A DNA stretch of 64,000 bases, taken from assembly GCF_029210365.1 (NCBI RefSeq), contig NZ_JARGES010000018.1, positions 372,001 through 436,000 on the forward strand, read 5' to 3'. This DNA comes from Mesorhizobium sp. YIM 152430 (GTDB taxonomy: Bacteria > Pseudomonadota > Alphaproteobacteria > Rhizobiales > Rhizobiaceae). The notes below the pieces were generated by a model that worked only from the letters and a program-made list of their open reading frames with translations, ran no database searches and was not told where the DNA came from. Both the position numbers and the translations under genes were made by a program. Numbering within the stretch: the stretch's first letter is position 1; each line of letters starts with the position of its first letter. Shown here piece by piece: positions 1-64,000 of the stretch.

Positions 1-578
1 TGAAGGCTCTTGCCGTTTACGAAGAATGTCGGCGTCTGTCTGACCCCCAAAGCGTCGACATCGCTGGTATCCTGCCGCAGCACAGCCGCGACCTCGGCCG
101 TGGTTGCGTCTTCGCGCGCGCGCTCGAGGTCGAGGCCTGCTGCGGCGGCGGCCTGCCAGGCGCGGTCGAGGTTCGGGTTGCCATGAATTGCCCACTCCGG
201 CTGCGCGTCAAGAAGTGCTTCGAGCACCGGGACGAAGAGGTCCTGCCGTCGTGCCGCCTCGATGATCCCGACCGCCTGATCCGACCCGTCGTGGAAGGCC
301 GCGTACCGGAACACGACCCTGACGTCATCGGGATACTGCGCAAGGATGTTCTTCACGAGGGGATGGAAGGCCCGGCAGGCTTCACAGGAGGGATCGAAGA
401 ACTCCACGATCGTCACAGGAGCATCCGGTGGCCCCATAACGGGAGAATGCTCCCGCACGAGAGCTTCGGCGCCGGACGGATCGAGGCTGCGCGCGCGGTT
501 GTAGTAGAGCGCTGACGCCCCGAAGATTGCTCCTGCGACCAATCCAACGGATAGGATGGTCACCTGTCGACGGTTCAT
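1..578 (-). CDS. DsbA-family thiol:disulfide oxidoreductase, partial (C-terminus cut by window edge)
   Basis: The frame read from base 578 begins MNRRQVTILSVGLVAG, a membrane anchor or signal segment, and continues into a thioredoxin fold with a CEAC redox motif after a VTIVEFFD strand. It reaches the cis-proline region (TPTFFVNG) near the window edge. DsbA-like proteins oxidise cysteine pairs in exported proteins and are recharged by DsbB. The start overlaps the stop of the dsbB gene by ATGA, so the two are translationally coupled, and DsbB is the natural partner. It is the last visible gene of the metal operon. The exact C-terminus is unseen. Confidence 0.85.
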   Translation of the reverse strand, partial: MNRRQVTILSVGLVAGAIFGASALYYNRARSLDPSGAEALVREHSPVMGPPDAPVTIVEFFDPSCEACRAFHPLVKNILAQYPDDVRVVFRYAAFHDGSDQAVGIIEAARRQDLFVPVLEALLDAQPEWAIHGNPNLDRAWQAAAAAGLDLERAREDATTAEVAAVLRQDTSDVDALGVRQTPTFFVNGKSL

Positions 579-1024
579 TTGAAAACTCCAGGTCGGCACA
601 AGGCAAGACTGCCGCCGATCGCGATGAACGCGAGCAGCGACACGAGCGGCAGCGGCACGCCGCCGAAAATGGTCATGTCGGCTCCCGAGCAGGACGGGCC
701 GTCGCGGGCGCACGGCGTTATGCCCTCATCAATGAGGCCGAAGTACACCAGCGAGTGAAATGCCGCGATTGCAGCGCCGATTGCCACCAGCGGCAAGGCG
801 TAGATCCTGATACCGACATCCAGCCTGAACGCCGCGATGCCGAGCACAATGGCAAGCGGGAACATGAACACCCGCTGGAACCAGCAGAGGTTGCACGGGG
901 TCTGCCCCACGATCTCACCGATGAACAAGGCTGCCAGCGTCGACCCGGCCGCGATCAGCCAGGCCACTAACAGCCACCAGGAATTCCAGTCTTCAGCCGA
1001 TTTGTTGGACACCTTGTCGAGCAT
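575..1024 (-). CDS. dsbB: Disulfide bond formation protein DsbB
   Basis: This 149-residue protein has four hydrophobic segments. The first periplasmic loop carries CNLCWFQR and the second carries a spaced cysteine pair (TPCARDGPSCSG). Both cysteine pairs are the redox relay by which DsbB passes electrons from DsbA to quinone in the inner membrane. Length and topology match the family. It follows the Sco gene by 13 bases and overlaps the dsbA start, so it belongs to the same transcript. It may supply disulfides to the secreted copper proteins and cell-wall enzymes encoded nearby (inference). Confidence 0.88.
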   Translation of the reverse strand: MLDKVSNKSAEDWNSWWLLVAWLIAAGSTLAALFIGEIVGQTPCNLCWFQRVFMFPLAIVLGIAAFRLDVGIRIYALPLVAIGAAIAAFHSLVYFGLIDEGITPCARDGPSCSGADMTIFGGVPLPLVSLLAFIAIGGSLALCRPGVFK

Positions 1025-1037
1025 CGTCTAGTCCCGG

Positions 1038-1643
1038 TCAGGCGCTCGCGAGACGGCGCAGTTTTTCCAGCCTCGTCTCGCGGGGTTCGTGCATGTCGAG
1101 AACGCCACCGAAGCTGCCGTCGCCGCGCATGAGGAAGACGCCGGCCGTGTGATCCATCGTGTACTGGCCGGCTTCGAGAGGCACCTTTGCCGCGTAGGCC
1201 GAGAATGCGTTCAGTGCGGCCTCGGTCTCTTCGGCCGTCCCCCGCAGCGCGGTGATGCGGCTGTCAAAGGAGGTCATGTAGCCGGCGAGCATGTCTTGCG
1301 TGTCCCGCTCCGGATCGACGGTGACGAACAGGACTTCAAGCTTGTCTGCATCCGGGCCCAGTTCGCCCATCAGGTCGGTCAGCTCGAACAGCGTCGTCGG
1401 ACAAATCTCGGGGCAATGGGTGAAGCCGAAGAACACGACGTAGGGACGCCCCGCCAGCGACTGATTGTCCACCCGCTCTCCCTCATGCGACACGAGCGAG
1501 AACGGGCCGCCCACACGCGCTGCCCCGGTCGAAGCTTCCACAGGCTGGCGCTGCGCGGTCATCTGCGTCGACACCACCAGGTACGTGCCCAGCACCGCGA
1601 TTGCGACCCAAACGCCGATGCGGAACAGCCTGACAAAGCTCAT
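1038..1643 (-). CDS. SCO1/SenC family copper chaperone
   Basis: A 201-residue thioredoxin-like protein with an N-terminal membrane anchor. The motif HCPEICPTTLFEL contains the CxxxC copper ligands, and the distal histidine lies in DHTAGVFL. Sco proteins deliver copper to the CuA site of cytochrome oxidase or act in periplasmic copper and thiol handling. The start overlaps the stop of the PCu(A)C gene by ATGA. Pairing of PCu(A)C with Sco is common for copper delivery; here the pair sits in a metal-resistance operon rather than beside oxidase genes, so a detoxification or protective role is possible. Confidence 0.88.
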   Translation of the reverse strand: MSFVRLFRIGVWVAIAVLGTYLVVSTQMTAQRQPVEASTGAARVGGPFSLVSHEGERVDNQSLAGRPYVVFFGFTHCPEICPTTLFELTDLMGELGPDADKLEVLFVTVDPERDTQDMLAGYMTSFDSRITALRGTAEETEAALNAFSAYAAKVPLEAGQYTMDHTAGVFLMRGDGSFGGVLDMHEPRETRLEKLRRLASA

Positions 1644-2146
1644 GGCGCATGGCCTCCATGTTCATCCTCTTGTCCCGCATTTCCACCCGGGTTCCTTTGC
1701 ACCACGAACTCGACGGCCACTTCACCGGCATTCGCGAACTCGAGCGTCACCTCGAAGCGCTCGCCTTCCGAGAACGCACGTTCAGGATTGATGAACATGA
1801 GATGGGTACCGCCCGGCTGGAGCTCGACCGTCGCTCCGGGAGCTATCTCCTGCCCAGCGGGAAGAGGCCGCATACGGGCCACCCCGTCCTCGATACGCAT
1901 CTCGTGGATCTCGACGCGTTCGGCGATCGTGGCACTTCCGCCGACCAGCGTATCGGGCTGCGACCCTGTGTTGGTCAGCGTCAGATAGCCGCCTATGACC
2001 GGAGCGTTGGCCGGTGCGAGACGCGACCACGGATGGCCGACCGCAATGTCGCCGACCGAAAAGTCGTGCGCCGCTGCGGGCGAGGCAATCAGCAAGCTGG
2101 ACATGAACAGCGTCGCCATGGCGACGGCTTTGTTAGCATTGAACAA
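1640..2146 (-). CDS. PCu(A)C family periplasmic copper chaperone
   Basis: The mature part shows the PCu(A)C ligand pattern: IHEM, a downstream Met in VARMR, and GTHLMFI, giving the H-M-H-M copper(I) site. The frame stays open to base 2242, but that extension has no signal character. A TTG at 2146 with GGAG eight bases upstream gives a clean signal peptide ending at SPAAAHDF. An ATG at 2119 is a further alternative. The protein collects copper in the periplasm and hands it to Sco, which overlaps it downstream. The tail is rich in His, Glu and Asp, as in many homologues. Confidence 0.85.
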   Translation of the reverse strand: MFNANKAVAMATLFMSSLLIASPAAAHDFSVGDIAVGHPWSRLAPANAPVIGGYLTLTNTGSQPDTLVGGSATIAERVEIHEMRIEDGVARMRPLPAGQEIAPGATVELQPGGTHLMFINPERAFSEGERFEVTLEFANAGEVAVEFVVQRNPGGNAGQEDEHGGHAP

Positions 2147-2234
2147 TTTTTCCACTCCATATCGCACTCGACATGAGGCGTTCTGCGCCATCTCCGCCTT
2201 GCAGGAACAGGATGCACATCGCCGCATGTATGTG

Positions 2235-4532
2235 TCAGGCATCGCGAATGCCGCGCCAGGCCAACAAGCGCATGGCGTTGGCGGTGACCAGAACGGTAGC
2301 GCCGGTGTCGGCCAGGATCGCGGGCCACAACCCGGTCACGCCAAGGACGGTCGTGACGAGGAACACCGCCTTGAGGCCAAGCGACATGACGATGTTCTGC
2401 CAGATGTTGCTCATGGTTGCGCGCGAGAGCGAGACCATGTTCGCCACATCCTTGACACGACCGTGCAAGACCGCTGCGTCCGCGGTCTCCAGCGCGACGT
2501 CGGTTCCGCTTCCCATGGCGATGCCGATGTCGGCGGCGGCAAGTGCGGGCGCATCGTTGATTCCGTCGCCGACCTTGGCGACGAACGAGCCTGTCGCCCG
2601 CATCTCGCCGACGATCTTCTGCTTGTCCTGAGGCAAGAGCTCGGCGCGCGCTTCCATCCCGAGCGAGGCGGCAATCGCCTTGGCCGTGCGCTGGTTGTCG
2701 CCCGTCAGCATCACAGAGTCGGCGCCCAACTCGCGCAGCGCGGCGATGCCGGCCTTCGCGTCATCGCGTGGCTCGTCGCGCATGGCTATCAAACCGGCGA
2801 CCTGTCCGCCTGCCAACAGCACCGACACGGTCTTGCCCTCGTCGTTGAGCGACGCAATGCGTGTGGTAAGGGCCTCGTCGAGCATGACCTGCTGGCCCGC
2901 CGCACGTGGCGAGGCGAAGAACAGCTTCACACCATCGAGCGTCCCCACAACGCCCTTGCCGCCAACAGCGCCCGCCTCCGATGCCGCGACCACTGGCACA
3001 TTCTCCGCTTCGGCTTTTGCGAGGATCGCGACCGCAAGCGGATGGCTTGAGCCCACCTCCAGCGACGCGGCGAGGCGAAGTGTCTCGCGCTCGTCGCGCC
3101 CTATGCCGACGATGTCCGTCACCTTCGGCTTGCCCTCGGTCAGCGTCCCGGTCTTGTCGAAAGCCACGCTGTCGACCTTACCGAGGTTCTCCAGCACGGC
3201 TCCACCTTTCATCAGCAGGCCGCGCCGGGCGCCGGCGGAAAGCCCAGCCGCGATTGCGGCCGGCGTCGAGATGACGAGCGCGCACGGGCAGCCGATCAGC
3301 AGAACCGCGAGACCGCGATAGATCCATGTGTTCCACTCGGCTCCGCCCAGCAACGGCGGCAGGATAGCCACGAGCGCTGCCACGACCATCACGCCTGGCG
3401 TATAGTATTTGGAAAAGCGGTCGATGAAGCGTTCGGTCGGAGCCTTCGATTCCTGCGCCTCCTCGACCAGCGCAATGATGCGAGCGATCGTGTTGTCTGC
3501 CGCGGCCGCCGTGACGCGCACGCGCAGCACCCCTTCCTGGTTCACCGTGCCGGCGAACACCTTGTCGCCTTCCTCCTTTCGCTTGGGGACCGACTCACCG
3601 GTCACCGGCGCTTCGTCTACCGCGCTTTCGCCGGAAAGCACGACGCCGTCGGCCGGCACCCGGTCGCCCGGACGGATCATCACGATCGAACCGACCGTGA
3701 GGCTGTCCGCCGGAACGGTCCGTGTGCCTCCCTCGCTTTCAAGCAGCGCGGTCTTAGGCATCAGGTTCGAGAGCGCACGGATCGACGCTCGCGCCCGTCC
3801 CGTTGCGATGCCTTCCAGCAGTTCGCCGACAAGGAACAGGAAGACGACGACTGCGGCTTCCTCCGCAGCATCGATGATGACGGCGCCCACCGCCGCCACG
3901 GTCATAAGCGTCTCGATCGAGAACGGGCTGCCGTTCATCGCCCCGAACAGCGCCCGGCGCGCGATCGGCACGAGCCCGACGGCCATGGCGATGATGAAGC
4001 CCCAGGGTTGCGTTTGCGGAAAGAGTTGCGACAGCCCGAAGGCGATGGCGAGCGCCGCGCCGCAGACGATGGTCAGCTTCGCCTTCGATGTGCTCCACCA
4101 CGGACCGTCGATCGGCCCATGGTCATGCCCGTGCATGCCGTGAAGCGAGTCGCCGGTCGGCACATTCGAGGCCCTGGATGGAGGGACACCGTCATGCGCG
4201 TTACCGCCGCCATGCGCATGGTGATCGTTGTCGTGCGAATGCTCATGCCCCTCGTGACGGCATTCCGGACCGTGGACATGACCGGAGGCGGGCGCCTTCT
4301 CTCCGGTTCGCGTCAGGGGGGACGCCTTGTAGCCAAGGCTGCCGAGCTTGCGCGCGACACCGTCGAGGTCGGTTTCCGGCCCGTGTGTCACCGTCATCGT
4401 GCCGGCGACGACCGAAACTCCTACATCTGTCACGGCCGGAATGCGGCGAACGGCTGTCTCGATCTTGGCCGCGCAGCTCGCGCAATCCATCCCCTCCACT
4501 CGAAAGCGCGTCTGGCGTTGCGGGACCGTCAT
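2235..4532 (-). CDS. Zn/Cd/Pb-exporting P1B-type ATPase (ZntA/CadA type)
   Basis: A 765-residue heavy-metal P-type ATPase. The N-terminus has an HMA domain with GMDCASC (Cys17 and Cys20), then a long His-rich linker (about residues 80 to 140), and paired transmembrane segments. The membrane metal site is CPC in IGCPCALVIS, the phosphorylation site is DKTGTLTEG, and the hinge motif GDGINDAPA is present. CPC with a His-rich region fits Zn(II), Cd(II) or Pb(II) export to the periplasm. It heads the operon that continues into PCu(A)C, Sco, DsbB and DsbA. A MerR-type promoter lies 30 bases upstream. Confidence 0.92.
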   Translation of the reverse strand: MTVPQRQTRFRVEGMDCASCAAKIETAVRRIPAVTDVGVSVVAGTMTVTHGPETDLDGVARKLGSLGYKASPLTRTGEKAPASGHVHGPECRHEGHEHSHDNDHHAHGGGNAHDGVPPSRASNVPTGDSLHGMHGHDHGPIDGPWWSTSKAKLTIVCGAALAIAFGLSQLFPQTQPWGFIIAMAVGLVPIARRALFGAMNGSPFSIETLMTVAAVGAVIIDAAEEAAVVVFLFLVGELLEGIATGRARASIRALSNLMPKTALLESEGGTRTVPADSLTVGSIVMIRPGDRVPADGVVLSGESAVDEAPVTGESVPKRKEEGDKVFAGTVNQEGVLRVRVTAAAADNTIARIIALVEEAQESKAPTERFIDRFSKYYTPGVMVVAALVAILPPLLGGAEWNTWIYRGLAVLLIGCPCALVISTPAAIAAGLSAGARRGLLMKGGAVLENLGKVDSVAFDKTGTLTEGKPKVTDIVGIGRDERETLRLAASLEVGSSHPLAVAILAKAEAENVPVVAASEAGAVGGKGVVGTLDGVKLFFASPRAAGQQVMLDEALTTRIASLNDEGKTVSVLLAGGQVAGLIAMRDEPRDDAKAGIAALRELGADSVMLTGDNQRTAKAIAASLGMEARAELLPQDKQKIVGEMRATGSFVAKVGDGINDAPALAAADIGIAMGSGTDVALETADAAVLHGRVKDVANMVSLSRATMSNIWQNIVMSLGLKAVFLVTTVLGVTGLWPAILADTGATVLVTANAMRLLAWRGIRDA

Positions 4533-4561
4533 AATCTACACTCCTGTATGTCAGGAGCAAT

Positions 4562-4592
4562 TCCATACGACCTAGAGCAGCTAGAGGATCAA
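4562..4592 (-). promoter_or_regulatory. MerR-type promoter/operator with 19-bp spacer
   Basis: Read on the minus strand, TTGATC (-35) and TATGGA (-10) are separated by exactly 19 bases. The over-long spacer is the hallmark of MerR-activated metal promoters. Inside it lies an imperfect dyad, CCTctAG-CTG-CTctAGG. It faces the P-type ATPase start at 4532. The MerR-family gene at 6487 to 6900 is the likely activator (inference). Confidence 0.7.
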
Positions 4593-4940
4593 GAGGAAAT
4601 TTCAGATTTTTCAGTTCCCGCTCTGCCGTGTGCTTCCCGTCAGTACATCGCGCTTCGGCTGGAGCCGGCGCGATGTTTCGTTACCGTGTCTAGCAAGGCC
4701 AGCGCCAGCTCGGTCATGAGGTGCTCGTTCACCTCGCAGGAGTGGAGACCTTGAGTATGCACGGACCTCTGCCTTGTACGCTTTTTCCCTGCCCTTTTTG
4801 GGCCGCCGCGCAACAAGCGCCGAATTCATGCGGGACTTCCAACCTGTCGCTAGCCCCATGCGCCAGATTGCCCCATTGGCCGAAACCTGCACCGCAGAAA
4901 TAATCTGCTCCTCGCGGCGCTTTCAGCAGGATCGACACCG
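4593..4940. other. Intergenic region, 348 bases
   Basis: Lies between the divergent metal operon promoter and the endonuclease/exonuclease/phosphatase gene. A 40-codon frame on the minus strand starting with GTG near 4746 is open but unconvincing. I see no other gene and no clear promoter for the plus-strand gene. Confidence 0.4.
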
Positions 4941-5924
4941 GTGCCCTTCTCTTCAGCCAGCGGCCGCACGCCGAAGCTTTTCCTCGCCGTCTTGCTGCTG
5001 GCGCAGCTCGCCTTTGCCGCGGCACAGTTCGTATCCGTAGCGCTATCCCGAAATCTATGGGCTGCAGACCTGGCAAACTTCATCCGTCCCCACCTTCTCG
5101 TGGCGGGCGTCATTCTTTTCGTCATAGGCTTCGCGCTTCCTCGGCGCTCCACGAAGATCGCGGGAGCAATCGCGCTTCTGGCTGCCGGCGTTCCCTATCT
5201 TTTCCTCCCGCCGCCGGCGCCCGCGGCGGCGGGAACGACGTTCACCGTGGTCTCCGCCAATGTCCTGGTCGACAATCTGGATCCGCGTCCCTTTCTTGCG
5301 CTTCCCGAGGTCGGCGAGGCGGATATCCTGGTGCTGCAGGAGGTGAGGCCGTTCTGGCAGAACACGTTGATCGCCAGAGGGCGCTGGCCCTTCGAAAGCA
5401 GCCGCGACCTTGCCGGCAACACCGACATGAAGGTTCTCAGCCGGTTCCCGATCCTCGACGAACGGACGGTCTTTCCCGAGAGCGGCGACACATACGGCAG
5501 GTTCGCCGTGCGCTTCGAGCTGTCGGTCGAAGGGAGGACGGTTGTTCTCTATGCAGTCCATCCACAGACTCCGCGCAGCCCCCGCGCTTGGGAAGCGCGC
5601 GCCGCGTACCTTCGGGATCTGGAAGCAGCCGTGAAGTCGGAGCCGTCGGACGCTCTGGTCGTCGTCGCCGGCGATTGGAACACGCCACCCTGGTCTCCGT
5701 TCTTTCTCGACTTCCTGTCCTCGACGGGATACCGGACGACCGAATCCCGGTGGTGGCCGCTGCCGACACGCTTCAGCATACGTCTCTGGTCGCTCACGCA
5801 GATCGGCACGCCAATCGACCGCATCGTCTTGTCGCCAACATTGGGGCTGGAGGATCTGACCCTGGGGTCGAAATTTGGCTCCAATCATCTGCCAGTCGTG
5901 GCGCGCGTGGTTATCCCGGATTGA
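4941..5924 (+). CDS. Membrane-anchored endonuclease/exonuclease/phosphatase family protein
   Basis: This 327-residue protein has three N-terminal hydrophobic segments (about residues 12 to 88) and then an EEP fold. Family motifs are visible in order: SANV, LQEV (catalytic Glu), HPQTPRS, GDWNTP (Asp and Asn of the active site) and GSNHLPV (Asp/His motif variant at the end). EEP enzymes cleave phosphodiesters in nucleic acids, phosphoinositides or related substrates. The catalytic domain is predicted to face the periplasm. The start is a GTG. The substrate cannot be told from sequence, and a link to the metal genes is only positional. Confidence 0.8.
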   Translation: MPFSSASGRTPKLFLAVLLLAQLAFAAAQFVSVALSRNLWAADLANFIRPHLLVAGVILFVIGFALPRRSTKIAGAIALLAAGVPYLFLPPPAPAAAGTTFTVVSANVLVDNLDPRPFLALPEVGEADILVLQEVRPFWQNTLIARGRWPFESSRDLAGNTDMKVLSRFPILDERTVFPESGDTYGRFAVRFELSVEGRTVVLYAVHPQTPRSPRAWEARAAYLRDLEAAVKSEPSDALVVVAGDWNTPPWSPFFLDFLSSTGYRTTESRWWPLPTRFSIRLWSLTQIGTPIDRIVLSPTLGLEDLTLGSKFGSNHLPVVARVVIPD

Positions 5925-5980
5925 CGACCACCTAAAAGCGAAAACGAAGGACAGCCGCGCCGGCTGTGTGGGAACATGAG

Positions 5981-6478
5981 ATGCGACCGCGCCTGACAGT
6001 ACATGCGTTCGGAGCTGCCTTGTGGCTGGCCGGTGCGGGTCATGCCCTGGCGAGCCCTCCGACCGGCGTGTTTCTCTGGTATCCGGAGCAAGGCACGCCT
6101 ACATCGCAGGACTGCGACGACATCGTCGCGCGTGTCGGGCCCTCACTGGAAAAGGCCGAAGCTTGGCTCTGGGGCCGCGCACCCTTCGGGTCGGAGCTGG
6201 AGTTCTATCTCTTCCTTACAAAGGACCGGATGGAAACGACGTTCTCCGCGGAAGGGGACTACGATACCGGGACATTGCGCCTGGGCCCAACGATCGGCGA
6301 CGAAACGACGTTCGAGCTGGTTCCGGAGGATCATCCGACGATCACGATATCCGGCTCGATCGTGGCGCCAAAGGATAGCTCGGCCGTCACCATCATCCTT
6401 CGCGACGTGCCCTCGACGAACGGCCCTGCCGACAGGGTAGCGCACTACTGCCGGTTCGATGACGAGACCGAGGTCTAA
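5981..6478 (+). CDS. Hypothetical secreted protein
   Basis: A protein of about 165 residues with a signal peptide (MRPRLTVHAFGAALWLAG...ALAS). The frame is also open from an ATG at 5966, but the start at 5981 places the positive charges at the N-terminus of the signal. I recognise no domain. The mature part is acidic with one Cys near the start (SQDCDD) and one near the end (AHYCRF), which could form a disulfide. It sits between the EEP protein and the convergent MerR gene. Confidence 0.55.
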   Translation: MRPRLTVHAFGAALWLAGAGHALASPPTGVFLWYPEQGTPTSQDCDDIVARVGPSLEKAEAWLWGRAPFGSELEFYLFLTKDRMETTFSAEGDYDTGTLRLGPTIGDETTFELVPEDHPTITISGSIVAPKDSSAVTIILRDVPSTNGPADRVAHYCRFDDETEV

Positions 6479-6486
6479 GCCGACTC

Positions 6487-6900
6487 TCAGTGCTCGTTCG
6501 AGCACAGTTCGTGGTTGGCCAGAGACTGAATGACGTAACAGTCCCTGATCTGATCGCCGTGGCATCGGGTCGCGATGCGTTCGAGTTCGCGCTCAAGGGG
6601 CCTGAGCTTTGCAATCTTGTCCCGGACAATCTGCAGCTGACGAACCGCGATGTTGTCGGCATCCGCGCATGGCCGTTCCGGATGCTCGCTCAGCTCGAGC
6701 AGTTCACGAATGGCCCCGATCGTGAAACCGAGGTCGCGAGCGTGCTTGATGAAGGACAACCGTTCCCGTTCGCCAGGCTCATAACGCCTTTGATTGCCGC
6801 CCGAGCGGCCCGGCGCCATCAACAGACCCATCTGCTCATAGTAGCGGATGGTCGGAACTTTCACCCCGGTGACGCGCGACAGCTCTCCGATCGTCAGCAT
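6487..6900 (-). CDS. MerR-family metal-responsive regulator (ZntR/CadR/PbrR type)
   Basis: A 137-residue regulator with an N-terminal winged helix (MLTIGELSRVTGVKVPTIRYYE), a long dimerisation helix and a C-terminal metal site. Cys78 in HPERPC, Cys113-His114 and Cys121 match the ligand positions of Zn/Cd/Pb sensors, and a His and Cys follow in the tail (ANHELCSNEH). The start is preceded by GGAGG at good spacing. Such proteins bind the 19 to 20 bp spacer of a target promoter and activate it on metal binding. The obvious target is the promoter at 4562 to 4592, 2 kb away. Confidence 0.85.
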   Translation of the reverse strand: MLTIGELSRVTGVKVPTIRYYEQMGLLMAPGRSGGNQRRYEPGERERLSFIKHARDLGFTIGAIRELLELSEHPERPCADADNIAVRQLQIVRDKIAKLRPLERELERIATRCHGDQIRDCYVIQSLANHELCSNEH

Positions 6901-7087
6901 GATTACCTCCAGCTCTTATAGATATTGAAGGATGAATCGGTGTCCCGCAACAGTGCCGAATTGCCGCATCCCGAAGGCGGGCGCGGTTCACAGCCTTGCC
7001 CGATTCATCACGGACGTTCACGGCCACTAATCGTGGAGGGGACATAAGCGATGTACACAGGGATTTCTCGCCGGCTGCCAATCGCTC

Positions 7088-7504
7088 TTGACGCTGACAG
7101 TCGAACATGCCGAGATCTTGATTGCTGATGGTGACGGCTCCCCGGCCAGAGGCTTCCTGACGATCTGGAACGGCACGGATACTCACGCCTATCTCGCTAA
7201 GGTGAGCAGCGAAGCCTTTGCAAACATCAGGTTGATGCGTACACCATTCAATTCCGACGATGACGCGGCTGGGCCGGTCGGCGGCCCGCTTCTGGTTCCC
7301 GCGCACGCCGAACTGCAGATGCGTATTGGCGGCATCCACCTCCTGCTTGCCGATCCCGCGTCTCCGATCGACCAATCGGAAAGCCAACGCCTGATGCTGA
7401 TCTTCGACGATGGCCAGGAAGTGGAAGTGTCAGCCTATCTCGTGCCGAGCTCCGATCGGCTGACCAGCCACCGGCACGGCGAGGCCGATCGTAGCGCGAA
7501 CTAA
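7088..7504 (+). pseudogene. PCu(A)C-like copper chaperone, probably degenerate
   Basis: The 138-codon frame resembles the PCu(A)C fold (HAEILIADG...RGFLTIWNGT, IRLMRTPF, AELQMRIGGIHLLLADP). The usual HxM at the end of the fold has become HLLL, and the early HxxM is replaced by IRLM. No ATG or signal peptide is in frame: the frame opens at 7031 and the first usable start is TTG at 7088. An ATG with GGAGG upstream at 7051 lies in another frame that stops after 25 codons. I read it as a copy that has lost its export signal and copper ligands. Confidence 0.5.
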
Positions 7505-7656
7505 CGTGCAGCAAGCCCGCCGATCCTGGTAAAGGAAGGATTGCGAAAACCGCTGCGATTTGCAGCGAGTTTGAATCGAATACAAGCCATTGATTTTCTT
7601 CGATTTTGAGGTTTCTACGCTAGGCTTCTTCCCATCACTTCGGGGAGAGTCAAACA

Positions 7657-8310
7657 ATGAAAAAGCTTTGGATGAGCGCACTCGCGCTCCTGGTTTTCTG
7701 CACGTCCGCATGGGCGAGTGCGTCACAGTTCAACCCCACCCAACCATACAACGCACGGAACATGGCGACGTTCGGTACGACCTCGATGCCGGTCGGATAC
7801 TACGAGTATTGCCGTCGATATCGAGACCGATGCGCTCGCGCTCCGGCCGGCACGATGATCGAGCTGACGCGTGCGGCCTGGAGCGACATCGTCAGGGTCA
7901 ACACGAAGGTAAACACTATCAAGGCGCTCACCGACATGGAAATCTACGGCGTCGAGGAGTTCTGGGAATACCCTACGACGGCAGCCGACTGTGAGGACTA
8001 CGCGCTGCTGAAGCGCAAGCGCCTCAATGAAATGGGCTATCCGCTCGGCGCGTTGCTGCTGACAACGGCTCGCGACGCCCAGGGCGGGGGACACGCCGTG
8101 CTCACCGTCGTGACGAGCCTTGGCGACTTCATCCTCGACAATCTCGAGCAGAAGGTGCTGCTTTGGAGCGAGGCGAGAATCTACTTCCTCAAGCGTCAAT
8201 CCCAGCGGGATCTCAACCAGTGGGTCAGCCTCATGAACGAGGACGATCTCCTGATATCCTCCGGCAACAACCACGCGCCCTCCACGGCGGCGGCCAGGGT
8301 CAGGAGATAG
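7657..8310 (+). CDS. Bacterial transglutaminase-like cysteine proteinase (BTLCP)
   Basis: A 217-residue exported protein with signal peptide MKKLWMSALALLVFCTSAWA. The papain-like triad is visible: Cys in TAADCEDYALLKR, His in GGGHAVLTV and Asp in ILDNLE. The family (formerly DUF920) is common in alphaproteobacteria and is thought to cleave or crosslink periplasmic substrates; LapG is a relative. A good ribosome site (GGGGAGAG) precedes the ATG. A second member of the family lies at 21659. Its 3' end overlaps a small membrane-protein frame on the other strand. Confidence 0.85.
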   Translation: MKKLWMSALALLVFCTSAWASASQFNPTQPYNARNMATFGTTSMPVGYYEYCRRYRDRCARAPAGTMIELTRAAWSDIVRVNTKVNTIKALTDMEIYGVEEFWEYPTTAADCEDYALLKRKRLNEMGYPLGALLLTTARDAQGGGHAVLTVVTSLGDFILDNLEQKVLLWSEARIYFLKRQSQRDLNQWVSLMNEDDLLISSGNNHAPSTAAARVRR

Positions 8311-8507
8311 AGCGCGGTCGTTCCATAGAGCATCTCCATCCTGTTGTGCCCGATCCCGATACACACAAGCCAGAAGATGGTGGCAAGGGTGATATAGGCT
8401 GTCGAACCAGCAGCCAGCAGAGAGACCAGGCGCAAAAACATTGGTGGACCGGCAATTGGACAAATGCCGGTCCACTCTTTCATTGTCGGCTTCCCGACGC
8501 CACTCAA
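8196..8507 (-). CDS. Small hypothetical membrane protein
   Basis: A frame of up to 103 residues with two or three hydrophobic segments (FLRLVSLLAAGSTAYITLA, TIFWLVCIGIG and LYLLTLAAAVEGAW). An internal ATG gives a 95-residue form starting MKEWTGICP. It overlaps the 3' end of the BTLCP gene by 115 bases tail to tail. The membrane pattern argues that it is real, but the overlap makes this uncertain. No family recognised. Confidence 0.4.
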   Translation of the reverse strand: MSGVGKPTMKEWTGICPIAGPPMFLRLVSLLAAGSTAYITLATIFWLVCIGIGHNRMEMLYGTTALYLLTLAAAVEGAWLLPEDIRRSSSFMRLTHWLRSRWD

Positions 8508-8525
8508 CCCTATGTGACTATTCCG

Positions 8526-8705
8526 CTATTCCGGTTGGGTCTCCACCTGGGCCGGGCGCATCTCGCCCAGGATATGGCCGAAGCTGGCGAAGAACACAGC
8601 GCCGACAAAGCCGACGAGCAGAAGGACGACCAACAGGTTCTTGCGCGCTCTCCTGCGTACAAAATCGCGAGATTCTTCCAGGGTCATCTGCTCCAGCGAA
8701 TTCAT
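8526..8705 (-). CDS. Small single-pass membrane protein
   Basis: A 59-residue protein starting MNSLEQMTLEESRDF, preceded by GAGGA at good spacing, with a basic stretch (RRRARK) and one transmembrane helix (LLVVLLLVGFVGAVFFASFG). The frame is open upstream to 8825, but that part looks non-coding. No family recognised. It points the same way as the small membrane gene downstream. Confidence 0.45.
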   Translation of the reverse strand: MNSLEQMTLEESRDFVRRRARKNLLVVLLLVGFVGAVFFASFGHILGEMRPAQVETQPE

Positions 8706-8917
8706 CGCATCCTCAATCCAAAAAGCCCTGACAAGGCGGCGCAGCCTCAATTCCGTCCTTCTTATCGGCTCTCCCCCGAGGACGGATAGTCGAACGTGCT
8801 GCGGTTCTTTGCCGCTCGCAAACATGTTAGGGGCAACATCTTCTTAACTATGATAGCCCCAAACTTACGGCTCGATCCCGAGGTCGGATCGGCGCGAAGG
8901 ATCATGAAAGCGCGAAC

Positions 8918-9922
8918 ATGTTGCAAGCGATAAGGATAGGCGTGGTCGTTTTGCTTGCCCTTTTGGCGAGCGGGTGCGTGTCGACAGTTCTCGACGTCGA
9001 CAACAAGGCGTCGCAGCCCATCCCTGCCGCCCTCCTTGCCGAAATGTCGCGCAAATCCATGTCGCCCTCTGCCCCGATCCTCGTCAGGATCTTCAAGCAG
9101 GAAAGCGAGCTCGAAATCTGGAAGCGCGACCGCAGCGGCCAGTTCGCCCTGCTCAAGACCTATCCCATGTGCCGCTGGTCCGGAAAACTCGGACCCAAGA
9201 CGCGAGAGGGCGACCGCCAGGCCCCCGAAGGGTTCTACCACGTCAACGCGGGCATGCTTAACCCGAACTCGCAGTATTACCTCTCCTTCAACCTTGGCTA
9301 TCCCAACCGCCTCGAGGCGGCGCTCGGCTACACGGGCGAAGCGCTCATGGTGCATGGCGCCTGTTCGTCGTCGGGATGCTTCGCCCTGACGGATGAGGGC
9401 GTGGCCGAGATCTACGCCGTGGCCCGCGAGGCCCTCAGGGGCGGCCAGCCTGCTTTCCAGGTGCAGGCGTTTCCATTCCGAATGACCGCCCAGAACATGG
9501 CGAAGCATCGCGACGACCCGAACTTCTCTTTCTGGACCGACCTGAAGCGCGGCTACGATATCTTTGAAGTCACCCGGCGCCAGCCCAGGGTCTCCCACTG
9601 CGGCCGCCGCTACGTCTTCGACATGGAGTTCCAGGGTGGAGAGCCGCGCGATCCTCTTGCCGCCTGTCCGCCGGCGGTGAAAGGGGACGACCCCGTCGTC
9701 GCTCGCAGGACGGAAGCCGACCTCCTCGCGATGCAGAGCATGGTGGAGAACGGCACGGCGCTCAGCGCTCATGCTTATGTCGACGGCGGAATGCACCCAA
9801 GCTTCCGTAGTCTTCTGGAGCGTTCCGGCGAGCAAACACTGGCAAAAAGAACGTCGCTGAGCTCCGTCCCTATCAGCCGGCCTTCCGCGGCGCTTGCAGA
9901 CCCGCATTCGCCCAGGGAATAG
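8918..9922 (+). CDS. L,D-transpeptidase, YafK type, lipoprotein
   Basis: A 334-residue protein with a lipobox (LLASGC), so it is probably anchored to a membrane by a lipidated cysteine. The YkuD-type catalytic site is MVHGACSSSGCFALTD, with the catalytic Cys in SSGCF and His in VHG. The spacing and the preceding PEGFYHV and LGYPNR motifs are those of the YafK branch, whose members link or release proteins from peptidoglycan. The C-terminal 100 residues look disordered. It is the first of three L,D-transpeptidases in 4.4 kb, all on the plus strand. Confidence 0.85.
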   Translation: MLQAIRIGVVVLLALLASGCVSTVLDVDNKASQPIPAALLAEMSRKSMSPSAPILVRIFKQESELEIWKRDRSGQFALLKTYPMCRWSGKLGPKTREGDRQAPEGFYHVNAGMLNPNSQYYLSFNLGYPNRLEAALGYTGEALMVHGACSSSGCFALTDEGVAEIYAVAREALRGGQPAFQVQAFPFRMTAQNMAKHRDDPNFSFWTDLKRGYDIFEVTRRQPRVSHCGRRYVFDMEFQGGEPRDPLAACPPAVKGDDPVVARRTEADLLAMQSMVENGTALSAHAYVDGGMHPSFRSLLERSGEQTLAKRTSLSSVPISRPSAALADPHSPRE

Positions 9923-9934
9923 AACGACAGCACG

Positions 9935-10261
9935 ATGATCCGATTCCTCGCATTCCTCCTGGCTTTCATGGTCGCCGTCCATATGGCGGCGCCCACGGCC
10001 GTGGCTGCGAAGATGTCGTTTCAGGAGTTCGCGACGGCCGAGATCATGGCTGGCAGCGGCGGTTCCGAACTGCCGAACGATAGCAACGATGATGCGTTGC
10101 CACTGTCGCCGCACGCCACGACGAAATGCCATGACCACTGCGCCGGATTGACGATCTGGCTTTCACCCCACGCTGCCAGCGCGGGCCTGCTGTCGATACA
10201 CGGCCGGGAGCAGGACCTGACGTTCGCCTTCATTCCCATCATCGTCCCACCGCCCCAATAG
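9935..10261 (+). CDS. Small hypothetical secreted protein
   Basis: A 108-residue protein with a signal peptide (MIRFLAFLLAFMVAVHMAAPTAVAA). The mature part has a CHDHC cluster that could bind metal, and it ends in a hydrophobic stretch with PPPQ. It follows the YafK-type gene by 12 bases and is probably co-transcribed. Small secreted proteins of this size are common in copper gene neighbourhoods, but I recognise no family. Confidence 0.5.
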   Translation: MIRFLAFLLAFMVAVHMAAPTAVAAKMSFQEFATAEIMAGSGGSELPNDSNDDALPLSPHATTKCHDHCAGLTIWLSPHAASAGLLSIHGREQDLTFAFIPIIVPPPQ

Positions 10262-10381
10262 CGTCGAGCAGGCGAAACGGCCGGTAGGAGATCGAGTTTC
10301 TTCGGGCGCAGCCCCGAGGAAAGGCGGCTCCGATCCAGACGGTCGCAATTCGTCCTCACCAATTGCTTTCCGCGGGGAGCA

Positions 10382-11128
10382 ATGGACCACGACCGTATTG
10401 GGAGCAAAGCATTGACAACCACACCATCACGCACAGGCCTGTCCCGACGGCAAGTCCTGACCCTTGCCGCATCCTCGGCCGCATCCTTGACGCTGGCCGG
10501 CTGCACGACCACCGATATCCAGCCCGTCGCGGTGGTGCCGGAAACGCCGAGCATCGATCCCTCCTTCGTCTCCATGTACCGGGCGATGCCGGAAGAGGAT
10601 TTCCCGATCCCCGCCGTCGACCTGAGAAGGGTCGACCGGCAGTTCTACCGTCAGTTCGTCGACGACCCGACGGGCGAACGTCCCGGAACCGTCGTCGTCG
10701 ATACGCAGTCCTTTTTCCTCTATCTGGTTCTGCCCGACGGCAAGGCGATGAGATACGGCGTCGGCCTCGGGCGGGCGGGGTTCACCTGGTCCGGTGAAGG
10801 GGTCATCCAGTGGAAGCGGCCCTGGCCGGTCTGGACCCCGCCGGCGGAGATGATTGCGCGCCAGCCCGAGCTGGAAGAATTCAGCGCCGAGAACGGGGGC
10901 CAGCCGCCCGGGCTCGACAATCCTCTCGGTGCGCGGGCGCTCTACATCTTCCAGAACGGGCAGGACACCCTCTACCGCCTGCACGGCTCGCCCGAGTACT
11001 GGACCATAGGGCGCGCGGTGTCGAGCGGCTGCGTCCGTCTGATCAACCAGGACATCATCGACCTCTACGATCGTGTCTCGATCCCCTCGCCAATCATCGT
11101 GCGCAGCGGTCCGAGAGCGATCGCCTGA
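10382..11128 (+). CDS. L,D-transpeptidase (YkuD domain)
   Basis: A 248-residue protein with a twin-arginine-like leader ending in a lipobox (SRRQVLTLAASS...LAGC). The YkuD domain spans roughly residues 95 to 245. The catalytic motif is HGSPEYWTIGRAVSSGCVRL, with His and Cys as expected. L,D-transpeptidases make 3-3 crosslinks in peptidoglycan or attach proteins to it in the periplasm, using the cysteine as nucleophile. It forms a set with the LdtA-like genes on either side and a DsbA-like gene immediately downstream. Confidence 0.87.
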   Translation: MDHDRIGSKALTTTPSRTGLSRRQVLTLAASSAASLTLAGCTTTDIQPVAVVPETPSIDPSFVSMYRAMPEEDFPIPAVDLRRVDRQFYRQFVDDPTGERPGTVVVDTQSFFLYLVLPDGKAMRYGVGLGRAGFTWSGEGVIQWKRPWPVWTPPAEMIARQPELEEFSAENGGQPPGLDNPLGARALYIFQNGQDTLYRLHGSPEYWTIGRAVSSGCVRLINQDIIDLYDRVSIPSPIIVRSGPRAIA

Positions 11129-11197
11129 CGCCAAATTAGCGCTTGCTCCTCCAGGGGCTAGAGCTTGCAAAGTAGAAGCTCACCAAAGGAAACGACC

Positions 11198-11830
11198 ATG
11201 AAACGTCGAAACGTTCTATATGGCCTGTCCGCTCTCGGAGCGGCGGCCGCCTTTCCAGCTCTGACGCTTGCCCAACCGACTCCCGAAGACCTGCTCGCGC
11301 CGGGAGCGCTCGCGGAAAAAAGCTTCGGTCCGGAAGATGCTCCGGTCACCGTGATCGAGTACGCGTCGCTGACCTGCGGCCACTGCCGCAACTTCCATCT
11401 GAATGTCTGGCCCGCCTTCAAGGAGAAATACGTCGATACGGGCAAGGTCCGCTTCATCATGCGCGAGTTCCCGTTCGATCCGCGCTCTTCGGCCGGATTC
11501 ATGCTGGCCAGGTGCGCCGGCGACGACAAATGGTACGCCACCATCGACCTGCTCTACCGGACCCAGGACAACTGGGCGCGGTCCTCCGACGGCTCAGGCT
11601 CGCTCAAGGCCGTCATGGGCATGACCGGGATGGACGAGGCCGCCTTCGAGGCATGCCTGCGGAACGAGGAACTGCAGCAGCAAGTGCAGGCTGTATTCGA
11701 AGCAGGTCGTGAGTTCGGCGTCGATTCGACGCCGACCTTCTTCGTCAATGGCGAGATGTACAAGGGCGTCCTCAGCATCGACCGCTTCAGCGAGATCGTC
11801 GATCCGCTGATCGCGGCGAGCGGCCAATAG
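11198..11830 (+). CDS. DsbA-family thiol:disulfide oxidoreductase
   Basis: A 210-residue exported protein (start MKRRNVLYG; signal ending LTLAQP) with a thioredoxin fold, redox motif CGHC in LTCGHCRNFH and cis-proline in STPTFFVNG. This branch (Thioredoxin_4/DsbA-like) oxidises or isomerises secreted proteins. The frame is also open from 11165, but the GGA-containing ribosome site and the Tat/Sec-like leader favour 11198. It lies between L,D-transpeptidase and parvulin genes, so folding of those exported proteins is a plausible role. Confidence 0.87.
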   Translation: MKRRNVLYGLSALGAAAAFPALTLAQPTPEDLLAPGALAEKSFGPEDAPVTVIEYASLTCGHCRNFHLNVWPAFKEKYVDTGKVRFIMREFPFDPRSSAGFMLARCAGDDKWYATIDLLYRTQDNWARSSDGSGSLKAVMGMTGMDEAAFEACLRNEELQQQVQAVFEAGREFGVDSTPTFFVNGEMYKGVLSIDRFSEIVDPLIAASGQ

Positions 11831-11841
11831 GGGGAGGGCGC

Positions 11842-12714
11842 ATGATGGGAATTCGCTCTCTCACTTTCCGGCTGAAGGTCCAAGGGTTCGTTGCGGTTGC
11901 GATGATGGCGGCGATGCTGCCGCCACTGGCTCACGCTCAGGATGACGAAGTCGTCGCGCGCGTCAACGGCCAGGAGATCACGGCCGCCGATCTCGCAATC
12001 GCCGAAGAAATGTATGGACCCCAGCTCGGCCAGATGCCGGAAGACGCCAGGCGTTCCGTTCTCGTGAACGCGCTCATCGAGCTGCGCATCGTGGCCGACG
12101 CCGCTCGCGAGGCAAACGTCACGGAACAGGACGCGTTCAAGCGTCAGCTGGCGTTCTTCGAGGCCCAGACGCTTCGATCCGTGTTCATAGAGCAGCGCGT
12201 GGCCGATGCGGTGACGGACGAGGCGATAAGGGCCGCCTATGATGGCCAGGTAGGCAGCTTTCCGACCGTGGCCGAACGGAAGTTGCGGCATATCCTCGTG
12301 GGCACCGAAGACGAGGCAACAGACATCATCAACGCGCTGGAAGCCGGGCAGTCCTTTGCCGATCTAGCGCAGGAACGCTCCATCGATGCGGTGTCGAAGG
12401 CAAAGGGAGGGGATCTCGGCTTCGTCGCGGAAGGGGAGATCATGCCGGAAGTCGAGGAGGCCGCGGCCGAGCTCGAACCGGGACAGTTCACCCGGTCGCC
12501 GGTCGCCACCGCCTTCGGCTTCCATGTCGTGATGCTGGAGGAAGCACGCAATCGGCCGCCGCCTGCATTCGAGACGGTCGAACCGCAGATCCGGCAGGCG
12601 CTCGCGTCCGCCGAAGAGCAACGGCTTCTCGCGGGGCTACGCGCCGCCGCCCAGGTCGAAAAGCTCGTTCCCGACGTCACGCCGCCACAGGCGGACGACG
12701 GGCACGATCACTGA
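11842..12714 (+). CDS. Periplasmic peptidyl-prolyl isomerase, parvulin (PpiC/SurA) type
   Basis: A 290-residue protein with a signal peptide, a SurA-like N-terminal helical domain (about residues 35 to 140) and a parvulin rotamase domain (ERKLRHILVG...GGDLGFVAEGEIMPE...TAFGFHVVML). It ends in a His-rich tail (DDGHDH). Such chaperones help fold exported proteins. It starts 11 bases after the DsbA-like gene and so belongs to the same transcript. Confidence 0.87.
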   Translation: MMGIRSLTFRLKVQGFVAVAMMAAMLPPLAHAQDDEVVARVNGQEITAADLAIAEEMYGPQLGQMPEDARRSVLVNALIELRIVADAAREANVTEQDAFKRQLAFFEAQTLRSVFIEQRVADAVTDEAIRAAYDGQVGSFPTVAERKLRHILVGTEDEATDIINALEAGQSFADLAQERSIDAVSKAKGGDLGFVAEGEIMPEVEEAAAELEPGQFTRSPVATAFGFHVVMLEEARNRPPPAFETVEPQIRQALASAEEQRLLAGLRAAAQVEKLVPDVTPPQADDGHDH

Positions 12715-12747
12715 TCGCACACTTCAGCAGCTATTGAGGGGCTTACC

Positions 12748-13311
12748 ATGATGGATCGCAGATCGTTCGCAACAGGGTTGATCGCAGCGCTGTCGGCAGT
12801 CCAACTGCCGACCGCGGCGCTGGCTCACAGAAGGGTCGAACTCGACCCGCGCTTTCTTCCCCAAACCGTCGTCTCGCCATACGCTCAGCCAGCCGGTACG
12901 ATCGTGGTCGCCCCGCGGGACCGGTTCCTGTACCTGATCGAGGGCAGAGGTGCGGCACGACGCTACGGGATTGGCGTAGGCAAGGCGGGTCTCGCATTCT
13001 CCGGCTCCGCGATCATCGAACGCAAGGCGAAGTGGCCCGCCTGGCGGCCGACCGCCAACATGATCAGACGCGATCCCGCGAGATACGCGAGATACGCGAA
13101 TGGCGTCCCCGGCGGGCCGGGCAATCCGCTGGGTTCCCGCGCGCTCTACCTCTACCGCGACGGTCGCGACACGTACTACCGCATCCATGGCACGACCGAG
13201 CCATGGACGATCGGTCAGGCCGTATCCAACGGCTGCATCCGCATGGTGAACGAGCATGTGGAAGAGCTCTACGAGCGTGTGCCGCTCGGCGCCCGGGTCG
13301 TGGTGGTTTGA
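12748..13311 (+). CDS. L,D-transpeptidase (ErfK/YbiS type)
   Basis: A 187-residue exported protein made almost entirely of a YkuD domain. The catalytic site is HGTTEPWTIGQAVSNGCIRM, and the conserved PLGSRALYLY strand precedes it. It is the third L,D-transpeptidase of the cluster. Its TGA overlaps the ATG of the flavin monooxygenase downstream (TGATG), so the two are coupled. Confidence 0.88.
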   Translation: MMDRRSFATGLIAALSAVQLPTAALAHRRVELDPRFLPQTVVSPYAQPAGTIVVAPRDRFLYLIEGRGAARRYGIGVGKAGLAFSGSAIIERKAKWPAWRPTANMIRRDPARYARYANGVPGGPGNPLGSRALYLYRDGRDTYYRIHGTTEPWTIGQAVSNGCIRMVNEHVEELYERVPLGARVVVV

Positions 13312-14366
13312 TGGAAAGATCGGTGCTGGTCATCGGAGCCGGGCAGGCGGGTCTCGCGGCCGCGTACCACCTGGCCCGGGCCGGCGCCGACTATTCCATC
13401 GCGGATGCGAACCGGCGCGTCGGTGACAGCTGGCGGGCGCGCTACGACGCGCTGACCCTGTTCACGCCGCGCCAGTTCAGTGCGCTGCCCGGACTGGAGC
13501 TTTCCGGAAATCGCGAGGGCTACTCCAACCGGGACGAATTCGCCGACTATCTGGAAGCCTATGCGTCGCGCCTGAAGCTGCCGGTCGAAACCGGAAGACG
13601 GGTTGTTCGCCTTTCCAGGCTCGACGATGGACGTTTCGAGGCGACATTTGAGGACGGCGGAAAGCGGCAAGCGAGCGAGATCATCGTGGCGGCTGGCGCC
13701 TTCCAGGTCCCCAGAATTCCAACTGTCGCCGGGAAGTTCGGCAGCGATGTGCTCCATTTGACGACCGACATCTTCCGCAACGCCAACCAGTTGCCGGACG
13801 GCCCTGTGCTGATCGTGGGGGATGGTGCGAGCGGCCGCGACATTGCTGTCGAGTGCAGAAGAACTCAACCGGTGATCCTGGCGACCGGAAAGCCTCGAAA
13901 GCTGCTGCCCGAACGCATTCTGGGAAAGTCGATCTGGTGGTGGCTTCATCTTACCGGCGCTTTGACGGCATCGCCGGACTCCTTGCTAGGCAGCAGGGTC
14001 AGGGCAACCGACGCCTTCCCCGACCGTGACCGCAGCCTCGAAAGCCTGAAAAGAAAGGACATACGGATCGCGCCGCGGCTCGTGAATGCAGACGAGACGA
14101 CAGCGCGGTTTTCGGACGGAAGCTCGGCCGAGGTCCGAACCGTCGTCTGGACGGTCGGCTACCGCGACGACAGTTCCTGGCTCGACGTTCCTCTTGCCGT
14201 GAATGAAGACGGTTCCTTCCGCCACGAAGCCGGGGTTTCGCCGGTCAAGGGCCTTTATTTCGTCGGGCGACCCTGGCAGCGAAACAGGGCTTCGGCGCTG
14301 ATCATGGGAGCAGGACCCGACGCCGAGCTTGTCGTCCAGAGGCTTCTGGCTGATCGGGGGGGATGA
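13311..14366 (+). CDS. FAD-dependent monooxygenase (CzcO-like flavoprotein)
   Basis: A 351-residue protein with an FAD-binding GAGQAG at residues 9 to 14 and a second dinucleotide-binding motif VGDGASG near residue 168. It has the FMO-like ending YFVGRPWQRNRASALIMGAG. The true start is the ATG at 13311, overlapping the stop of the transpeptidase; the frame runs open further upstream only by chance. Relatives are called CzcO because they sit beside cation-efflux genes. The substrate is unknown. Thiol or sulfur oxidation would fit the neighbours but is a guess. Confidence 0.8.
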   Translation: MERSVLVIGAGQAGLAAAYHLARAGADYSIADANRRVGDSWRARYDALTLFTPRQFSALPGLELSGNREGYSNRDEFADYLEAYASRLKLPVETGRRVVRLSRLDDGRFEATFEDGGKRQASEIIVAAGAFQVPRIPTVAGKFGSDVLHLTTDIFRNANQLPDGPVLIVGDGASGRDIAVECRRTQPVILATGKPRKLLPERILGKSIWWWLHLTGALTASPDSLLGSRVRATDAFPDRDRSLESLKRKDIRIAPRLVNADETTARFSDGSSAEVRTVVWTVGYRDDSSWLDVPLAVNEDGSFRHEAGVSPVKGLYFVGRPWQRNRASALIMGAGPDAELVVQRLLADRGG

Positions 14367-14384
14367 GCGCGGCCGACCGGTCGA

Positions 14385-15128
14385 TCACTCACGCACCGAT
14401 CGCACGGCCTCCGCCAGCGGCTCCTTGCCCACGGCGCCAACGACGATTCGTTCGCCCACGACGAACGATGGGGTTCCTGTCAGTCCAAGAAGCTGAGCCA
14501 GCGCCAGGTTCGAAGCGATGACCGTCTCGATCTCTGGAGACCCCATCTCTGCCTCGACACGCGCGCGATCAAGACCCATTTCCTCTACAAGCGACAAAGC
14601 TCGGCCTGCGTTGGCCTGACCCTGCATGGCCATCAGCCGGGCATGGAAATCGCGCGCGCTCGCGTCGTCGCCCAGGCGTTTCACGGCGAGGGCGACTTTC
14701 GCAGCCTCGATGGATCCCGGACCGAGGATGGGGAAATCCTTCAGGACGACACGCAATTGTGCATCCTCGGCCAGCAATGCCTTTATGTCTGGAAAAGCTC
14801 TTTTGCAGTAGCCGCAGTTGAAGTCGAAGAACTCGACCAGCGTCACATCGCCATCGGGATTGCCGAGGACGAGATCGGCGGCGCTCCGCAGCAGGACGTC
14901 CTGCTCGGCCCGGATCGTCTCCGCCCTGGCTTCTTCTTGCGCCTTCTGCGAGCGGTTCTCAAGTTCGAGCAACGCTTCCTTGATTATCTCGGGGTTCTCG
15001 AGAATGTACTCGCGGACGATTTTCTCGACCTCCGAGCGATCAATCGTCTCTGCGATCGCCGCCGGGGTCGCCATCAGGAGAATGGCGAAGGTTCGGACCA
15101 GCGCAACACGCAACAATTTGATTCTCAT
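14385..15128 (-). CDS. DsbA-family oxidoreductase with ScsC/Com1-like N-terminal extension
   Basis: A 247-residue exported protein. After the signal comes a helical segment (VEKIVREYILENPEIIKEALLELE) typical of ScsC and other trimerising DsbA-like proteins, then a thioredoxin fold with CGYC and cis-proline in TGTPSFVVG. ScsC proteins protect copper-exposed secreted thiols in other proteobacteria. It is convergent with the monooxygenase and is the third DsbA-like gene in the cargo. Confidence 0.87.
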   Translation of the reverse strand: MRIKLLRVALVRTFAILLMATPAAIAETIDRSEVEKIVREYILENPEIIKEALLELENRSQKAQEEARAETIRAEQDVLLRSAADLVLGNPDGDVTLVEFFDFNCGYCKRAFPDIKALLAEDAQLRVVLKDFPILGPGSIEAAKVALAVKRLGDDASARDFHARLMAMQGQANAGRALSLVEEMGLDRARVEAEMGSPEIETVIASNLALAQLLGLTGTPSFVVGERIVVGAVGKEPLAEAVRSVRE

Positions 15129-15143
15129 CGGTTCCTCACCGCG

Positions 15144-16238
15144 CTAGCTCCAGCCCCCGCCGAACGTGCGATAGAAGATGTGCTTGCCGATCTGCGTCAT
15201 CCGTTCCATCGACTGAGCCCATTTAGGATGGACGTAGGTGGCGTTGTAATGTGTCGACGACGCGACTTCCGGCAGGAAAATCTTACCCGCGGTGACGGCA
15301 AGCGCAACATCCTTTGCGAGCCGATAGGCCCGGCGATCCGAAATCACGTCAGGGACTCCGTCGCAAGCGAACGAGAACTGGCATCTGTTGAGCATGTGCT
15401 GATTCTGATAAACCACATCGCAGACGGTGTCGGGATAAGCCGGGTTCCTAACCCGGTTCAAGATTACCTGGGCGACAGCCGCCTGCCCTCTCGATTTCTC
15501 GCCGCGCGCCTCGAAATAGATTCCGGTCGCGAGGCACTTCTGCTCGGCGGCGGAGAACACCATCTTTGGAAGTGGCACCCTCATCCACGGGTGGTCACCC
15601 TCCGCCATGGGCGGAACGAAGCGGCCGCCGGCGTCCTGACCGCCAAGCAGCGCATCGAAGGGTGCGGACGTTGCGTGGTATGGATCGCTCGGAGCGTAGG
15701 CGGTCGCCAGAACGTCGGCACGGTCGTTGCTGACGAGATCCGCCAGGATCGGAGGCACGCCCTCAAGCCGGTGAGTCTCCGCGCGGTGAAGGATCGTTAT
15801 TGCGTTCCGGACACCCGGAGCTGCCTCCGGCAGGAAGCCGCGCAAGCCCTCCGGAGCGTCAAGGCGGCTCGAGAAGAGGATGGCAGCCAGCCTCGTTCCA
15901 TCGAAAACGCCTTTCGAGGCGGTTACGGAAAGCGTTGCCGTTTTGCCTGAATCGGAGGTCTGGCTTTGCAGAAGATCTCGCTTTGAGGCGTTATCGGAGA
16001 AATCGCCGCTCCGGCTCGCGGACGGCCCGGTCGCAAACGTTTCCACCCCAGTAGCCGACCCAAGTCTGAGCGTCCGAAGATGGGAGCATGCATCCTCACC
16101 CCGAACACCATTGCGCTGTACGAGAACAGTGCCGGTCGCAAGCTCGGAACGCATGTCCTGGATGGCGGTCGGCGACGCGAACCCGAAGGTCAGCGAGCTT
16201 GCAAACAGGATTGCCAGAATCCGACCTCGGCGGGCCAT
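15144..16238 (-). CDS. Cell wall hydrolase, SleB family
   Basis: A 364-residue exported protein. The C-terminal half carries the Hydrolase_2/SleB domain with the sequence FEARGEKSRGQAAVAQVILNR (catalytic Glu in EARGE region) and the following NQHMLNRCQFSFACDG. SleB-like enzymes are peptidoglycan lytic transglycosylases. The frame is open from 16403, but the ATG at 16238 begins a clear signal peptide (MARRGRILAILFASSLTFG). It ends 15 bases before the ScsC-like gene start and probably shares its transcript. Confidence 0.82.
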   Translation of the reverse strand: MARRGRILAILFASSLTFGFASPTAIQDMRSELATGTVLVQRNGVRGEDACSHLRTLRLGSATGVETFATGPSASRSGDFSDNASKRDLLQSQTSDSGKTATLSVTASKGVFDGTRLAAILFSSRLDAPEGLRGFLPEAAPGVRNAITILHRAETHRLEGVPPILADLVSNDRADVLATAYAPSDPYHATSAPFDALLGGQDAGGRFVPPMAEGDHPWMRVPLPKMVFSAAEQKCLATGIYFEARGEKSRGQAAVAQVILNRVRNPAYPDTVCDVVYQNQHMLNRCQFSFACDGVPDVISDRRAYRLAKDVALAVTAGKIFLPEVASSTHYNATYVHPKWAQSMERMTQIGKHIFYRTFGGGWS

Positions 16239-16403
16239 GGAAGTGGATTCCGAGCCTTGGCTTTGCTTCGACGACAACGACCGATCTCCTGAGGTGGTCT
16301 CGGAAGCAAAATGAATTGTTAACCTTGATGATCGGTTAAGACGCTGCACACGGGGCGTCTGTTTGAGAGATAATCGGTCGGCTTGTCCGCTATAGACCGA
16401 CAT

Positions 16404-16732
16404 GAACGGCTGGGAGCGCGGCCGATTGTTCGATAATCATGAGGTAGGGGCTTCAGCCCTATTCTCACCGGTCAGAACTCGCGGGTGCAACTACGCGCTA
16501 CAATTCCCATTGTGCGACTTTCGAAGGTTTCGGGTAGACCATCCTGCACCACTGCGTACGTAGATTTTCCGATGATCAGCCTTACGGGCGGCATGTGGTG
16601 TCAACAGGGTCTTTCCAGGCGACTTTTGTTGCCCGACAGGGTTGTCGCCTGACGAGACGTATCACCAGGCCGCAGATCTCGTGAATTCTCCGATGGTCCG
16701 TGCCTCTGACTGCGGTCAAAATGCGCAAGCGG
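16404..16732. other. Intergenic region without a recognisable gene
   Basis: About 330 bases between the cell wall hydrolase and mntH. A short minus-strand frame (about 40 codons, near 16480 to 16610) is open but matches nothing I know. I see no repeat, transposon end or RNA gene. Confidence 0.4.
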
Positions 16733-18103
16733 CTACCATCCTATCACGGCCACGGACCAGAGCAGGTTGATGTTGAGCGCGATGATGGTGACGGCGATCA
16801 GCGCGCAGAGCGCGGTCAGCCAGAGCGGGGCGACCATGTCGCCCATCTTGGCCTTGCTCGCGGTGAACATGACCAGCGGCACGATGGCGAAAGGCAACTG
16901 GAAGCTCAGCACGACCTGGCTGAGGATGAGCAACTGGCCGGTGCCTGAACTCCCCCATATCAAAATCACGATGACCGCCGGGACGATCGCGATCGAGCGT
17001 GTGACGAGCCGGCGCAGCACTGGACTGATACGGAAATTGATGAAGCCTTCCATGACGATCTGGCCAGCCATTGTGGCGGTCACGGTGGCGTTTAGGCCGG
17101 AGCACAGCAGTGCGATGCCGAACATCGTCGGTGCGAGCGAACCGCCGAGCAGAGGCGCTAGCAGCGCATGGGCCTGATCGATCTCGACAATCTCGGTGTT
17201 GCCGCTCGCGTGAAAGGTTGCCGCAGCGAGGATCAGGATAGAAGCGTTGATGGTCAGGGCGAACATCAGCGCGATGGTCGAATCCCAGGTCGCCATACGC
17301 AACGCCTCGAACCTTCGTGCCGGCGTCGTCTCCCAGTTGCGCGTCTGCACGATGCCGGAGTGGAGGTAGAGATTGTGGGGCATCACGGTGGCGCCGATGA
17401 TGCCCAGTGCGATGTAGAGCATCTCCGGATTGGTCACGATATCGGTCGAGGGCGCGAAGCCTGCGATCACACCTGCCCAGTCCGGATCGGCCATGGCGAT
17501 CTGCACGAAGAAGCAGGCGGTTATGACCGCCAGAAGCGTGATGACAAATGCTTCAACCCAACGGAAGCCGCGGTTCTGCAGCCACAGGATCAGAAACACG
17601 TCGGCGGCGGTGATGAAGACGCCGATTTCGAGCGGGATACCGAACAGCAGGTTGAGACCGATTGCCACGCCGATGACCTCGGCAAGGTCGGTGGCGATGA
17701 TCGCGGCCTCCGCGAAAATCCACAGCGGCCACGACACCCATGACGGATAGGCATCCCGGCAGGCCTGCGCTAGGTCGCGCCTGGACGCGATGGCGAGGCG
17801 CGCGCACAGCGATTGCAGCAGGATCGCCATTACGTTGGACAGTAGCGCCACGAACAGGAGCGTGTAGCCGAACTTGGCGCCGCCGGCGAGCGAAGTCGCC
17901 CAGTTGCCGGGGTCCATATAGCCGACTGCGACCAGATAGCCTGGGCCGACGAAGGCGAGAAACCTTCGGAACACCGTGCTGCCACGCGGCACGACGATCG
18001 AGCCAAAGACTTCGGAGAGTGACGGCGTCGGGCTGGTGCGACGCCAGCCATTGTGGCCGGCCACGGACAACGAGGGTTCCGAATCCAAGGATGGAGAAGA
18101 CAT
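16733..18103 (-). CDS. mntH: Nramp-family Mn(II)/divalent metal transporter
   Basis: A 456-residue protein with eleven predicted transmembrane segments. The Nramp metal-binding motifs are intact: DPGNWAT in helix 1 and MPHNLYLHS in helix 6. MntH imports Mn(II), and to a lesser extent other divalent ions, with protons. The N-terminal 45 residues are hydrophilic, as in rhizobial relatives. A Fur-family-type operator lies 13 bases upstream of the start, so the gene is probably repressed by manganese or iron. Confidence 0.92.
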
Positions 18104-18115
18104 ATGGCTGTCTGT

Positions 18116-18136
18116 TGCGAATGATTTTCAATTGCA
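18116..18136 (-). promoter_or_regulatory. Fur-superfamily (Mur/Fur-like) operator upstream of mntH
   Basis: A 21-bp dyad of pattern TGCnAnTGA-nnn-TCAnTnGCA lies just before the mntH start. TGC/GCA ends around an AT-rich centre are typical of sites for Fur-superfamily regulators, which control mntH and sit genes in rhizobia. The regulator gene is not in the window. Confidence 0.55.
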
Positions 18137-18517
18137 AGATAGATATATCGCTGACAGTCGTCAATGCGTTTGTCATGGCAGGTTGCAGTAAGGTCTCACT
18201 CGTCGGCAAGGTTGCTTTGATGATAGCGAAAAGAGCTGCCCCCGCTTCAGCATTGTGGCGTGTCGGGTACCGTAACCCTTGGTGCGACCAAGGCTCGATA
18301 AACGTGAGGGGACGAATGATTGACAACAGCTTTGCGCCCATGCGCTCAATGGCAGGGGTGAGCAGTTCTAGGTAGTCACTAGCCACGACTCAGCCGAATA
18401 TCGCGCGCGGCATCCGGCATTTTCATTCTGCTGAAATCGCAACTGCGTTAAATCAATATGGGTGCGACTGAAGACGATCCGACACAGTGATTCAGCTGAA
18501 ACTTTCACGCTGGGTGC
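18137..18517. other. Intergenic region without a convincing gene
   Basis: About 380 bases upstream of the mntH operator. A minus-strand frame is open from 18386 into mntH, but it becomes a shadow of mntH and its unique part shows no family signature. No promoter or repeat stands out. Confidence 0.4.
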
Positions 18518-18529
18518 ATGCGGTTGGCC

Positions 18530-18880
18530 TGCTGCCGATTTTCCTACGCGTGGTTACGGCAAAACGCGCGCTACGGCGCCTACGACACGCTCACCCCGGC
18601 TCTGGAACCGCTTCACCGCTCCCCTACTTCCATGACGCTCGCTGCCGACGCCCGCAAGCGTGATGACTGGTTCGACAGCCGATACCGGCTCGCTCTAACG
18701 GAAGGCGAGCGCGCAGACCTCACGGCCTACCCGGAGGCCGCTGGCAATGCCGACGAGCCCTATCGGAAGTTCGAGGGACCGGGGTCGGTATTCCACTTCG
18801 CCTGGAAGGAACTGACGACGTTCGTCTGCACGTTGAAAAAGCTGTTCAATGGCCGACGCCGAGATCACCTCTGCCTAGCT
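18530..18880 (+). pseudogene. Fragment of a cytochrome c family protein
   Basis: The translation, with a frame change near 18630, reads PYFHDARC and then SRYRLALTEGERADLTAY...DEPYRKFEGPGSVFHFAWKELTTF. This resembles the C-terminal part of di-heme cytochrome c peroxidase-like proteins (PYFHDGRF, LT.xERADLxAYLEAxG). There is no start, no heme motif and no intact end, so this is a remnant. Assignment is by memory of the family pattern. Confidence 0.45.
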
Positions 18881-18911
18881 GGCGGGCCAGGGGGGCGTTT
18901 TGGCGCCTGGC

Positions 18912-19136
18912 CACAGATCGCGCCCGACATCGTGCGCGACACGCTTTTCCGCTTCGAGATGAACCTGCGGGAATCCCCATCCTCGGCCTCGTCGGTGCCG
19001 GCGGGATCGGCTTCTACATCAAAACCTATGTCCGCACCTTCCAGTAAGAAAAGGTCGCCACGCTGACGATCGTCGTCGTCCTGTTCGTCGTCGTGATCGA
19101 ACTGGCCAACAACGCGATCCGCACGCTGCTGCGATA
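18912..19136 (+). pseudogene. Fragment of phosphonate ABC transporter permease PhnE
   Basis: The reading DIVRDTLFRFEMNLRE continues, after a frameshift near 18970, as SPILGLVGAGGIGFYI and KTYVRTFQ. A stop codon at 19046 to 19048 interrupts EKVATLTIVV and the final ELANNAIRTLLR. This is the C-terminal end of PhnE with one frameshift and one internal stop. The rest of the phn operon is absent. Confidence 0.75.
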
Positions 19137-19320
19137 GAGGCAAGATAGAAGACTTGCACGACGAACGCGGGCTCAATGCCCGCGCCCCGGCCTCGATCGA
19201 GCGGCGCGGCGCAATGTCACGCGGGACAAGCCTCGATCCGGCCTTGAACCTCATGTTGCCAGAGCATGTATGGGCACTGAGTTCGTCCACACCGAATCCG
19301 ACGAAAGAAGAGGACATGAA

Positions 19321-20049
19321 ATGACGATCGACGTCTCGGCAGTCGGTCTCGCAACGGCAGTCGTGGCCGGCGCGGTGTCGTTCGTCTCGCCCTGCGTCCT
19401 GCCTCTCGTGCCGGGGTATCTCTCGTTCGTGTCCAGCGGCGTGAATCCGCATTCGGCGCAGCTCGCCGACCGGTTGCGGATCGTCTGGTCAGCGATGTTC
19501 TTCATCGCCGGGTTCACGACGATCTTCGTCATTCTCGGGCTGGGCGCGCAGTTCCTCGGCGGCCTGCTGCTTCGCTACAGCTTCGAAGCCAACCTCGTGG
19601 GCGGCGGCCTGCTGGTCCTGTTCGGCCTGATGATGACCGGCCTCATCAGGCTTCCCTTCGTGATGCAGGATTACCGCGTAGAAGGACCGCAAGCCGTATC
19701 CGGCCCCGCCGGCGCCTACACTCTCGGCCTCGCCTTCGCCTTCGGCTGGACGCCGTGCATCGGCCCGGTTCTGGGCTCGATTCTGACGATGACCGCGGTG
19801 TCGTCCGGAAGCGGGGCGGTACTCCTCGCCGCCTACAGCCTCGGCCTCGGTATCCCGTTCCTGGTCGTCGCGCTCGCGTTCGGGAAGGTTGCCGGCTTCA
19901 TGAAACGGGCGCGCTACGCCGGCCATGTCCTCAACATTACCGCCGGCGCGATCATGATCACGATGGGCGTGCTGATGATGACCGGCCGCATGACGCTGAT
20001 CGCGTTCTGGCTTCTGGAGCGCTTTCCAGGACTTGCCTATATCGGCTGA
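19321..20049 (+). CDS. ccdA: Cytochrome c biogenesis protein CcdA
   Basis: A 242-residue, six-helix membrane protein. The two redox cysteines are in VSPCVLPLVPGY (helix 1) and GWTPCIGPVLG (helix 4). CcdA moves electrons from cytoplasmic thioredoxin to periplasmic thiol proteins, the reverse direction to DsbB. The ATG at 19321 follows AAGAGGA; a start at 19270 would add a hydrophilic tail of no known role. It is followed 5 bases later by lnt. Confidence 0.88.
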   Translation: MTIDVSAVGLATAVVAGAVSFVSPCVLPLVPGYLSFVSSGVNPHSAQLADRLRIVWSAMFFIAGFTTIFVILGLGAQFLGGLLLRYSFEANLVGGGLLVLFGLMMTGLIRLPFVMQDYRVEGPQAVSGPAGAYTLGLAFAFGWTPCIGPVLGSILTMTAVSSGSGAVLLAAYSLGLGIPFLVVALAFGKVAGFMKRARYAGHVLNITAGAIMITMGVLMMTGRMTLIAFWLLERFPGLAYIG

Positions 20050-20054
20050 CTGAT

Positions 20055-21662
20055 ATGACGGACCGGGGGGCGATCGAACCGGAAGAAGGCGGCCTTGGCC
20101 GGATAACGTATCCGGACTCGGGATTGGCCGTGTCGCTCCCGGTATGCGCGTTGATGGGCGCGCTCACGGCCCTTGCTTTTGCTCCGTACTTCGTTCTGCC
20201 GCTCGTATTGGTCGGCTTTGCCGCCTTCGCCCTGTTCATCCGTCACGCCCGTGGCTCGTGTGCCGCCTTCCTGATCGGCTGGGGCTTCGGCATCGGCCAG
20301 TTCGCAGTCGGCCTGCGGTGGATATCCGAGAGCTTTTTCGTCGACGCGGATCGGTTCGGCGCACTCGCCTGGCCGGCAGTGCTGGGCCTTTCCGGCTTCC
20401 TTGCCCTGTTCCCGGCATTCGCAGCCGCGGCAACGCGCTATCTTGGCGGACGCGGACCGACCGTCTTTCTCATACTTCCCGGATTCTGGACCCTTGCCGA
20501 AATGGCGCGCGGCGTCCTCTTCACCGGCTTTCCCTGGAACCTGACAGGATATGTCTGGGGTTTCAGCGACGCGACGCTCCAGCCTATGTCGGCGATCGGC
20601 GTTCACGGAGTTGGTTTCGTCACCGCGACCCTATGCATGGTTCCTTTGGCGCTCGCGGAACGATACCGTCTCGGACCATGGGCTCTGGCGGTGACGATGC
20701 TCGTAGTGCCCATGCTCGGGGCAGGGTTCTTCTGGGCTTTCGGAGCGGTCCGGCTCGCAAACGCCGAAACCGCCGATGGCGCCGGTCCCCGAATCCGTGT
20801 CGTCCAGCCGAACATCCCGCAGGATCAAAAATGGGATCCAGACGCGGCAACGCGGAACCTTCAGAAGCTGCATGACCTCAGCACATCGGGCGCTGCCGGG
20901 CGGCCACGCGTCGTAGTATGGCCGGAAACGGCTTATCCGTATCTCTTTTCCGAGGTCGTCAGGTTGCCTGAAGCCCTACTTGGGAGCATTCCCGAAGGAG
21001 GATTGCTGCTGTTCGGCGCGGTACGAGCTGTCCCCGGGGACACCGCTGAGGTTGGGGGGCTGCTGAACAGCCTGCTCGCCGTCGATCATACAGGCAAGGT
21101 CGTTGCCGACTACGACAAGATCAGGCTGGTGCCGTTCGGCGAGTTCACGCCTTTCAAAAGCTTGCCCGGCATCAGCAAGCTCACGGCAGGCGATATCGAC
21201 TACGTGCCGGGTTCGGTCAGCTCACCAATGACCCTTCCGGCAGTACCGCCCTTTCGAGTGCTGATCTGCTATGAGGCGATTTTCCCGTCGCCGAAGGTCG
21301 ATGAGGAGCGATGGCTACTCAACGTCACGAACGACGCCTGGTTCGGCGTATCGGCGGGACCCTACCAGCATTTTCTTTCGGCAAGAGTCCGCTCGATTGA
21401 ATCGGGCCTGCCCATGATCCGCGCCGCGAACAGCGGGATCAGCGCGGTCGTCGATGGCTATGGCCGGATTCAGCAGATGCTGCCGTTGGCGGTCGAGGGG
21501 GCTTTCGACGCCGCCCTGCCTGGACCCACCCCGCAGCGTACGCTCTACAGCAAACTTGGTGACATGCCGACTTTGATTGTCGTCGGTCTCGTGATCGGCA
21601 TTGGGGCGTTTTGCCGGAGAAGGAGGCGTGACGCAGTGATTAAGAGCGAAACAAATCCCTAG
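20055..21662 (+). CDS. lnt: Apolipoprotein N-acyltransferase
   Basis: A 535-residue inner-membrane enzyme: multiple helices (residues 25 to 235), then a nitrilase domain. The triad is Glu291 (WPETAYP), Lys355 (DYDKIRLVP) and Cys405 (VLICYEAIF). Lnt adds the third acyl chain to lipoproteins. The start at 20055 follows the ccdA stop; the frame is open further back only as an overlap with ccdA. A housekeeping lnt is expected elsewhere in the genome, so this is probably a second copy carried as cargo. Its end overlaps the BTLCP gene end by 4 bases. Confidence 0.9.
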   Translation: MTDRGAIEPEEGGLGRITYPDSGLAVSLPVCALMGALTALAFAPYFVLPLVLVGFAAFALFIRHARGSCAAFLIGWGFGIGQFAVGLRWISESFFVDADRFGALAWPAVLGLSGFLALFPAFAAAATRYLGGRGPTVFLILPGFWTLAEMARGVLFTGFPWNLTGYVWGFSDATLQPMSAIGVHGVGFVTATLCMVPLALAERYRLGPWALAVTMLVVPMLGAGFFWAFGAVRLANAETADGAGPRIRVVQPNIPQDQKWDPDAATRNLQKLHDLSTSGAAGRPRVVVWPETAYPYLFSEVVRLPEALLGSIPEGGLLLFGAVRAVPGDTAEVGGLLNSLLAVDHTGKVVADYDKIRLVPFGEFTPFKSLPGISKLTAGDIDYVPGSVSSPMTLPAVPPFRVLICYEAIFPSPKVDEERWLLNVTNDAWFGVSAGPYQHFLSARVRSIESGLPMIRAANSGISAVVDGYGRIQQMLPLAVEGAFDAALPGPTPQRTLYSKLGDMPTLIVVGLVIGIGAFCRRRRRDAVIKSETNP

Positions 21663-22276
21663 TGCAGGGATCCTACAAGGGGAGCATCGCCTTCACGGAT
21701 CGTGACCCACCGGCCTGTGTGCGTTGTCGCCTGCCGTTTGAGATAGAGATACTCGGTTTCATCCCAGTTCAGAACCGCATCGGTGAGATTGTCCAGGACC
21801 ACGTCGCCGATGTCCGTTCGCACGGTCAGTACAGCATGGCCTTCGCCGTTCGGCCGCCGAAGTACAGTCAAAAGGAGATTCGAGGTCGAGACGCCTTCCT
21901 TGAGCAGGATGCGACGTTTCGCCAGCGCGTAATCCTCGCAATCTCCAGCATCTACAGGATAGGTCCAATACTCGTCGACCCCATATATCTCAAGGTCGCT
22001 TTTCGGCTTAATCGCCTGATTGACCTTGACTGTAAGACGCTCCAGCCGAGCAAGCAGTTCCTCCGACATCGGCAACGTGCCGAAGTCGCGTGTTCTGATG
22101 GAGCACTCCGCCGGCTTGCGCTTGCAGAACTCATAGTGCCCGATCGGTTGTGACGTGAAACCGCCGGTGATCATCGGCGATGGGTGCGCTTGGACCGTAG
22201 AAGTCGAGGCAAGCGTTGACAGCACGATAGCGAAGGTCGCCAGCGACCAACACAATGCCCCCATCGGAGCCCCCAC
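21659..22276 (-). CDS. Bacterial transglutaminase-like cysteine proteinase (BTLCP), second copy
   Basis: A 205-residue exported protein with the triad Cys (DAGDCEDYALAKR), His (GEGHAVLTV) and Asp (VLDNLT). It shares the overall layout of the protein at 7657 (GHYEFCKR versus GYYEYCRR; IYGVDEYWTYP versus IYGVEEFWEYP), but the sequence differs enough to be an old duplicate or a separate acquisition. It is transcribed away from lspA. Confidence 0.85.
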   Translation of the reverse strand: MGAPMGALCWSLATFAIVLSTLASTSTVQAHPSPMITGGFTSQPIGHYEFCKRKPAECSIRTRDFGTLPMSEELLARLERLTVKVNQAIKPKSDLEIYGVDEYWTYPVDAGDCEDYALAKRRILLKEGVSTSNLLLTVLRRPNGEGHAVLTVRTDIGDVVLDNLTDAVLNWDETEYLYLKRQATTHTGRWVTIREGDAPLVGSLH

Positions 22277-22409
22277 TTAATCGGTTAAACTTTGTTACCA
22301 AAGGCCTAACGGCAATAGGCCGTAAGGTCCATTGCAGCACCGTAACATTCTCGTGAGTGCGCGCCTCCTCCCGAGAACTGTTTTTCCACAGACACCTTCA
22401 GCCGCCCCC

Positions 22410-22430
22410 TTGAAGCTCAGCTAACTAGAG
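22410..22430 (+). promoter_or_regulatory. Possible MerR-type operator upstream of lspA
   Basis: TTGAAG is followed by CTCAGCTAACTAGAGG, which resembles the spacer dyad of PbrR/CadR-type promoters. A good -10 box at the expected distance is missing. lspA genes are known to travel with metal ATPase genes. Confidence 0.35.
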
Positions 22431-22470
22431 GTGCGAGCGATATGTGGTCTACAAACCACGGGAGACTGCG

Positions 22471-22962
22471 ATGATGCGAGGCACCAACACAACGCGCATT
22501 CTGGTTGGCTTTATCTGCATCCTTTCGGCATTCGCGATCGATCAACTTACGAAGGCCGTGATCGTGGAAATAGTAATGCAGCCGCCTCGTGTAATCTACG
22601 TCACGTCATTTCTGAACATCACGCTCAGTTACAATCAGGGCATCAGCTTCGGGTTGTTCTCGGATTTTTTGAGAGACCGATTGACCCTAGTGATCTGGAT
22701 GACGGTGGCGCTGGTAATGGTGTTGCTGGTCTGGATGATCTTCTCCCATCGCGTCGTTACGACCGCGGCTCTGGGCCTGATGACCGGTGGCGCGCTTGGA
22801 AATGTGTTCGACCGCGCACAGCGGGGCAAAGTAACAGATTTCATTGATCTCCATGCCGGCTCATGGCACTGGCCGACGTTCAACATCGCAGACGTGGCAA
22901 TTGTAGGTGGAGCCATCATCCTGATCCTCTGTTCTCATCGATCCACTTCGTCGTTGATCTAG
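22471..22962 (+). CDS. lspA: Lipoprotein signal peptidase (signal peptidase II)
   Basis: A protein of about 163 residues with four transmembrane helices. The conserved blocks are DQLTKAVIV (helix 1 end), NITLSYNQGISFGLF, GNVFDRAQRGKVTDFIDLH and FNIADVAI; the catalytic aspartates lie in TDFID and NIADV. LspA removes lipoprotein signal peptides at the lipobox. I prefer the ATG pair at 22471 over the upstream one at 22444. Accessory lspA copies accompany Pb/Cd/Zn ATPases in other mobile elements, and this one probably belongs with the metal cargo. Confidence 0.88.
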   Translation: MMRGTNTTRILVGFICILSAFAIDQLTKAVIVEIVMQPPRVIYVTSFLNITLSYNQGISFGLFSDFLRDRLTLVIWMTVALVMVLLVWMIFSHRVVTTAALGLMTGGALGNVFDRAQRGKVTDFIDLHAGSWHWPTFNIADVAIVGGAIILILCSHRSTSSLI

Positions 22963-23043
22963 CGATGTAAGGACCGGTCCGAACGCAACTTCGTAAGGCA
23001 CCCACAGACGGCGGACGTGAAAGACGAATCGTATGAACGACCC

Positions 23044-23082
23044 TCAAAAGCAGAGAGGAATTCCGTATCGGTCAGCCATCAT
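23044..23082 (-). pseudogene. Truncated coupled reading frame after copG (possible trbB stub)
   Basis: The copG stop is overlapped by ATGATGGCTGA, the arrangement of a translationally coupled next gene. That frame ends after 12 codons (MMADRYGIPLCF). In related elements trbB normally follows here. It looks like the first codons of a lost gene. Confidence 0.35.
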
Positions 23083-23488
23083 TTGGCACCTCCTGCCTCA
23101 GACTTGGCCCCCTAGCTAGGCGCCGTCCGAGCGCCTCGAGGAATTTGTCGTAGCGCTCGCCGCCCTTCGCGCGTGCGGCGACCTGTGCAGCGTCAGGCAA
23201 CGGTGCAATCGAGGTCAACCAAGCGCGGATGAAGATGGCAAAAGCCTCATTCACGATGTTTAGATCACGTTCAAGTCGCTGGACGTTTCGGTCGATCCGG
23301 TCGAGACGCTTGACGATAGCGGCCTCCTGCCGCTCATCTGCGTCAGGTGACAGGAAGGAGGCAATTGCCGCCTCGGCTATCAGCGAGCGGGATTGCTGGC
23401 GCCGATCGGCGAAGTCGGCCAGCCGGCGCATGAGATCCGGATCGAGATAGACGGAAAGGCGCTTCTTCTTGTCGGGTCGCTCAATCAT
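23072..23488 (-). CDS. CopG-like ribbon-helix-helix protein of the transfer operon
   Basis: A 138-residue protein with an N-terminal ribbon-helix-helix (KKRLSVYLDPDLMRRLADFADRR), then a helical region with a coiled-coil look (AAIVKRLDRIDRNVQRLERDL). CopG-like proteins of this kind sit directly after traG in this element family and are presumed regulators or relaxosome accessory factors. It follows traG by 3 bases. Confidence 0.8.
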   Translation of the reverse strand: MIERPDKKKRLSVYLDPDLMRRLADFADRRQQSRSLIAEAAIASFLSPDADERQEAAIVKRLDRIDRNVQRLERDLNIVNEAFAIFIRAWLTSIAPLPDAAQVAARAKGGERYDKFLEALGRRLARGPSLRQEVPNDG

Positions 23489-23491
23489 AGC

Positions 23492-25549
23492 TCAAAGCTC
23501 CATGCCGTCGCCGGGGTCCATCGAAACCTGCCGCGCCATCTGCCGCATGTTGCGGACGAGCGTCTGGTTGGCCGCTGCTTCGCCGTCTGGTTCTTCAGGA
23601 TCGGGATCGAACTCGTTGACGGGCGGCTTCGGCGGTTCCGGCGCGATGTCCTTGTGCGGCTCAAGGCCCGGTTCTCGGCGCAGGCCGGCATTGGCGGGGT
23701 CGTCGTCCTGTTTGCCATTGGTGGGGGGCTTTGCCACGCGATTCGCAGCCGATGCAGCAGCGTGGGGAGCCAGACCATTTGCGGAAGTGACATTTGCTTG
23801 CTCCGGGATCGGCGCGACGATCGGCTTCAGCGTCGACCAGTCGTCCGGCCGCTGGACAAGACCTGCGCGGGGGTTCGCGGGAACGGGAAGGAGGCGCTCC
23901 GTTAGACGGGTATCCTCATAGTAGCGCGCCTTCTTCGCCTGGATCGGCGGGATGCCGGCAACCATGACGATCTCGTCGTCGGGCGGAAGCTGCATCACTT
24001 CGCCGGCGGTAAGCAGCGGCCGGGCGGTCTCGGAGCGCGAGATCATGAGATGGCCGAGCCACGGCGCGAGACGGTGGCCGGCATAGTTCTGCATGGCGCG
24101 CATCTCGGTGGCGGTGCCGAGGGCGTCGGAAACGCGCTTGGCGGTGCGCTCGTCGTTGGTCGCGAAGCTGACGCGGACATGGCAGTTGTCCAGGATGGAG
24201 TTGTTTGCTCCGTATGCCTTTTCGATCTGGTTGAGGCTCTGCGCAATCAGGAACGCCTTGATGCCGTAGCCGGCCATGAAGGCAAGCGCCGATTCAAAGA
24301 AGTCGAGCCTGCCTAGCGCGGGGAACTCGTCGAGCATGAGCAACAGGCGATGGCGGCGGCCGCTGGCGTGCAGTTCCTCGGTCAGCCGGCGCCCGATCTG
24401 GTTGAGCACGAGACGAACCAGCGGCTTGGTTCGAGATATGTCCGAAGGCGGCACGACGAGATAGAGCGTGGTCGGGCGTTCTCCGGACACGATGTCGGCG
24501 ATGCGCCAATCACAGCGCGCGGTGACGGCGGCAACAACGGGATCGCGATAGAGACCTAGGAAACTCATCGCCGTGGAGAGAACGCCGGAGCGCTCGTTAT
24601 CAGACTTATTGAGCAGCTCACGGGCGGCACTTGCGATGACGGGATGCGGACCCTTCTCGCCAAGATGCGGCGTGTTCATCATGGCAGCCAGCGTCGACTC
24701 GATCGGCCGAAGTGGATCGGAGAGGAAGGCGGCGACGCCGGCAAGGGTCTTGTCCTTCTCGGCATAGAGTACGTGGAGGATCGCACCGACGAGCAGCGAG
24801 TGGCTGGTTTTCTCCCAATGGTTCCTTTTCTCAAGGCTTCCCTCGGGATCGACCAGCACGTCGGCAACGTTCTGCACGTCGCGCACTTCCCATTCGCCGC
24901 GCCGCACCTCCAGCAGCGGATTGTAGGCGGCAGACTGCGCATTGGTCGGATCGAACAGGAGCACCCGGCCGAAGCAGGAGCGCAGGCCGGCAGTCAGATC
25001 CCAGTTCTCGCCCTTGATGTCGTGGACGATGGCGGAGCCCGGCCAAGTGAGCAGCGTCGGCACCACGAGGCCGACGCCCTTGCCGCTTCTCGTTGGGGCG
25101 AAACACAGGACATGCTCGGCACCGTCATGCCGGAGATAATCGCGGTCGAGCTTGCCGAGGACGACGCCATCTTCGCCGAGTAGGCCGGCGGCCGCGATCT
25201 CCTTGCGCTCGGCCCATCGCGCGGAGCCGAAGGTTCTGACGTCTTTCGCCTCGCGCGCGCGATAGATCGACATGAGGATGGCGGCCGCGATGGCGATCAG
25301 CCCGCCGGAAGCTGCGATGCCGGCGCCCCCGTAGAAGATGGTCGGCGCATAGGCGTCGTAGAAATACCACCACCAGAAGAAGGCCGGTGGCGGATAGACC
25401 GGCAGGCCGGCAATCTCGAACCAGGGCTGTCCGAGCTGAGCCTGAAAGCCGAGCCGCCACGCCGTCCATTGCGTCGCGGACCAGACCGCGACGAGCACGA
25501 TCGAGAACACCACGACGATCTGGCCCCACATGACGCGGCTTGCAGACAA
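23492..25549 (-). CDS. traG: Type IV coupling protein TraG/VirD4
   Basis: A 685-residue ATPase. Two or three transmembrane helices lie in the first 110 residues. Walker A is GPTRSGKGVGLV near residue 135 (FAPTRSGKG) and Walker B is LLMLDEFPALGRL. Coupling proteins dock the relaxase-bound DNA to the type IV secretion channel in the inner membrane. The C-terminal 130 residues are proline-rich and probably disordered. It is between the relaxase and CopG genes, the usual order. Confidence 0.92.
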   Translation of the reverse strand: MSASRVMWGQIVVVFSIVLVAVWSATQWTAWRLGFQAQLGQPWFEIAGLPVYPPPAFFWWWYFYDAYAPTIFYGGAGIAASGGLIAIAAAILMSIYRAREAKDVRTFGSARWAERKEIAAAGLLGEDGVVLGKLDRDYLRHDGAEHVLCFAPTRSGKGVGLVVPTLLTWPGSAIVHDIKGENWDLTAGLRSCFGRVLLFDPTNAQSAAYNPLLEVRRGEWEVRDVQNVADVLVDPEGSLEKRNHWEKTSHSLLVGAILHVLYAEKDKTLAGVAAFLSDPLRPIESTLAAMMNTPHLGEKGPHPVIASAARELLNKSDNERSGVLSTAMSFLGLYRDPVVAAVTARCDWRIADIVSGERPTTLYLVVPPSDISRTKPLVRLVLNQIGRRLTEELHASGRRHRLLLMLDEFPALGRLDFFESALAFMAGYGIKAFLIAQSLNQIEKAYGANNSILDNCHVRVSFATNDERTAKRVSDALGTATEMRAMQNYAGHRLAPWLGHLMISRSETARPLLTAGEVMQLPPDDEIVMVAGIPPIQAKKARYYEDTRLTERLLPVPANPRAGLVQRPDDWSTLKPIVAPIPEQANVTSANGLAPHAAASAANRVAKPPTNGKQDDDPANAGLRREPGLEPHKDIAPEPPKPPVNEFDPDPEEPDGEAAANQTLVRNMRQMARQVSMDPGDGMEL

Positions 25550-25699
25550 GGCAGCGAAACTCCCTCGCGTTTCGGTCCAAGAGCGCGAAGAAGAACACGC
25601 TGCACACGGGTTTCAATGGCGGGTTGAGGGCAGCTCGAAGCCGGTCGTAGAAGGTGCGGAAAATACTTGCGGGTTGCGGCTGACAAACGCGGCCGTTGC

Positions 25700-27436
25700 T
25701 CATAGCCCGAGCCCGCGCTTGCGTCCGAACGACCAATCCACGCCGCCATTGGAGCGGGCAACGCCGGAGATGTGCTGGCCGATGTGCTTCTCGACCGATG
25801 GGGTCCAGGGCACCAGCTTGAAGCCGAGTCCGTCGTCAATCATGGCGAAGCGGCCGGAGGCGAGCGCGAAACGCTGCCGGTAGGTGCCGGCGACGTATTC
25901 GCCTGCGGCCGCCTTCTGGAAGGACGTGCCTGTCTCGGCCGCGAGCTTCTGGCCGAGCGCGTCCAACTCGCGCTCGCGCAGCGTGGCGAGCAGGTTGCGG
26001 GCGAAGACGATACGCTGGCCCTCGCGCCGTGCGAGGCCCTCGGCTACGAGATGATCGGCGCGGGCCTCCATCGCCTGCTTCACCTCCAGGCCGAAGCCGC
26101 CGCCGGTGTCGAGGGGATCGCGGGCGATAAGCTGGCGGTCGATCCAGGTGGAGCCGGTCGCCGTGGTCTGGGCCTCGATCGAGAGGTCGGCGCGGACGGC
26201 GAGTGCGGTACGGGTCCAGCCACCGCTATCCTCATAGCGGCGCAGCTCGACGACGGAGCCCGGTGCGGAATCGCCGGCCGCGTCGAGATCGTCGAAGCGG
26301 ATGTGATGGGTGTGGCCGTCGATACCGTCGATCACGGCATAGGCGGTGCCGCGCAGCTCGTCGTCCAGACCGCGCTCGACCAGCCGGCCGAGGACCGGCT
26401 CCGGACCGGCTTCGCCGGCTAATACGTAGCCAGTCAGGCCGCGATCTATGCCGCTTTCGGTGAGCGCACGGTGCATGCGCTTGATGATGTCGCCGCGCTC
26501 GCCCAGCTCGCGCAAGGTGGCTTCGGCGTCGTCGGCCATGATCCATTGGCCGGGACCGATGGTCTCGGCGAGGCCGAGACGTTCGAGGTGCCGAAGCCGG
26601 CCCACCTTCAGCGTCACATACTCGTCGGGCTGCCTGTCCGGCGACGGGGCAACGTCGATGATCCCATGCTTGTTGGTGTCGCGGGCAAGCTGGCTGTCGA
26701 GCTGGGTCCAGCGCTCGGCCTCGACCTGCCGCTCCAGCGCGCGGCGGATGTCGAGATCGGTGCGCGGGCCGAGCTCCTGGGTGATGAGATCCTGCGCGCG
26801 GTTGCGCATGCCCTCCTTTATATAATCGCGAGCGATCACGAGGTCATAGCCGTCATCGGCGCGGCCGCGCAGGATGACGTGGACATGGGGATGCCCGGTG
26901 TTCCAGTGATCGACGGCCACCCAGTCGAGCTTCGTGCCGAGGTCCTTTTCCATCTTCGCCATCAGATCGCGGGTGAAGGTTTTCAGGTCGGACATTTCCG
27001 TCGCGTCGTCCGGGGAGACGATGAAGCGGAAATGATGCCGGTCGTCCTCGCAGCGTTCGGCGAAGCCCTTCACGTCGGCGTCGTCGGTCTCCGGGCTGAA
27101 CATGCGCGCCTTCTCGCCGTCGCGGGTCACGCCGTCGCGGCGCAGATAGTTGAGGTGGGCGGTGAGCGGCGCGGAGCGCGCGCTATGCCGGACCACGCGT
27201 GTCTTGATGATGGCGCCGCGCGAGCGGCTGGATATGAGGCGGTTGGCGCGCACGCTCGCAACACGGCCGCGGCCAAAGCGCGAGCCGTTGCCGGAGGTGA
27301 TCCTGCCGGAGCGGGAGATACGGCCGCCTGCCTTCTGCGCGGCGGCGAGCGCCTGGGCGACGAAGGGCTTCGCTCGCTGCGCCCGGCTCGAACGGATGCG
27401 GCCCGGCCGGACGCGGAAGTCGTCGTCCCGGCTCAT
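25700..27436 (-). CDS. Relaxase/mobilization nuclease with DUF3363 domain
   Basis: A 578-residue VirD2-like relaxase. The histidine triad metal site is in VDHWNTGHPHVHVILRG, and the N-terminal YLRRDGV...HFRFIVSPDDA region fits the same fold. The C-terminal half is DUF3363. Relaxases nick oriT and pilot the strand into the recipient. The frame is open to 27556, but the ATG at 27436 (MSRDDDFRVRPGRIR) gives the usual N-terminus. The 240 bases upstream hold repeats and may contain oriT. Confidence 0.9.
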   Translation of the reverse strand: MSRDDDFRVRPGRIRSSRAQRAKPFVAQALAAAQKAGGRISRSGRITSGNGSRFGRGRVASVRANRLISSRSRGAIIKTRVVRHSARSAPLTAHLNYLRRDGVTRDGEKARMFSPETDDADVKGFAERCEDDRHHFRFIVSPDDATEMSDLKTFTRDLMAKMEKDLGTKLDWVAVDHWNTGHPHVHVILRGRADDGYDLVIARDYIKEGMRNRAQDLITQELGPRTDLDIRRALERQVEAERWTQLDSQLARDTNKHGIIDVAPSPDRQPDEYVTLKVGRLRHLERLGLAETIGPGQWIMADDAEATLRELGERGDIIKRMHRALTESGIDRGLTGYVLAGEAGPEPVLGRLVERGLDDELRGTAYAVIDGIDGHTHHIRFDDLDAAGDSAPGSVVELRRYEDSGGWTRTALAVRADLSIEAQTTATGSTWIDRQLIARDPLDTGGGFGLEVKQAMEARADHLVAEGLARREGQRIVFARNLLATLRERELDALGQKLAAETGTSFQKAAAGEYVAGTYRQRFALASGRFAMIDDGLGFKLVPWTPSVEKHIGQHISGVARSNGGVDWSFGRKRGLGL

Positions 27437-27677
27437 GGCCGCTTCCTGTGCGATGTGCGGTTTCCGCGGAAATCGCAGGAGAATATCTTGGCGCGCACCT
27501 CGCGCGCCTGATCCGCGATGTGCGCGGAAACCCGAAAAGCGCAAGCGAAACAACACCCCAACCGAGCGGCGATGTGCCGCTTTTTATCCCGCCCTCCTTC
27601 GGCCTGATGTGCCGCTGTCCCGCAGCGCACCGCAATCCCTGCGATTGCGCACCACGCGAAGCGAGGAAATGCGATCT
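27437..27677. other. Relaxase leader with four GATGTGC repeats, candidate oriT
   Basis: Four copies of GATGTGC, each followed by G or C, occur on the plus strand at 27452, 27517, 27571 and 27606. A 12-bp palindrome TTTCCGCGGAAA lies at 27461 to 27472. No gene is present. Origins of transfer often lie immediately upstream of relaxase genes, and short repeats near them bind accessory proteins such as CopG. Confidence 0.4.
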
Positions 27678-28406
27678 TCAACGCCGATCTCCTTCCCTTG
27701 CCGGCCGTTCCACGAACAGACCGTCGGATGGTGGCACGAGCGCCGACAGATCGACGATCGGCGGGTCGTCGGAAGGTCGGCCGGAAAGAGGGAGGGAGTC
27801 GTCCGCATCGTCGTGATCGCGGTCAGTGGAGCGCGTGAAGAAGAGCGGAGCGCGACGCCATGACGGCGATGACGATGAACCAGCCGTGCGTGTGATCGGT
27901 GCGGTGCCGTCGATCATCGGCGCGATTTTCGCGACGTAATCGACAGTCTCGGCCGGCAGCGCGCGGCCGCTCGCGAGATGCTCGTCATAGCGGCCGGGGC
28001 CGGCATTGTAGGCGGCCAGCATGGCGTCGACCGAGCCATAGCGGTCGTGCATCGCGCGCAGATATGCGGTGCCGGCGAGGATGTTGTCGCGCGGCTGCCA
28101 GGGGTCCGCGCCGAGGCCATGCTTCGCGCGCAGCTCCTCCCATGTCGCAGGCATGACCTGCATGAGGCCGATGGCGCCCTTTGGCGAGAGCGCGGCGGGA
28201 TCGCCAACGCTCTCGACGGCCAAGACCGCGCGTATCCATCGCTCGGGAATGGCGAAGCGGCGGGCGGCCGCGGCGACATGGGGCGCCCACGGATCGGATC
28301 GCGGAGCGGCCGAGACGGTGGCCGGGAGCGGTTCGCCGGGCGGCGGCTCGGCCGACGCAGGAGCCACCATGACGACGATCATGGCGCATGCGAACAGCAT
28401 CGTCAT
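27678..28406 (-). CDS. Lytic transglycosylase (SLT family)
   Basis: A 242-residue protein. From the ATG at 28406 it begins with a signal peptide (MTMLFACAMIVVMVAPASA). The SLT fold follows, with catalytic Glu in AVLAVESVGDP, then GAIGLMQVMPATW and AAYNAGPG. Such enzymes open peptidoglycan for the conjugation channel. The frame upstream to 28682 looks non-coding. The C-terminal 60 residues are low-complexity and acidic. Confidence 0.88.
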   Translation of the reverse strand: MTMLFACAMIVVMVAPASAEPPPGEPLPATVSAAPRSDPWAPHVAAAARRFAIPERWIRAVLAVESVGDPAALSPKGAIGLMQVMPATWEELRAKHGLGADPWQPRDNILAGTAYLRAMHDRYGSVDAMLAAYNAGPGRYDEHLASGRALPAETVDYVAKIAPMIDGTAPITRTAGSSSSPSWRRAPLFFTRSTDRDHDDADDSLPLSGRPSDDPPIVDLSALVPPSDGLFVERPAREGDRR

Positions 28407-28688
28407 GAGGGTCGGGACGGCAGCGCAGGCACCGCCGTCCCGATGCGCGACAAGCCTGCCATCGTGCTCGCTGCGGCCAAGGGCGAGGCTTCGCCGGCGG
28501 CCGACATTTTCCGGACGGGCATCGTCGGGCGATATGACCGAAACCCGGAAAACAGGCCGCCGCCCTTGACCTCCGCTGCGCGCGACGGCCGCCCGATGGA
28601 CGATCGGGTCGAGGGGAGTGACCGGCATTCGACCGATCAAGGAGAGTGAGCTTGAAGGATGACGAGAACGATGGCAGCGCATGATCGG

Positions 28689-29015
28689 TCATGCCTCGCC
28701 GTCGTTCTTCTTCCGGCGCGTCCAGAGCAGGTTCCACGCGCCCTTCTTTGTGTCGGACTCGAACAGGCGCGCGCGGATCGGCTCGAAGAAGGACGGATCG
28801 TCTATAGTCAGGGACAGATAGCTTCCGGCCTTGTCGCCGGTGCGGTCCCAGGCCGCGCCGACTTCCTGCCCGTCGAGGAAGACGCGATGCTCGGGCGCGT
28901 TCTCGGCATCCGATTCCTCGGCCGGCAGGATGGCGACTTCTACATCGAGCTTGAGCGTGCGGACGCGGCCAAAGAAGCCATCATCGTTGCGGGTGAAGGT
29001 GCCGATCTGGGCCAT
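28689..29015 (-). CDS. DUF736 family protein
   Basis: A 108-residue protein starting MAQIGTFTRNDDGFFGRVRTL, the DUF736 signature, with VFLDGQEVGAAWDR in the middle. DUF736 proteins are small cytoplasmic proteins found in conjugative elements of alphaproteobacteria; function unknown. The ATG at 29015 has a GGA-type ribosome site, and the frame upstream overlaps traF. Confidence 0.85.
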   Translation of the reverse strand: MAQIGTFTRNDDGFFGRVRTLKLDVEVAILPAEESDAENAPEHRVFLDGQEVGAAWDRTGDKAGSYLSLTIDDPSFFEPIRARLFESDTKKGAWNLLWTRRKKNDGEA

Positions 29016-29050
29016 GCGATGTTCCTTTCGCGAGGTTGGAGAACGAGCCG

Positions 29051-29611
29051 TCATGGCTCGTCGGGGACCGGCTCACGGAAGGATTCCGCGTCCGGATCGG
29101 GGTCGTCGGTTGTCCAGACGGGGACCGCCCGGCCGACTATGGTTGCGACGGGGAGCGGCCCGAAATAGCGGCTGTCGAAGCTGTCCGGGCTGTCCCAGTT
29201 CATGAAGAAGGCTTGGCCTTCGCCGAGCGTGCGGCAGCCCTGCCAGACAGGTAGCGGGCGGCCGTGCGTGTCGAGCGCGCGAGCGTCACCATAGGTCGCG
29301 CCGTAGGCGGTGATGGTGCTGTCGTGCCGGCAGACCTCGGTTCCGGCGAGTGCCAGCACGCGCTTGATGAGCGGCAGGCCGCGCGGCAGGTAGCCGCGTT
29401 CGGCGAGGAAGTCCGCCAGCTCGTCGGGCGGCATGACGACGGCGAGGTCCGTGACCTCGATGCGGTCGGCCGGGACGATGCGGTAGAGGCCGACCGGCAC
29501 GCTGGCCGATGCGTTCCAGATGAAGCGCAGATCGGGCCGATGCCATGCCGGAGCCGCGACCAGCACCGCGCCTGCGATCATGGTGATGAGCGTCACGCGG
29601 CGCGCGATCAT
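29051..29611 (-). CDS. traF: Conjugative transfer signal peptidase TraF (S26 family)
   Basis: A 186-residue protein with one N-terminal membrane helix. The S26 catalytic Ser is in NASASVPVGLY and the Lys in LIKRVLA, followed by GDARALDTHGRPL and EGQAFFMNWDSPDSFDSRY. TraF processes the pilin and other exported transfer proteins. Its start overlaps the stop of the DUF2840 gene by ATGA. Confidence 0.9.
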   Translation of the reverse strand: MIARRVTLITMIAGAVLVAAPAWHRPDLRFIWNASASVPVGLYRIVPADRIEVTDLAVVMPPDELADFLAERGYLPRGLPLIKRVLALAGTEVCRHDSTITAYGATYGDARALDTHGRPLPVWQGCRTLGEGQAFFMNWDSPDSFDSRYFGPLPVATIVGRAVPVWTTDDPDPDAESFREPVPDEP

Positions 29612-30102
29612 CGCGTCACCTCGCGGCGCCGGAGCCAGGCACGGTGCTGCTCGGCGGAATAGACGCGGAACGGCTCGTTGACGCTGATGCGGTTGTAGAT
29701 GTGACGCCAGTGATCCGGCGCCACATCGGCGGGGTCGATGCCAAGCGCCTCGATCGCATCGACCACCTTCAGCACCGCCTCGACCTTCGGCCAGCCGGTG
29801 ATGCGCAAGAGAATGTCGCCGCCCGGTCGCACGAACGGGAGCGTCTGGAAAGGCTCGCCACTTGCTACGGCGCGCACGATGTCGATGCGCGAGATGATCG
29901 TGCCATGCTCGTTGCCGGCCCAGCGGACGAAGGCGAAGATGCTGCCCGGCGCGAAGACAACGACACGGCGATGGCGGTCGAGGCGCTGGTCCTCGGCGGC
30001 GCGGCCGAAGCGTATCCAGTGTTCGACGTGGTTCTCGCGCCAGGTCAGCTCGACCACCGTGCGGTCGGCCGGCAGGCCGGCGTTGCGGATGCTTGTCGTC
30101 AT
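29608..30102 (-). CDS. DUF2840 family protein
   Basis: A 164-residue protein starting MTTSIRNAGLPADRTVVELTW. The order DUF736-TraF-DUF2840 is a recurrent trio in rhizobial integrative elements. No catalytic motif is visible. The start overlaps the stop of the methyltransferase gene by ATGA, so the whole block appears to be one operon. Confidence 0.82.
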   Translation of the reverse strand: MTTSIRNAGLPADRTVVELTWRENHVEHWIRFGRAAEDQRLDRHRRVVVFAPGSIFAFVRWAGNEHGTIISRIDIVRAVASGEPFQTLPFVRPGGDILLRITGWPKVEAVLKVVDAIEALGIDPADVAPDHWRHIYNRISVNEPFRVYSAEQHRAWLRRREVTR

Positions 30103-30842
30103 GTTGGTGTCCCTTCCGTGAAGGGCAGCACGGATGCGATGCGCGCTCGCGCGCGCTCGGCCATCGCCGCGTCGATCTCGCAGCCGAGATAGCGGCGGCC
30201 GGTCAGCCGGCAGGCTTCGCCCGCAGCACCGGAGCCCGCGAACCAATCGCCGACCAGGCCGCCAGGCGGGCAGCTCGTACGGATCAGGATTTCGAGGAGG
30301 AAGACGGGCTTTTCAGTGGGGTGGATGGCGCGACCATGCGCGTTGCGCAGGAAGATCACGGAGCGCATCAGGCGCGGGCCGCCGTCCTCGCTGACATAGT
30401 GGCCGGCGTCGATCCGGCCGGTATGCGGCGGTCGCTTCTTGCGCCGCACGGTGCGGGCCGTGGCGTCCGGAGTCGTCTGCACCTCGTTGTAGACGGCGCT
30501 CCACGGCACGTCGGCACGGCGGAACTGGACGGCCAGCTCGTGGACCCTGCGAAAGCGATCCGCGTGGAAGGAAGAGCCGTTCTGCTTCTCCCAGACGATC
30601 TCTTGCGCATAGGTCAGGCCGGCATCCGAGAACGCTCCTCCGGTGGTCATGAACGAACGCAGCGAGCCGAACACCCAGAGCGAGCCGGACGGCTTCAGGG
30701 AGGCGCGGGCGAGCGGCAACCAGCCGTCGACCTGCCGGTCCCAGGCGAGCGACGTGTCGCCATAGGGCGGATCGGCGAGGATCAGATCGAACGGGCCGTG
30801 CGCCGGCATCAGGTCGCGGCAATCGCCGGTCAGGATCGTCAT
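30099..30842 (-). CDS. Orphan DNA (adenine/cytosine-N4) methyltransferase
   Basis: A 247-residue beta-group methyltransferase. The catalytic motif DPPYGD is near residue 24 (LILADPPYGDT), and the cofactor motif FAGSGAAG lies near residue 212 (GDWFAGSGAAGEA). No restriction enzyme gene is adjacent, so it probably protects the element from host restriction or acts as an epigenetic mark. It starts 270 bases after repA. Confidence 0.88.
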   Translation of the reverse strand: MTILTGDCRDLMPAHGPFDLILADPPYGDTSLAWDRQVDGWLPLARASLKPSGSLWVFGSLRSFMTTGGAFSDAGLTYAQEIVWEKQNGSSFHADRFRRVHELAVQFRRADVPWSAVYNEVQTTPDATARTVRRKKRPPHTGRIDAGHYVSEDGGPRLMRSVIFLRNAHGRAIHPTEKPVFLLEILIRTSCPPGGLVGDWFAGSGAAGEACRLTGRRYLGCEIDAAMAERARARIASVLPFTEGTPT

Positions 30843-30917
30843 GGCGCGATCCTCCGCATGCCGATCAGGCTGCGGCGCCGTTGTCCCCGATTCCGTGAAA
30901 TGGGAGGGCGCGTTAGC

Positions 30918-30936
30918 AAGAATCCGAAGGATTCTT
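30918..30936. terminator. Inverted repeat after repA
   Basis: AAGAATCC-GAA-GGATTCTT is a perfect 8-bp stem with a 3-base loop between repA and the methyltransferase gene. There is no long T tract on the minus strand, so it may be part of the replication origin rather than a terminator. Confidence 0.4.
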
Positions 30937-30997
30937 TAGTTAGGGAAGTTAGAGGGGCCGGATTCCGCCTGTCGAATCCGACGCTTGCCGGCGGTTG

Positions 30998-31066
30998 GCG
31001 TTCCCGATGGTACGGGATTCGCGTTCCCGAAAAGACGGGAATCAGCGTTCCCGATAGTACGGTTCC
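30998..31066. repeat. Three iteron-like repeats downstream of repA
   Basis: Three units starting GCGTTCCCGA begin at 30998, 31021 and 31045, so the spacing is 23 and 24 bases. Each holds a CCCG...CGG half-dyad. Spacing near two helical turns on one DNA face is typical of initiator binding sites, and the neighbouring gene encodes RepA. Confidence 0.65.
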
Positions 31067-31113
31067 GTCCACAGGCTTTCCACGGCTGCGGTGGAGCGAT
31101 GTCCCGGCTCCGA

Positions 31114-31977
31114 TCATGACGTCGCTCCCGCACGCTTGCGGCGGCGCGGCATGGGCTGCTCGTCGATGGGCTGGAAGGTCAGACGCTGGCGACCATCGGG
31201 ATCGTCCACCAGCGCCAGGCGGTAGCCGGGAAGCGGCTGGCGCTGGACGATGGCGCGCAGCTCAAAGCGGAAGCGCCGGAGCGGCGACAGGCTGCCGGAC
31301 TTCAGATGAAGATGCGGAACGTCGAAGCTCCAGCCACCGCTCTGCCGGCCGCCATGCTTGCGCACGAGCCGGTAGAGCCAGCGTTCGAGGCCGCCGGTCA
31401 GCCCGAAATAGTCGCGGTCTATGGTCAGCACGAGCGCGTCGTCGAGGACGCCGGCATAGAACCAATCCGGCAGGATCAGCTCGATGCCGAGCGATCGCCC
31501 CTGCGCGTCGAGCCGCTCCTTCCACTCGGCGATCCACGAGAAGCGATGCCGGCGACGCTCGGAGGGCTGGCGGATCGAGGTGAGGATGGTGGTCGATTGC
31601 AGCCTGTCCAGCGCCGCCTTCAGCCTGTCGTAGTTCAAGCCGGAATCGGTGCGGCCGATGAAGGTGAGAATCTCGTAGGAGGTGGACGCCATGAAGCGCG
31701 AGGTGGAGAGGCCACGGTCGCGCGCGTCGACGATCTGGCTCGCGGCCCAGATCAGCACGTCGGCATCCCAGATGGTCGCCATGCCGTGCTCGGACGTCGC
31801 CTCGACGCGGATCGACACGTCGCCCATGCGGAAGTCGATCGGCGTGACGCGGCGCGATTTGCCGAGCGAGAAGAACGGCCAGGACATCAGGTCTTGTGCG
31901 TCGCGCGCGGCGATCTCGCCGGAGCGTGCCCTGAAGAGTTCGAGCTGCTGGCCCTGATATGTGCGGCGCGCGGTCAT
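31114..31977 (-). CDS. Replication initiator protein A (RepA-like)
   Basis: A 287-residue protein starting MTARRTYQGQQLELFRARSG. It has the RepA family blocks MSWPFFSLGKSRRVTPI, TIWDADVLIWAASQIV and LNYDRLKAALDRLQSTTI, and the C-terminal winged helix ending in a basic tail (PRRRKRAG). Such initiators allow transient replication of excised elements. The frame is open back to 32616, but that extension is a shadow of other genes. It follows the AlpA gene by 7 bases. Confidence 0.88.
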   Translation of the reverse strand: MTARRTYQGQQLELFRARSGEIAARDAQDLMSWPFFSLGKSRRVTPIDFRMGDVSIRVEATSEHGMATIWDADVLIWAASQIVDARDRGLSTSRFMASTSYEILTFIGRTDSGLNYDRLKAALDRLQSTTILTSIRQPSERRRHRFSWIAEWKERLDAQGRSLGIELILPDWFYAGVLDDALVLTIDRDYFGLTGGLERWLYRLVRKHGGRQSGGWSFDVPHLHLKSGSLSPLRRFRFELRAIVQRQPLPGYRLALVDDPDGRQRLTFQPIDEQPMPRRRKRAGATS

Positions 31978-31984
31978 GCGGTGG

Positions 31985-32251
31985 TCAGCGGGTCGCGTCG
32001 GCCGCGCCCGTGTCGCGCGGCGCGGGCAGGCTCGGCGTCGCCGGCTCGGAGGTGGATTGACGTGCGCTCGCCTCGATCCAGGCTTGCAGGTCGGCGACGG
32101 CGTAGACCACGCGGCCGCCGAGCTTGTGGTAGATCGGCCCGGTGCCGTCGCAGCGATGCTTTTCCAGCGTGCGGGGCGAGAGATCGAGGAGGCGGGCCGC
32201 CTCCGGCGTCCGCACGAAGCGCGGCCAATTGCTGTCGGTGATATTGTCCAT
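31985..32251 (-). CDS. AlpA/MerR-like excisionase-type helix-turn-helix protein
   Basis: An 88-residue protein with a small winged helix (FVRTPEAARLLDLSPRTLEKHRCDGTGPIYHKLGGRVVYAVADLQAWIE). This is the Xis/AlpA family, which directs integrases or activates operons. It immediately precedes repA. The tail is rich in Pro, Ala and Thr. Confidence 0.85.
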   Translation of the reverse strand: MDNITDSNWPRFVRTPEAARLLDLSPRTLEKHRCDGTGPIYHKLGGRVVYAVADLQAWIEASARQSTSEPATPSLPAPRDTGAADATR

Positions 32252-32392
32252 GATCGGCCTCCGTCGCGGCCGCCGTGAGAACGGCGAGTCAGATGCGACG
32301 ATGGCGAAAAATCAGCGGTTGGGCGGAGTGACAAAAATCGGGGTGTCTTAGGAGAAGTGTCCCCCCTTCGAGCGCGTGGGTCTGCTGGCGAG

Positions 32393-32980
32393 TCAGTCTC
32401 GATCGCTTTCGCGCCGACCACGCGATGCGTGGGGCACCAGCCAGCGCAGATAGCCGCTCTCGATCTGCCGGCGCGCGGCCGCGAGGATACGTGCGAGCCG
32501 CCGCCGCTCCGGAGCGTTCTGCCAGTCGAGGGCGCGCATTGTCTCGACGGTCCGGTTGATGAGAACGGCGGCGATGACGCGGCGCGAGGCGCCGGATTCC
32601 ACGCCGTCCCAGGCACGCAGCATCAGAGCGGCGCGACGAATCTGGAATGCGGATAGGCGCTGCTGGCGTGGCGAGGGACCGGCCGGCTTCCTGTCCAGCC
32701 GGCGCTTCAGGCGGCCGGCATTTCGGTGACGCCACCAGAAATGCTCGTCGAGCGGAAGGAAGATACCGGCGTTGGCCGGTTCAGCACCATGCTGGAGCCA
32801 GAGCCGGTGATCCCCGGCCTGGTCTTCAGCAACGGCGTGCAGGCCGTCGCCGGCCAGTTCGCCCAGTAGCGGCAGCGCGCGAGGATCAGGAAGCGAAGAA
32901 GCTGCAAAGCCTTCGGGGACAGCCATGACAATGAGCACGGCAGGGAAGATTCGAGGCAGCCAGACGGGTCGAGCGGTCAA
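32393..32980 (-). CDS. DUF2285 domain protein (C-terminal part of a split DUF6499-DUF2285 gene)
   Basis: The frame covers 195 codons from a TTG and contains a DUF2285-type region (RLSAFQIRRAALMLRAWDGV...RRRLARILAAARRQIESGYLRWLV). Its first 30 codons (PVWLPRIFPAVLIVMAVPEGF) resemble the linker that follows a DUF6499 domain in single-chain homologues. The preceding DUF6499 frame overlaps it by 95 bases in another phase. The two probably derive from one gene by a frameshift near 32980. Confidence 0.65.
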   Translation of the reverse strand: MTARPVWLPRIFPAVLIVMAVPEGFAASSLPDPRALPLLGELAGDGLHAVAEDQAGDHRLWLQHGAEPANAGIFLPLDEHFWWRHRNAGRLKRRLDRKPAGPSPRQQRLSAFQIRRAALMLRAWDGVESGASRRVIAAVLINRTVETMRALDWQNAPERRRLARILAAARRQIESGYLRWLVPHASRGRRESDRD

Positions 32981-33209
32981 CGCCGATGCAGAAGGGTCCG
33001 CCGGGAAAGGCGAGCCCCCAGCGACGGGACAGGAGCGCTATCGCGTCCTTCTTGTCCGCGCCGCCGGAGGCCACCCTTGCCAGCGTCTCGGCATAGTCCT
33101 GCCGGTATTCACGGTTGCGACGAAGAAACTCGAACGACACGCCGCCCCGGTCGAGACGGCCCAGATGTTCCTCGAACTGCGGTGATCGCCAGTCGTGCAG
33201 CGGCTCCAT
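32886..33209 (-). CDS. DUF6499 (transcriptional regulator-like) domain protein
   Basis: A 107-codon frame starting MEPLHDWRSPQFEEHLGRLDRGGVSFEFLRRNREYRQDY, followed by ALLSRRWGLAFPG. This N-terminal domain is usually fused to DUF2285 in one protein. The last 30 residues (RSTRLAASNLPCRAHCHGCPRR) do not look like the family and are probably read out of frame. See the DUF2285 entry at 32393. Confidence 0.65.
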   Translation of the reverse strand: MEPLHDWRSPQFEEHLGRLDRGGVSFEFLRRNREYRQDYAETLARVASGGADKKDAIALLSRRWGLAFPGGPFCIGVDRSTRLAASNLPCRAHCHGCPRRLCSFFAS

Positions 33210-33364
33210 GACGAAATCCTCCCCGCCCGGTCTTTGCCATCGGGATGATTCGAGTATTGGCGGGGTCGACCTCACGTGAAGATGGAAAATCGGAATGGAA
33301 ATCTCGACCGTGGCGAGCAATCCGGGGTCGCGCTGTCGTCGGCGATGCGGTGATGCGCCGCCCA

Positions 33365-33628
33365 TCATTGCATGCGCGGTTCCAGCAGGTGCTTGTAGCC
33401 CTTCTCGGTCATCCAGCGGGCGCGGGCGAGATGGGTGTCGTGCATCCGCTTCGCGCGTTCGGGATCGGCGTCGACGTCGAGGCCGAACACGATCTTCGCG
33501 ACTTCCCGCCAGTCCTCGCCCTCGGCGGCAGCGTCGAGCAGGCGCAGATAGGTTGCGAGGTTGGCTTCGTCATAGGCATTCACCCTGTCGGTCAGCGGAG
33601 GGCTGTCCTTGAAGGGAGATTTGCTCAT
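33365..33628 (-). CDS. DUF2285 family protein, small
   Basis: An 87-residue protein with the DUF2285 ending WREVAKIVFGLDVDADPERA...LARARWMTEKGYKHLL. These small DNA-binding-like proteins accompany the DUF6499 gene in this element family. It is transcribed divergently from the XRE regulator, with the operator repeats between them. Confidence 0.78.
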   Translation of the reverse strand: MSKSPFKDSPPLTDRVNAYDEANLATYLRLLDAAAEGEDWREVAKIVFGLDVDADPERAKRMHDTHLARARWMTEKGYKHLLEPRMQ

Positions 33629-33807
33629 CGTAGTGTCCTTACTTCCTCGCGCATGTAGTTCACAAATACGTCATCGCTTTGAGGTCCAATAGAAGTTCCG
33701 CGACTGGCATCGAAGATTCTCGGAATGCTTCCATTCCGCGATTCGACAGAAAGTCGACGGGCTGCGACGCACTTGATCTCAGCGCATGTGGTCGACCATA
33801 CCGAATC

Positions 33808-33836
33808 GGAACGATCATTCCTAGAACGATAATTCC
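33808..33836. promoter_or_regulatory. Tandem operator repeats between XRE and DUF2285 genes
   Basis: Two copies of GAACGATnATTCC begin 15 bases apart (33809 and 33824), each with the GGAA/TTCC-type dyad. A further GGTTCCG follows at 33843. They lie 20 bases before the XRE start and are the likely binding site of that regulator on a divergent promoter. Confidence 0.6.
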
Positions 33837-33856
33837 GGTTCTGGTTCCGATGCGTC

Positions 33857-34072
33857 ATGGACCTCAAAGAGGTCATGGCGATCAACATGCGTCGGCTGCG
33901 CCATGACAAGGATATGACGCAAGAAGAAGTGGCCGAGCGCTCCGGGCTGAGCGCTCGCTACATCGGCTCGATCGAACGCGGCAAGGTTTCGGCGAGCGTG
34001 AGCATTCTCGGAAAGGTGGCGGACGCGCTCGACGTCGACCCCTGCGAGCTGATCCGCGTGTCGAGACCCTGA
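33857..34072 (+). CDS. XRE-family helix-turn-helix regulator
   Basis: A 71-residue protein made of a single Cro/C1-type HTH (MRRLRHDKDMTQEEVAERSGLSARYIGSIERGKVSASVSILGKVADAL). Such regulators keep integrative elements quiescent. It is one of the few backbone genes on the plus strand and is divergent from the transfer genes, which fits a master-repressor role. Confidence 0.87.
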   Translation: MDLKEVMAINMRRLRHDKDMTQEEVAERSGLSARYIGSIERGKVSASVSILGKVADALDVDPCELIRVSRP

Positions 34073-34081
34073 CGTTCGCCC

Positions 34082-34249
34082 TCAAGGGGCGAACGGGTCG
34101 ATCTCGCGGATGATGGCTTCGTCGTCGCCGTCATATTCGGCGGCGGGCATGGCGCCGACCGTGCCGTCGCCGGCGCGAAAGATGACGATCGTGACCAGCA
34201 GGGTGGCGGCGAGGCTGAAGGCGAAGGCTTGTGCGTCTGGAAGGGACAT
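34082..34249 (-). CDS. Small single-pass membrane protein
   Basis: A 55-residue protein starting MSLPDAQAFAFSLAATLLVTI with one membrane helix and an acidic tail (YDGDDEAIIREIDPF). It is convergent with the XRE gene. Function unknown. Confidence 0.5.
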   Translation of the reverse strand: MSLPDAQAFAFSLAATLLVTIVIFRAGDGTVGAMPAAEYDGDDEAIIREIDPFAP

Positions 34250-34669
34250 TGCTGCGGCTCCTGATCTGGAGCGGGGGCCATCCCCGCTCGACAGGCGCCC
34301 GATGGGTTTCGGCCGCGGCCGCGATCACCGCCGGGGCGAAGCCTCCGGCGGCGGCATGCCGTGCATAGTCCGACCCCTTGGGGTTGATCGTGGAAGGCCG
34401 CGACTGGAACGAAGGTAAGCCTCAAAGAGCGGGGTGGCATTCCTCCCCACGGAGCTGCACGTCCTCGCCCGGATGCGCCGGTAGGTTCGGCCTCGCGTCA
34501 ATGCCACGCTCGGGCGTGCGCGCGGGTGGCACGCCGTCGATGCCTGCCCGCCACCTGGCAGAGGATCGGCGGCGGATATGCTCGGCCCAGACAGGGCGAG
34601 ACGTCGAGTGAGCGTTGCGGGAAGGCTCGAAGCCGGGTCGCGAAGTTTCTGGCCGCGAACATGAAGAAG
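34250..34669. other. Intergenic region, about 420 bases
   Basis: Lies between the small membrane protein gene and the ssb terminator. Frames open on both strands have skewed, repetitive translations rich in Arg, Pro and Ser and match no family. I see no repeat or RNA gene. Confidence 0.4.
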
Positions 34670-34693
34670 GCCCGGCGGCTTTCGCCGCCGGGC
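34670..34693 (-). terminator. Hairpin after ssb, probable terminator
   Basis: GCCCGGCGG and CCGCCGGGC form a 9-bp stem around a 6-base loop, 15 bases beyond the ssb stop. On the minus strand it is followed by CTTCTTC, a weak U-rich tail. Confidence 0.6.
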
Positions 34694-34708
34694 TCTCGAC
34701 ACCTCCTT

Positions 34709-35110
34709 TCAGAACGGGATCTCGTCGTCGGGATCGTTGGCGCCGCGGCTGTCGTCCTCCCGCTTCGGCCAGCTCAGGAAGTCCACCGTCTCGGCGATGA
34801 TCTCCGTGCTGTAGCGCTCGACGCCTTCCCGGTCGGTCCACTTCGTGTAGTGGATGCGGCCCCGGACCAGCACCTTCATGCCCTTCTGGCAATGCTGCTC
34901 GACCGTCTTGCCGAGGCCGTTGAAGCAGGTGATGCGGTGCCATTCGGTCTCCTGGACCCGGTAGCCGTCCTTGTCCCGCAGAACCTTGCCTTCCGCGTAG
35001 CGGGGGCGCGAGGTGGCTAGGGTGAAGTGGACGATGCGGGTGTTGTTGATGGTGGTGCGGCCCTCGGGGTCCTGACCGATGTTGCCGGCAAGAATGACGA
35101 TGTTCTGCAT
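34709..35110 (-). CDS. ssb: Single-stranded DNA-binding protein
   Basis: A 133-residue protein. The OB fold begins MQNIVILAGNIGQDPEGRTT and includes TEWHRITCFNGLGKTVEQHCQKG. The acidic tail ends in DDEIPF, the SSB protein-interaction tip. A mobile-element SSB would coat transferred or replicating single strands and limit the host SOS response. The start at 35110 (AGAGAACTACC upstream on the plus strand) is chosen over the open frame to 35188, which crosses a palindrome. Confidence 0.88.
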   Translation of the reverse strand: MQNIVILAGNIGQDPEGRTTINNTRIVHFTLATSRPRYAEGKVLRDKDGYRVQETEWHRITCFNGLGKTVEQHCQKGMKVLVRGRIHYTKWTDREGVERYSTEIIAETVDFLSWPKREDDSRGANDPDDEIPF

Positions 35111-35131
35111 GGTAGTTCTCCGTTGCTTCAA

Positions 35132-35152
35132 TCGGAGGGACCGTCCCTCCGA
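35132..35152. promoter_or_regulatory. 21-bp perfect palindrome upstream of ssb
   Basis: TCGGAGGGAC-C-GTCCCTCCGA is a perfect 10-bp inverted repeat with a one-base centre, 21 bases before the ssb start. A degenerate copy (TCGGAGGG, then TCCTTCCG) lies at 35291 to 35310. Likely an operator or a leader hairpin. Confidence 0.55.
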
Positions 35153-35805
35153 CGAGACCCGGCCACGGTCGCCGGGAGCCGACAGCAACCCTTAAGGCCC
35201 GGAGTGGGGCGGGCAGGCGCTTCGCGCCAACACGGTCCGGAGCCGCGGGGGTTGAGGGCGGAAACCGCTCGGCCGTAGGGGATCAGTCAGTCGGAGGGCA
35301 TGTCCTTCCGCGAACGCATCACGGAGAAACCGCAGAACCTTCCTCCTTGCCGGCCCGGCCATCGGTCGTGGCCTCTTACCCGCGCCATCTCGGGAAACAG
35401 CGCGATCGCCGCGCCTGTCTCAAGCGCATGCCGATCTCGGATTGCTGATGAGGAACAGCGCCGGCACCGGCGTCCGGGCGAATGGCGCCGTTACCATCTC
35501 CGGGGCAACGGTGACGGCTCGTGCGCGCCTGAAGGGATGAAGCATGGCTCCGGCTCGCCGCGCTGCCACGCCACGGTGGGCCGACCGGGAAGGCGTCGAG
35601 AGCACCAAAGACGCGATCACGCTGATTGGGACGTCCCGCGCCGGCTAGATGCGGAGACGGCGATGCGAAGACGGAGCGGATACCGGCGGCCAGCCCGTCA
35701 TGGGCGAGGTTCGGAGAGCTGGTGGAGATGCCGTCGAGGCCCTTTGTCATGGGAGCGGCCACTTGCATCGCCGATTGGCCATTTTTGATTTCATCGGAAA
35801 GTGCG
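35153..35805. other. Gene-poor region between ssb and the HEPN-like gene
   Basis: About 650 bases. Several frames are open but none has family features. Bases 35581 to 35600 repeat, in the opposite orientation, 20 bases of the ssb coding sequence (34817 to 34836), so part of this stretch may be a decayed ssb copy or rearrangement scar. Confidence 0.4.
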
Positions 35806-37152
35806 ATGATGGCGTGGCTGGAGGGAACGACCTTGGGTAAGGAAACAGAGGAGGCACCTGAAGCGATACGGCTGGCTGTCGCCGACCTTTGGCGTGCGGC
35901 ATGCCGAACGGAGGAAGAAGCTTATAGCTCGGCAGCATTTCGGTTGCTTGAGAGCAATTGCGCTTTGATCTATCCCGACATGAGCGGTTCTCGGCTCTCG
36001 AAACGTCCTTCCGGTGATTCATCGCGAAAGGAACTGCGGACGGCACTCGAAAACTTCTTCCGCTGGAATGAGGCACCTTGGCATTCAGGCAGCCTGCAAA
36101 CTGCCGATGACACAGCACGGAAGCTGCATCGCGCTTTCTTGGTCGAGGAAGTGACGCGATTCCATTACGCGCCCCTCGATCGCCTCGATCTGGACGATTC
36201 AAGTCAGCGGCCGCACCAAAGCGTCGAGAATGTGCGTTTCGGGACGAACGAGATCGCCCTTCTCAGACGCGGGGAACTCGGTCGGCGCGTGCGGCATGAT
36301 GCGCTAAAACGCTTCGGCCGTTGGCAGCAATTTCCCGTCGAAAGATTGGATGGGTTCTATTGGCTTGTCACGAGCGAGTCCGAGCCGGCTGGTGCGCTAT
36401 GGGAACGCACTTGGCTTGGCGTGCTTCACAAGCGATGGGATGAGATCGGCAAGGTTCCAGTGTTCGAGCCGACGTTTCCGTCGCCTGTGGAGGACGCGCT
36501 ATTTGTGCTGCTTTTGTGTCTTAGCAAGGAGTCGATTGACGGCTCGTGGGAACCGTTTGACGTTCCCTGGGTCTATTCGTTCTCCGACGATCCGTTCGCT
36601 GACGCGCCGCGCGCGCCCGACGCGGCGGCTATGACCTGGACCCTCATCGGTCATCCGGACGAGGAGATCGAAGTTCCCGATCGGTCGGAGTCTTTCGAGC
36701 TTGGCCGACAACAACTCGACACACTCGAACAGCGATGGCGGTTGCTTCAAAAGGTGCTTGCAAAGCGAGGCACAGAGAGAGCGATCTTACATCCGCTGAC
36801 TAAGCACTTCTTCGTCAAAGCTCTCTCGGAAGAAGGGATCGACGAGATCGTTGTGAACATAAGCTGTATCGAGGCGACCTTGATGCTCAGGGAACATCGC
36901 GGCCGCGAGAAGATGAAGCGCAGATACAGACGTCTCGTTGATGACGACAACGAAGCGGACTGGCTGGAGCGCGGTTACACGTTGAGAGACGAGTATCTGC
37001 ACAGTCTCGGCCATCCGAATGGGACGATCTCGTGGGATGACCTCGGGCACATTCGGCTAAGCGTTGCCAAGGCGGTGGAGCGGTATCTTGATCTGATTGA
37101 CGAGAAGGCTGAGTTGAATCGGGAAGAACTGCTCCGTTCTTTGGAAACGTGA
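35806..37152 (+). CDS. Hypothetical protein with a C-terminal HEPN-like Rx4H motif; candidate defence cargo
   Basis: A 448-residue protein on the strand opposite to the backbone, with visibly lower GC than its neighbours. I recognise no N-terminal domain (residues 1 to 300). The C-terminal region (about 335 to 435) is all-helical and contains RDEYLH, an Rx4H motif at Arg394 and His399, within LERGYTLRDEYLHSLG and followed by two helices (HIRLSVAKAVERYLDLI). This layout resembles Apea-like HEPN domains, which are RNases in phage defence and toxin systems. Start: ATGATG at 35806 with GGAAAG upstream; the frame is open further to 35626. No antitoxin partner is obvious nearby. Confidence 0.6.
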   Translation: MMAWLEGTTLGKETEEAPEAIRLAVADLWRAACRTEEEAYSSAAFRLLESNCALIYPDMSGSRLSKRPSGDSSRKELRTALENFFRWNEAPWHSGSLQTADDTARKLHRAFLVEEVTRFHYAPLDRLDLDDSSQRPHQSVENVRFGTNEIALLRRGELGRRVRHDALKRFGRWQQFPVERLDGFYWLVTSESEPAGALWERTWLGVLHKRWDEIGKVPVFEPTFPSPVEDALFVLLLCLSKESIDGSWEPFDVPWVYSFSDDPFADAPRAPDAAAMTWTLIGHPDEEIEVPDRSESFELGRQQLDTLEQRWRLLQKVLAKRGTERAILHPLTKHFFVKALSEEGIDEIVVNISCIEATLMLREHRGREKMKRRYRRLVDDDNEADWLERGYTLRDEYLHSLGHPNGTISWDDLGHIRLSVAKAVERYLDLIDEKAELNREELLRSLET

Positions 37153-37245
37153 GTGTCGGGCTCGCGTGACCCATCGGCGTCGACCATGTGAACCATTTCC
37201 CGGCAGCGATCTGATCAAGTCCGCCCGGAGGGGCGATAGAAGGCT

Positions 37246-37662
37246 TCAGCGCGGCGTGAAGGCGGCGGCGTGGGCGCTGATGTTCAACAGCGCGGCGATG
37301 CCGACGAACAGGCCGCCGGTGCCGCATAGAAGATTTAGCGCAACCGTCGACTCGATGACGTTCTGCGCGACGCCATGCACCACCGCATAGCCTGCCAGGG
37401 CGGCGGGCGCGGCGAATAGCACGAGGACGGGAAGACGCAGGAGGGGTGCCCGCACGAAGGCGAGGACGGCGGCGGCGACCAGAACGGAAAGGCCGGCAGC
37501 GCCGAGCGCGGCGACGATGGACATGGCAATCCCCGCATCGACCGCATGGACGTAGCGGAACGCGGCAAGCCCGACCATGAACGGGAGGGCGTAGACCGCG
37601 AAGTGCCATGCGATCATGGTGAGCGCGATCGACAGCGAGACGGCAAGCAGGATGAGGGTCAT
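37246..37662 (-). CDS. Four-helix membrane protein of the element backbone
   Basis: A 138-residue protein starting MTLILLAVSLSIALTMIAWHF, with four predicted membrane helices and short loops. It is convergent with the HEPN-like gene and ends with ISAHAAAFTPR. Similar small membrane proteins lie between ssb and DUF2493 in related elements, but the function is unknown. Confidence 0.6.
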   Translation of the reverse strand: MTLILLAVSLSIALTMIAWHFAVYALPFMVGLAAFRYVHAVDAGIAMSIVAALGAAGLSVLVAAAVLAFVRAPLLRLPVLVLFAAPAALAGYAVVHGVAQNVIESTVALNLLCGTGGLFVGIAALLNISAHAAAFTPR

Positions 37663-37801
37663 GGAAGCCTCCGGATGATCGGTCCAAGGATCACGACAGG
37701 CTGTCCGACGATACGCTCCGCCTGCGACTTTGCTTCTATGCCGGTGCTGCGAGGATGCACGGATTTGACTCCTTTTGCTGGCGATCGTCAAGCGGCGGCG
37801 C

Positions 37802-38743
37802 CTAAGCGCCACCCCGATCGCGGAAATCGTAGACGTTGATGCCGAGCTTCCTCGCCTTGTCGGCAAGGTTGCCCTGGATGCCGCCGCCGGGAAAGACGAT
37901 GACGCCGATCGGAAGCGTTTCGAGCACGGTGTCGTTGCGCTTGAAGGGCGCCTGCTTCGCCGGATACTTGGCGAAGTCGGGCGGGAACGGAACGGTCGGC
38001 ACCTTGCGGTTCGCCGCCCACTTGTCGGCGATCAGGTCGGTGCCGGTCCTGGCGCCGCCATGCAGGAGGACCATCTGCGGATACTTGGCGTGAACCTTGT
38101 CGAGCACGCCCCAGATGAGAGCGTGGTCGTTGAAGGTGTTGGCGCCGGAGACCGCGATCCTCGGGCCTGCCGGGATCAGCACCTCGGCGTCCGCCCTGCG
38201 GCGGGCGGAGATGAAGTCGCGGCTGTCGACCAGCGCCGAGGTCAGGTTGCGGTGGTTGACCATCGAGCCGGAACGCGGCCGCCAGCTTGAGCCGGTGTGG
38301 CGCTCGTAGTGTTCGGCGGCCTGGTCGCGCATCAGCTCGAAGGCGTCGCGCCGCTCGATCATGGTCTGGCCCTCGGCCGTAAGGCGCTCCAGCTCGACCG
38401 CCTTGATCTCGGTGCCGTCCTGTTCCCGCTGGAGGCGGCGCTGGGACTGCTCGTTGTCGTCCAGCGTGCGCTCGATCCGCTGGACGGCGCGGTGGAAGAG
38501 ATTGACGGTCGACCAGAGCAGGTCGTCGAGATCGGGTTCGAGGCGGGTGTCGCCAAGCGTGGCGATGAGGGCGTCGAAGATGTCTGCGATGGCTCCGGCC
38601 ACCGTGCTGCCCTCGGGCAGCGGCCTCGGACCGGGCTCGTCCTCGAAGGGGCGCCAGCCATAGAGCTGGAGTTCGGTGAGCAGGCGGTCGGTTGGGGATG
38701 AGGCGTGCTGCGGCTCGAAGCCGTCTTCGTGTTCGCTTCCCAT
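37802..38743 (-). CDS. DUF2493 (SLOG/YspA-like) protein
   Basis: A 313-residue protein starting MGSEHEDGFEPQHASS. The N-terminal 180 residues are helical (possible coiled coil at ERTLDDNEQSQRRLQREQDG). The C-terminal DUF2493 domain shows RIAVSGANTFNDHALIW, LHGGARTGTDLIADKWA and IVFPGGGIQGNLADKARKLG, a Rossmann-like SLOG fold that may bind a nucleotide or nucleotide-derived signal. The gene is a standard part of these elements; its role is unknown. Confidence 0.8.
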   Translation of the reverse strand: MGSEHEDGFEPQHASSPTDRLLTELQLYGWRPFEDEPGPRPLPEGSTVAGAIADIFDALIATLGDTRLEPDLDDLLWSTVNLFHRAVQRIERTLDDNEQSQRRLQREQDGTEIKAVELERLTAEGQTMIERRDAFELMRDQAAEHYERHTGSSWRPRSGSMVNHRNLTSALVDSRDFISARRRADAEVLIPAGPRIAVSGANTFNDHALIWGVLDKVHAKYPQMVLLHGGARTGTDLIADKWAANRKVPTVPFPPDFAKYPAKQAPFKRNDTVLETLPIGVIVFPGGGIQGNLADKARKLGINVYDFRDRGGA

Positions 38744-39063
38744 CTGCGTGGTCTCCTTCGTCGGTCCGACCGCGACCCTCGCGGCCTTCATGGCGTCGGA
38801 AGCCCACGGGCGGCCCGGACTGGCAGCCCTCGCTCGCGAGGGCCTTGATGGCTAAGCCCGGCAATCTTGTTTCGCGATGCAAAGGCGGGGCTCGCCCCGC
38901 CGGCGGACGATAGCCGGAGCGCCGCCATTGCTTGTCCGGGCCGTTTGTGGGCTCGATCGCCCTCTGGGAAGGCCGGGTGGCGGTCTCTGCCGACGATCGC
39001 GGGAGCCGCGCGGAAGCGAACCGGGGACGGCGGCCGCGCCGCCTGCTCCATCCCCGATCCCGA
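38744..39063. other. Intergenic region with two GC hairpins
   Basis: Holds a hairpin at 38884 to 38901 (GGCGGGG-CTCG-CCCCGCC, followed on the minus strand by TTTGC, perhaps the terminator of the Toprim gene). A second lies at 38826 to 38843 (GCCCTCGC-TC-GCGAGGGC). No gene seen. Confidence 0.45.
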
Positions 39064-40104
39064 CTATGCCGCCAGGGCCATGAAGCGGCTGGCGTCCTCA
39101 TGGACGAGCTGAGGCCGCATCTGCGCCCGAAGGGCCTCCGGGCCGTGGAGCCGCAGATCCTCGTTGAAGTCCTCGAGCCGTGGCGACAGCACGATCGCCT
39201 CGATCCCGGCGCTCGCCGCCCGCTCGACCAGACGGTCCCGCGCACCGTCGCCGGCCGGATCGCGGTCGCGCAGGATGTAGAGCCTGCGCAGCGTCGCCGG
39301 GAACAGGATCGCGGCGAGATGGGCGGCCGAGGTCGCCGCCAGCATCGGCATCATGGGCAGGACCATGCGGGGCGACAGCACCGTCTCGATGCCTTCGCCG
39401 GCCGCCAGCACATCGTCCGACGCGCCGAAGCGGATGCCGTGGCCGAGCAGGTCGCCCATCGCCCGCCTCGGCGTGTCGACGGCAGCCTTCCCCGATCCGT
39501 CCGGCGCGAGCCAGGTGCGATGCGCCCCGGTAAGCCGGCCGTCAAGGTCGGTGACGGCGGCGATCAACGCCGGCAAGGTCTTTCTCGGGCTGTGCTCGTC
39601 AGGCCGGTAATAGCAGCGCGGATGGAACCGTAGGCTGGAGATGCCGGAGAGGTCCGTGATGCCGCGCCGGCGCAAATAGGTTTGCGCGAGCGTGCCGCGG
39701 ATCGGCTTCGATATGCCGAACAGGCGCCGTGCCGCTTCGGGCGAGCCGGATGCGCGCCGGCTCGCCTTCCCGGCCGCCGTTCCGGTGTCCGGTTCGGGAT
39801 GAGGCAGGCTGAGGAAGCGTCGCGCCTCGTCGGCTATGTCCTTGAAGTCGACGAGGCCGAGGCTTTCGCGGACAATATCGAGCATGTCGCCATGCTCGCC
39901 GGTGGCGGCATCGGTCCAGTGGCCGGGCGGTCCCTTGGCCGAGCTGCGCAGCCGGACGAAGGTGGAGCGGCCGGGCAGGTTCCGGGCGTCCCCGACCAGC
40001 CAGTAATTGCCCTGGCGTCGTCCGTTGGACAGATAGTGGCGGCAAGCCGCCTCGGCATGGAGGCCGAGACGGCGGGCAAGCTCGGAAGCGTCGAGACGGG
40101 GCAT
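39064..40104 (-). CDS. Toprim-domain primase-like protein (DUF7146 type)
   Basis: A 346-residue protein starting MPRLDASELARRLGLHAEAACRHYLSNG. The Toprim Glu is in LAAGEGIETVLS and the DxD in YILRDRDPAGDG. The N-terminal region has the primase-helicase-like blocks GDMLDIVRE and YLRRRGI. There is no zinc finger. Such proteins are thought to prime the incoming strand. Its ATG overlaps the stop of the helicase gene (TAATG). Confidence 0.82.
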   Translation of the reverse strand: MPRLDASELARRLGLHAEAACRHYLSNGRRQGNYWLVGDARNLPGRSTFVRLRSSAKGPPGHWTDAATGEHGDMLDIVRESLGLVDFKDIADEARRFLSLPHPEPDTGTAAGKASRRASGSPEAARRLFGISKPIRGTLAQTYLRRRGITDLSGISSLRFHPRCYYRPDEHSPRKTLPALIAAVTDLDGRLTGAHRTWLAPDGSGKAAVDTPRRAMGDLLGHGIRFGASDDVLAAGEGIETVLSPRMVLPMMPMLAATSAAHLAAILFPATLRRLYILRDRDPAGDGARDRLVERAASAGIEAIVLSPRLEDFNEDLRLHGPEALRAQMRPQLVHEDASRFMALAA

Positions 40105-43100
40105 TATGCGGCCTCCCGTTCGCTGAAGCGCTCGACCGACCATCGGTCGAGCAGCCTCGCCAGCACCGCGACCCCGCTCGCGTCGGTGGGAACGAACATG
40201 CGTAGTTTCCACGAGATGATCTCGTGGAACAAGCCGTAGGCCGAGAGACGCTCGCGCATCGTGTCGGTGAAGCCCGACAGCTCGATGCGGTGGGCGCCCA
40301 TGACGCGGACGCGGCGAAGCTGGAGCCCATCGTCGAGGTCGATGATGGTCCTCCCCTCCATCAGCGCCGCGAACGCCTCGTCGGCAGAGAGCGAGACCGA
40401 TCCGGTCGTCACCGCGTTCGCCGCCCATGCCGGCGAGACCCTGCGGCCGATGATGCGCTCGCCGTCATCGGTCTGAAGCCGGTAGACGCGCGAGGACTCG
40501 TTGGGCAGGCGTCGCCAGATCGGCAGCAGCAGGCCGGTGACGATGTGGATGGTGGAATCCGAGAACTCCGGCACCTCCGCCACCTCTGCCTGCCAGACCG
40601 ATGCGAAGGCGTCTCGGTCCGCCTCGACCCAATGGCTTCCGACCATCGCACCGAACGGGATGGTGTGAGCCTCCATCGGCCGGATCAGCCGGACGCGATA
40701 CTGGACATCGCCATCGTCGGTCATCACGGACGGCGCATGGACCCGCACCGCGGCGCGGCCGGAGCGTTCGTTGACCAGCAGCTTCGCGCGCGGGTCAAGG
40801 AGATGGTCGAGCGCGGCATCGAGCGTGACCGGCCGGTTGCGCTTGCGCTCGGAGATGGTGAGAAGCCGGGTCTCGGCGCCGGTGCCGGGATGCGTGTAGA
40901 TCGTCTCCCTTCCGGTGACGACGAAGCTCTCGGCGCTCAGCGTCTCCAGGCCGGCATCGTAGCTGCCCGACGCGATGGCGCCTTCGATCCGCGCGTTCAG
41001 CAACCCCTCGAAGGCGGTGAAGATGATGCCTTGCATCTCGATGGTGAGCGCGAGCAGCCGGTTGAGGAAGGTGGTGATCGGCGGCAACTCGTCCTTGATG
41101 CCGGTCGAATCCATCAGCTTTAGGCCGGTCGACGCCTCGAACTTCCCCAGCGAGCAGCCCTCGACCTTGCCGCGCACGATCAGCATGTAGAGCTGGCGCA
41201 GCGCGTCGCGGGCATAATGCGATTCCAGATTGTCCTCCGGGCGGAACAGGCCCTGACCGCCGGTCTGCCGCTGGCCGCGCGTGATCGCGCCCAGCGTGTC
41301 GAGCCGGCGCGCGATCGTGCTGAGAAACCGCTTCTCGGCCTTGACGTTGGTGGCGATCGGCCGGAACAGGGGCGGCTGCGCCTGATTGGTCCGGTGCGTG
41401 CGGCCGAGCCCCTGGATGGCGGCGTCGGCCTTCCAGCCGGGTTCGAGGAGATAGTGGACGCGCAGCCGTGTGTTCCGCGCCGACAGTTCGGCGTGGTAGC
41501 TGCGGCCCGTTCCGCCCGCGTCCGAGAAGACCAGAACCCGCCTCTGGTCGTCCATGAAGGCGGCGGTCTCCGCGAGATTGGCCGAGCCGGCGCGGGTCTC
41601 GACGACGAGCCGATCGTGGCCGCCATTGCTCGTCCTGCGGACGATGCGGCGCGACCGGCCGGTGACTTCGGCCACGATGTCGGTGCCGAAGCGCTGGACG
41701 ATCTGGTCGAGCGCGCCGGGAACGGGCGGCAGGCTCGCCAGCTTCGCGATCAGCGTATCCCGGCGGGCGACGGCCTCGCGGCTCTCGACCGGCTGGCCGT
41801 CGCGCGTGACGGGCCGCGACGACAGCCTGCCCTCCGAGTCGGTGAAGGGCTCGTAGAGCTGCACCGGGAAAGAATGGCGAAGGTAGTCCAGGACATACTC
41901 GCGAGGCGTTATGTCAACGCGGACGTCGTTCCATTCCTCCGTGGGAAGCTCCGCCAGCCTGCGCTCCATCAGCGCCTCGCCGGTCGAGACGATCTGCACC
42001 ACGGAGGCATGGCCCGCCTCCAGATCGCGCTCGATCGAGCGGATCAGGGTGGGCGTCTTCATGCTGGTGAGCAGATGGCCGAAGAAGCGCTGCTTGGCCG
42101 ACTCGAATGCGGAGCGCGCGGCGGACTTTGCCTGCTTGTTCAGCGTGCCGGAGCCGCCTTCGCCTCCGCCGATGATGTTGGCGGCCTGCATGGCGGCGTC
42201 GAGGTTGTTGTGGATGATGGCGAACGCCCCGGCATAGGCGTCGTAGATGCGGGTCTGCTCGGGCGTTAGCTCGTGCTCGACCAGCTCGTATTCCACGCCG
42301 TCGAAGGAGAGCGAGCGCGCGGTGTAGAGGCCGAGCGCGCGCAGGTCGCGGGCCAGCACCTCCATCGCCGCAACACCGCCGGCCTCAATCGCCTCGACGA
42401 ACTCGGCCCGCGTCGAGAACGGGAAGTCCTCGCCGCCCCACAAGCCCAACCTCTGCGCATAGGCCAAATTGTGAACCGTGGTGGCGCCGGTCGCCGAGAC
42501 ATAGACGACGCGGGCGTCGGGAAGCGCATGCTGGAGACGAAGCCCGGCGCGGCCCTGCTGCGACGGAGCGGCATCGCCCCGCTCGCCCTTGCCGCCGACG
42601 GCGTTCTGAAGCGCGTGGCATTCGTCGAAGATGACGACGCCATCCCAGTCGGCGCCGAGCCAGTCCACGATCTGCTGGACGCGCGACGCCTTCTCGCCGC
42701 GCTCGTCGGTCCTGAGCGTGGCGTAGGTGGTGAACAGGATGCCTTCCGGCAGCGTGATCGGCTTGCCCTGCGGGAAGCGCGACTGCGGCGTAATCAGCAG
42801 GCGCTCCATGCCGAGCGCCGACCAATCCCGTTGCGCGTCTTCGAGCAGCTTGTCCGACTTCGAGATCCACAGCGCCTTGCGGCGGCCTCTCATCCAGTTG
42901 TCGAGGATGATGCTCGCGGATTCGCGGCCCTTGCCGACGCCGGTGCCGTCACCGATCATGAAGCCGCGCCGGAAGCGGACGGAACCACTCGCGTCGTCGG
43001 CAGCGGCCGTCACGACGTCGAAGGTCTCATCGACCGTCCACGCGCCGGCGAGATAATCGGAATGGGCCTCGCCGGCATAGATCAGGGTTTCGAGCTGGGC

Positions 43101-44459
43101 ATCCGACAGGAGGTCGCGGATGTTGGCCGGCAGGCGCGGCCGGTAGCTCGGCTTCGGCGGCGCGACGGACGCCATCGCCGCCGACTGCACCAGCTTGGTC
43201 GGATGAGGCTGCGCGCCGGGGATGCGGATCGACTGGAGCGCGTATTCCTCATAGATGGAATCGGTGATGCCGGCGCTCCCGGCATCCTGGCGGTCGATGA
43301 TCTCGTAGCTGAGGTCAACGCCTTCCGGCTCGGCTAGGGGCTTCCTCGGCGCGGCCTTTGCGGAGCGGGCGAGATAGCCGCGCACGGTGCGGGGCGCGGG
43401 CGTGGCGGCGACCGGAACCGCGACGGCGGGATCGACCGGCAGGCGGGCCGGCACATGCTCGGCAACCCAGCCCATCAGCGCATCCGCGTCGGGCGCGATG
43501 CCGAGCGACGCGGGAAAGACTGTGGGATCGTCGGCCGGCTGCTTGTCGATGACGGTCAGCCGCGTCGGGAACGTCGTGCCGTGCTTGGCATAGACGGCGC
43601 CGTCGATGGCGGCCGTGAATACGACACGGCCGCGTTCCTGCAGACGGGCGTAGGCGGAAGCCCATTCGGGTGCGTCGGGTGCGAAGTTGGCGCCGGTGAT
43701 GGTGACAAGGCGGCCGCCGGGAGCGAGGCGCGCCAGCGCAGAGGCGACATGGCGGAATGCCGCGTCCGCCATGCGGGTCTCGACATGCGCCATGACCGAG
43801 AATGGCGGGTTCATCAGCACCACGGTCGGCGTCACGGCCAGGTCGAGGTGGTCGTCGATCTGGGCCGCATCGAAGCGCGTGACGGACAGGGCCGGAAAGA
43901 GGGAGGAGAGGAGCGAGGCGCGGGTCTCGGCCAGCTCGTTGAGGACGAGCGTGCCCCCGGCGATCTCGGCCAGGATGGCGAGCAGGCCGGTGCCGGCCGA
44001 GGGCTCCAGCACGCGGTCGGCCGGCGTGATCGCGGCGGCGGTGGCCGCGACCAGGCCGAGCGGGATCGGGGTCGAGAACTGCTGGAAGGATTGCACCTCC
44101 TCGGAGCGGCGCGTGTGGGTCAGCATCAGCGCCGCGATGCGTTCCAGCAGCGGCAGGCTCGCAGCGGGAGAGCCGCTCTTGCGGAGCAGCGCCTTGCCGA
44201 ACTTGCGCAGGAACAGCACCGTGGCCGCCTCGCAGGCTTCGTAGGCGGTCTTCCAGTTCCATGCGCCCGCCGCGTCGGAGCCGCCGAAGGCGGTTTCCAT
44301 CGCGTGGCGCAGCGCCGGAGCGTCGATGCGCTGGCCGCGTTCGAGATGGGGGAGAAGGAGCTGCGCGGCCGCGAGGATGGCGGCGGCGGTGCCGGGCTCG
44401 GAGGCGAGCGGGATCGGCGCGGCAGCGTTGGCGGCCACGGTAGCGGGCATCATGTTCAT
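40104..44459 (-). CDS. Fused class I methyltransferase and strawberry-notch-like helicase
   Basis: A 1451-residue protein. Residues 100 to 280 form a Rossmann methyltransferase domain (LEPSAGTGLLA; catalytic NPPF in VVLMNPPFSV). Residues 460 to 1150 form a superfamily 2 ATPase: Walker A in GDGTGVGKGRES, Walker B FDECHALQ and a strawberry-notch middle region (SDAGGTGRSYH). NPPF indicates N6-adenine or similar amino methylation. Proteins of this type are hallmark genes of these elements, presumably protecting or remodelling the element DNA. A structured leader lies upstream. Confidence 0.85.
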   Translation of the reverse strand: MNMMPATVAANAAAPIPLASEPGTAAAILAAAQLLLPHLERGQRIDAPALRHAMETAFGGSDAAGAWNWKTAYEACEAATVLFLRKFGKALLRKSGSPAASLPLLERIAALMLTHTRRSEEVQSFQQFSTPIPLGLVAATAAAITPADRVLEPSAGTGLLAILAEIAGGTLVLNELAETRASLLSSLFPALSVTRFDAAQIDDHLDLAVTPTVVLMNPPFSVMAHVETRMADAAFRHVASALARLAPGGRLVTITGANFAPDAPEWASAYARLQERGRVVFTAAIDGAVYAKHGTTFPTRLTVIDKQPADDPTVFPASLGIAPDADALMGWVAEHVPARLPVDPAVAVPVAATPAPRTVRGYLARSAKAAPRKPLAEPEGVDLSYEIIDRQDAGSAGITDSIYEEYALQSIRIPGAQPHPTKLVQSAAMASVAPPKPSYRPRLPANIRDLLSDAQLETLIYAGEAHSDYLAGAWTVDETFDVVTAAADDASGSVRFRRGFMIGDGTGVGKGRESASIILDNWMRGRRKALWISKSDKLLEDAQRDWSALGMERLLITPQSRFPQGKPITLPEGILFTTYATLRTDERGEKASRVQQIVDWLGADWDGVVIFDECHALQNAVGGKGERGDAAPSQQGRAGLRLQHALPDARVVYVSATGATTVHNLAYAQRLGLWGGEDFPFSTRAEFVEAIEAGGVAAMEVLARDLRALGLYTARSLSFDGVEYELVEHELTPEQTRIYDAYAGAFAIIHNNLDAAMQAANIIGGGEGGSGTLNKQAKSAARSAFESAKQRFFGHLLTSMKTPTLIRSIERDLEAGHASVVQIVSTGEALMERRLAELPTEEWNDVRVDITPREYVLDYLRHSFPVQLYEPFTDSEGRLSSRPVTRDGQPVESREAVARRDTLIAKLASLPPVPGALDQIVQRFGTDIVAEVTGRSRRIVRRTSNGGHDRLVVETRAGSANLAETAAFMDDQRRVLVFSDAGGTGRSYHAELSARNTRLRVHYLLEPGWKADAAIQGLGRTHRTNQAQPPLFRPIATNVKAEKRFLSTIARRLDTLGAITRGQRQTGGQGLFRPEDNLESHYARDALRQLYMLIVRGKVEGCSLGKFEASTGLKLMDSTGIKDELPPITTFLNRLLALTIEMQGIIFTAFEGLLNARIEGAIASGSYDAGLETLSAESFVVTGRETIYTHPGTGAETRLLTISERKRNRPVTLDAALDHLLDPRAKLLVNERSGRAAVRVHAPSVMTDDGDVQYRVRLIRPMEAHTIPFGAMVGSHWVEADRDAFASVWQAEVAEVPEFSDSTIHIVTGLLLPIWRRLPNESSRVYRLQTDDGERIIGRRVSPAWAANAVTTGSVSLSADEAFAALMEGRTIIDLDDGLQLRRVRVMGAHRIELSGFTDTMRERLSAYGLFHEIISWKLRMFVPTDASGVAVLARLLDRWSVERFSEREAA

Positions 44460-44483
44460 ATGGGAGCCTCAAGGAGAGCGGGA

Positions 44484-44534
44484 ACGGGACGAGCCGACCG
44501 GCGCTCTCTCTCGACCGCACCGGCTCGAACCCGT
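44484..44534 (-). ncRNA. Structured leader element A (upstream of methyltransferase-helicase)
   Basis: On the minus strand ACGGG and CCCGT close an outer stem around CGAGCC/GGCTCG, with a GAGAGAG loop. It is a divergent relative of the leaders at 48435 and 49861, and it shares GAGAGG, then GGCCGGG, then GACGGG on the 5' side. Confidence 0.45.
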
Positions 44535-44601
44535 CCCGGCCTTCCTCTCGCTCTCGGACCACCGGGACCGGCAAGCGCCCGCGCGATCTGCCGGAAGCGG
44601 A

Positions 44602-45246
44602 TCAGCCGAAGCGGCGGCCAGATGAGGTGAAGGTGTATTCGTTCGCGGCAATGGCCTCGTCGACCACCTCGTCCGACAACAGAAACTCGTATTCACGCTC
44701 AAGCTGGCGGTAGAACCAGCGTGCGAGATCGCGCAGCGCCTCCGTCACGGCGTCCTCGGCGTCGGCGGTCATGTCCTGATAGATAGGACTGTCGCGTTCC
44801 ACCGATATGACCATGCAGTATTCGTGGCAGTAGCGGCCGCGATGGCTGACGCCGGCATGGAGCTGGTAGAAGTTGCGGCGCTGGATCGCCTGGAGCGCGT
44901 CGGCGATCCGGTGAAGCTCGCCATCCTTGGGAGCATGGTCGCGGATTTTTCGCGGTGCGCCCCTGGCGTGGCTGTAGCTTCCCTCGAAACAAGCACCGTC
45001 GCCCTGGCTCCAGAAGCCGGAGAAGTAGATGCACGGCTTCTGACGGGTGCCGCCGCCATAGAGCGGAACGGTGCGGGTCCGGAGCCGCACGCCGAGAATC
45101 TCGCAGACACGCTCGAAATCATCGAAGATGAACTCGTGCAAGTCATGGTCGAACGCGCCTTCGCGATACCATGCACGCGCCCTGTCCTTCGCGTCCGCGG
45201 ACAGCTCACCGAGGCGGTAGACGGTGGTTTCGACGATCTCAGGCAT
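44602..45246 (-). CDS. Conserved element protein, annotated elsewhere as antitoxin-like
   Basis: A 214-residue protein starting MPEIVETTVYRLGELSADAKDRARAWYREG. It contains IYFSGFWSQGDGACFEGSYS, a block I associate with proteins of plasmids and phages labelled as antitoxin of a stability system. No toxin gene is adjacent, so the label is weak. The start overlaps the end of the upstream gene by 8 bases. Confidence 0.6.
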   Translation of the reverse strand: MPEIVETTVYRLGELSADAKDRARAWYREGAFDHDLHEFIFDDFERVCEILGVRLRTRTVPLYGGGTRQKPCIYFSGFWSQGDGACFEGSYSHARGAPRKIRDHAPKDGELHRIADALQAIQRRNFYQLHAGVSHRGRYCHEYCMVISVERDSPIYQDMTADAEDAVTEALRDLARWFYRQLEREYEFLLSDEVVDEAIAANEYTFTSSGRRFG

Positions 45247-45652
45247 GGCGGTCGCTCCCCTTGGGATCGCGGGCGGCGGCCATCATCGCTTCGGCCTTGG
45301 CGATTGCGGACACCGCACGTTGCCGCCAGAGCGCGAGTTCAGGCGCTGCCGGATCGGCGGCGGCGAACATCTTGAGAAGGCCGAGCAGCACCTCGAAATG
45401 CCGGGCCTTCCGGCGCATGGTGTCGCCATATTGCGAGGGAACCGGAAGGCTGCGGGCCGAGTGGGGAGCGCCGGTTCCTTCCCAGATGCCGCTGACGAAG
45501 GTTTCGCCGGGGGTGTCGTGAGAAATCTTGCGGATCGACCAATCGCCGTCGTCCACCGCCAGCCGGCATGCCTTGTCGACGGTATCGGCCTCGTAGCTGC
45601 GAAGACGGTAGACCGGCACGTCATGCGCGGTCTCGATGGTGAAGGTGGGCAT
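45239..45652 (-). CDS. Hypothetical element protein
   Basis: A 137-residue protein starting MPTFTIETAHDVPVYRLRSYEADTVDKACRLAVDDGDWS. No family recognised. AGGAGG lies 6 bases before the ATG, and a terminator-like hairpin lies 24 bases upstream. It overlaps the next gene by 8 bases. Confidence 0.6.
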   Translation of the reverse strand: MPTFTIETAHDVPVYRLRSYEADTVDKACRLAVDDGDWSIRKISHDTPGETFVSGIWEGTGAPHSARSLPVPSQYGDTMRRKARHFEVLLGLLKMFAAADPAAPELALWRQRAVSAIAKAEAMMAAARDPKGSDRHA

Positions 45653-45675
45653 GGAAGCCTCCTGAAACGAAAAAT

Positions 45676-45694
45676 GCCCGGCAAGAGGCCGGGC
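45676..45694 (-). terminator. Intrinsic terminator between small element genes
   Basis: GCCCGGC-AAGAG-GCCGGGC, followed on the minus strand by ATTTTTCG. It ends the transcript of the 65-residue gene. The leader after it reads CGTTTCAGGAGG, also seen before the gene at 45920. Confidence 0.65.
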
Positions 45695-45722
45695 GAGGTT
45701 GGGAGAAAGGGAGGGAACGACG

Positions 45723-45920
45723 TCAGTGGCGGGTTCGCATGAAGCCACGCTGGATCTCCGCGTGGCGGCGAAGCATCGCGCAGTAGAAGATCCTGCGGAG
45801 CAGCCGCCGGCACGGATCGGCGCGGACTTCCGGCGACAGAAATCTTACCGCCGCCCGGAGCACGGCCCGGTCCGTATCGAGCGGGGTGACGCCGAGATTG
45901 GGATAGAGCGTGTGCAGCAT
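45723..45920 (-). CDS. Small hypothetical element protein
   Basis: A 65-residue basic protein (MLHTLYPNLGVTPLDTDRAVLRAAVRFLSPEVRADPCRRLLRRIF). Its ATG overlaps the stop of the DUF6117-like gene. No family recognised; the arrangement recurs in related elements. Confidence 0.55.
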   Translation of the reverse strand: MLHTLYPNLGVTPLDTDRAVLRAAVRFLSPEVRADPCRRLLRRIFYCAMLRRHAEIQRGFMRTRH

Positions 45921-46180
45921 CACCGGCCTCCGTCGTCGGGCGCCAGGAAGCCGGACGGATCGTCCGGGTCCGGCGGAAGATAGGCGTCGTAGGGATCGCC
46001 ATCGGCCAGATGGCCGAACGGCGTGAAGACGTAATCGCCGCCGTCGCGGCCGACCGCGCAGATGACGTAGCGCAGGTTGCCGGTCGCGGCGTCCTGGCAC
46101 TCCATCAGGGCGAGGTTGCCATCGCCAGCCGCTCTCAGCAGCGTCTTGAAGTTGGTGCGTGCATGGTCGGGAATCGCCAT
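45920..46180 (-). CDS. DUF6117-like small protein
   Basis: An 86-residue protein starting MAIPDHARTNFKTLLRAAGDGNLALMECQDAATGNLRYVICAV, which fits my memory of DUF6117. The C-terminal part is acidic and Pro-rich. Ribosome site AGGAG lies 8 bases upstream after a hairpin. Confidence 0.65.
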   Translation of the reverse strand: MAIPDHARTNFKTLLRAAGDGNLALMECQDAATGNLRYVICAVGRDGGDYVFTPFGHLADGDPYDAYLPPDPDDPSGFLAPDDGGR

Positions 46181-46201
46181 GTCGATCTCCTGAAACGATA
46201 A

Positions 46202-46224
46202 CGGCCCGGCGCATGGCCGGGCCG
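46202..46224 (-). terminator. Hairpin after parB-like gene
   Basis: CGGCCCGGC-GCATG-GCCGGGCCG, a 9-bp stem, followed on the minus strand by TTATCGTTTCAGGAG. It is the second copy of a hairpin plus CGTTTCAGGAG module. Confidence 0.6.
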
Positions 46225-46266
46225 AGAGTGAAGGGATGGAAGGGAGCGGCCGGAGCCGCTCCGCGA

Positions 46267-48420
46267 CTATTCGGCGGCGACCAGATGCTCGGGATCGCCC
46301 TCAACGCTGCCGACCGCCTCCTCCTCATCACCGGCGAGGAAGGCGGGAAGCGCCTCGCCATCGCCCTCCGTGCCCGCCTCAAGCTCCGGCTCGGCGTCGA
46401 GCGGCCGCAGCGGCTCGGGCAGCCAGCCGGTTTCAGCGAGCAGCCGTTCGGCTTCCTCGGCCATGTCGCCCTTCTTCAGATGGGCGATCAGGTCGGCCGC
46501 GCGATCGCCGGCGCCCTCGCGGACGGCTTCGAGGATGCGGGTCTTCGGAACGCGGCCGAGATAGTTTTCGACCGTGGGCCGGAAGCCCGCCTCGATCATG
46601 TCGAGGCCGGTGGTGCGGGCGAGCCGGTCGGCCTCGGCCATGCGAAGGTCGAGACCGTGCTGCGAGATGCCGCTGGCGCTGATCGGGTTCGGCCGCTCGT
46701 AGAGCGCGTTGACGCCGTAGCTCACGCAATGGGCGAGCAGCGCCAGGCGGCTGGCCTCGTCGAGCGCGGCGAGCCAGTCCCAGAGCGCGTCGTCGTCGGA
46801 CGGAAGGTCCGCCTTCCAGCCGTCGTGCCGCTCCTTGACCGACTGCGCATAGGGGCTGTCCTTGAGGTCCGGACCCTGCTCGCGGAAATAGACCTCGCGG
46901 ACGGAAGCCCCGACCGCGGCGCCGGTGGTGGAGCGCCCGAACGTGTCGCGCACCAGCTTGTGCAGCAGCGCCGTGAGCGCGACCTGCGGGTTGGCGCCCA
47001 CGGCGTCGCGCAGGGCGAGCGTGCGATGCGCCGTCAGCTCGGCCACCAGCCTTTCCGACAGGGGACGGATGACGTCTTCCTCGTCCTCCTCCGGCTCGGC
47101 AGGCTCGCCGCCGATGGTGATGACGGTCCGCATGACTCGCGGCTCCTCCGTGCCGTCGCCGTCGGCGCCTACGGCCTCCGGCGCTTCGCCGTCGACGGCC
47201 GCGGCCGGCTCGTCCTCGGGCCGGACATAGCCGCGTTCGACGACAAGATCGCCATCGGAATCGACCGAGATGAAGGCGCCGGCGCCGGCGATCTCGGCCG
47301 GGTCATAGATGGCCGGGCGGTTCTCGAAGGCGTCAAGCGCCGCCTCGATCTCGCTGAGCCGCTGGTGGATCTCGTCGGGCAGCTCGTCGCAGCCGTCATG
47401 CTCGGCCATCAGGGCGTCGTACTCGTCGCGCAGCGCCTCGCGCTGCTTGCGCTCCTTCCGCGTGAGTTCGGGCAAGGTGCCGGCGAGCACGCGAAGGCCC
47501 CGCTCGTGGCCGAGCGGGAGGTCGAGGCTGACGGCGATCCACTTCCAGCCCTCGGAGGCCACCTCGTCGGCGACGGTCCTGAGCTTGTCCGCAACCAGCC
47601 TGTCGAGCAGAGGCACGTCGTCGAGCCAGCCGCCATCCTCCTCGTCGAACAGGTAGCGGGGCAGCACCGGGCCGCCGGCCGCGACATAGGCGTCGAGGCC
47701 GATGAACATGGCGCGCTTGTCGGACGCGGGAACGCTGGTCTCGGTGAGCATCTGGCGGACGTGCCAGGGTTCGCGGTAGTGCGACTGCCTCACGGCATCC
47801 CAGACCTGCTCCTGACGGGCATGATCGGGATTCGCGGTGAAGGTCTCCAGCAGCGCCAGCGTCATGCCGTTCTCGGCATAGACCTCCAGCAGCTTCGGCG
47901 AGACCTTGGCGAGCGCGAGGCGCTGCGCGACATAGCGCTCGGTGGTGAAGTAGGCGGTGGCGACCTCCGCCTCGGACATGCCGCCGTCGACCATGCGCTT
48001 GAAGGCGCGGAACTGATCGAGGGGATGCAGCGCCAGCCGCAGCACGTTCTCTGCGAGCGAGTCGTCCACGGCCGAGGTCTTGGCGTCGGCCTTCTTGACG
48101 ATGCAGGGAACGAGCCCGTCCTCGGGGAAACGCCCCGCCTTCACGAGCCGGGCGATCGACCTGTAGCCGCGCCCGCCCGCCGGCGTCTCGAAATCGCCGG
48201 TCTCGTTGCCGTCCGCGTCGAGGATGGCACGGACATTGAGACCCTGCACGAGGTCCTCGCGGCGGTCGATGTCGAAGGTGAGTTCGTCCAGGCCGGCCTC
48301 GACGTCGACCTCGCGGACATTGCTGTCCGACAGCCTGATCCGGTTGAACGGAATATCGCGCGCCCGCGAGAACACGATCATTGGGACGGCGGCGGACTTC
48401 TTCCTGGCAGCTCTTGCCAT
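46267..48420 (-). CDS. ParB-like nuclease/partition protein
   Basis: A 717-residue protein starting MARAARKKSAAVPMIVFSRARDIPFNRIRLSDSNVR. The ParB N-terminal domain includes GGRGYRSIARLVKAGR and DSLAENVLRLALHPLDQFRAFKRMV, followed by a DNA-binding helical part (AEVATAYFTTERYVAQRLALAKV). The long C-terminal region (300 to 700) is acidic and specific to element ParB proteins. No ParA is encoded nearby, so it may act in maintenance or as a regulator. The leader hairpin ends 15 bases before the start. Confidence 0.85.
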   Translation of the reverse strand: MARAARKKSAAVPMIVFSRARDIPFNRIRLSDSNVREVDVEAGLDELTFDIDRREDLVQGLNVRAILDADGNETGDFETPAGGRGYRSIARLVKAGRFPEDGLVPCIVKKADAKTSAVDDSLAENVLRLALHPLDQFRAFKRMVDGGMSEAEVATAYFTTERYVAQRLALAKVSPKLLEVYAENGMTLALLETFTANPDHARQEQVWDAVRQSHYREPWHVRQMLTETSVPASDKRAMFIGLDAYVAAGGPVLPRYLFDEEDGGWLDDVPLLDRLVADKLRTVADEVASEGWKWIAVSLDLPLGHERGLRVLAGTLPELTRKERKQREALRDEYDALMAEHDGCDELPDEIHQRLSEIEAALDAFENRPAIYDPAEIAGAGAFISVDSDGDLVVERGYVRPEDEPAAAVDGEAPEAVGADGDGTEEPRVMRTVITIGGEPAEPEEDEEDVIRPLSERLVAELTAHRTLALRDAVGANPQVALTALLHKLVRDTFGRSTTGAAVGASVREVYFREQGPDLKDSPYAQSVKERHDGWKADLPSDDDALWDWLAALDEASRLALLAHCVSYGVNALYERPNPISASGISQHGLDLRMAEADRLARTTGLDMIEAGFRPTVENYLGRVPKTRILEAVREGAGDRAADLIAHLKKGDMAEEAERLLAETGWLPEPLRPLDAEPELEAGTEGDGEALPAFLAGDEEEAVGSVEGDPEHLVAAE

Positions 48421-48434
48421 CGTGGTTTCTCCAC

Positions 48435-48474
48435 GACGGGCGCGGAGAGCCTCTCTCTCCGCTTCCAACCCGTC
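48435..48474 (-). ncRNA. Structured leader element B (upstream of parB-like gene)
   Basis: On the minus strand: outer stem GACGGGT/GCCCGTC, 5-base bulge TGGAA, inner stem GCGGAGAG/CTCTCCGC, loop AGAGG. The leader at 49861 folds the same way, with compensatory changes in the inner stem and an identical loop. It lies 15 bases before the start codon in both cases. Confidence 0.65.
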
Positions 48475-48545
48475 ACGGAAACCCCGGCACCTCTCTTCCT
48501 CTCGGCTGCGCCGGCACACACCGGCGCAGCCATCGGCCGGAACGG

Positions 48546-48887
48546 TCACAAGGCGTACTGCCGGGGCCGTTCGTCGTTGATGCGGTATTTGCAGCGCAGC
48601 GCTAAAATCGCGCCGTTCTGCCGCTCGACCTTGCGGCGAAGCCGCTCAAGCTCGGCCTGCGCGGCTTTGGACGTACGATCGAGGATGCGCCGGTATTCGG
48701 CCTCGTCGGCTCCGGTCCAGCGGCTCATCCGGCGATGATACCAGCGCGACTTCGGGCGCCGCCTGATGGTCTCGGCTTCCGCGCCGTCGCAAAGCCGGCG
48801 CTCGACAAGGGCGAGGTTGTGCCGGGTCTCAGCCAGGCTCTCCTCCATCCGAGCGAGCGCGGTGCGCAATTGCGCGTAGGTCATCAT
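48546..48887 (-). CDS. Hypothetical coiled-coil protein after ardC
   Basis: A 113-residue protein starting MMTYAQLRTALARMEESLAETRHNLALVERRL, largely helical and basic, with a likely coiled coil (QAELERLRRKVERQN). AGGAGG lies 6 bases before the start, and the start overlaps the ardC stop by ATGA. The frame is open upstream only as a shadow of ardC. No family recognised. Confidence 0.6.
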   Translation of the reverse strand: MMTYAQLRTALARMEESLAETRHNLALVERRLCDGAEAETIRRRPKSRWYHRRMSRWTGADEAEYRRILDRTSKAAQAELERLRRKVERQNGAILALRCKYRINDERPRQYAL

Positions 48888-49846
48888 GCCGCCCTCCTGT
48901 CGATCGAGGAGGCGGCATCGACGGCGGGCTGCTCGTCGGCCGGCAGGAAGGAGAGAAGCCAGTCGGCCGCCTTGCTGGCCTGCGACGCGGCGCGGAAGAT
49001 GGCGCGGTTGTCCTCGCGCATCGTGTCGATCCACGCGCCGATATAGTCGGCATGGCGCACGGTGGGCCTGATGCCCAGCGCCGCGCAACAGAAGGCGCTC
49101 GAAAGCTCGGCGACGCATTCCTCGACGAAATACTTCTTCGAGCCGAAGGAGCCGCCGAGATCGCGAGCGAGGCGCGAGTGATGGCCGCTGGCGTGCGACA
49201 GCTCGTGCAGGGCCGTGCGGTGCCAGTTGATCGGCTCGAAGAAGGCGGCCGGGGGCGGCACGACCACATAGTCGGGGGCCGGCATATAGAATGCCTTGTC
49301 GCCGCCGATGCGGAAGTCGATGCTGGTGGCCTTGATGAGCGCCTCGACGGTGGGCTCGATCTGGCCGGGCGGCGGAGGCGGTGCGGCGACGGTGACGTCT
49401 TCGGGAAGGTTCTCGCATTGCACGGTGTTGAACACGGTGAAGCGCTTCAGGAAGGGAATCGCGTGGGCTTCCTCGCCGGTTTCCTGCGCGCGCTTCTTTT
49501 CCTCGTCGGGGATGAAGCGGTCGGCGTAGACGACCGTGGTGCCGTGCTCGCCCTTGCGAACATTGCCGCCGAGCGAGAGCGCCTGGCGGAAGGTGAGCCA
49601 GCCCTGGCCGGGGAAGCCGCGCTCGACCACGGCGCCCCAGAGAAGAAGGATGTTGATGCCGGAATATTGCCGGCCGGTGACGGCGTTCTTCGGCAGGCCG
49701 AGGAGCGCGTCGGCCTCGGGGGTGCCCCAAGGCTGCACCCAGGGCACGCGGCCCGCCTCCAGTTCGGCGATGATCTTGTCGGTGATGTCGTCGTAAAGGC
49801 TCGTCCGGTCCGAGCCGGCGCGAGCGCTGCGGTCATGTCTGGCCAT
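48884..49846 (-). CDS. ardC: ArdC-type antirestriction protein
   Basis: A 320-residue protein with an N-terminal ssDNA-binding ArdC domain (SLYDDITDKIIAELEAGRVPWVQPW, NAVTGRQYSGINILLLW) and a C-terminal zincin domain with HELSHASGHHSRL (HExxH zinc site) and a downstream VEECVAEL Glu. ArdC proteins shield incoming single-stranded DNA from restriction. The structured leader C lies 15 bases upstream. It is the outermost element gene on the tRNA side. Confidence 0.9.
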   Translation of the reverse strand: MARHDRSARAGSDRTSLYDDITDKIIAELEAGRVPWVQPWGTPEADALLGLPKNAVTGRQYSGINILLLWGAVVERGFPGQGWLTFRQALSLGGNVRKGEHGTTVVYADRFIPDEEKKRAQETGEEAHAIPFLKRFTVFNTVQCENLPEDVTVAAPPPPPGQIEPTVEALIKATSIDFRIGGDKAFYMPAPDYVVVPPPAAFFEPINWHRTALHELSHASGHHSRLARDLGGSFGSKKYFVEECVAELSSAFCCAALGIRPTVRHADYIGAWIDTMREDNRAIFRAASQASKAADWLLSFLPADEQPAVDAASSIDRRAA

Positions 49847-49860
49847 CGGGATTACTCCGC

Positions 49861-49899
49861 GACGGGCCTCGGGAGCCTCTCTCCCGATCCCAGCCCGTC
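49861..49899 (-). ncRNA. Structured leader element C (upstream of ardC)
   Basis: On the minus strand: outer stem GACGGGC/GCCCGTC, 5-base bulge TGGGA, inner stem TCGGGAG/CTCCCGA, loop AGAGG. The bulge and loop match leader B, and the inner stem differs in sequence but keeps pairing. Upstream bases (GAGAGGCAGGCCGGG, then TTTGCCGTGACGGG) are also shared. Confidence 0.65.
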
Positions 49900-49924
49900 A
49901 CGGCAAACCCGGCCTGCCTCTCAC

Positions 49925-50187
49925 TCTAGGGGGGCGTTGCGGGGTCTCCCCGCAGAAGGGGGTGCGCCGGCAACGAAGTGCCGGCCAGGGGGAAGGCTTT
50001 CCCCCCGAGACCATCATCAAATTCGCCCCACCAGCTATCAAAAAGTGGGAATCACATGCTGCCGATGCCGACATTCCGCGTCTATCTGCAACAAAAACCC
50101 CAGACTAAAACCCAGACTAAAATGGATTTTTATGCTGGGGAGCTATCGCGCTGAAGGCAGAAAATGAAGTGATTTCAGTGGGTTAAA
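49925..50187. other. Element end next to tRNA-Arg
   Basis: About 260 bases between the ardC leader and the tRNA. It contains a perfect 12-bp tandem direct repeat (next entry) and no convincing gene. No integrase is present here. Confidence 0.5.
50099..50122. repeat. 12-bp tandem direct repeat near the attachment site
   Basis: CCCAGACTAAAA occurs twice in tandem (50099 to 50110 and 50111 to 50122), 65 bases from the tRNA 3' end. It could be an arm-type binding site for the integrase or excisionase. Confidence 0.6.
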
Positions 50188-50264
50188 TGGCGCGCCCGAA
50201 AGGATTCGAACCTCTGACCCCCAGATTCGTAGTCTGGTGCTCTATCCAGCTGAGCTACGGGCGC
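50188..50264 (-). tRNA. tRNA-Arg (anticodon ACG)
   Basis: The minus strand folds as a complete cloverleaf: acceptor GCGCCCG/CGGGCGC, D arm GCTC/GAGC, anticodon loop CTACGAA (anticodon ACG), T loop TTCGAAT, discriminator G and encoded CCA. Its 3' end points at the mobile element, so it is the likely integration site. Confidence 0.95.
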
Positions 50265-50433
50265 GCAGCGATCACTAAGACCGCGAAGCCGGCGGACCGG
50301 CATCTGAAGTGGCCGTTACCTAGCCATTGAGCCGCTGAAAAGCAAGCGGGGTTTGGAGAAAAATGCGCGGCGTCCTCATTCCCTTTGGGCAGTCTTGTGA
50401 TGCAATCGGATCGCCGGGTGCTAACGCAGCAGG

Positions 50434-51921
50434 TCAGGCCGGGCGGCGGATCGACTTGCGGGCTTCGTCAAGCGCGATGGGCTGGTCGGGAATGCAGATC
50501 TCGAAAACCGTGCGTCCGCCACGCGTCTCGACGAGTTCCAGGGTACCGGCATGGGCGCGCACGAGTTCGTGCGCGATCGCCAATCCGAGGCCGGTGCCGC
50601 CGCTGCGCGCCGCGCCGCGAAAGGCGGCGAACAGGTTCTCGCGCGCTCTTTTCGGCAAACCGGGGCCGGTATCCTCGATCGTGATCTTCGAGACCGTTCC
50701 TTCCCGCATGGCGCCGATCGTCAACCGCTTGACGACGGCGGTTTCCGTATCGGTCTGCATGGCCTGCACGGCATTGCGCGCCAGATTGGCTAGGACCCGG
50801 AAAAGGTGATCGGCATCCGCCTCGACTTCCAGCGCCGGATCGACCGCGTTGACGAACTCGATGTCGCCCTCGGGCGCAAGCCCCAGTATCTCGCCGACGT
50901 CGTCGACCATCTGCGCAAGCCGCAGCCTGCGCCGCGAAGGCGGCGCTTCCTGCGTGCGACCATAGGCGAGAACCCCTTCGGAATAGGACACCGCCCGATC
51001 GAGCGTGCGTACCAGTTTCGGCACGAAGGACTGAACCGTGGCATTGTCGATCAGGCGCAGCCTGTCGGACATCAACTGCGCCGCCGCCAGCATGTTGCGC
51101 ATGTCGTGGTTGATCTTGGAAACGGCGAGCCCGAGTTCGGCGAGATGCCTCTGCTCGCCGAGCGTACGCTGCAACTCGCCCTGCATGGTCGCCAGTTCGT
51201 GCTGCGCGATGCCGATCTCGTCGGTCCGGCGGTCGGGGCGGATCACGCGGGCGGGGTCGTCGGGAGCGGCGGAAAAGGCCAGCATCGAGTGTGTCATGCG
51301 CCGTATCGGCCGGATCATCATCCGGTTGATGGCCCAGAAGACGAGACCCGCGGTGATCACCGAAATGATCAGCGACAGGATCGCGACATTGCGCGCATAG
51401 ACCATCATCGCTGAACGGAGGTCGCCATCGGGAATGATCAGTTCGAACTCTTTGGTGCTGTCGCCGACGGGGCCGAAGACACGCAACATGCGATTGCCGC
51501 CCCAAAGTGCCGTCGACAGGGCGTCGCGCACTGCCGCGATCGGCGATGTCGCCGCGATGGAGACATGCTCGTCGATCTCGGGCGGCATGTCCGCGGCGAC
51601 CAGGAGTTGCGACATGCCTTCGTCGCGCACGGCCACCGCCTTGGCGCCGAGCGAGGCGAGCACATCGTCCTGCGTCGCACGGGAGAGGCTGGAGGCATCT
51701 TCGTCGACGAGGACCGTGGCCACGGCCGCTGCCGTGCTCAGGCGTTCCTCGAGCCAGCGCAGGCGGAAATTCGCAATGGAGGGGATGAATATCAGAACTT
51801 CGGCGATCAGCACGAAGAGCATGGTGAGCAAGAGCAGTTTGGTCGACAGACCGCGTCCCAGCGCCACGCTCGCGCGCCTGTCGAGCGATTCAGCCTTGCC
51901 ATCCGTCTCGCGATCCTTCAC
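50434..51921 (-). CDS. Sensor histidine kinase with HAMP domain
   Basis: A 495-residue membrane kinase. Two membrane helices (near residues 28 to 50 and 180 to 200) flank a periplasmic sensor region, and a HAMP-like segment follows (INRMMIRPIRRMTHSM). The phosphorylated His is in VSKINHDMRNMLAAAQ. The ATPase has N box (NLARNAVQAM), G1 (EDTGPGLP) and G2 (GGTGLGLAIA). The response regulator is not adjacent. The signal is unknown. Confidence 0.88.
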   Translation of the reverse strand: MKDRETDGKAESLDRRASVALGRGLSTKLLLLTMLFVLIAEVLIFIPSIANFRLRWLEERLSTAAAVATVLVDEDASSLSRATQDDVLASLGAKAVAVRDEGMSQLLVAADMPPEIDEHVSIAATSPIAAVRDALSTALWGGNRMLRVFGPVGDSTKEFELIIPDGDLRSAMMVYARNVAILSLIISVITAGLVFWAINRMMIRPIRRMTHSMLAFSAAPDDPARVIRPDRRTDEIGIAQHELATMQGELQRTLGEQRHLAELGLAVSKINHDMRNMLAAAQLMSDRLRLIDNATVQSFVPKLVRTLDRAVSYSEGVLAYGRTQEAPPSRRRLRLAQMVDDVGEILGLAPEGDIEFVNAVDPALEVEADADHLFRVLANLARNAVQAMQTDTETAVVKRLTIGAMREGTVSKITIEDTGPGLPKRARENLFAAFRGAARSGGTGLGLAIAHELVRAHAGTLELVETRGGRTVFEICIPDQPIALDEARKSIRRPA

Positions 51922-51995
51922 GCGGCGTCTCCTGCCAACCCTGGAGCATCGGGCCGAAAGGTTGAAACCAGTGTCGGATTGTCCCGATGCTCCAT

Positions 51996-53423
51996 CTAGC
52001 CGAATGCCTGAAGGAAGCGGATGATTCGCCTCACGACGGGCTTGCGGGTCATATCGGCAAAATAGGACATGGCGGCACGTTTGCCAATTTCCCCCGTGGT
52101 GGGGTAGGGCGAAATGAAGGCGGTCAGGTCCCGCAGACGCATTTTCTTCGCCAAAGCGAGCGACCAGAAATTGCCCATCTCGGAGGCTCCCTTGGCGAGG
52201 ATCGACACCCCTACGACGCGGCCGCGCCTGTCTGCCACGATCTTGATCAGTCCTTTCGTCTCGCGCTCGGCCTGTGCGCGGTCATTGTCGTGAACCGGCC
52301 AGGGCAGCGTGCGGATGTCGCCATACGCCTTGCGCGCTTCCGCTTCCGTCAGTCCGACCTGCACCAGTTCGGGGTCGAGAAACGTGACCCTCGGCAAGGA
52401 CGCATAGTCCACCCTTGCGGGGAGACGGAACAGGAGAGCGCGGATCGCGATGCCGGCATGGTAGTTGGCGACATGGGTGAATTGCGGTCCGCCCGCAACG
52501 TCGCCGATGGCATAGACCCGCCGGTTGGAACTACGCAGGCCGGCATCGACGGCGATGCCCTTCTTGTCGTGGCGTATGTTGGCGGCGTCGAGGTCGAGTG
52601 CGGAAACATTCGGCGCGCGGCCGGCGGCGACGAGCAGATGCGAGCCTTCCACGACGCGCTCATCGCCGCTTTCGGCCTTCGCGAAAAGACGCAGACCCTC
52701 ATTCGTCCGTTCGACGCGCAGGACCGAGTGACGGTCCAAAAGCGCGACGCGTTCCTCGCGAAGCGTATCGAGAGCGATGGCTGCCAGATCCGGATCGTCG
52801 CGCGACAGGAACGTGGCTGCCTCGACGACCGTGACGCGCGAGCCGAGCCGGCGATGCGCCTGAGCGAGTTCGAGGCCGATCGGTCCGCCGCCGATGATGA
52901 CGAGATGGTCGGGCCTTTGCTCGATCTCGAAAATCGTCTCATTCGTCAGCACCTGGACACCGTCGATGCCGGGGATCGGCGGGATGACGGGGGAGGAACC
53001 TGTCGCAATGACGAAACGCCGTGCCGAAATGCGATGACCGCCCGCCTCGAGCGTCCTGTCGTCGATGAAGCGCCCTTCGGCCTTGATCACCTTGACGCCG
53101 AGGCTCTCGAAGCGCTCGACGGAATCGTTCGGCGCGATGGCGTCGATCACGGATCGGACATGAGCGTGAACGGCCTGGAAGTCGATCGTCGGCTCGACCG
53201 GTGCGATGCCGAATGCAGAGGCCGAACGCATCGCCTGCGCGCGTTTTCCGGCTGCGATCATCGCCTTGGACGGCACGCAGCCATAGTTGAGGCAGTCGCC
53301 GCCCATTTTGCTCCGTTCGACCAGCACCACATCGACCCCGAAAGCGGCGGCTGCGGCGGCGACCGAAAGTCCGCCGGAGCCAGCTCCGATGACGCAGATA
53401 TCGGGCGTGAGATGCGCTTGCAT
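51996..53423 (-). CDS. FAD/NAD(P)-dependent oxidoreductase, mercuric-reductase-like
   Basis: A protein of about 475 residues in the pyridine nucleotide-disulfide oxidoreductase family. FAD motif GAGSGGL, redox-active pair CLNYGCVPSK, NAD motif GGGPIGLELA and the dimerisation region (FLDPELVQVGLTEAEA) are intact. It lacks an N-terminal HMA and the C-terminal Cys pair of true MerA, and it is coupled to a TVP38 gene, a common pairing. The start at 53423 (MQAHLTPDICVIGAG) is preferred over 53438. Confidence 0.87.
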   Translation of the reverse strand: MQAHLTPDICVIGAGSGGLSVAAAAAAFGVDVVLVERSKMGGDCLNYGCVPSKAMIAAGKRAQAMRSASAFGIAPVEPTIDFQAVHAHVRSVIDAIAPNDSVERFESLGVKVIKAEGRFIDDRTLEAGGHRISARRFVIATGSSPVIPPIPGIDGVQVLTNETIFEIEQRPDHLVIIGGGPIGLELAQAHRRLGSRVTVVEAATFLSRDDPDLAAIALDTLREERVALLDRHSVLRVERTNEGLRLFAKAESGDERVVEGSHLLVAAGRAPNVSALDLDAANIRHDKKGIAVDAGLRSSNRRVYAIGDVAGGPQFTHVANYHAGIAIRALLFRLPARVDYASLPRVTFLDPELVQVGLTEAEARKAYGDIRTLPWPVHDNDRAQAERETKGLIKIVADRRGRVVGVSILAKGASEMGNFWSLALAKKMRLRDLTAFISPYPTTGEIGKRAAMSYFADMTRKPVVRRIIRFLQAFG

Positions 53424-53434
53424 GAATGATCCGA

Positions 53435-54184
53435 TCAATCGGCAGCGGGCGCCTTCGCCGCGGTCCTTCGGGTCCAGTAGGCTTTGATGAGCATGGCCGA
53501 AATGGCCAGCAGCGCAAGGCCCGCAAGCGCCAGCGTGATCTGCGGCGTGACGATATCGCCGAGGGTCGGCGTCTCCCCCGCGGCATTTGCTGCCGTCAGG
53601 ACGCTGTCAACGCCGGCGCCGAGATAGGCGAGGACGAATGTGCCCGGCAGGATTCCAAGAAACGTCGTCGTGACATAGGTTGCCAACCGAACCTTGAAGA
53701 GGGCGGGGGCCACATTGACCACGAAAAAGGGCAGGATGGGGGTCATGCGCAGCACCAGGAGATAGCCGAAAGCATTCTCCTCGAAGCCTTTGGACAGAGC
53801 CTCGGCACGGCCCTTGACGCGGCTGCGCAGCGTATCGCCGAGCGCGGAGCGAGCGGCAAGGAAGATCAGCGTCGCGCCGATCGTTGCCGACACGGCGACG
53901 ACGGGGCCGGCGACCGTCCAGCCGAAGAGAAACCCGCCGAAAACGGTGAGCGCGCCGGCCGCCGGGAAGGCGAAGGCGGTCGCGACCATATAGAGGAGCC
54001 CGAACAGGAACGGCGCAAGAATGCCGTAGGACGCTGCATGGGCCTGCAACTCTTCCTTGCGCGCTGCGAGTTCGCCAAGGCTCAGATGTTCGTGCCAGCC
54101 GAGCCCCCAGCCGAAGGCAAGTCCGCCGGCGAGGATGGCGAGCGGCACGAAACGCCAGATCGAATTCGATCGGCCCGCTGTCAT
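53435..54184 (-). CDS. TVP38/TMEM64 (DedA-superfamily) membrane protein
   Basis: A 249-residue protein with about six membrane segments and the VTT-domain signature FPAAGALTVFGGFLFGW and RMTPILPFFVVNVAPALF. Members may flip lipids. The ATG at 54184 has AAAGGA upstream; an earlier start at 54256 or 54394 is possible. It overlaps or abuts the flavoprotein gene, with which it is commonly paired. Confidence 0.85.
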   Translation of the reverse strand: MTAGRSNSIWRFVPLAILAGGLAFGWGLGWHEHLSLGELAARKEELQAHAASYGILAPFLFGLLYMVATAFAFPAAGALTVFGGFLFGWTVAGPVVAVSATIGATLIFLAARSALGDTLRSRVKGRAEALSKGFEENAFGYLLVLRMTPILPFFVVNVAPALFKVRLATYVTTTFLGILPGTFVLAYLGAGVDSVLTAANAAGETPTLGDIVTPQITLALAGLALLAISAMLIKAYWTRRTAAKAPAAD

Positions 54185-54421
54185 GGCGCCATCCTTTGTC
54201 CGCTCGCGCGCAGTCACCGTCGCAACGCGAAGGGTCGGTCGCGACTTGTTGGTCATGCCTTTGGCATTGGCGAGATTGGCTGGCAAGGAAAACTCCCGAT
54301 GCGGATGTCCGTCGGGCACACACATGGCGCGCAAATCGATCGCCCACAATGCCACACGCGCGGTCTCAAGCTGTGTTGACAAGCGTCGGCTCACGCTTCA
54401 CCGCGTCGTGACCGGCATTGA

Positions 54422-54450
54422 TTGACTCGCGCGGGCGATCTTTCTATAAG
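54422..54450 (+). promoter_or_regulatory. Sigma-70 promoter of rpmH
   Basis: TTGACT (-35) and TATAAG (-10) with a 17-base spacer, about 115 bases before the rpmH start. The match is close to consensus, as expected for a ribosomal protein gene. Confidence 0.75.
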
Positions 54451-54568
54451 CCGCCCCACGCTCGGGCCGAGGTCTTGGCGCGACTGTTGTTGCGTGTATG
54501 ACCGGCCGATGCTCCTCGTCCGATGAGACAGCTATCCAAGAAGGGCCGCACGCCGCGGTATTAAATAA

Positions 54569-54703
54569 ATGAAGCGCACCTACCAGCCGTCCAAACTCGT
54601 CCGCAAGCGCCGCCACGGTTTCCGTGCGCGCATGGCCACCAAGGGAGGCCAGAAGGTCATCGCTGCCCGCCGCGCCCGCGGCCGCAAGCGTCTGTCCGCT
54701 TAA
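54569..54703 (+). CDS. rpmH: 50S ribosomal protein L34
   Basis: A 44-residue protein starting [21 protein letters not shown] and ending GRKRLSA. This is the complete, standard bL34 sequence. It heads the conserved rpmH-rnpA-yidC cluster. Confidence 0.98.
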
Positions 54704-54737
54704 GCCGTCGCGGGCCGGGCGCCGAAGGGCAAAGGGT

Positions 54738-55076
54738 TTGACCGACCGGCCGCATGAGAATGCACCGGGGCGCTTGAAGAAGCGCGCCCAGTTTCTGGCC
54801 GTTCGCCGGGGCGAGAAGCGCCGGGGGCGGCTTTTCTTGTTGGAGGTGATGCGACGTGACGACGCGGGCGAACCGCGTCTGGGCATCACCGTCACCAGGA
54901 AGGTCGGGAATGCGGTGGTCCGAAACCGCATTCGTCGCCGGCTGAAAGAAGCCGTTCGCGTCCATGCGGCGCGTGACATGGCGTGCGGCACCGATTATGT
55001 CATCGTCGGCCGCCGCGAACTGCTCCAGACGCCGTTCGACGAATTGAAGGCAGAACTCTCCCGCCGATTTCGCTGA
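54738..55076 (+). CDS. rnpA: Ribonuclease P protein component
   Basis: A 112-residue basic protein. A TTG start at 54738 with AAAGGG upstream gives [25 protein letters not shown]. The RNR signature is in [19 protein letters not shown]. It supports 5' maturation of tRNAs with the RNase P RNA. Position directly after rpmH confirms it. The ATG start at 54624 would overlap rpmH. Confidence 0.93.
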
Positions 55077-55096
55077 GCGGGGATAGGGATCCCTTG

Positions 55097-56923
55097 ATGG
55101 AAAACAATCGCAACTTCTTCATCACGATCGCGCTTTCCGTCGTGATTCTGACCCTTTGGCAGGTGTTCTACATGAACCCCCGCATCGAGGCGCAGCGCCA
55201 GGCGGCCGAGATTCAGGCGCAGCAACAGCAGGCGGCCACTCCTCAGGAGCAGGGGCCCAGCGTCGCGCCGGGTGATGGAGACTTGCCAAGCGCGCCCGGC
55301 ACGCAGGCCGAGGTGCCCGGCGGCGGCGCGTCATCCGCCGCGCCGCAGACACGCGAGGGCGCCGTCGGCGCGACCGATCGCGTCGCCATCGACACGCCGC
55401 GTCTTTCGGGTTCGATCAACCTGACCGGTGCGCGCATCGACGACCTTCTCCTGAAGGATTATCGCGTTACGGTCCAGCCGAACTCGCCGAACATCTCGCT
55501 TTTGAACCCGTCCGCGCTTGCCGACGGCTATTACGCCGAAGTCGGCTATGTGGGGCAGGGCAATGCTGGCGCGGTTCCGGGACCGCAGACGGTCTGGTCC
55601 GTCGAGGGCAACGCGCAGCTTACGCAGGACACGCCGGTCACGCTTTCCTACACCAACGATGCCGGCCTGACCTTTGAGCGCACGATCGCGGTCGACGCCG
55701 ACTACATGTTCACGATCTCCGACAGCGTCACGAACGCCGGTGGAGAACCGGTCGAACTGATGAATTACGGCCGCATAACGCGCGTCGGCACGCCCGACAT
55801 CGAGGGCATCTTCGTGCTTCACGAAGGGCTGATCGGCGTCACGGGCGAGGAAGGGCTTCAGGAAATCGACTATTCCAAGCTCGCCGAGGATCGCCAGATC
55901 ACCCCCGGCAAGAGCAATGACGGCTGGCTCGGCATCACCGACAAATATTGGGCCGTGGCCCTGGTGCCGTCCGACGGGCAGGCGTTTCAGCCGCGCTATT
56001 CCTATTTCGACGACGGGCGCGTGCGCTACCAGGTGGATTACCTGTCCGATCCGGTCTCGGTCGCACCTGGTCAGTCGACCGATATCCAGACCCGTGTCTT
56101 CGCCGGTGCCAAGGTCGTCGGTGTCATCGACGGCTATGAGGAAGCCTACGGCATCCGTCAGTTCGAACTGCTGATCGACTGGGGCTGGTTCTATTTCATC
56201 ACCAAGCCGATGTTCTTCGTCATCGACTGGTTCTTCCGCCTGTTCGGCAATTTCGGCGTCGCCATCCTTGCCACGACCGTCCTCGTCAAGCTGGTCTTCT
56301 TCCCGCTCGCCAACAAGTCCTATGTGTCGATGGCGAACATGAAGAAGGTGCAGCCCAAGCTGATGGAAATCCGGGAGAAATACGGCGACGACCGGATGAA
56401 GCAGCAGCAGGAGATGATGGAGCTCTACAAGAAGGAAAAGATCAATCCGATCGCCGGCTGCTGGCCGATCCTTCTCCAGATTCCGGTCTTCTTCGCGCTC
56501 TACAAGGTCATCTACGTCACGATCGAGATGCGTCACGCGCCGTTCTTCGGCTGGATCAACGATCTGTCCGCGCCGGACCCGACGTCGATGTTCAACCTGT
56601 TCGGGCTCCTGCCATACGACGTGCCCTCCTTCCTGATGATCGGCGTCTGGCCTTTGATCATGGGTGTCACGATGTTCCTGCAAATGCGCATGAACCCGAC
56701 GCCGCCCGATCCGACCCAGGCCATGATCTTCAACTGGATGCCGGTCGTCTTCACGTTCATGCTGGCGACCTTCCCGGCCGGCCTCGTGATCTACTGGGCC
56801 TGGAACAACTTCCTGTCGATCCTGCAGCAGGGGCTCATCATGAAGCGTCAGGGCGCCAAGATCGAGCTTTGGGACAATCTGGGCGGAATGTTCCGCCGCA
56901 AGCCCAAGGAACCGGCCGAATAG
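55097..56923 (+). CDS. yidC: Membrane protein insertase YidC
   Basis: A 608-residue protein. The first helix (NNRNFFITIALSVVILTLWQVFY) precedes a large periplasmic domain (60 to 360). The conserved five-helix insertase core follows (NFGVAILATTVLVKLVFFPLA, NPIAGCWPILLQIPVFFALY), with a basic tail. YidC inserts and folds inner-membrane proteins. It follows rnpA by 20 bases, the normal order. Confidence 0.97.
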   Translation: MENNRNFFITIALSVVILTLWQVFYMNPRIEAQRQAAEIQAQQQQAATPQEQGPSVAPGDGDLPSAPGTQAEVPGGGASSAAPQTREGAVGATDRVAIDTPRLSGSINLTGARIDDLLLKDYRVTVQPNSPNISLLNPSALADGYYAEVGYVGQGNAGAVPGPQTVWSVEGNAQLTQDTPVTLSYTNDAGLTFERTIAVDADYMFTISDSVTNAGGEPVELMNYGRITRVGTPDIEGIFVLHEGLIGVTGEEGLQEIDYSKLAEDRQITPGKSNDGWLGITDKYWAVALVPSDGQAFQPRYSYFDDGRVRYQVDYLSDPVSVAPGQSTDIQTRVFAGAKVVGVIDGYEEAYGIRQFELLIDWGWFYFITKPMFFVIDWFFRLFGNFGVAILATTVLVKLVFFPLANKSYVSMANMKKVQPKLMEIREKYGDDRMKQQQEMMELYKKEKINPIAGCWPILLQIPVFFALYKVIYVTIEMRHAPFFGWINDLSAPDPTSMFNLFGLLPYDVPSFLMIGVWPLIMGVTMFLQMRMNPTPPDPTQAMIFNWMPVVFTFMLATFPAGLVIYWAWNNFLSILQQGLIMKRQGAKIELWDNLGGMFRRKPKEPAE

Positions 56924-56937
56924 GCAACGGACCAAAA

Positions 56938-56966
56938 GCCCCGCCGAACGCAAGCGGGGCTTTTTT
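56938..56966 (+). terminator. Rho-independent terminator after yidC
   Basis: GCCCCGC and GCGGGGC form a 7-bp stem around a 9-base loop, followed by TTTTTT. Confidence 0.92.
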
Positions 56967-57055
56967 GTGGTCACACTTCGGTGAACCCCGAAACTGCACG
57001 CAGGACCCTCCCGTAACTGGACATGTCAACGACAACATTCCTTGGGAGAGGCATC

Positions 57056-57607
57056 ATGAAGAAGCTTTCGATCACGACCCTTATGGTATCCGCAGCAATT
57101 GCGCTGGCCGTGCCGGCATCGGCTCAGGACAATCCGACAGTGGGCGGCGCGCCGATGCTCGTCGAGCGCAACATCGTCGAGAACGCCGTGAACTCGCCGA
57201 TCCACACCACGCTCGTCGCCGCCGTCCAGGCCGCCGACCTTGCCGGCACCCTGTCCGGCCCCGGCCCGTTCACGGTTTTCGCGCCGGTCAATGACGCGTT
57301 CGCGATGCTGCCCGCAGGCACCGTCGACACGCTGCTCATGGCTGAAAACAAGGGCCAGCTCACGAGCGTCCTGACCTATCATGTCGTTCCCGGCAAGCTG
57401 AGCGGTCCCGAGCTTCTGCGCCGCGCCAATGCAGGTGGCGGCGAAGCCCAGTTGACCACGGTGCAGGGTGGAACGCTGACCGTGGTGCCGTCCGGGCGCG
57501 GCGTCGCCGTGACGGATTCGAACGGCACGACCAGCGTCGTGACAACGGCGGACGTCAACCAGTCGAACGGCGTCATTCACGTCGTCAACCGCGTCCTTCT
57601 GCCCTGA
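57056..57607 (+). CDS. Fasciclin domain secreted protein
   Basis: A 183-residue protein with signal peptide MKKLSITTLMVSAAIALAVPASA and one FAS1 domain (FTVFAPVNDAFAMLP, LTYHVVPGKL, NGVIHVVNRVLLP). FAS1 proteins are periplasmic or extracellular adhesion-type proteins. The start at 57056 follows GGGAGAGG. A strong GC hairpin (57617 to 57646) follows the gene. Confidence 0.9.
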   Translation: MKKLSITTLMVSAAIALAVPASAQDNPTVGGAPMLVERNIVENAVNSPIHTTLVAAVQAADLAGTLSGPGPFTVFAPVNDAFAMLPAGTVDTLLMAENKGQLTSVLTYHVVPGKLSGPELLRRANAGGGEAQLTTVQGGTLTVVPSGRGVAVTDSNGTTSVVTTADVNQSNGVIHVVNRVLLP

Positions 57608-57616
57608 TGATCGCTT

Positions 57617-57646
57617 GCCCGGCCGGATCATCATGTCCGGCCGGGC
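57617..57646 (+). terminator. GC hairpin after fasciclin gene
   Basis: GCCCGGCCGGA and TCCGGCCGGGC form an 11-bp perfect stem around 8 bases. There is no T tract, so it may be an mRNA 3' stabiliser or a rho-associated end. Confidence 0.55.
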
Positions 57647-57720
57647 GGCATCGGTCCGCCTGCGCTTGACAAGGCGGGCTGAAAGCTCAATGCCATCCAC
57701 GGTCCTTATGGCCGTGGAGA

Positions 57721-58392
57721 TTGACGTTGAGCGATATGGAAGACCCCCGGCCGGCCCCGATCGTGGCGGCGCCGTTCCCCAAGAACTGGATCTTCATTCG
57801 CGGCGTCCCGTCGATGAAGTTCCTGCCCCCTGAAGGCCCGCCCGAAATCGCCTTCGCCGGAAGGTCGAATGTCGGCAAGTCGTCCCTGATCAACGCGCTC
57901 GTGGCCCGTAAGGGCCTTGCGCGCACGTCGAACACGCCCGGCCGCACGCAGGAACTCAACTATTTCGTCCCCGATGGCTTTTCGGGACAGGCAGGCGACC
58001 TGCCGCCCATGGCGCTGGTCGACATGCCCGGCTATGGCTTCGCCAAGGCGCCGAAGTCACAGGTCGACGCCTGGACGAAACTCGTCTTCGACTATCTCAA
58101 GGGCCGCGTCACGCTTAAGCGGGTCTATCTCCTCATCGATTCCCGCCATGGCGTGAAGCAGAACGATTCCGACGTGATGGACCTGCTCGACAAGGCGGCA
58201 TGTTCCTATCAGGTGGTTCTGACCAAGACCGACAAGATCAAGACCGCTGGCATCCAGCCGCTGATCGACGAGACGACGCTGAAGATCAAGCGCCGGCCGG
58301 CGGCATTCCCCGTCGTCCTGGCCACCTCGTCCGAAAGGAACGAGGGGCTCGAGGAGTTGCGCGAGGCGATCATGCTGGCCTGCGTGACCTGA
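57721..58392 (+). CDS. engB: Ribosome biogenesis GTP-binding protein EngB (YihA/YsxC)
   Basis: A 223-residue GTPase with G1 [10 protein letters not shown]3 DMPGYGFA and G4 TKTDKI. EngB is needed for assembly of the large ribosomal subunit. The frame starts with TTG at 57721; an ATG at 57736 is an alternative. It lies after yidC, as in most alphaproteobacteria, although here a fasciclin gene intervenes. Confidence 0.94.
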
Positions 58393-58430
58393 CAGATCTT
58401 CGGCAAAGAGTGCGACCGGAAGAGGCGGCA

Positions 58431-59711
58431 ATGAATTTCGATCTGATCATCAAGGGCGGAACGCTGGCTGACGGACGCGTTGCCGACATCGGCATTCATG
58501 GCGGCCGCATCGCGGCAATCGAACCGCATATCGATGTCGATGCGGGCGAAGTGATCGACGCCGCCGGCGATCTCGTCGCACCGCCTTTCGTCGATCCGCA
58601 TTTCCACATGGACGCGACGCTCTCCTATGGCACGCCGCGCATCAACGCGTCCGGCACGCTTCTGGAGGGCATCGGCCTTTGGGGCGAACTGAAGCCACTG
58701 CTGACGCATGAGGCGGTGAAGGAGAGGGCGCTCGCCTATTGCGACTGGGCGGTCTCGATGGGCCTTCTGGCCATCCGCACCCATGTCGACACCTGCGACG
58801 ACCGGCTGCTCGCCGTCGAGGCGCTGCTCGACGTGAAGAAGACCGTGGCGCCCTATCTCGACCTGCAACTGGTCGCCTTCCCGCAGGATGGCTTCTACCG
58901 CGACCCGACGGCGCGCGAAAACACGGTCCGCGCGCTCGCCCTTGGCATCGACATCGTCGGCGGCATTCCCCATTTCGAACGCACGATGGAGGACGGCCGC
59001 CGCTCGGTGACCGAACTATGCGAAATTGCCGCCGAACGTGGCCTGCGTGTCGACATGCATTGCGACGAAACCGACGATCCCTTGTCGCGGCACATCGAAC
59101 AACTGGCATATGAGACGCAGCGTTTGGGGTTGCAGGGCCGGGTCAACGGCTCGCATCTGACCTCGATGCATTCGATGGACAACTACTACGTCTCCAAGCT
59201 CCTGCCGCTGATGGCGGAGGCGGAGGTCTCGGCCGTGCCGAATCCGCTGATCAACATCGTTCTGCAAGGCCGCCATGACAGCTACCCCAAGCGCCGGGGC
59301 ATGACCCGTGTGCCCGAGATGCTCAAGGCCGGCATCCGCGTCGGCTTCGGCCAGGACTGCGTCCTCGACCCCTGGTATTCGCTGGGCACGGCCGACATGC
59401 TCGACGTCGCCTTCATGGGGCTTCATGTGGCGCAGATGACGAGCCCGGCCGACATGCGCCGCTGCTTCGACATGGTGACGAGCGAAAATGCGGCGATCAT
59501 GGGCCTCGAAGCCTATGGGCTCGCGGTCGGCAACATTGCCAGCCTCGTCGTTCTCGACGCCGGCAACCCGATCGAGGCGCTGCGGCTGCGACCGGACAGG
59601 CTCTGCGTCGTCTCGAAAGGGCAGGTCGTGTCGCGCAAGGCGCGTAACGATTCGCGTCTTGCGATTGCCGGGCGTCCTGCATCGGTGCGCCGGCGGCACA
59701 CGGCGTCCTGA
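58431..59711 (+). CDS. Amidohydrolase, cytosine deaminase (CodA)-like
   Basis: A 426-residue metal-dependent hydrolase. Metal ligands are in PPFVDPHFHMDATL and DMHCDETDDP, the catalytic region GQDCVLDPWYSLGTADMLDV is as in CodA, and HLTSMHSMDN holds a further His. CodA deaminates cytosine to uracil, but family members act on other N-heterocycles. The neighbours (ABC importer, AraC regulator, aldehyde dehydrogenase) suggest uptake and breakdown of an imported nitrogen compound. Confidence 0.83.
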   Translation: MNFDLIIKGGTLADGRVADIGIHGGRIAAIEPHIDVDAGEVIDAAGDLVAPPFVDPHFHMDATLSYGTPRINASGTLLEGIGLWGELKPLLTHEAVKERALAYCDWAVSMGLLAIRTHVDTCDDRLLAVEALLDVKKTVAPYLDLQLVAFPQDGFYRDPTARENTVRALALGIDIVGGIPHFERTMEDGRRSVTELCEIAAERGLRVDMHCDETDDPLSRHIEQLAYETQRLGLQGRVNGSHLTSMHSMDNYYVSKLLPLMAEAEVSAVPNPLINIVLQGRHDSYPKRRGMTRVPEMLKAGIRVGFGQDCVLDPWYSLGTADMLDVAFMGLHVAQMTSPADMRRCFDMVTSENAAIMGLEAYGLAVGNIASLVVLDAGNPIEALRLRPDRLCVVSKGQVVSRKARNDSRLAIAGRPASVRRRHTAS

Positions 59712-60581
59712 TCAGGGCCATTCCGCAAAGCTCGGCACATGCACGGCACGGCCGTGGTCGGCCCGCGCGTCGATCACGGCGCGGCGATAGCGACCGGGCG
59801 GCGTCCCCGTCATCTTGCGGAAAAAGCTTGAAAAATGTGCCGGGTCGGAAAAGCCGAGCGAATGGCCGAGTTGCTGGATCGTCAGCGACGAGCGCTCCAG
59901 CCGCAGCATCGCCTCGCGCGCAAGGCGTTCTGAAACAAGCGCCTTGGGCGACTTGCCGATGCCGTCGGTGCAGATCGCGTGCAACCGGTCGGGCGTGACG
60001 CCCAGCGCATCTGCATAACGCGCGACCTGCCAGTGATTGCGGAAATTCATCTCGACGAGCTGGCGGAAGCGTTGAAGAAGGCTCATCCGCTCGCCGATTC
60101 CTGGCAGCGATTCCCGTCCGCCCGAAACGCGCAGCATCGACACGAGCACGATGCGCAAAAGCGCCGACAACAACAGTGCGGAAGCCTCCTGCGGCTGGCG
60201 CCGCTCCGCGATCGCGGCGCTCAGGCAGCGCTCGATCACCCCCAACGCCTCCGCGTGACCTGCGAGCGAAAGCGTGAAGTCGCGGTCGACGAGGTATCGC
60301 AGGGCGACCGAGTGCGCCTCGTCGCCGATGGCCTCGACGAGCGTGTCGTCGCCGATTTGCGCGCGAAGTCCCGTTGCGCCGGCTTCAAGCCGCAGGCGGC
60401 CGGGCTTCATATCGCCGAGCCACAGAAGTGCGGGAGCGGCGATGGCGAGCCTTTGGCCGCCCGCGTCGGCCTCGCCGCCGCCATCGGTCAACAGGACGAG
60501 TTGGCGCGTCATGGTTCCCGTCGGCCCGTTGAAGGACCAGAACCGCGCGTGCAACCCGCAATCGATCGTGCCGACGTCCAT
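59712..60581 (-). CDS. AraC-family transcriptional regulator
   Basis: A 289-residue regulator: an N-terminal sensor domain with cupin-like strands (to about 150) and two C-terminal HTH motifs (RYADALGVTPDRLHAICTDGIGK and TIQQLGHSLGFSDPAHFSSFFRKMTGTPPGRYR). It is divergent from the aldehyde dehydrogenase and convergent with codA, and probably controls the neighbouring catabolic genes. Confidence 0.88.
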   Translation of the reverse strand: MDVGTIDCGLHARFWSFNGPTGTMTRQLVLLTDGGGEADAGGQRLAIAAPALLWLGDMKPGRLRLEAGATGLRAQIGDDTLVEAIGDEAHSVALRYLVDRDFTLSLAGHAEALGVIERCLSAAIAERRQPQEASALLLSALLRIVLVSMLRVSGGRESLPGIGERMSLLQRFRQLVEMNFRNHWQVARYADALGVTPDRLHAICTDGIGKSPKALVSERLAREAMLRLERSSLTIQQLGHSLGFSDPAHFSSFFRKMTGTPPGRYRRAVIDARADHGRAVHVPSFAEWP

Positions 60582-60700
60582 TTGCCCTCCAAGCCGAGGC
60601 CAGATATTTACAATAGATCACCGGATTTATTCATATCAAGTGCCGATGGCTTGCGCTTCAATCGAAGTTGTCGCCGGGAGAACGGAGCCCGAAACGGGCC

Positions 60701-62191
60701 GTGGCGGCTGAAGCGGAATTCACGCTTCGCTGGGAGGATGATTTGGCGAAGGCAGCGCGGCTCGCGGCGCCCATGGGGCAGGCCGTCGAGGCACCCCATC
60801 TGGAACGCGTCGGCCCCCTGACGGGGACGGTCGTCACTCGCGTCCACGCCTCGAACATCCCCGAGGCCCGCCATGCGGCCAATCGCGCGGCCGCCGCATT
60901 CCCGCAATGGTCTGCCACATCGCCGTCCGATCGGCGCGCCATCCTGAACCGCGCCGCCGACTTGCTTCTCGCGCGCACCGAAATCTTCGTCGCGAAGATC
61001 GCCGAAGAAACCGGCGGCACCCGCGCATGGAGCGAACTGAACTGCCGGCTCGGTGCGTCGATTCTGCGCGAGGCGGCCGCGCTGACAACACAAGTGGCGG
61101 GCGAGACCATCCCCGCCGATCGCCCGGGCTCCTTCGCGATGGCGTTGCGCCAGCCTTGCGGCGTGGTGTTGTCGCTGGCGCCCTGGAATGCGCCGGTCGT
61201 GCTCTCGGTGCGCTCGATCGCCATGCCCCTGGCCTGTGGCAATACGGTGGTATTCAAGGCATCGGAACTGTGTCCCGGCACCCATGCGCTGGTCTGCGAC
61301 ATCTTCGCCGATGCCGGACTTCCCGAAGGTGCGATCGCGGTGGTCCACAATCAGGAGGACCGCGCGCAGGAGATCGTCGAGGTCCTGATCGCGCATCCGG
61401 CCGTGCGGCGCGTCAACTTCACCGGGTCCACCAGGTCGGGCCGGATCATCGCGGAAATCGCCGCACGTCATTTGACGCCGGCGCTGCTGGAACTCGGCGG
61501 CAAGGCGCCTCTGATCGTTCTCGACGATGCGGATCTCGACGAGGCCGCCCGCGCCGCCGCTTTCGGCACCTTCTTCAACCAGGGCCAGATTTGCATGTCC
61601 ACCGAGCGGCTGGTCGTGCAGGAGACGGTCGCCGATGCATTCCTCGAGCGTCTGAAGGCGCAGGTAAGGCGCCTGAGGCTCGGCGATCCGCGCGACGGCG
61701 CAAATGAAATCGGCCCGATGATCAGCGAGCAGGCGGCCGAACGCGTCAAGGCGTTGATCGACGATGCCGTCCAGAAGGGGGCACGCCTCGTCGTCGGCGG
61801 CGAACAGCGCTCGGTCTGGCTCGATGCGACGGTCCTCGACGGTGTGACGCCGAACATGCGCCTCTATTACGAGGAGAGCTTCGGCCCCGTCGCTTCGCTC
61901 ATTCGCTTTTCGGACGTGGATGAGGCCGTCTCGATCGCCAACGACACCGAATACGGGCTTTCGGCGGCCGTGTTCGGTCGTGATGTCACGCGCGCGCTTA
62001 GCCTCGCACAGCGCCTTGAAACCGGCATCTGCCACATCAATTCGGCGACCATCCACGACGAACCGCAAATGCCGTTCGGCGGGGTCAAGTCGTCGGGCCA
62101 TGGCCGTTTCGGCGGCCGGGCGGGCATCGACGCATTCACCGAATTGCGGTGGATCACGATTCAGAGCGGCCAACCGGACTATCCGATCTGA
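60701..62191 (+). CDS. Aldehyde dehydrogenase, aromatic (salicylaldehyde/vanillin) type
   Basis: A protein of about 496 residues. The catalytic Cys is in FNQGQICMSTERL and the Glu in LLELGGKAPLIVL. The NAD-binding motif FTGSTRSGRII and the ending GICHINSATIHDEPQMPFGGVKSSGHGRFGG fit the salicylaldehyde and vanillin dehydrogenase branch. The start is uncertain: GTG at 60701, with TTG at 60668 also open. It precedes the binding-protein gene by 56 bases. Confidence 0.85.
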   Translation: MAAEAEFTLRWEDDLAKAARLAAPMGQAVEAPHLERVGPLTGTVVTRVHASNIPEARHAANRAAAAFPQWSATSPSDRRAILNRAADLLLARTEIFVAKIAEETGGTRAWSELNCRLGASILREAAALTTQVAGETIPADRPGSFAMALRQPCGVVLSLAPWNAPVVLSVRSIAMPLACGNTVVFKASELCPGTHALVCDIFADAGLPEGAIAVVHNQEDRAQEIVEVLIAHPAVRRVNFTGSTRSGRIIAEIAARHLTPALLELGGKAPLIVLDDADLDEAARAAAFGTFFNQGQICMSTERLVVQETVADAFLERLKAQVRRLRLGDPRDGANEIGPMISEQAAERVKALIDDAVQKGARLVVGGEQRSVWLDATVLDGVTPNMRLYYEESFGPVASLIRFSDVDEAVSIANDTEYGLSAAVFGRDVTRALSLAQRLETGICHINSATIHDEPQMPFGGVKSSGHGRFGGRAGIDAFTELRWITIQSGQPDYPI

Positions 62192-62247
62192 AAACGAAGA
62201 CCGGCAGGAGGATGCCGGACCTTGGAAACATTGGGAGGAGACAGGAC

Positions 62248-63444
62248 ATGATCAGACGCACGTTCATCGCACTCGCAGCCGGCGCCGCGACGCTGGCACT
62301 CGCCGGACACGCGGCGGCGCAGGAAACGATCAAGATCGGCGCCAGTGCGCCGAAGACCGGACCGCTCGCGGCCGGCGCGACGGTCAGCCACTGGCCGAAC
62401 ATCCAGCTTTGGGTTTCTGAAGTGAACGGCCGCGGCGGTCTTCAGGTCGGCGACCAGCAGATGATGATCGAACTGGTCGAGTATGACGACCGGACCTCGG
62501 CCGAGACCGCCGTCCAGAACATCCAGCGCCTGGCGACAGTCGACGAGGTGGACTTCATCGTCACGCCCTATTCGACCGGGCTCAATGTCGCCACCGCGCC
62601 GATCATCGCGCGCTATGGCTATCCGCACATCACGACCAGCGCGATCACCGACGGCGTCGAGGAGTTCGCCGAGCGCTGGCCGAACTCGTTCTGGATGCTG
62701 GGCACGTCGAGGGAACTGGCCGAAGGCACGGCCGAGGCCCTGAAGAAGCTGTATGATGCCGGCGAGATCGGCAACAAGGTGGCGCTCGTCCACGTCGCCG
62801 ACGCGTTCGGACTGGAACTGGCCGGCGCCGGCAAGCCGGCGCTCGAAGCGGCAGGCTTCGAGATCGTCTACGAAGCGTCCTATCCGCTCGGCACGCAGGA
62901 CGTCGCACCGATCGTCAGCCAGGCGAAGGCCGCAGCACCCGACGCCTTCGTCGGCTTCTCCTATCCCGGCGACACCTTCGCGCTCACCGAGCAGGCACAG
63001 ATCCAGGACCTTGACGTCGGTGCCTTCTATGTCGGCGTCGGCGCGTCCTTCCCGGCCTATGCCGGCCGTTTCGGCGCGACGGCGAACGGTGTCCTGGGTG
63101 CCGGCGGCACCAACCCGGATGACGAGAAGATCAAGGAATACCGCGCCAGGCACAAGGAAGTGACGGGCGCGGATGCCGATTACTGGGCGAGCGCGGTCAC
63201 CTATTCGGGCCTCCAGGTGCTCGAGCAGGCGATCGAGGCGGCCGGCACCAAGGATCGCGAGACCGTCGTCGAGGCGATCAGGACCGGCACTTTCGACACG
63301 GTGATGGGCGAGATTCGCTTCGACAACAACATCAACCGCAATCTGTGGACCGTCGGCCAGTGGAAGGACGGCACCTTCTACGGCGTCGCCGCCAACGGCA
63401 TCGACGGGGCGATCGAGCCGGTCAAGAAGGACGGCTGGGAATAA
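62248..63444 (+). CDS. ABC transporter periplasmic substrate-binding protein (LivK type)
   Basis: A 398-residue protein with signal peptide MIRRTFIALAAGAATLALAGHAAA and the peripla_BP_6 fold (IKIGASAPKTGPLAAGA, DDRTSAETAVQNIQRL, DVAPIVSQAKAAAPDAF). GGAGGAG precedes the ATG. It belongs to the branched-chain amino acid class, whose members also take aromatic acids and amides; the ligand is not predictable. The permease gene follows. Confidence 0.9.
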   Translation: MIRRTFIALAAGAATLALAGHAAAQETIKIGASAPKTGPLAAGATVSHWPNIQLWVSEVNGRGGLQVGDQQMMIELVEYDDRTSAETAVQNIQRLATVDEVDFIVTPYSTGLNVATAPIIARYGYPHITTSAITDGVEEFAERWPNSFWMLGTSRELAEGTAEALKKLYDAGEIGNKVALVHVADAFGLELAGAGKPALEAAGFEIVYEASYPLGTQDVAPIVSQAKAAAPDAFVGFSYPGDTFALTEQAQIQDLDVGAFYVGVGASFPAYAGRFGATANGVLGAGGTNPDDEKIKEYRARHKEVTGADADYWASAVTYSGLQVLEQAIEAAGTKDRETVVEAIRTGTFDTVMGEIRFDNNINRNLWTVGQWKDGTFYGVAANGIDGAIEPVKKDGWE

Positions 63445-63455
63445 GTCTCCAGACC

Positions 63456-63484
63456 GCGCCATCCCGGCCTGTCCGGGATGGCGC
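63456..63484 (+). terminator. Intergenic hairpin between binding protein and permease
   Basis: GCGCCATCCCGG and CCGGGATGGCGC form a perfect 12-bp stem around CCTGT. There is no T tract. Such hairpins commonly lower expression of permease genes relative to the binding protein. Confidence 0.7.
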
Positions 63485-63526
63485 TTCTGGCTCTGCCGCG
63501 ACAGGAACGGAGTGGTAGCTTAGAGA

Positions 63527-64000
63527 ATGCAGATCATCATCACGGGCATATTGCTGGGAGGAACCTACGCGCTGATCGCGCTCGGGCTGACCCTGCAATA
63601 CGGCGTCGCGCGCATCATGAACCTTGCCAATGGCGAAACCTTCGTCGCGGCCTGCTTCATCGCCTTCTGGCTGTTCACGGCGATGCAGATCAATCCATTG
63701 GCCGGGCTGTTTCTCATCGCGCCGGCAGCCTTCATCATCAATTGGGCGATCTACGCGGTCCTTTTGAAGCCGCTCGTCGAGAGGGCGAAGAACCGCGGAA
63801 TGCTCGAGGTGGATTCCATTCTCGCGACCTTCGGCCTGCTTTTCCTCTTGCAGGGCCTGATGCTGCTCGCCTTCGGCGGTTCATATTTCTCCTACACCTT
63901 CCTTGCCGAGCGCTTCGTGATCCTCGGCAACCCGTTCGGGCTGAACCGCGTGGTGGCTTTCGGCGCAGCGGTTGTCATCGCCCTTGCGCTCTATGTTTTC
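63527..64000 (+). CDS. ABC transporter permease LivH type, partial (runs off window)
   Basis: The frame begins MQIIITGILLGGTYALIALGLTLQYGVARIMNLANGE, the typical LivH N-terminus with the MNLANGE motif, and continues with membrane helices to the window end (158 codons). It pairs with the binding protein upstream, and LivM and the ATPases are expected beyond the window. Confidence 0.92.
   Translation, partial: MQIIITGILLGGTYALIALGLTLQYGVARIMNLANGETFVAACFIAFWLFTAMQINPLAGLFLIAPAAFIINWAIYAVLLKPLVERAKNRGMLEVDSILATFGLLFLLQGLMLLAFGGSYFSYTFLAERFVILGNPFGLNRVVAFGAAVVIALALYVF

Follow-up and report, generated by a model that had tools for sequence, protein, structure and literature searches.

In Shine-Dalgarno-sequestering mRNA leaders, a hairpin placed immediately ahead of the start codon masks the ribosome-binding site. 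The same arrangement is found in the leaders described here, which differ from such leaders in general in that they are common to several unrelated families of mobile-element genes and possess, at a nearly fixed distance, a conserved purine box of their own. The nearest precedents are EGeRS1 of pLS20 and Frpo. Several conserved structured copies of EGeRS1 are described directly upstream of the ribosome-binding sites of establishment operons, including that of ardC; the element is 420–750 bp long, belongs to Bacillus plasmids and has a branched predicted fold (PMC8708921). Frpo/ssi elements are hairpins that recur ahead of genes which conjugative elements use early and against host defence (PMC11541004). 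The STAXI RNA motif is a structured motif near antirestriction and DNA-handling genes and mainly a repeated pseudoknot (PMC2864571).

Compared by description, the leaders resemble EGeRS1 in that multiple copies lie directly upstream of ribosome-binding sites, including that of ardC, and the ParB-like and DUF932-like genes behind other copies may likewise serve establishment. However, they fall far outside the length range of EGeRS1, with a conserved span of only ~87 nt, and they differ from it in forming one nested hairpin, in having a purine box, in belonging to Alphaproteobacteria, and in showing covariation and wobble asymmetry. With Frpo/ssi they share the repeated hairpins before genes of this kind. 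But Frpo carries −35 and −10 boxes in the folded single DNA strand, whereas the fold of our leaders is that of the coding strand and no boxes scored within the module, the sigma70 consensus being the only one searched. With STAXI they share the kind of neighbouring genes, but the two leaders of the window (the whole stretch of 64,000 nucleotides analysed here) had no match in Rfam 15 (4227 families) at the gathering score or at E ≤ 10. In eight further loci, the sole Rfam match at E ≤ 1 was a miRNA model overlapping one leader, with 27.2 bits (gathering score 51) and E 0.59. Judged by the window leaders and these eight loci, the element, which we call class I, fits no Rfam family. Our literature search recognised no paper as describing it; the 2017 collection of candidate RNAs was compared solely via Rfam.

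Two leaders in the window and a relative before the helicase gene

From its sequence features, the island that carries the leaders at one end is ICE-like, about 86.4 kb long and inserted at tRNA-Arg. Its two boundaries are copies of a 49-bp direct repeat in tRNA-Arg(ACG), the pattern of which was found at contig positions 335748 and 422192. Genes for a coupling protein and a VirD2-like relaxase lie inside it, and a gene for an Arm-DNA-binding (integrase-type) protein lies at its far end. The plasmid pCHQ1 of Sphingobium has a similar gene order. There the covariance model R1 (see below) scored 82.5 bits directly before the ParB-like gene, 33.6 before a metallopeptidase gene and 15.8 before the helicase gene.

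Features of the window that bear on the leaders. R1 scores of the two class I leaders are not independent, as both leaders are among the 17 copies used to build R1
Feature	Position in window	Strand	Evidence
Helicase (Strawberry-notch type) with N-terminal methyltransferase-like part, 1451 aa	40104..44459	-	Pfam AAA_34 E 3.2e-120, Helicase_C_4 E 1.2e-96; MTS E 0.0086, below cut-off
Class II leader of helicase-methyltransferase gene: purine box, long nested hairpin, loop GAGAGAGAGC, CGCTCTCC before start	44460..44558	-	R1 17.8 bits, E 0.013 in window
Purine box GAGAGCGAGAGG, class II leader	44544..44555	-	Sequence analysis
ParB-like gene, 717 aa	46267..48420	-	NCBIfam PRK13832 and TIGR00180, both below cut-offs; Pfam HTH_ParB E 0.0023, below cut-off
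Class I leader of parB-like gene, whole model length	48425..48510	-	R1 93.2 bits, E 2.4e-21 in window; fold z −4.64
Shine-Dalgarno GGAG, parB-like leader, paired in lower outer stem	48429..48432	-	Predicted fold
Nested hairpin, parB-like leader: outer GACGGG/CCCGTC, bulge, inner GCGGAGAG/CTCTCCGC, loop AGAGG	48435..48474	-	RNA folding, pattern search
Purine box GAGAGGAAGAG, parB-like leader	48493..48503	-	Direct reading; conservation from −28 to −18 relative to hairpin (206 dereplicated copies)
112-aa gene between ardC and parB-like leader	48546..48884	-	Stop ~35 nt before leader
ardC, 320 aa, ArdcN and MPTase-PolyVal	48884..49846	-	Pfam E 9.2e-44 and 6.4e-47
Class I leader of ardC	49851..49935	-	R1 81.6 bits, E 1.8e-18 in window; fold z −4.63
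Shine-Dalgarno GGAG of ardC; outer stem takes up GG and leaves AG unpaired (predicted fold)	49855..49858	-	RNA folding
Nested hairpin, ardC leader: inner TCGGGAG/CTCCCGA, loop AGAGG	49861..49899	-	RNA folding, pattern search
Purine box AGAGTGAGAGG, ardC leader	49917..49927	-	Direct reading; box conservation across copies
Right attachment repeat inside tRNA-Arg(ACG)	50185..50233	.	One copy of 49-bp direct repeat; partner ~86.4 kb away, outside window

The first-pass annotation had described two leaders with a GACGGG/CCCGTC outer stem and the loop AGAGG, and RNA folding and pattern search recovered both on the minus strand. None of 200 shuffles of either leader folded as well. A DNA pattern for both leaders, with 0.00 occurrences expected in shuffled windows, occurred twice in the whole 3.83-Mb genome. 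Direct reading confirmed that three pairs of the inner stem differ on both sides between the parB-like and ardC leaders, close to the number first given. The nested hairpin itself also stood; its second bulge, described as having five bases, folds as 4 nt. The outer stem is present but had been stated too short, as it runs on into the Shine-Dalgarno sequence, fully in the parB-like leader via GUGGA(GA) and with the GG only in the ardC leader via GCGG. The conserved upstream purine box GAGAGNNAGAGG had been overlooked.

A relative had also been proposed before the helicase-methyltransferase gene. This element (class II) is real but weak in the model; genome-wide (E 0.77), no other sequence besides the two class I leaders is matched by R1 at E ≤ 1. 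Its fold gave z −2.99 for 44460–44560 and −4.68 for 44457–44558. Of 27 helicase genes examined, 25 have a strong hairpin before the start together with a purine box and a loop of the AGAGAG type, box and loop being recognised by deliberately loose patterns; the two genes without the motif (L149 and L156) were left out of the later counts. Mean z over the 25 leaders was −2.65, with values above −2 in 10 of them. The coding strand was more stable in 21 of the 25, and CTCTC preceded the start in 19. The RNAalifold consensus of 16 of these leaders (A5; nine left out) did not recover the nested stem and paired the loop GAGAGCG with CGCTCTC beside the start. Such a pairing would either make a pseudoknot together with the hairpin or represent an alternative state. 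The stem does not include the start region in the main class II group. Class II appears related to class I by its parts, and its fold is uncertain.

Copies of the class I leader and the genes behind them

A ParB-like protein search of 289 genomes of the class found relatives in 26, and the DNA upstream of many of these relatives carries this module at the corresponding position. R1 was built from an alignment of 17 copies (A1). R1 gave 58 matches in 28 of 385 genomes of the class. In a phylum-wide draw, which includes members of the class, 33 of 398 genomes were matched, all 33 from the window's own class. The element was found directly upstream at 20 of the 21 ParB-like places with at least 43% identity, some of which had supplied copies behind R1; the exception was G093. 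Below 43% identity, one place (G148) was seen with the element, and its copy is also in A1. Distant ParB relatives are present on Klebsiella and Burkholderia plasmids.

The larger set A4 consists of 116 copies. Matches above the E threshold (e.g., L158, three weak matches before a 120–128-aa gene) were left out of it, as was L097, a 32-bit match resembling coding sequence. Another 133 copies (A6; 127 distinct) came from named genomes and viral contigs; these loci were not used for the model and were aligned to it. The named-genome scan by DNA pattern gave at least 120 stretches, of which 80 of 120 were used, and three stretches of viral contigs matched the pattern, which prescribed the Shine-Dalgarno sequence, the outer stem and some of the loop region but left the inner stem free.

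A4 and A6 together hold at least 249 copies, 242 of them distinct, and only Alphaproteobacteria were seen among the matches listed. The genera among these include Paracoccus, Bradyrhizobium, Mesorhizobium, Sphingobium, Caulobacter, Methylobacterium, Roseomonas, and Asaia. The titles of the 80 stretches used (of at least 120) name what we take to be Alphaproteobacteria, except for two MAGs titled just Proteobacteria and one Alistipes contig. The Alistipes contig (L216) was matched by the DNA pattern but not by the model, and was taken as chance. A BLAST search with one leader found 136 plasmid records, all from alphaproteobacterial genera among the 60 matches listed and the ten commonest genera. 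Phage records gave no match to one leader at E ≤ 1.

The ORF following the leader starts with ATG for 238 of the 249 copies and with GTG for two; nine copies, one of them at a contig end, have no assigned ORF. The genes encode ParB-like proteins (110), ArdC (60), DUF932-like proteins (40), an uncharacterised family (18), and nine singletons; three more are members of a joint ParB-like/ArdC cluster assigned to neither. Among the singletons are a RadC-like protein (Pfam E 1.8e-25), an AlpA-like protein, a helicase fragment, and short ORFs which may not be genes. The name DUF932-like is weak, since the one member checked was below the Pfam cut-off (DUF932, E 0.003) and had no NCBIfam match.

Gaps from DUF932-like to ParB-like genes were −1 to 85 nt in 14 out of 16 cases. 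Those from ArdC to ParB-like genes (n = 21) ranged from −86 to 1867 nt and were mostly long, with other genes in between and only six of 90 nt or less, so that it is chiefly the DUF932-like pairs that clearly place the leader between cistrons. The parB-like leader of the window is intercistronic because the 112-aa gene stops shortly ahead of it. Taken with the gap lengths, this case indicates that the leader is often, not always, intercistronic. Our comparison of the copies shows that one module precedes mobile-element genes of several unrelated families and often lies between two adjacent genes.

The module and access to the Shine-Dalgarno sequence

By sequence comparison, the two window leaders are members of a widespread ~87-nt element. 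In A4 and A6, its order is the purine box, a gap, the lower stem, GACGGG, a UUG-containing bulge, the inner stem, the AGAGG loop, CCCGTC, RYGGAG, a few nt, and ATG. The stem has 11 + 9 pairs, about 20 bp, with an asymmetric internal bulge. The gap from AGAG to GACGGG was 17–19 nt in 93 of the 109 A4 copies with the anchor, and the other 16 cases are mostly due to the regular expression catching a later match. A second script gave 17–19 nt in 230 of 249 copies; it takes the box candidate nearest 18 nt and so leans to a constant gap, which the first script does not. Among 206 dereplicated copies (from the 249, 14 were removed because they had no anchor or too little upstream DNA, and a further 29 because they were near-duplicates), conservation sets in at −28 from the hairpin, and its mean is 0.017 bits over −190 to −60.

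The GGA of the Shine-Dalgarno sequence had a mean pairing probability of 0.87 (median 0.98) in 110 of the 116 A4 copies, the other six having no assigned start or no GGAG. With the upstream part shuffled, the value was 0.64. This difference favours sequestration with a trans-acting opener, although pairing exceeded 0.8 in just 70% of the 110 copies and the GC-rich shuffled control is already at 0.64. We give a probability of about one half to the reading that the element is a cis-acting mRNA leader of alphaproteobacterial mobile elements, in which sequestration of the Shine-Dalgarno sequence is relieved by a trans-acting factor. The hairpin would hide the Shine-Dalgarno sequence in the mRNA, so that read-through transcripts would be poorly translated by default. 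A shared factor may then recognise the purine box and the AGAGG loop, and open or bypass the hairpin. The candidate opener would most likely be a protein; a small RNA or the 30S subunit itself is less likely. The outcome would be coordinated post-transcriptional expression of establishment genes, for example after transfer. Since the same leader precedes several unrelated genes, one signal could switch all of them on together, and coordination by one factor is plausible. No trans-acting factor was found.

It is possible, though unlikely, that the hairpin acts on transcription instead, as an attenuator: a GC-rich intrinsic terminator without a U-tract that stops upstream transcription until an antiterminator at the purine box permits expression of the establishment genes. 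The leaders often lie close behind an upstream gene. In pLS20, EGeRS1-B, a structured region directly before the ardC ribosome-binding site that showed no constitutive promoter, blocked expression from an upstream promoter (PMC8708921), and stem-loop transcript ends without a U-tract are reported to be common in the alphaproteobacterium Methylosinus sporium 5 (PMC12403871). Direct reading, however, places the hairpin over the Shine-Dalgarno sequence instead of ending upstream of it, with no U-tract after it, and the pairing of the Shine-Dalgarno sequence is itself maintained.

A somewhat less probable explanation is that the hairpin is an RNA-processing site, cut by RNase III (or shielding from RNase E), which would separate the cistrons and free the Shine-Dalgarno sequence. 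The RNase III sites of the phage T7 early region are the model for this. The length of the stem, its asymmetric bulge, its place behind upstream genes, and its repeated use before several genes would all suit such a site. But processing alone leaves the near-invariant AGAGG loop and the near-constant spacing of the purine box unexplained.

Base pairing on the coding strand

In A1, 96.1% of the cells pair, and nine pairs show two-sided changes versus 3.7 in shuffles; shifting the partners by 1–3 columns lowers pairing to 36–50%. Two-sided changes were found in all 20 pairs of A4 (169 cells versus 45.0 in shuffles) and in 14 pairs of the 127 distinct A6 copies (146 cells versus 41.7), the shuffle controls leaving the relatedness of the copies in place. 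In a structure-blind MAFFT alignment of 242 copies, pairs of the structure rank 1, 2, 3, 4, 6, and 7 of 3486 column pairs.

A tree-aware null left few of these pairs. Over all pairs of the model-fitted alignment, E ≤ 0.05 was reached by two of 3486 (uniform) or one of 3486 (column-rate), and five of the 20 structure pairs passed when just these were tested (5–6 when all the alignments are considered). In the structure-blind alignments, no pair passed over all pairs with 116 copies and one passed with 242. With an earlier version of the test, none of all the pairs reached E ≤ 0.05.

Stems of the 242 copies contain 622 G.U and 90 A.C appositions, and the inferred single changes from a Watson-Crick pair lead to G.U in 116 cases and to A.C in 25. 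The conserved GAGAG in the 5′ arm may itself skew the wobble count, and the primary sequence is also highly conserved. The coding strand was more stable than the template strand in 240 of 242 copies with RNA parameters and in 239 of 242 with DNA parameters. A double-stranded DNA operator predicts no strand bias and a template-strand hairpin predicts the opposite one; the asymmetry therefore favours mRNA, and it is the strongest separate argument that the element would act as RNA. As far as comparison of the copies can tell, base pairing is shown to be maintained, by covariation and by G.U wobble on the coding strand. Covarying coding-strand helices, as expected of a cis-regulatory structured RNA leader, were found, more weakly under the tree-aware null, together with a fixed place before the start codons of several genes. 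The proposal of a shared cis RNA-like structure with covariation before the ParB-like and ArdC genes is thus supported by sequence comparison, and the checks suggested with it (a covariance model, Rfam and covariation) favour RNA, with no Rfam match and few significant pairs under the tree-aware null.

The first-pass annotation had named a DNA operator as the alternative. An inverted repeat bound as double-stranded DNA by a transcription factor would agree with the strong conservation of primary sequence, the dyad symmetry, and the occurrence before several genes. We regard it as very unlikely, as the inner stem changes its sequence yet stays paired, the mismatches are strongly strand-asymmetric, and the place is locked to the Shine-Dalgarno sequence with no conserved promoter adjoining.

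The same annotation had also offered a single-strand promoter, which now appears even more improbable. As a promoter of the Frpo/ssi kind on the incoming strand, the hairpin would fit its position before each of several neighbouring anti-restriction and other establishment-type genes, and leading regions often contain such promoters (PMC11541004). But folding favours the coding strand over the template strand. Sigma70-like promoters (TTGACA/TATAAT, 16–18 spacing) were not enriched upstream, where 3 of 206 copies scored at least 9 of 12 between −160 and −30 versus 2.1% in shuffles. Inside the module, none of 242 copies reached 9 of 12 on either strand, the sigma70 consensus being the only one used.

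That the element has no function, its similarity stemming from recent common descent or cassette spread, is hardly credible: the copies do travel with related elements, the shuffles keep their relatedness and the tree-aware null leaves few pairs, but the module is conserved before unrelated genes in many genera while its upstream DNA is not (0.017 bits), and conservation ending so sharply at the module edge largely contradicts it.

Returning to a sequestering leader relieved in trans, we tentatively suggest a wider role, although the odds are somewhat against it: a mobile-element-wide RNA regulon, in which one leader would silence the ArdC, ParB-like, DUF932-like, RadC-like, and helicase-methyltransferase genes in the resident state and, once the element arrives, would be opened by a factor of the element or of the host. 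If true, this would be a post-transcriptional counterpart of zygotic induction. Most of what is known about expression of the first genes of incoming conjugative elements comes from those of enterobacteria (Frpo/ssi) and Bacillus (EGeRS). The leader, present across many alphaproteobacterial genera, is a testable handle for this class: its sequence would define the regulon, flag candidates for establishment or anti-defence genes, such as those of the DUF932-like and 18-member families, and point to the trans-acting factor.

Position and cargo of the island

The leaders lie at the right end of an 86.4-kb ICE-like island, which is flanked by 49-bp direct repeats of the 3′ part of tRNA-Arg(ACG). 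Among the cargo genes inside it are those for an HMA-domain P-type ATPase and an Nramp transporter. Close to its left end, on the stretch L286, adjoining subtilase and AAA ATPase genes are followed by a Schlafen AlbA_2 gene, and these are possibly a defence set. The leader is also present on L279, L280, and L281, three contigs labelled viral in IMG/VR, which may be plasmid or ICE pieces.

Coordinates of the repeats, genes, and leader features
Feature	Sequence	Position
49-bp direct repeat, right copy	window	50185-50233
49-bp direct repeat, left and right copies	contig C10, own genome	335741-335789, 422185-422233
P-type ATPase with HMA domain, Nramp transporter	window	2235-4532, 16733-18103
Subtilase, AAA ATPase, and Schlafen AlbA_2 genes	L286	3846-9386
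Hairpin leader of 120-128-aa gene	L090	9471-9555
Hairpin leader of 120-128-aa gene	L091	2033-2117
Hairpin leader of 120-128-aa gene	L093	9445-9529
10.8-bit match	L098	6120-6198
Class II leader	window	44457-44558

Other leaders near ParB-like genes

On L090, L091, and L093, a 120-128-aa gene with its own hairpin leader precedes the ParB-like gene; this leader keeps the GACGGR/CCCGTC stem, but its loop differs (ACGG), and a clear purine box is absent from it. L018 encodes a ParB relative of 43% identity, and the DNA ahead of this gene has no module like R1, our covariance model of 17 class I copies. A long perfect hairpin occupies the place of the module; further leader types may exist. On L070 and L067, the stretch that separates the parB-like leader from the DUF932-like gene contains an additional inverted repeat, GTGGAGCCG...CGGCTCCAC, 5′ of the purine box. 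The plasmid pCHQ1 of Sphingobium (L098) bears a second ParB-like/helicase/ArdC set, whose ParB-like gene has only a 10.8-bit match upstream of it, perhaps a divergent leader class or a chance hit.

Pairing in the class II leader

The class II leader of the window and 15 homologues of it have a loop, GAGAGCG, whose complement CGCTCTC lies immediately 5′ of the start codon. The purine box of this class could pair with the same CTCTC, and the complementarity of the loop is possibly that of a pseudoknot or a switch.
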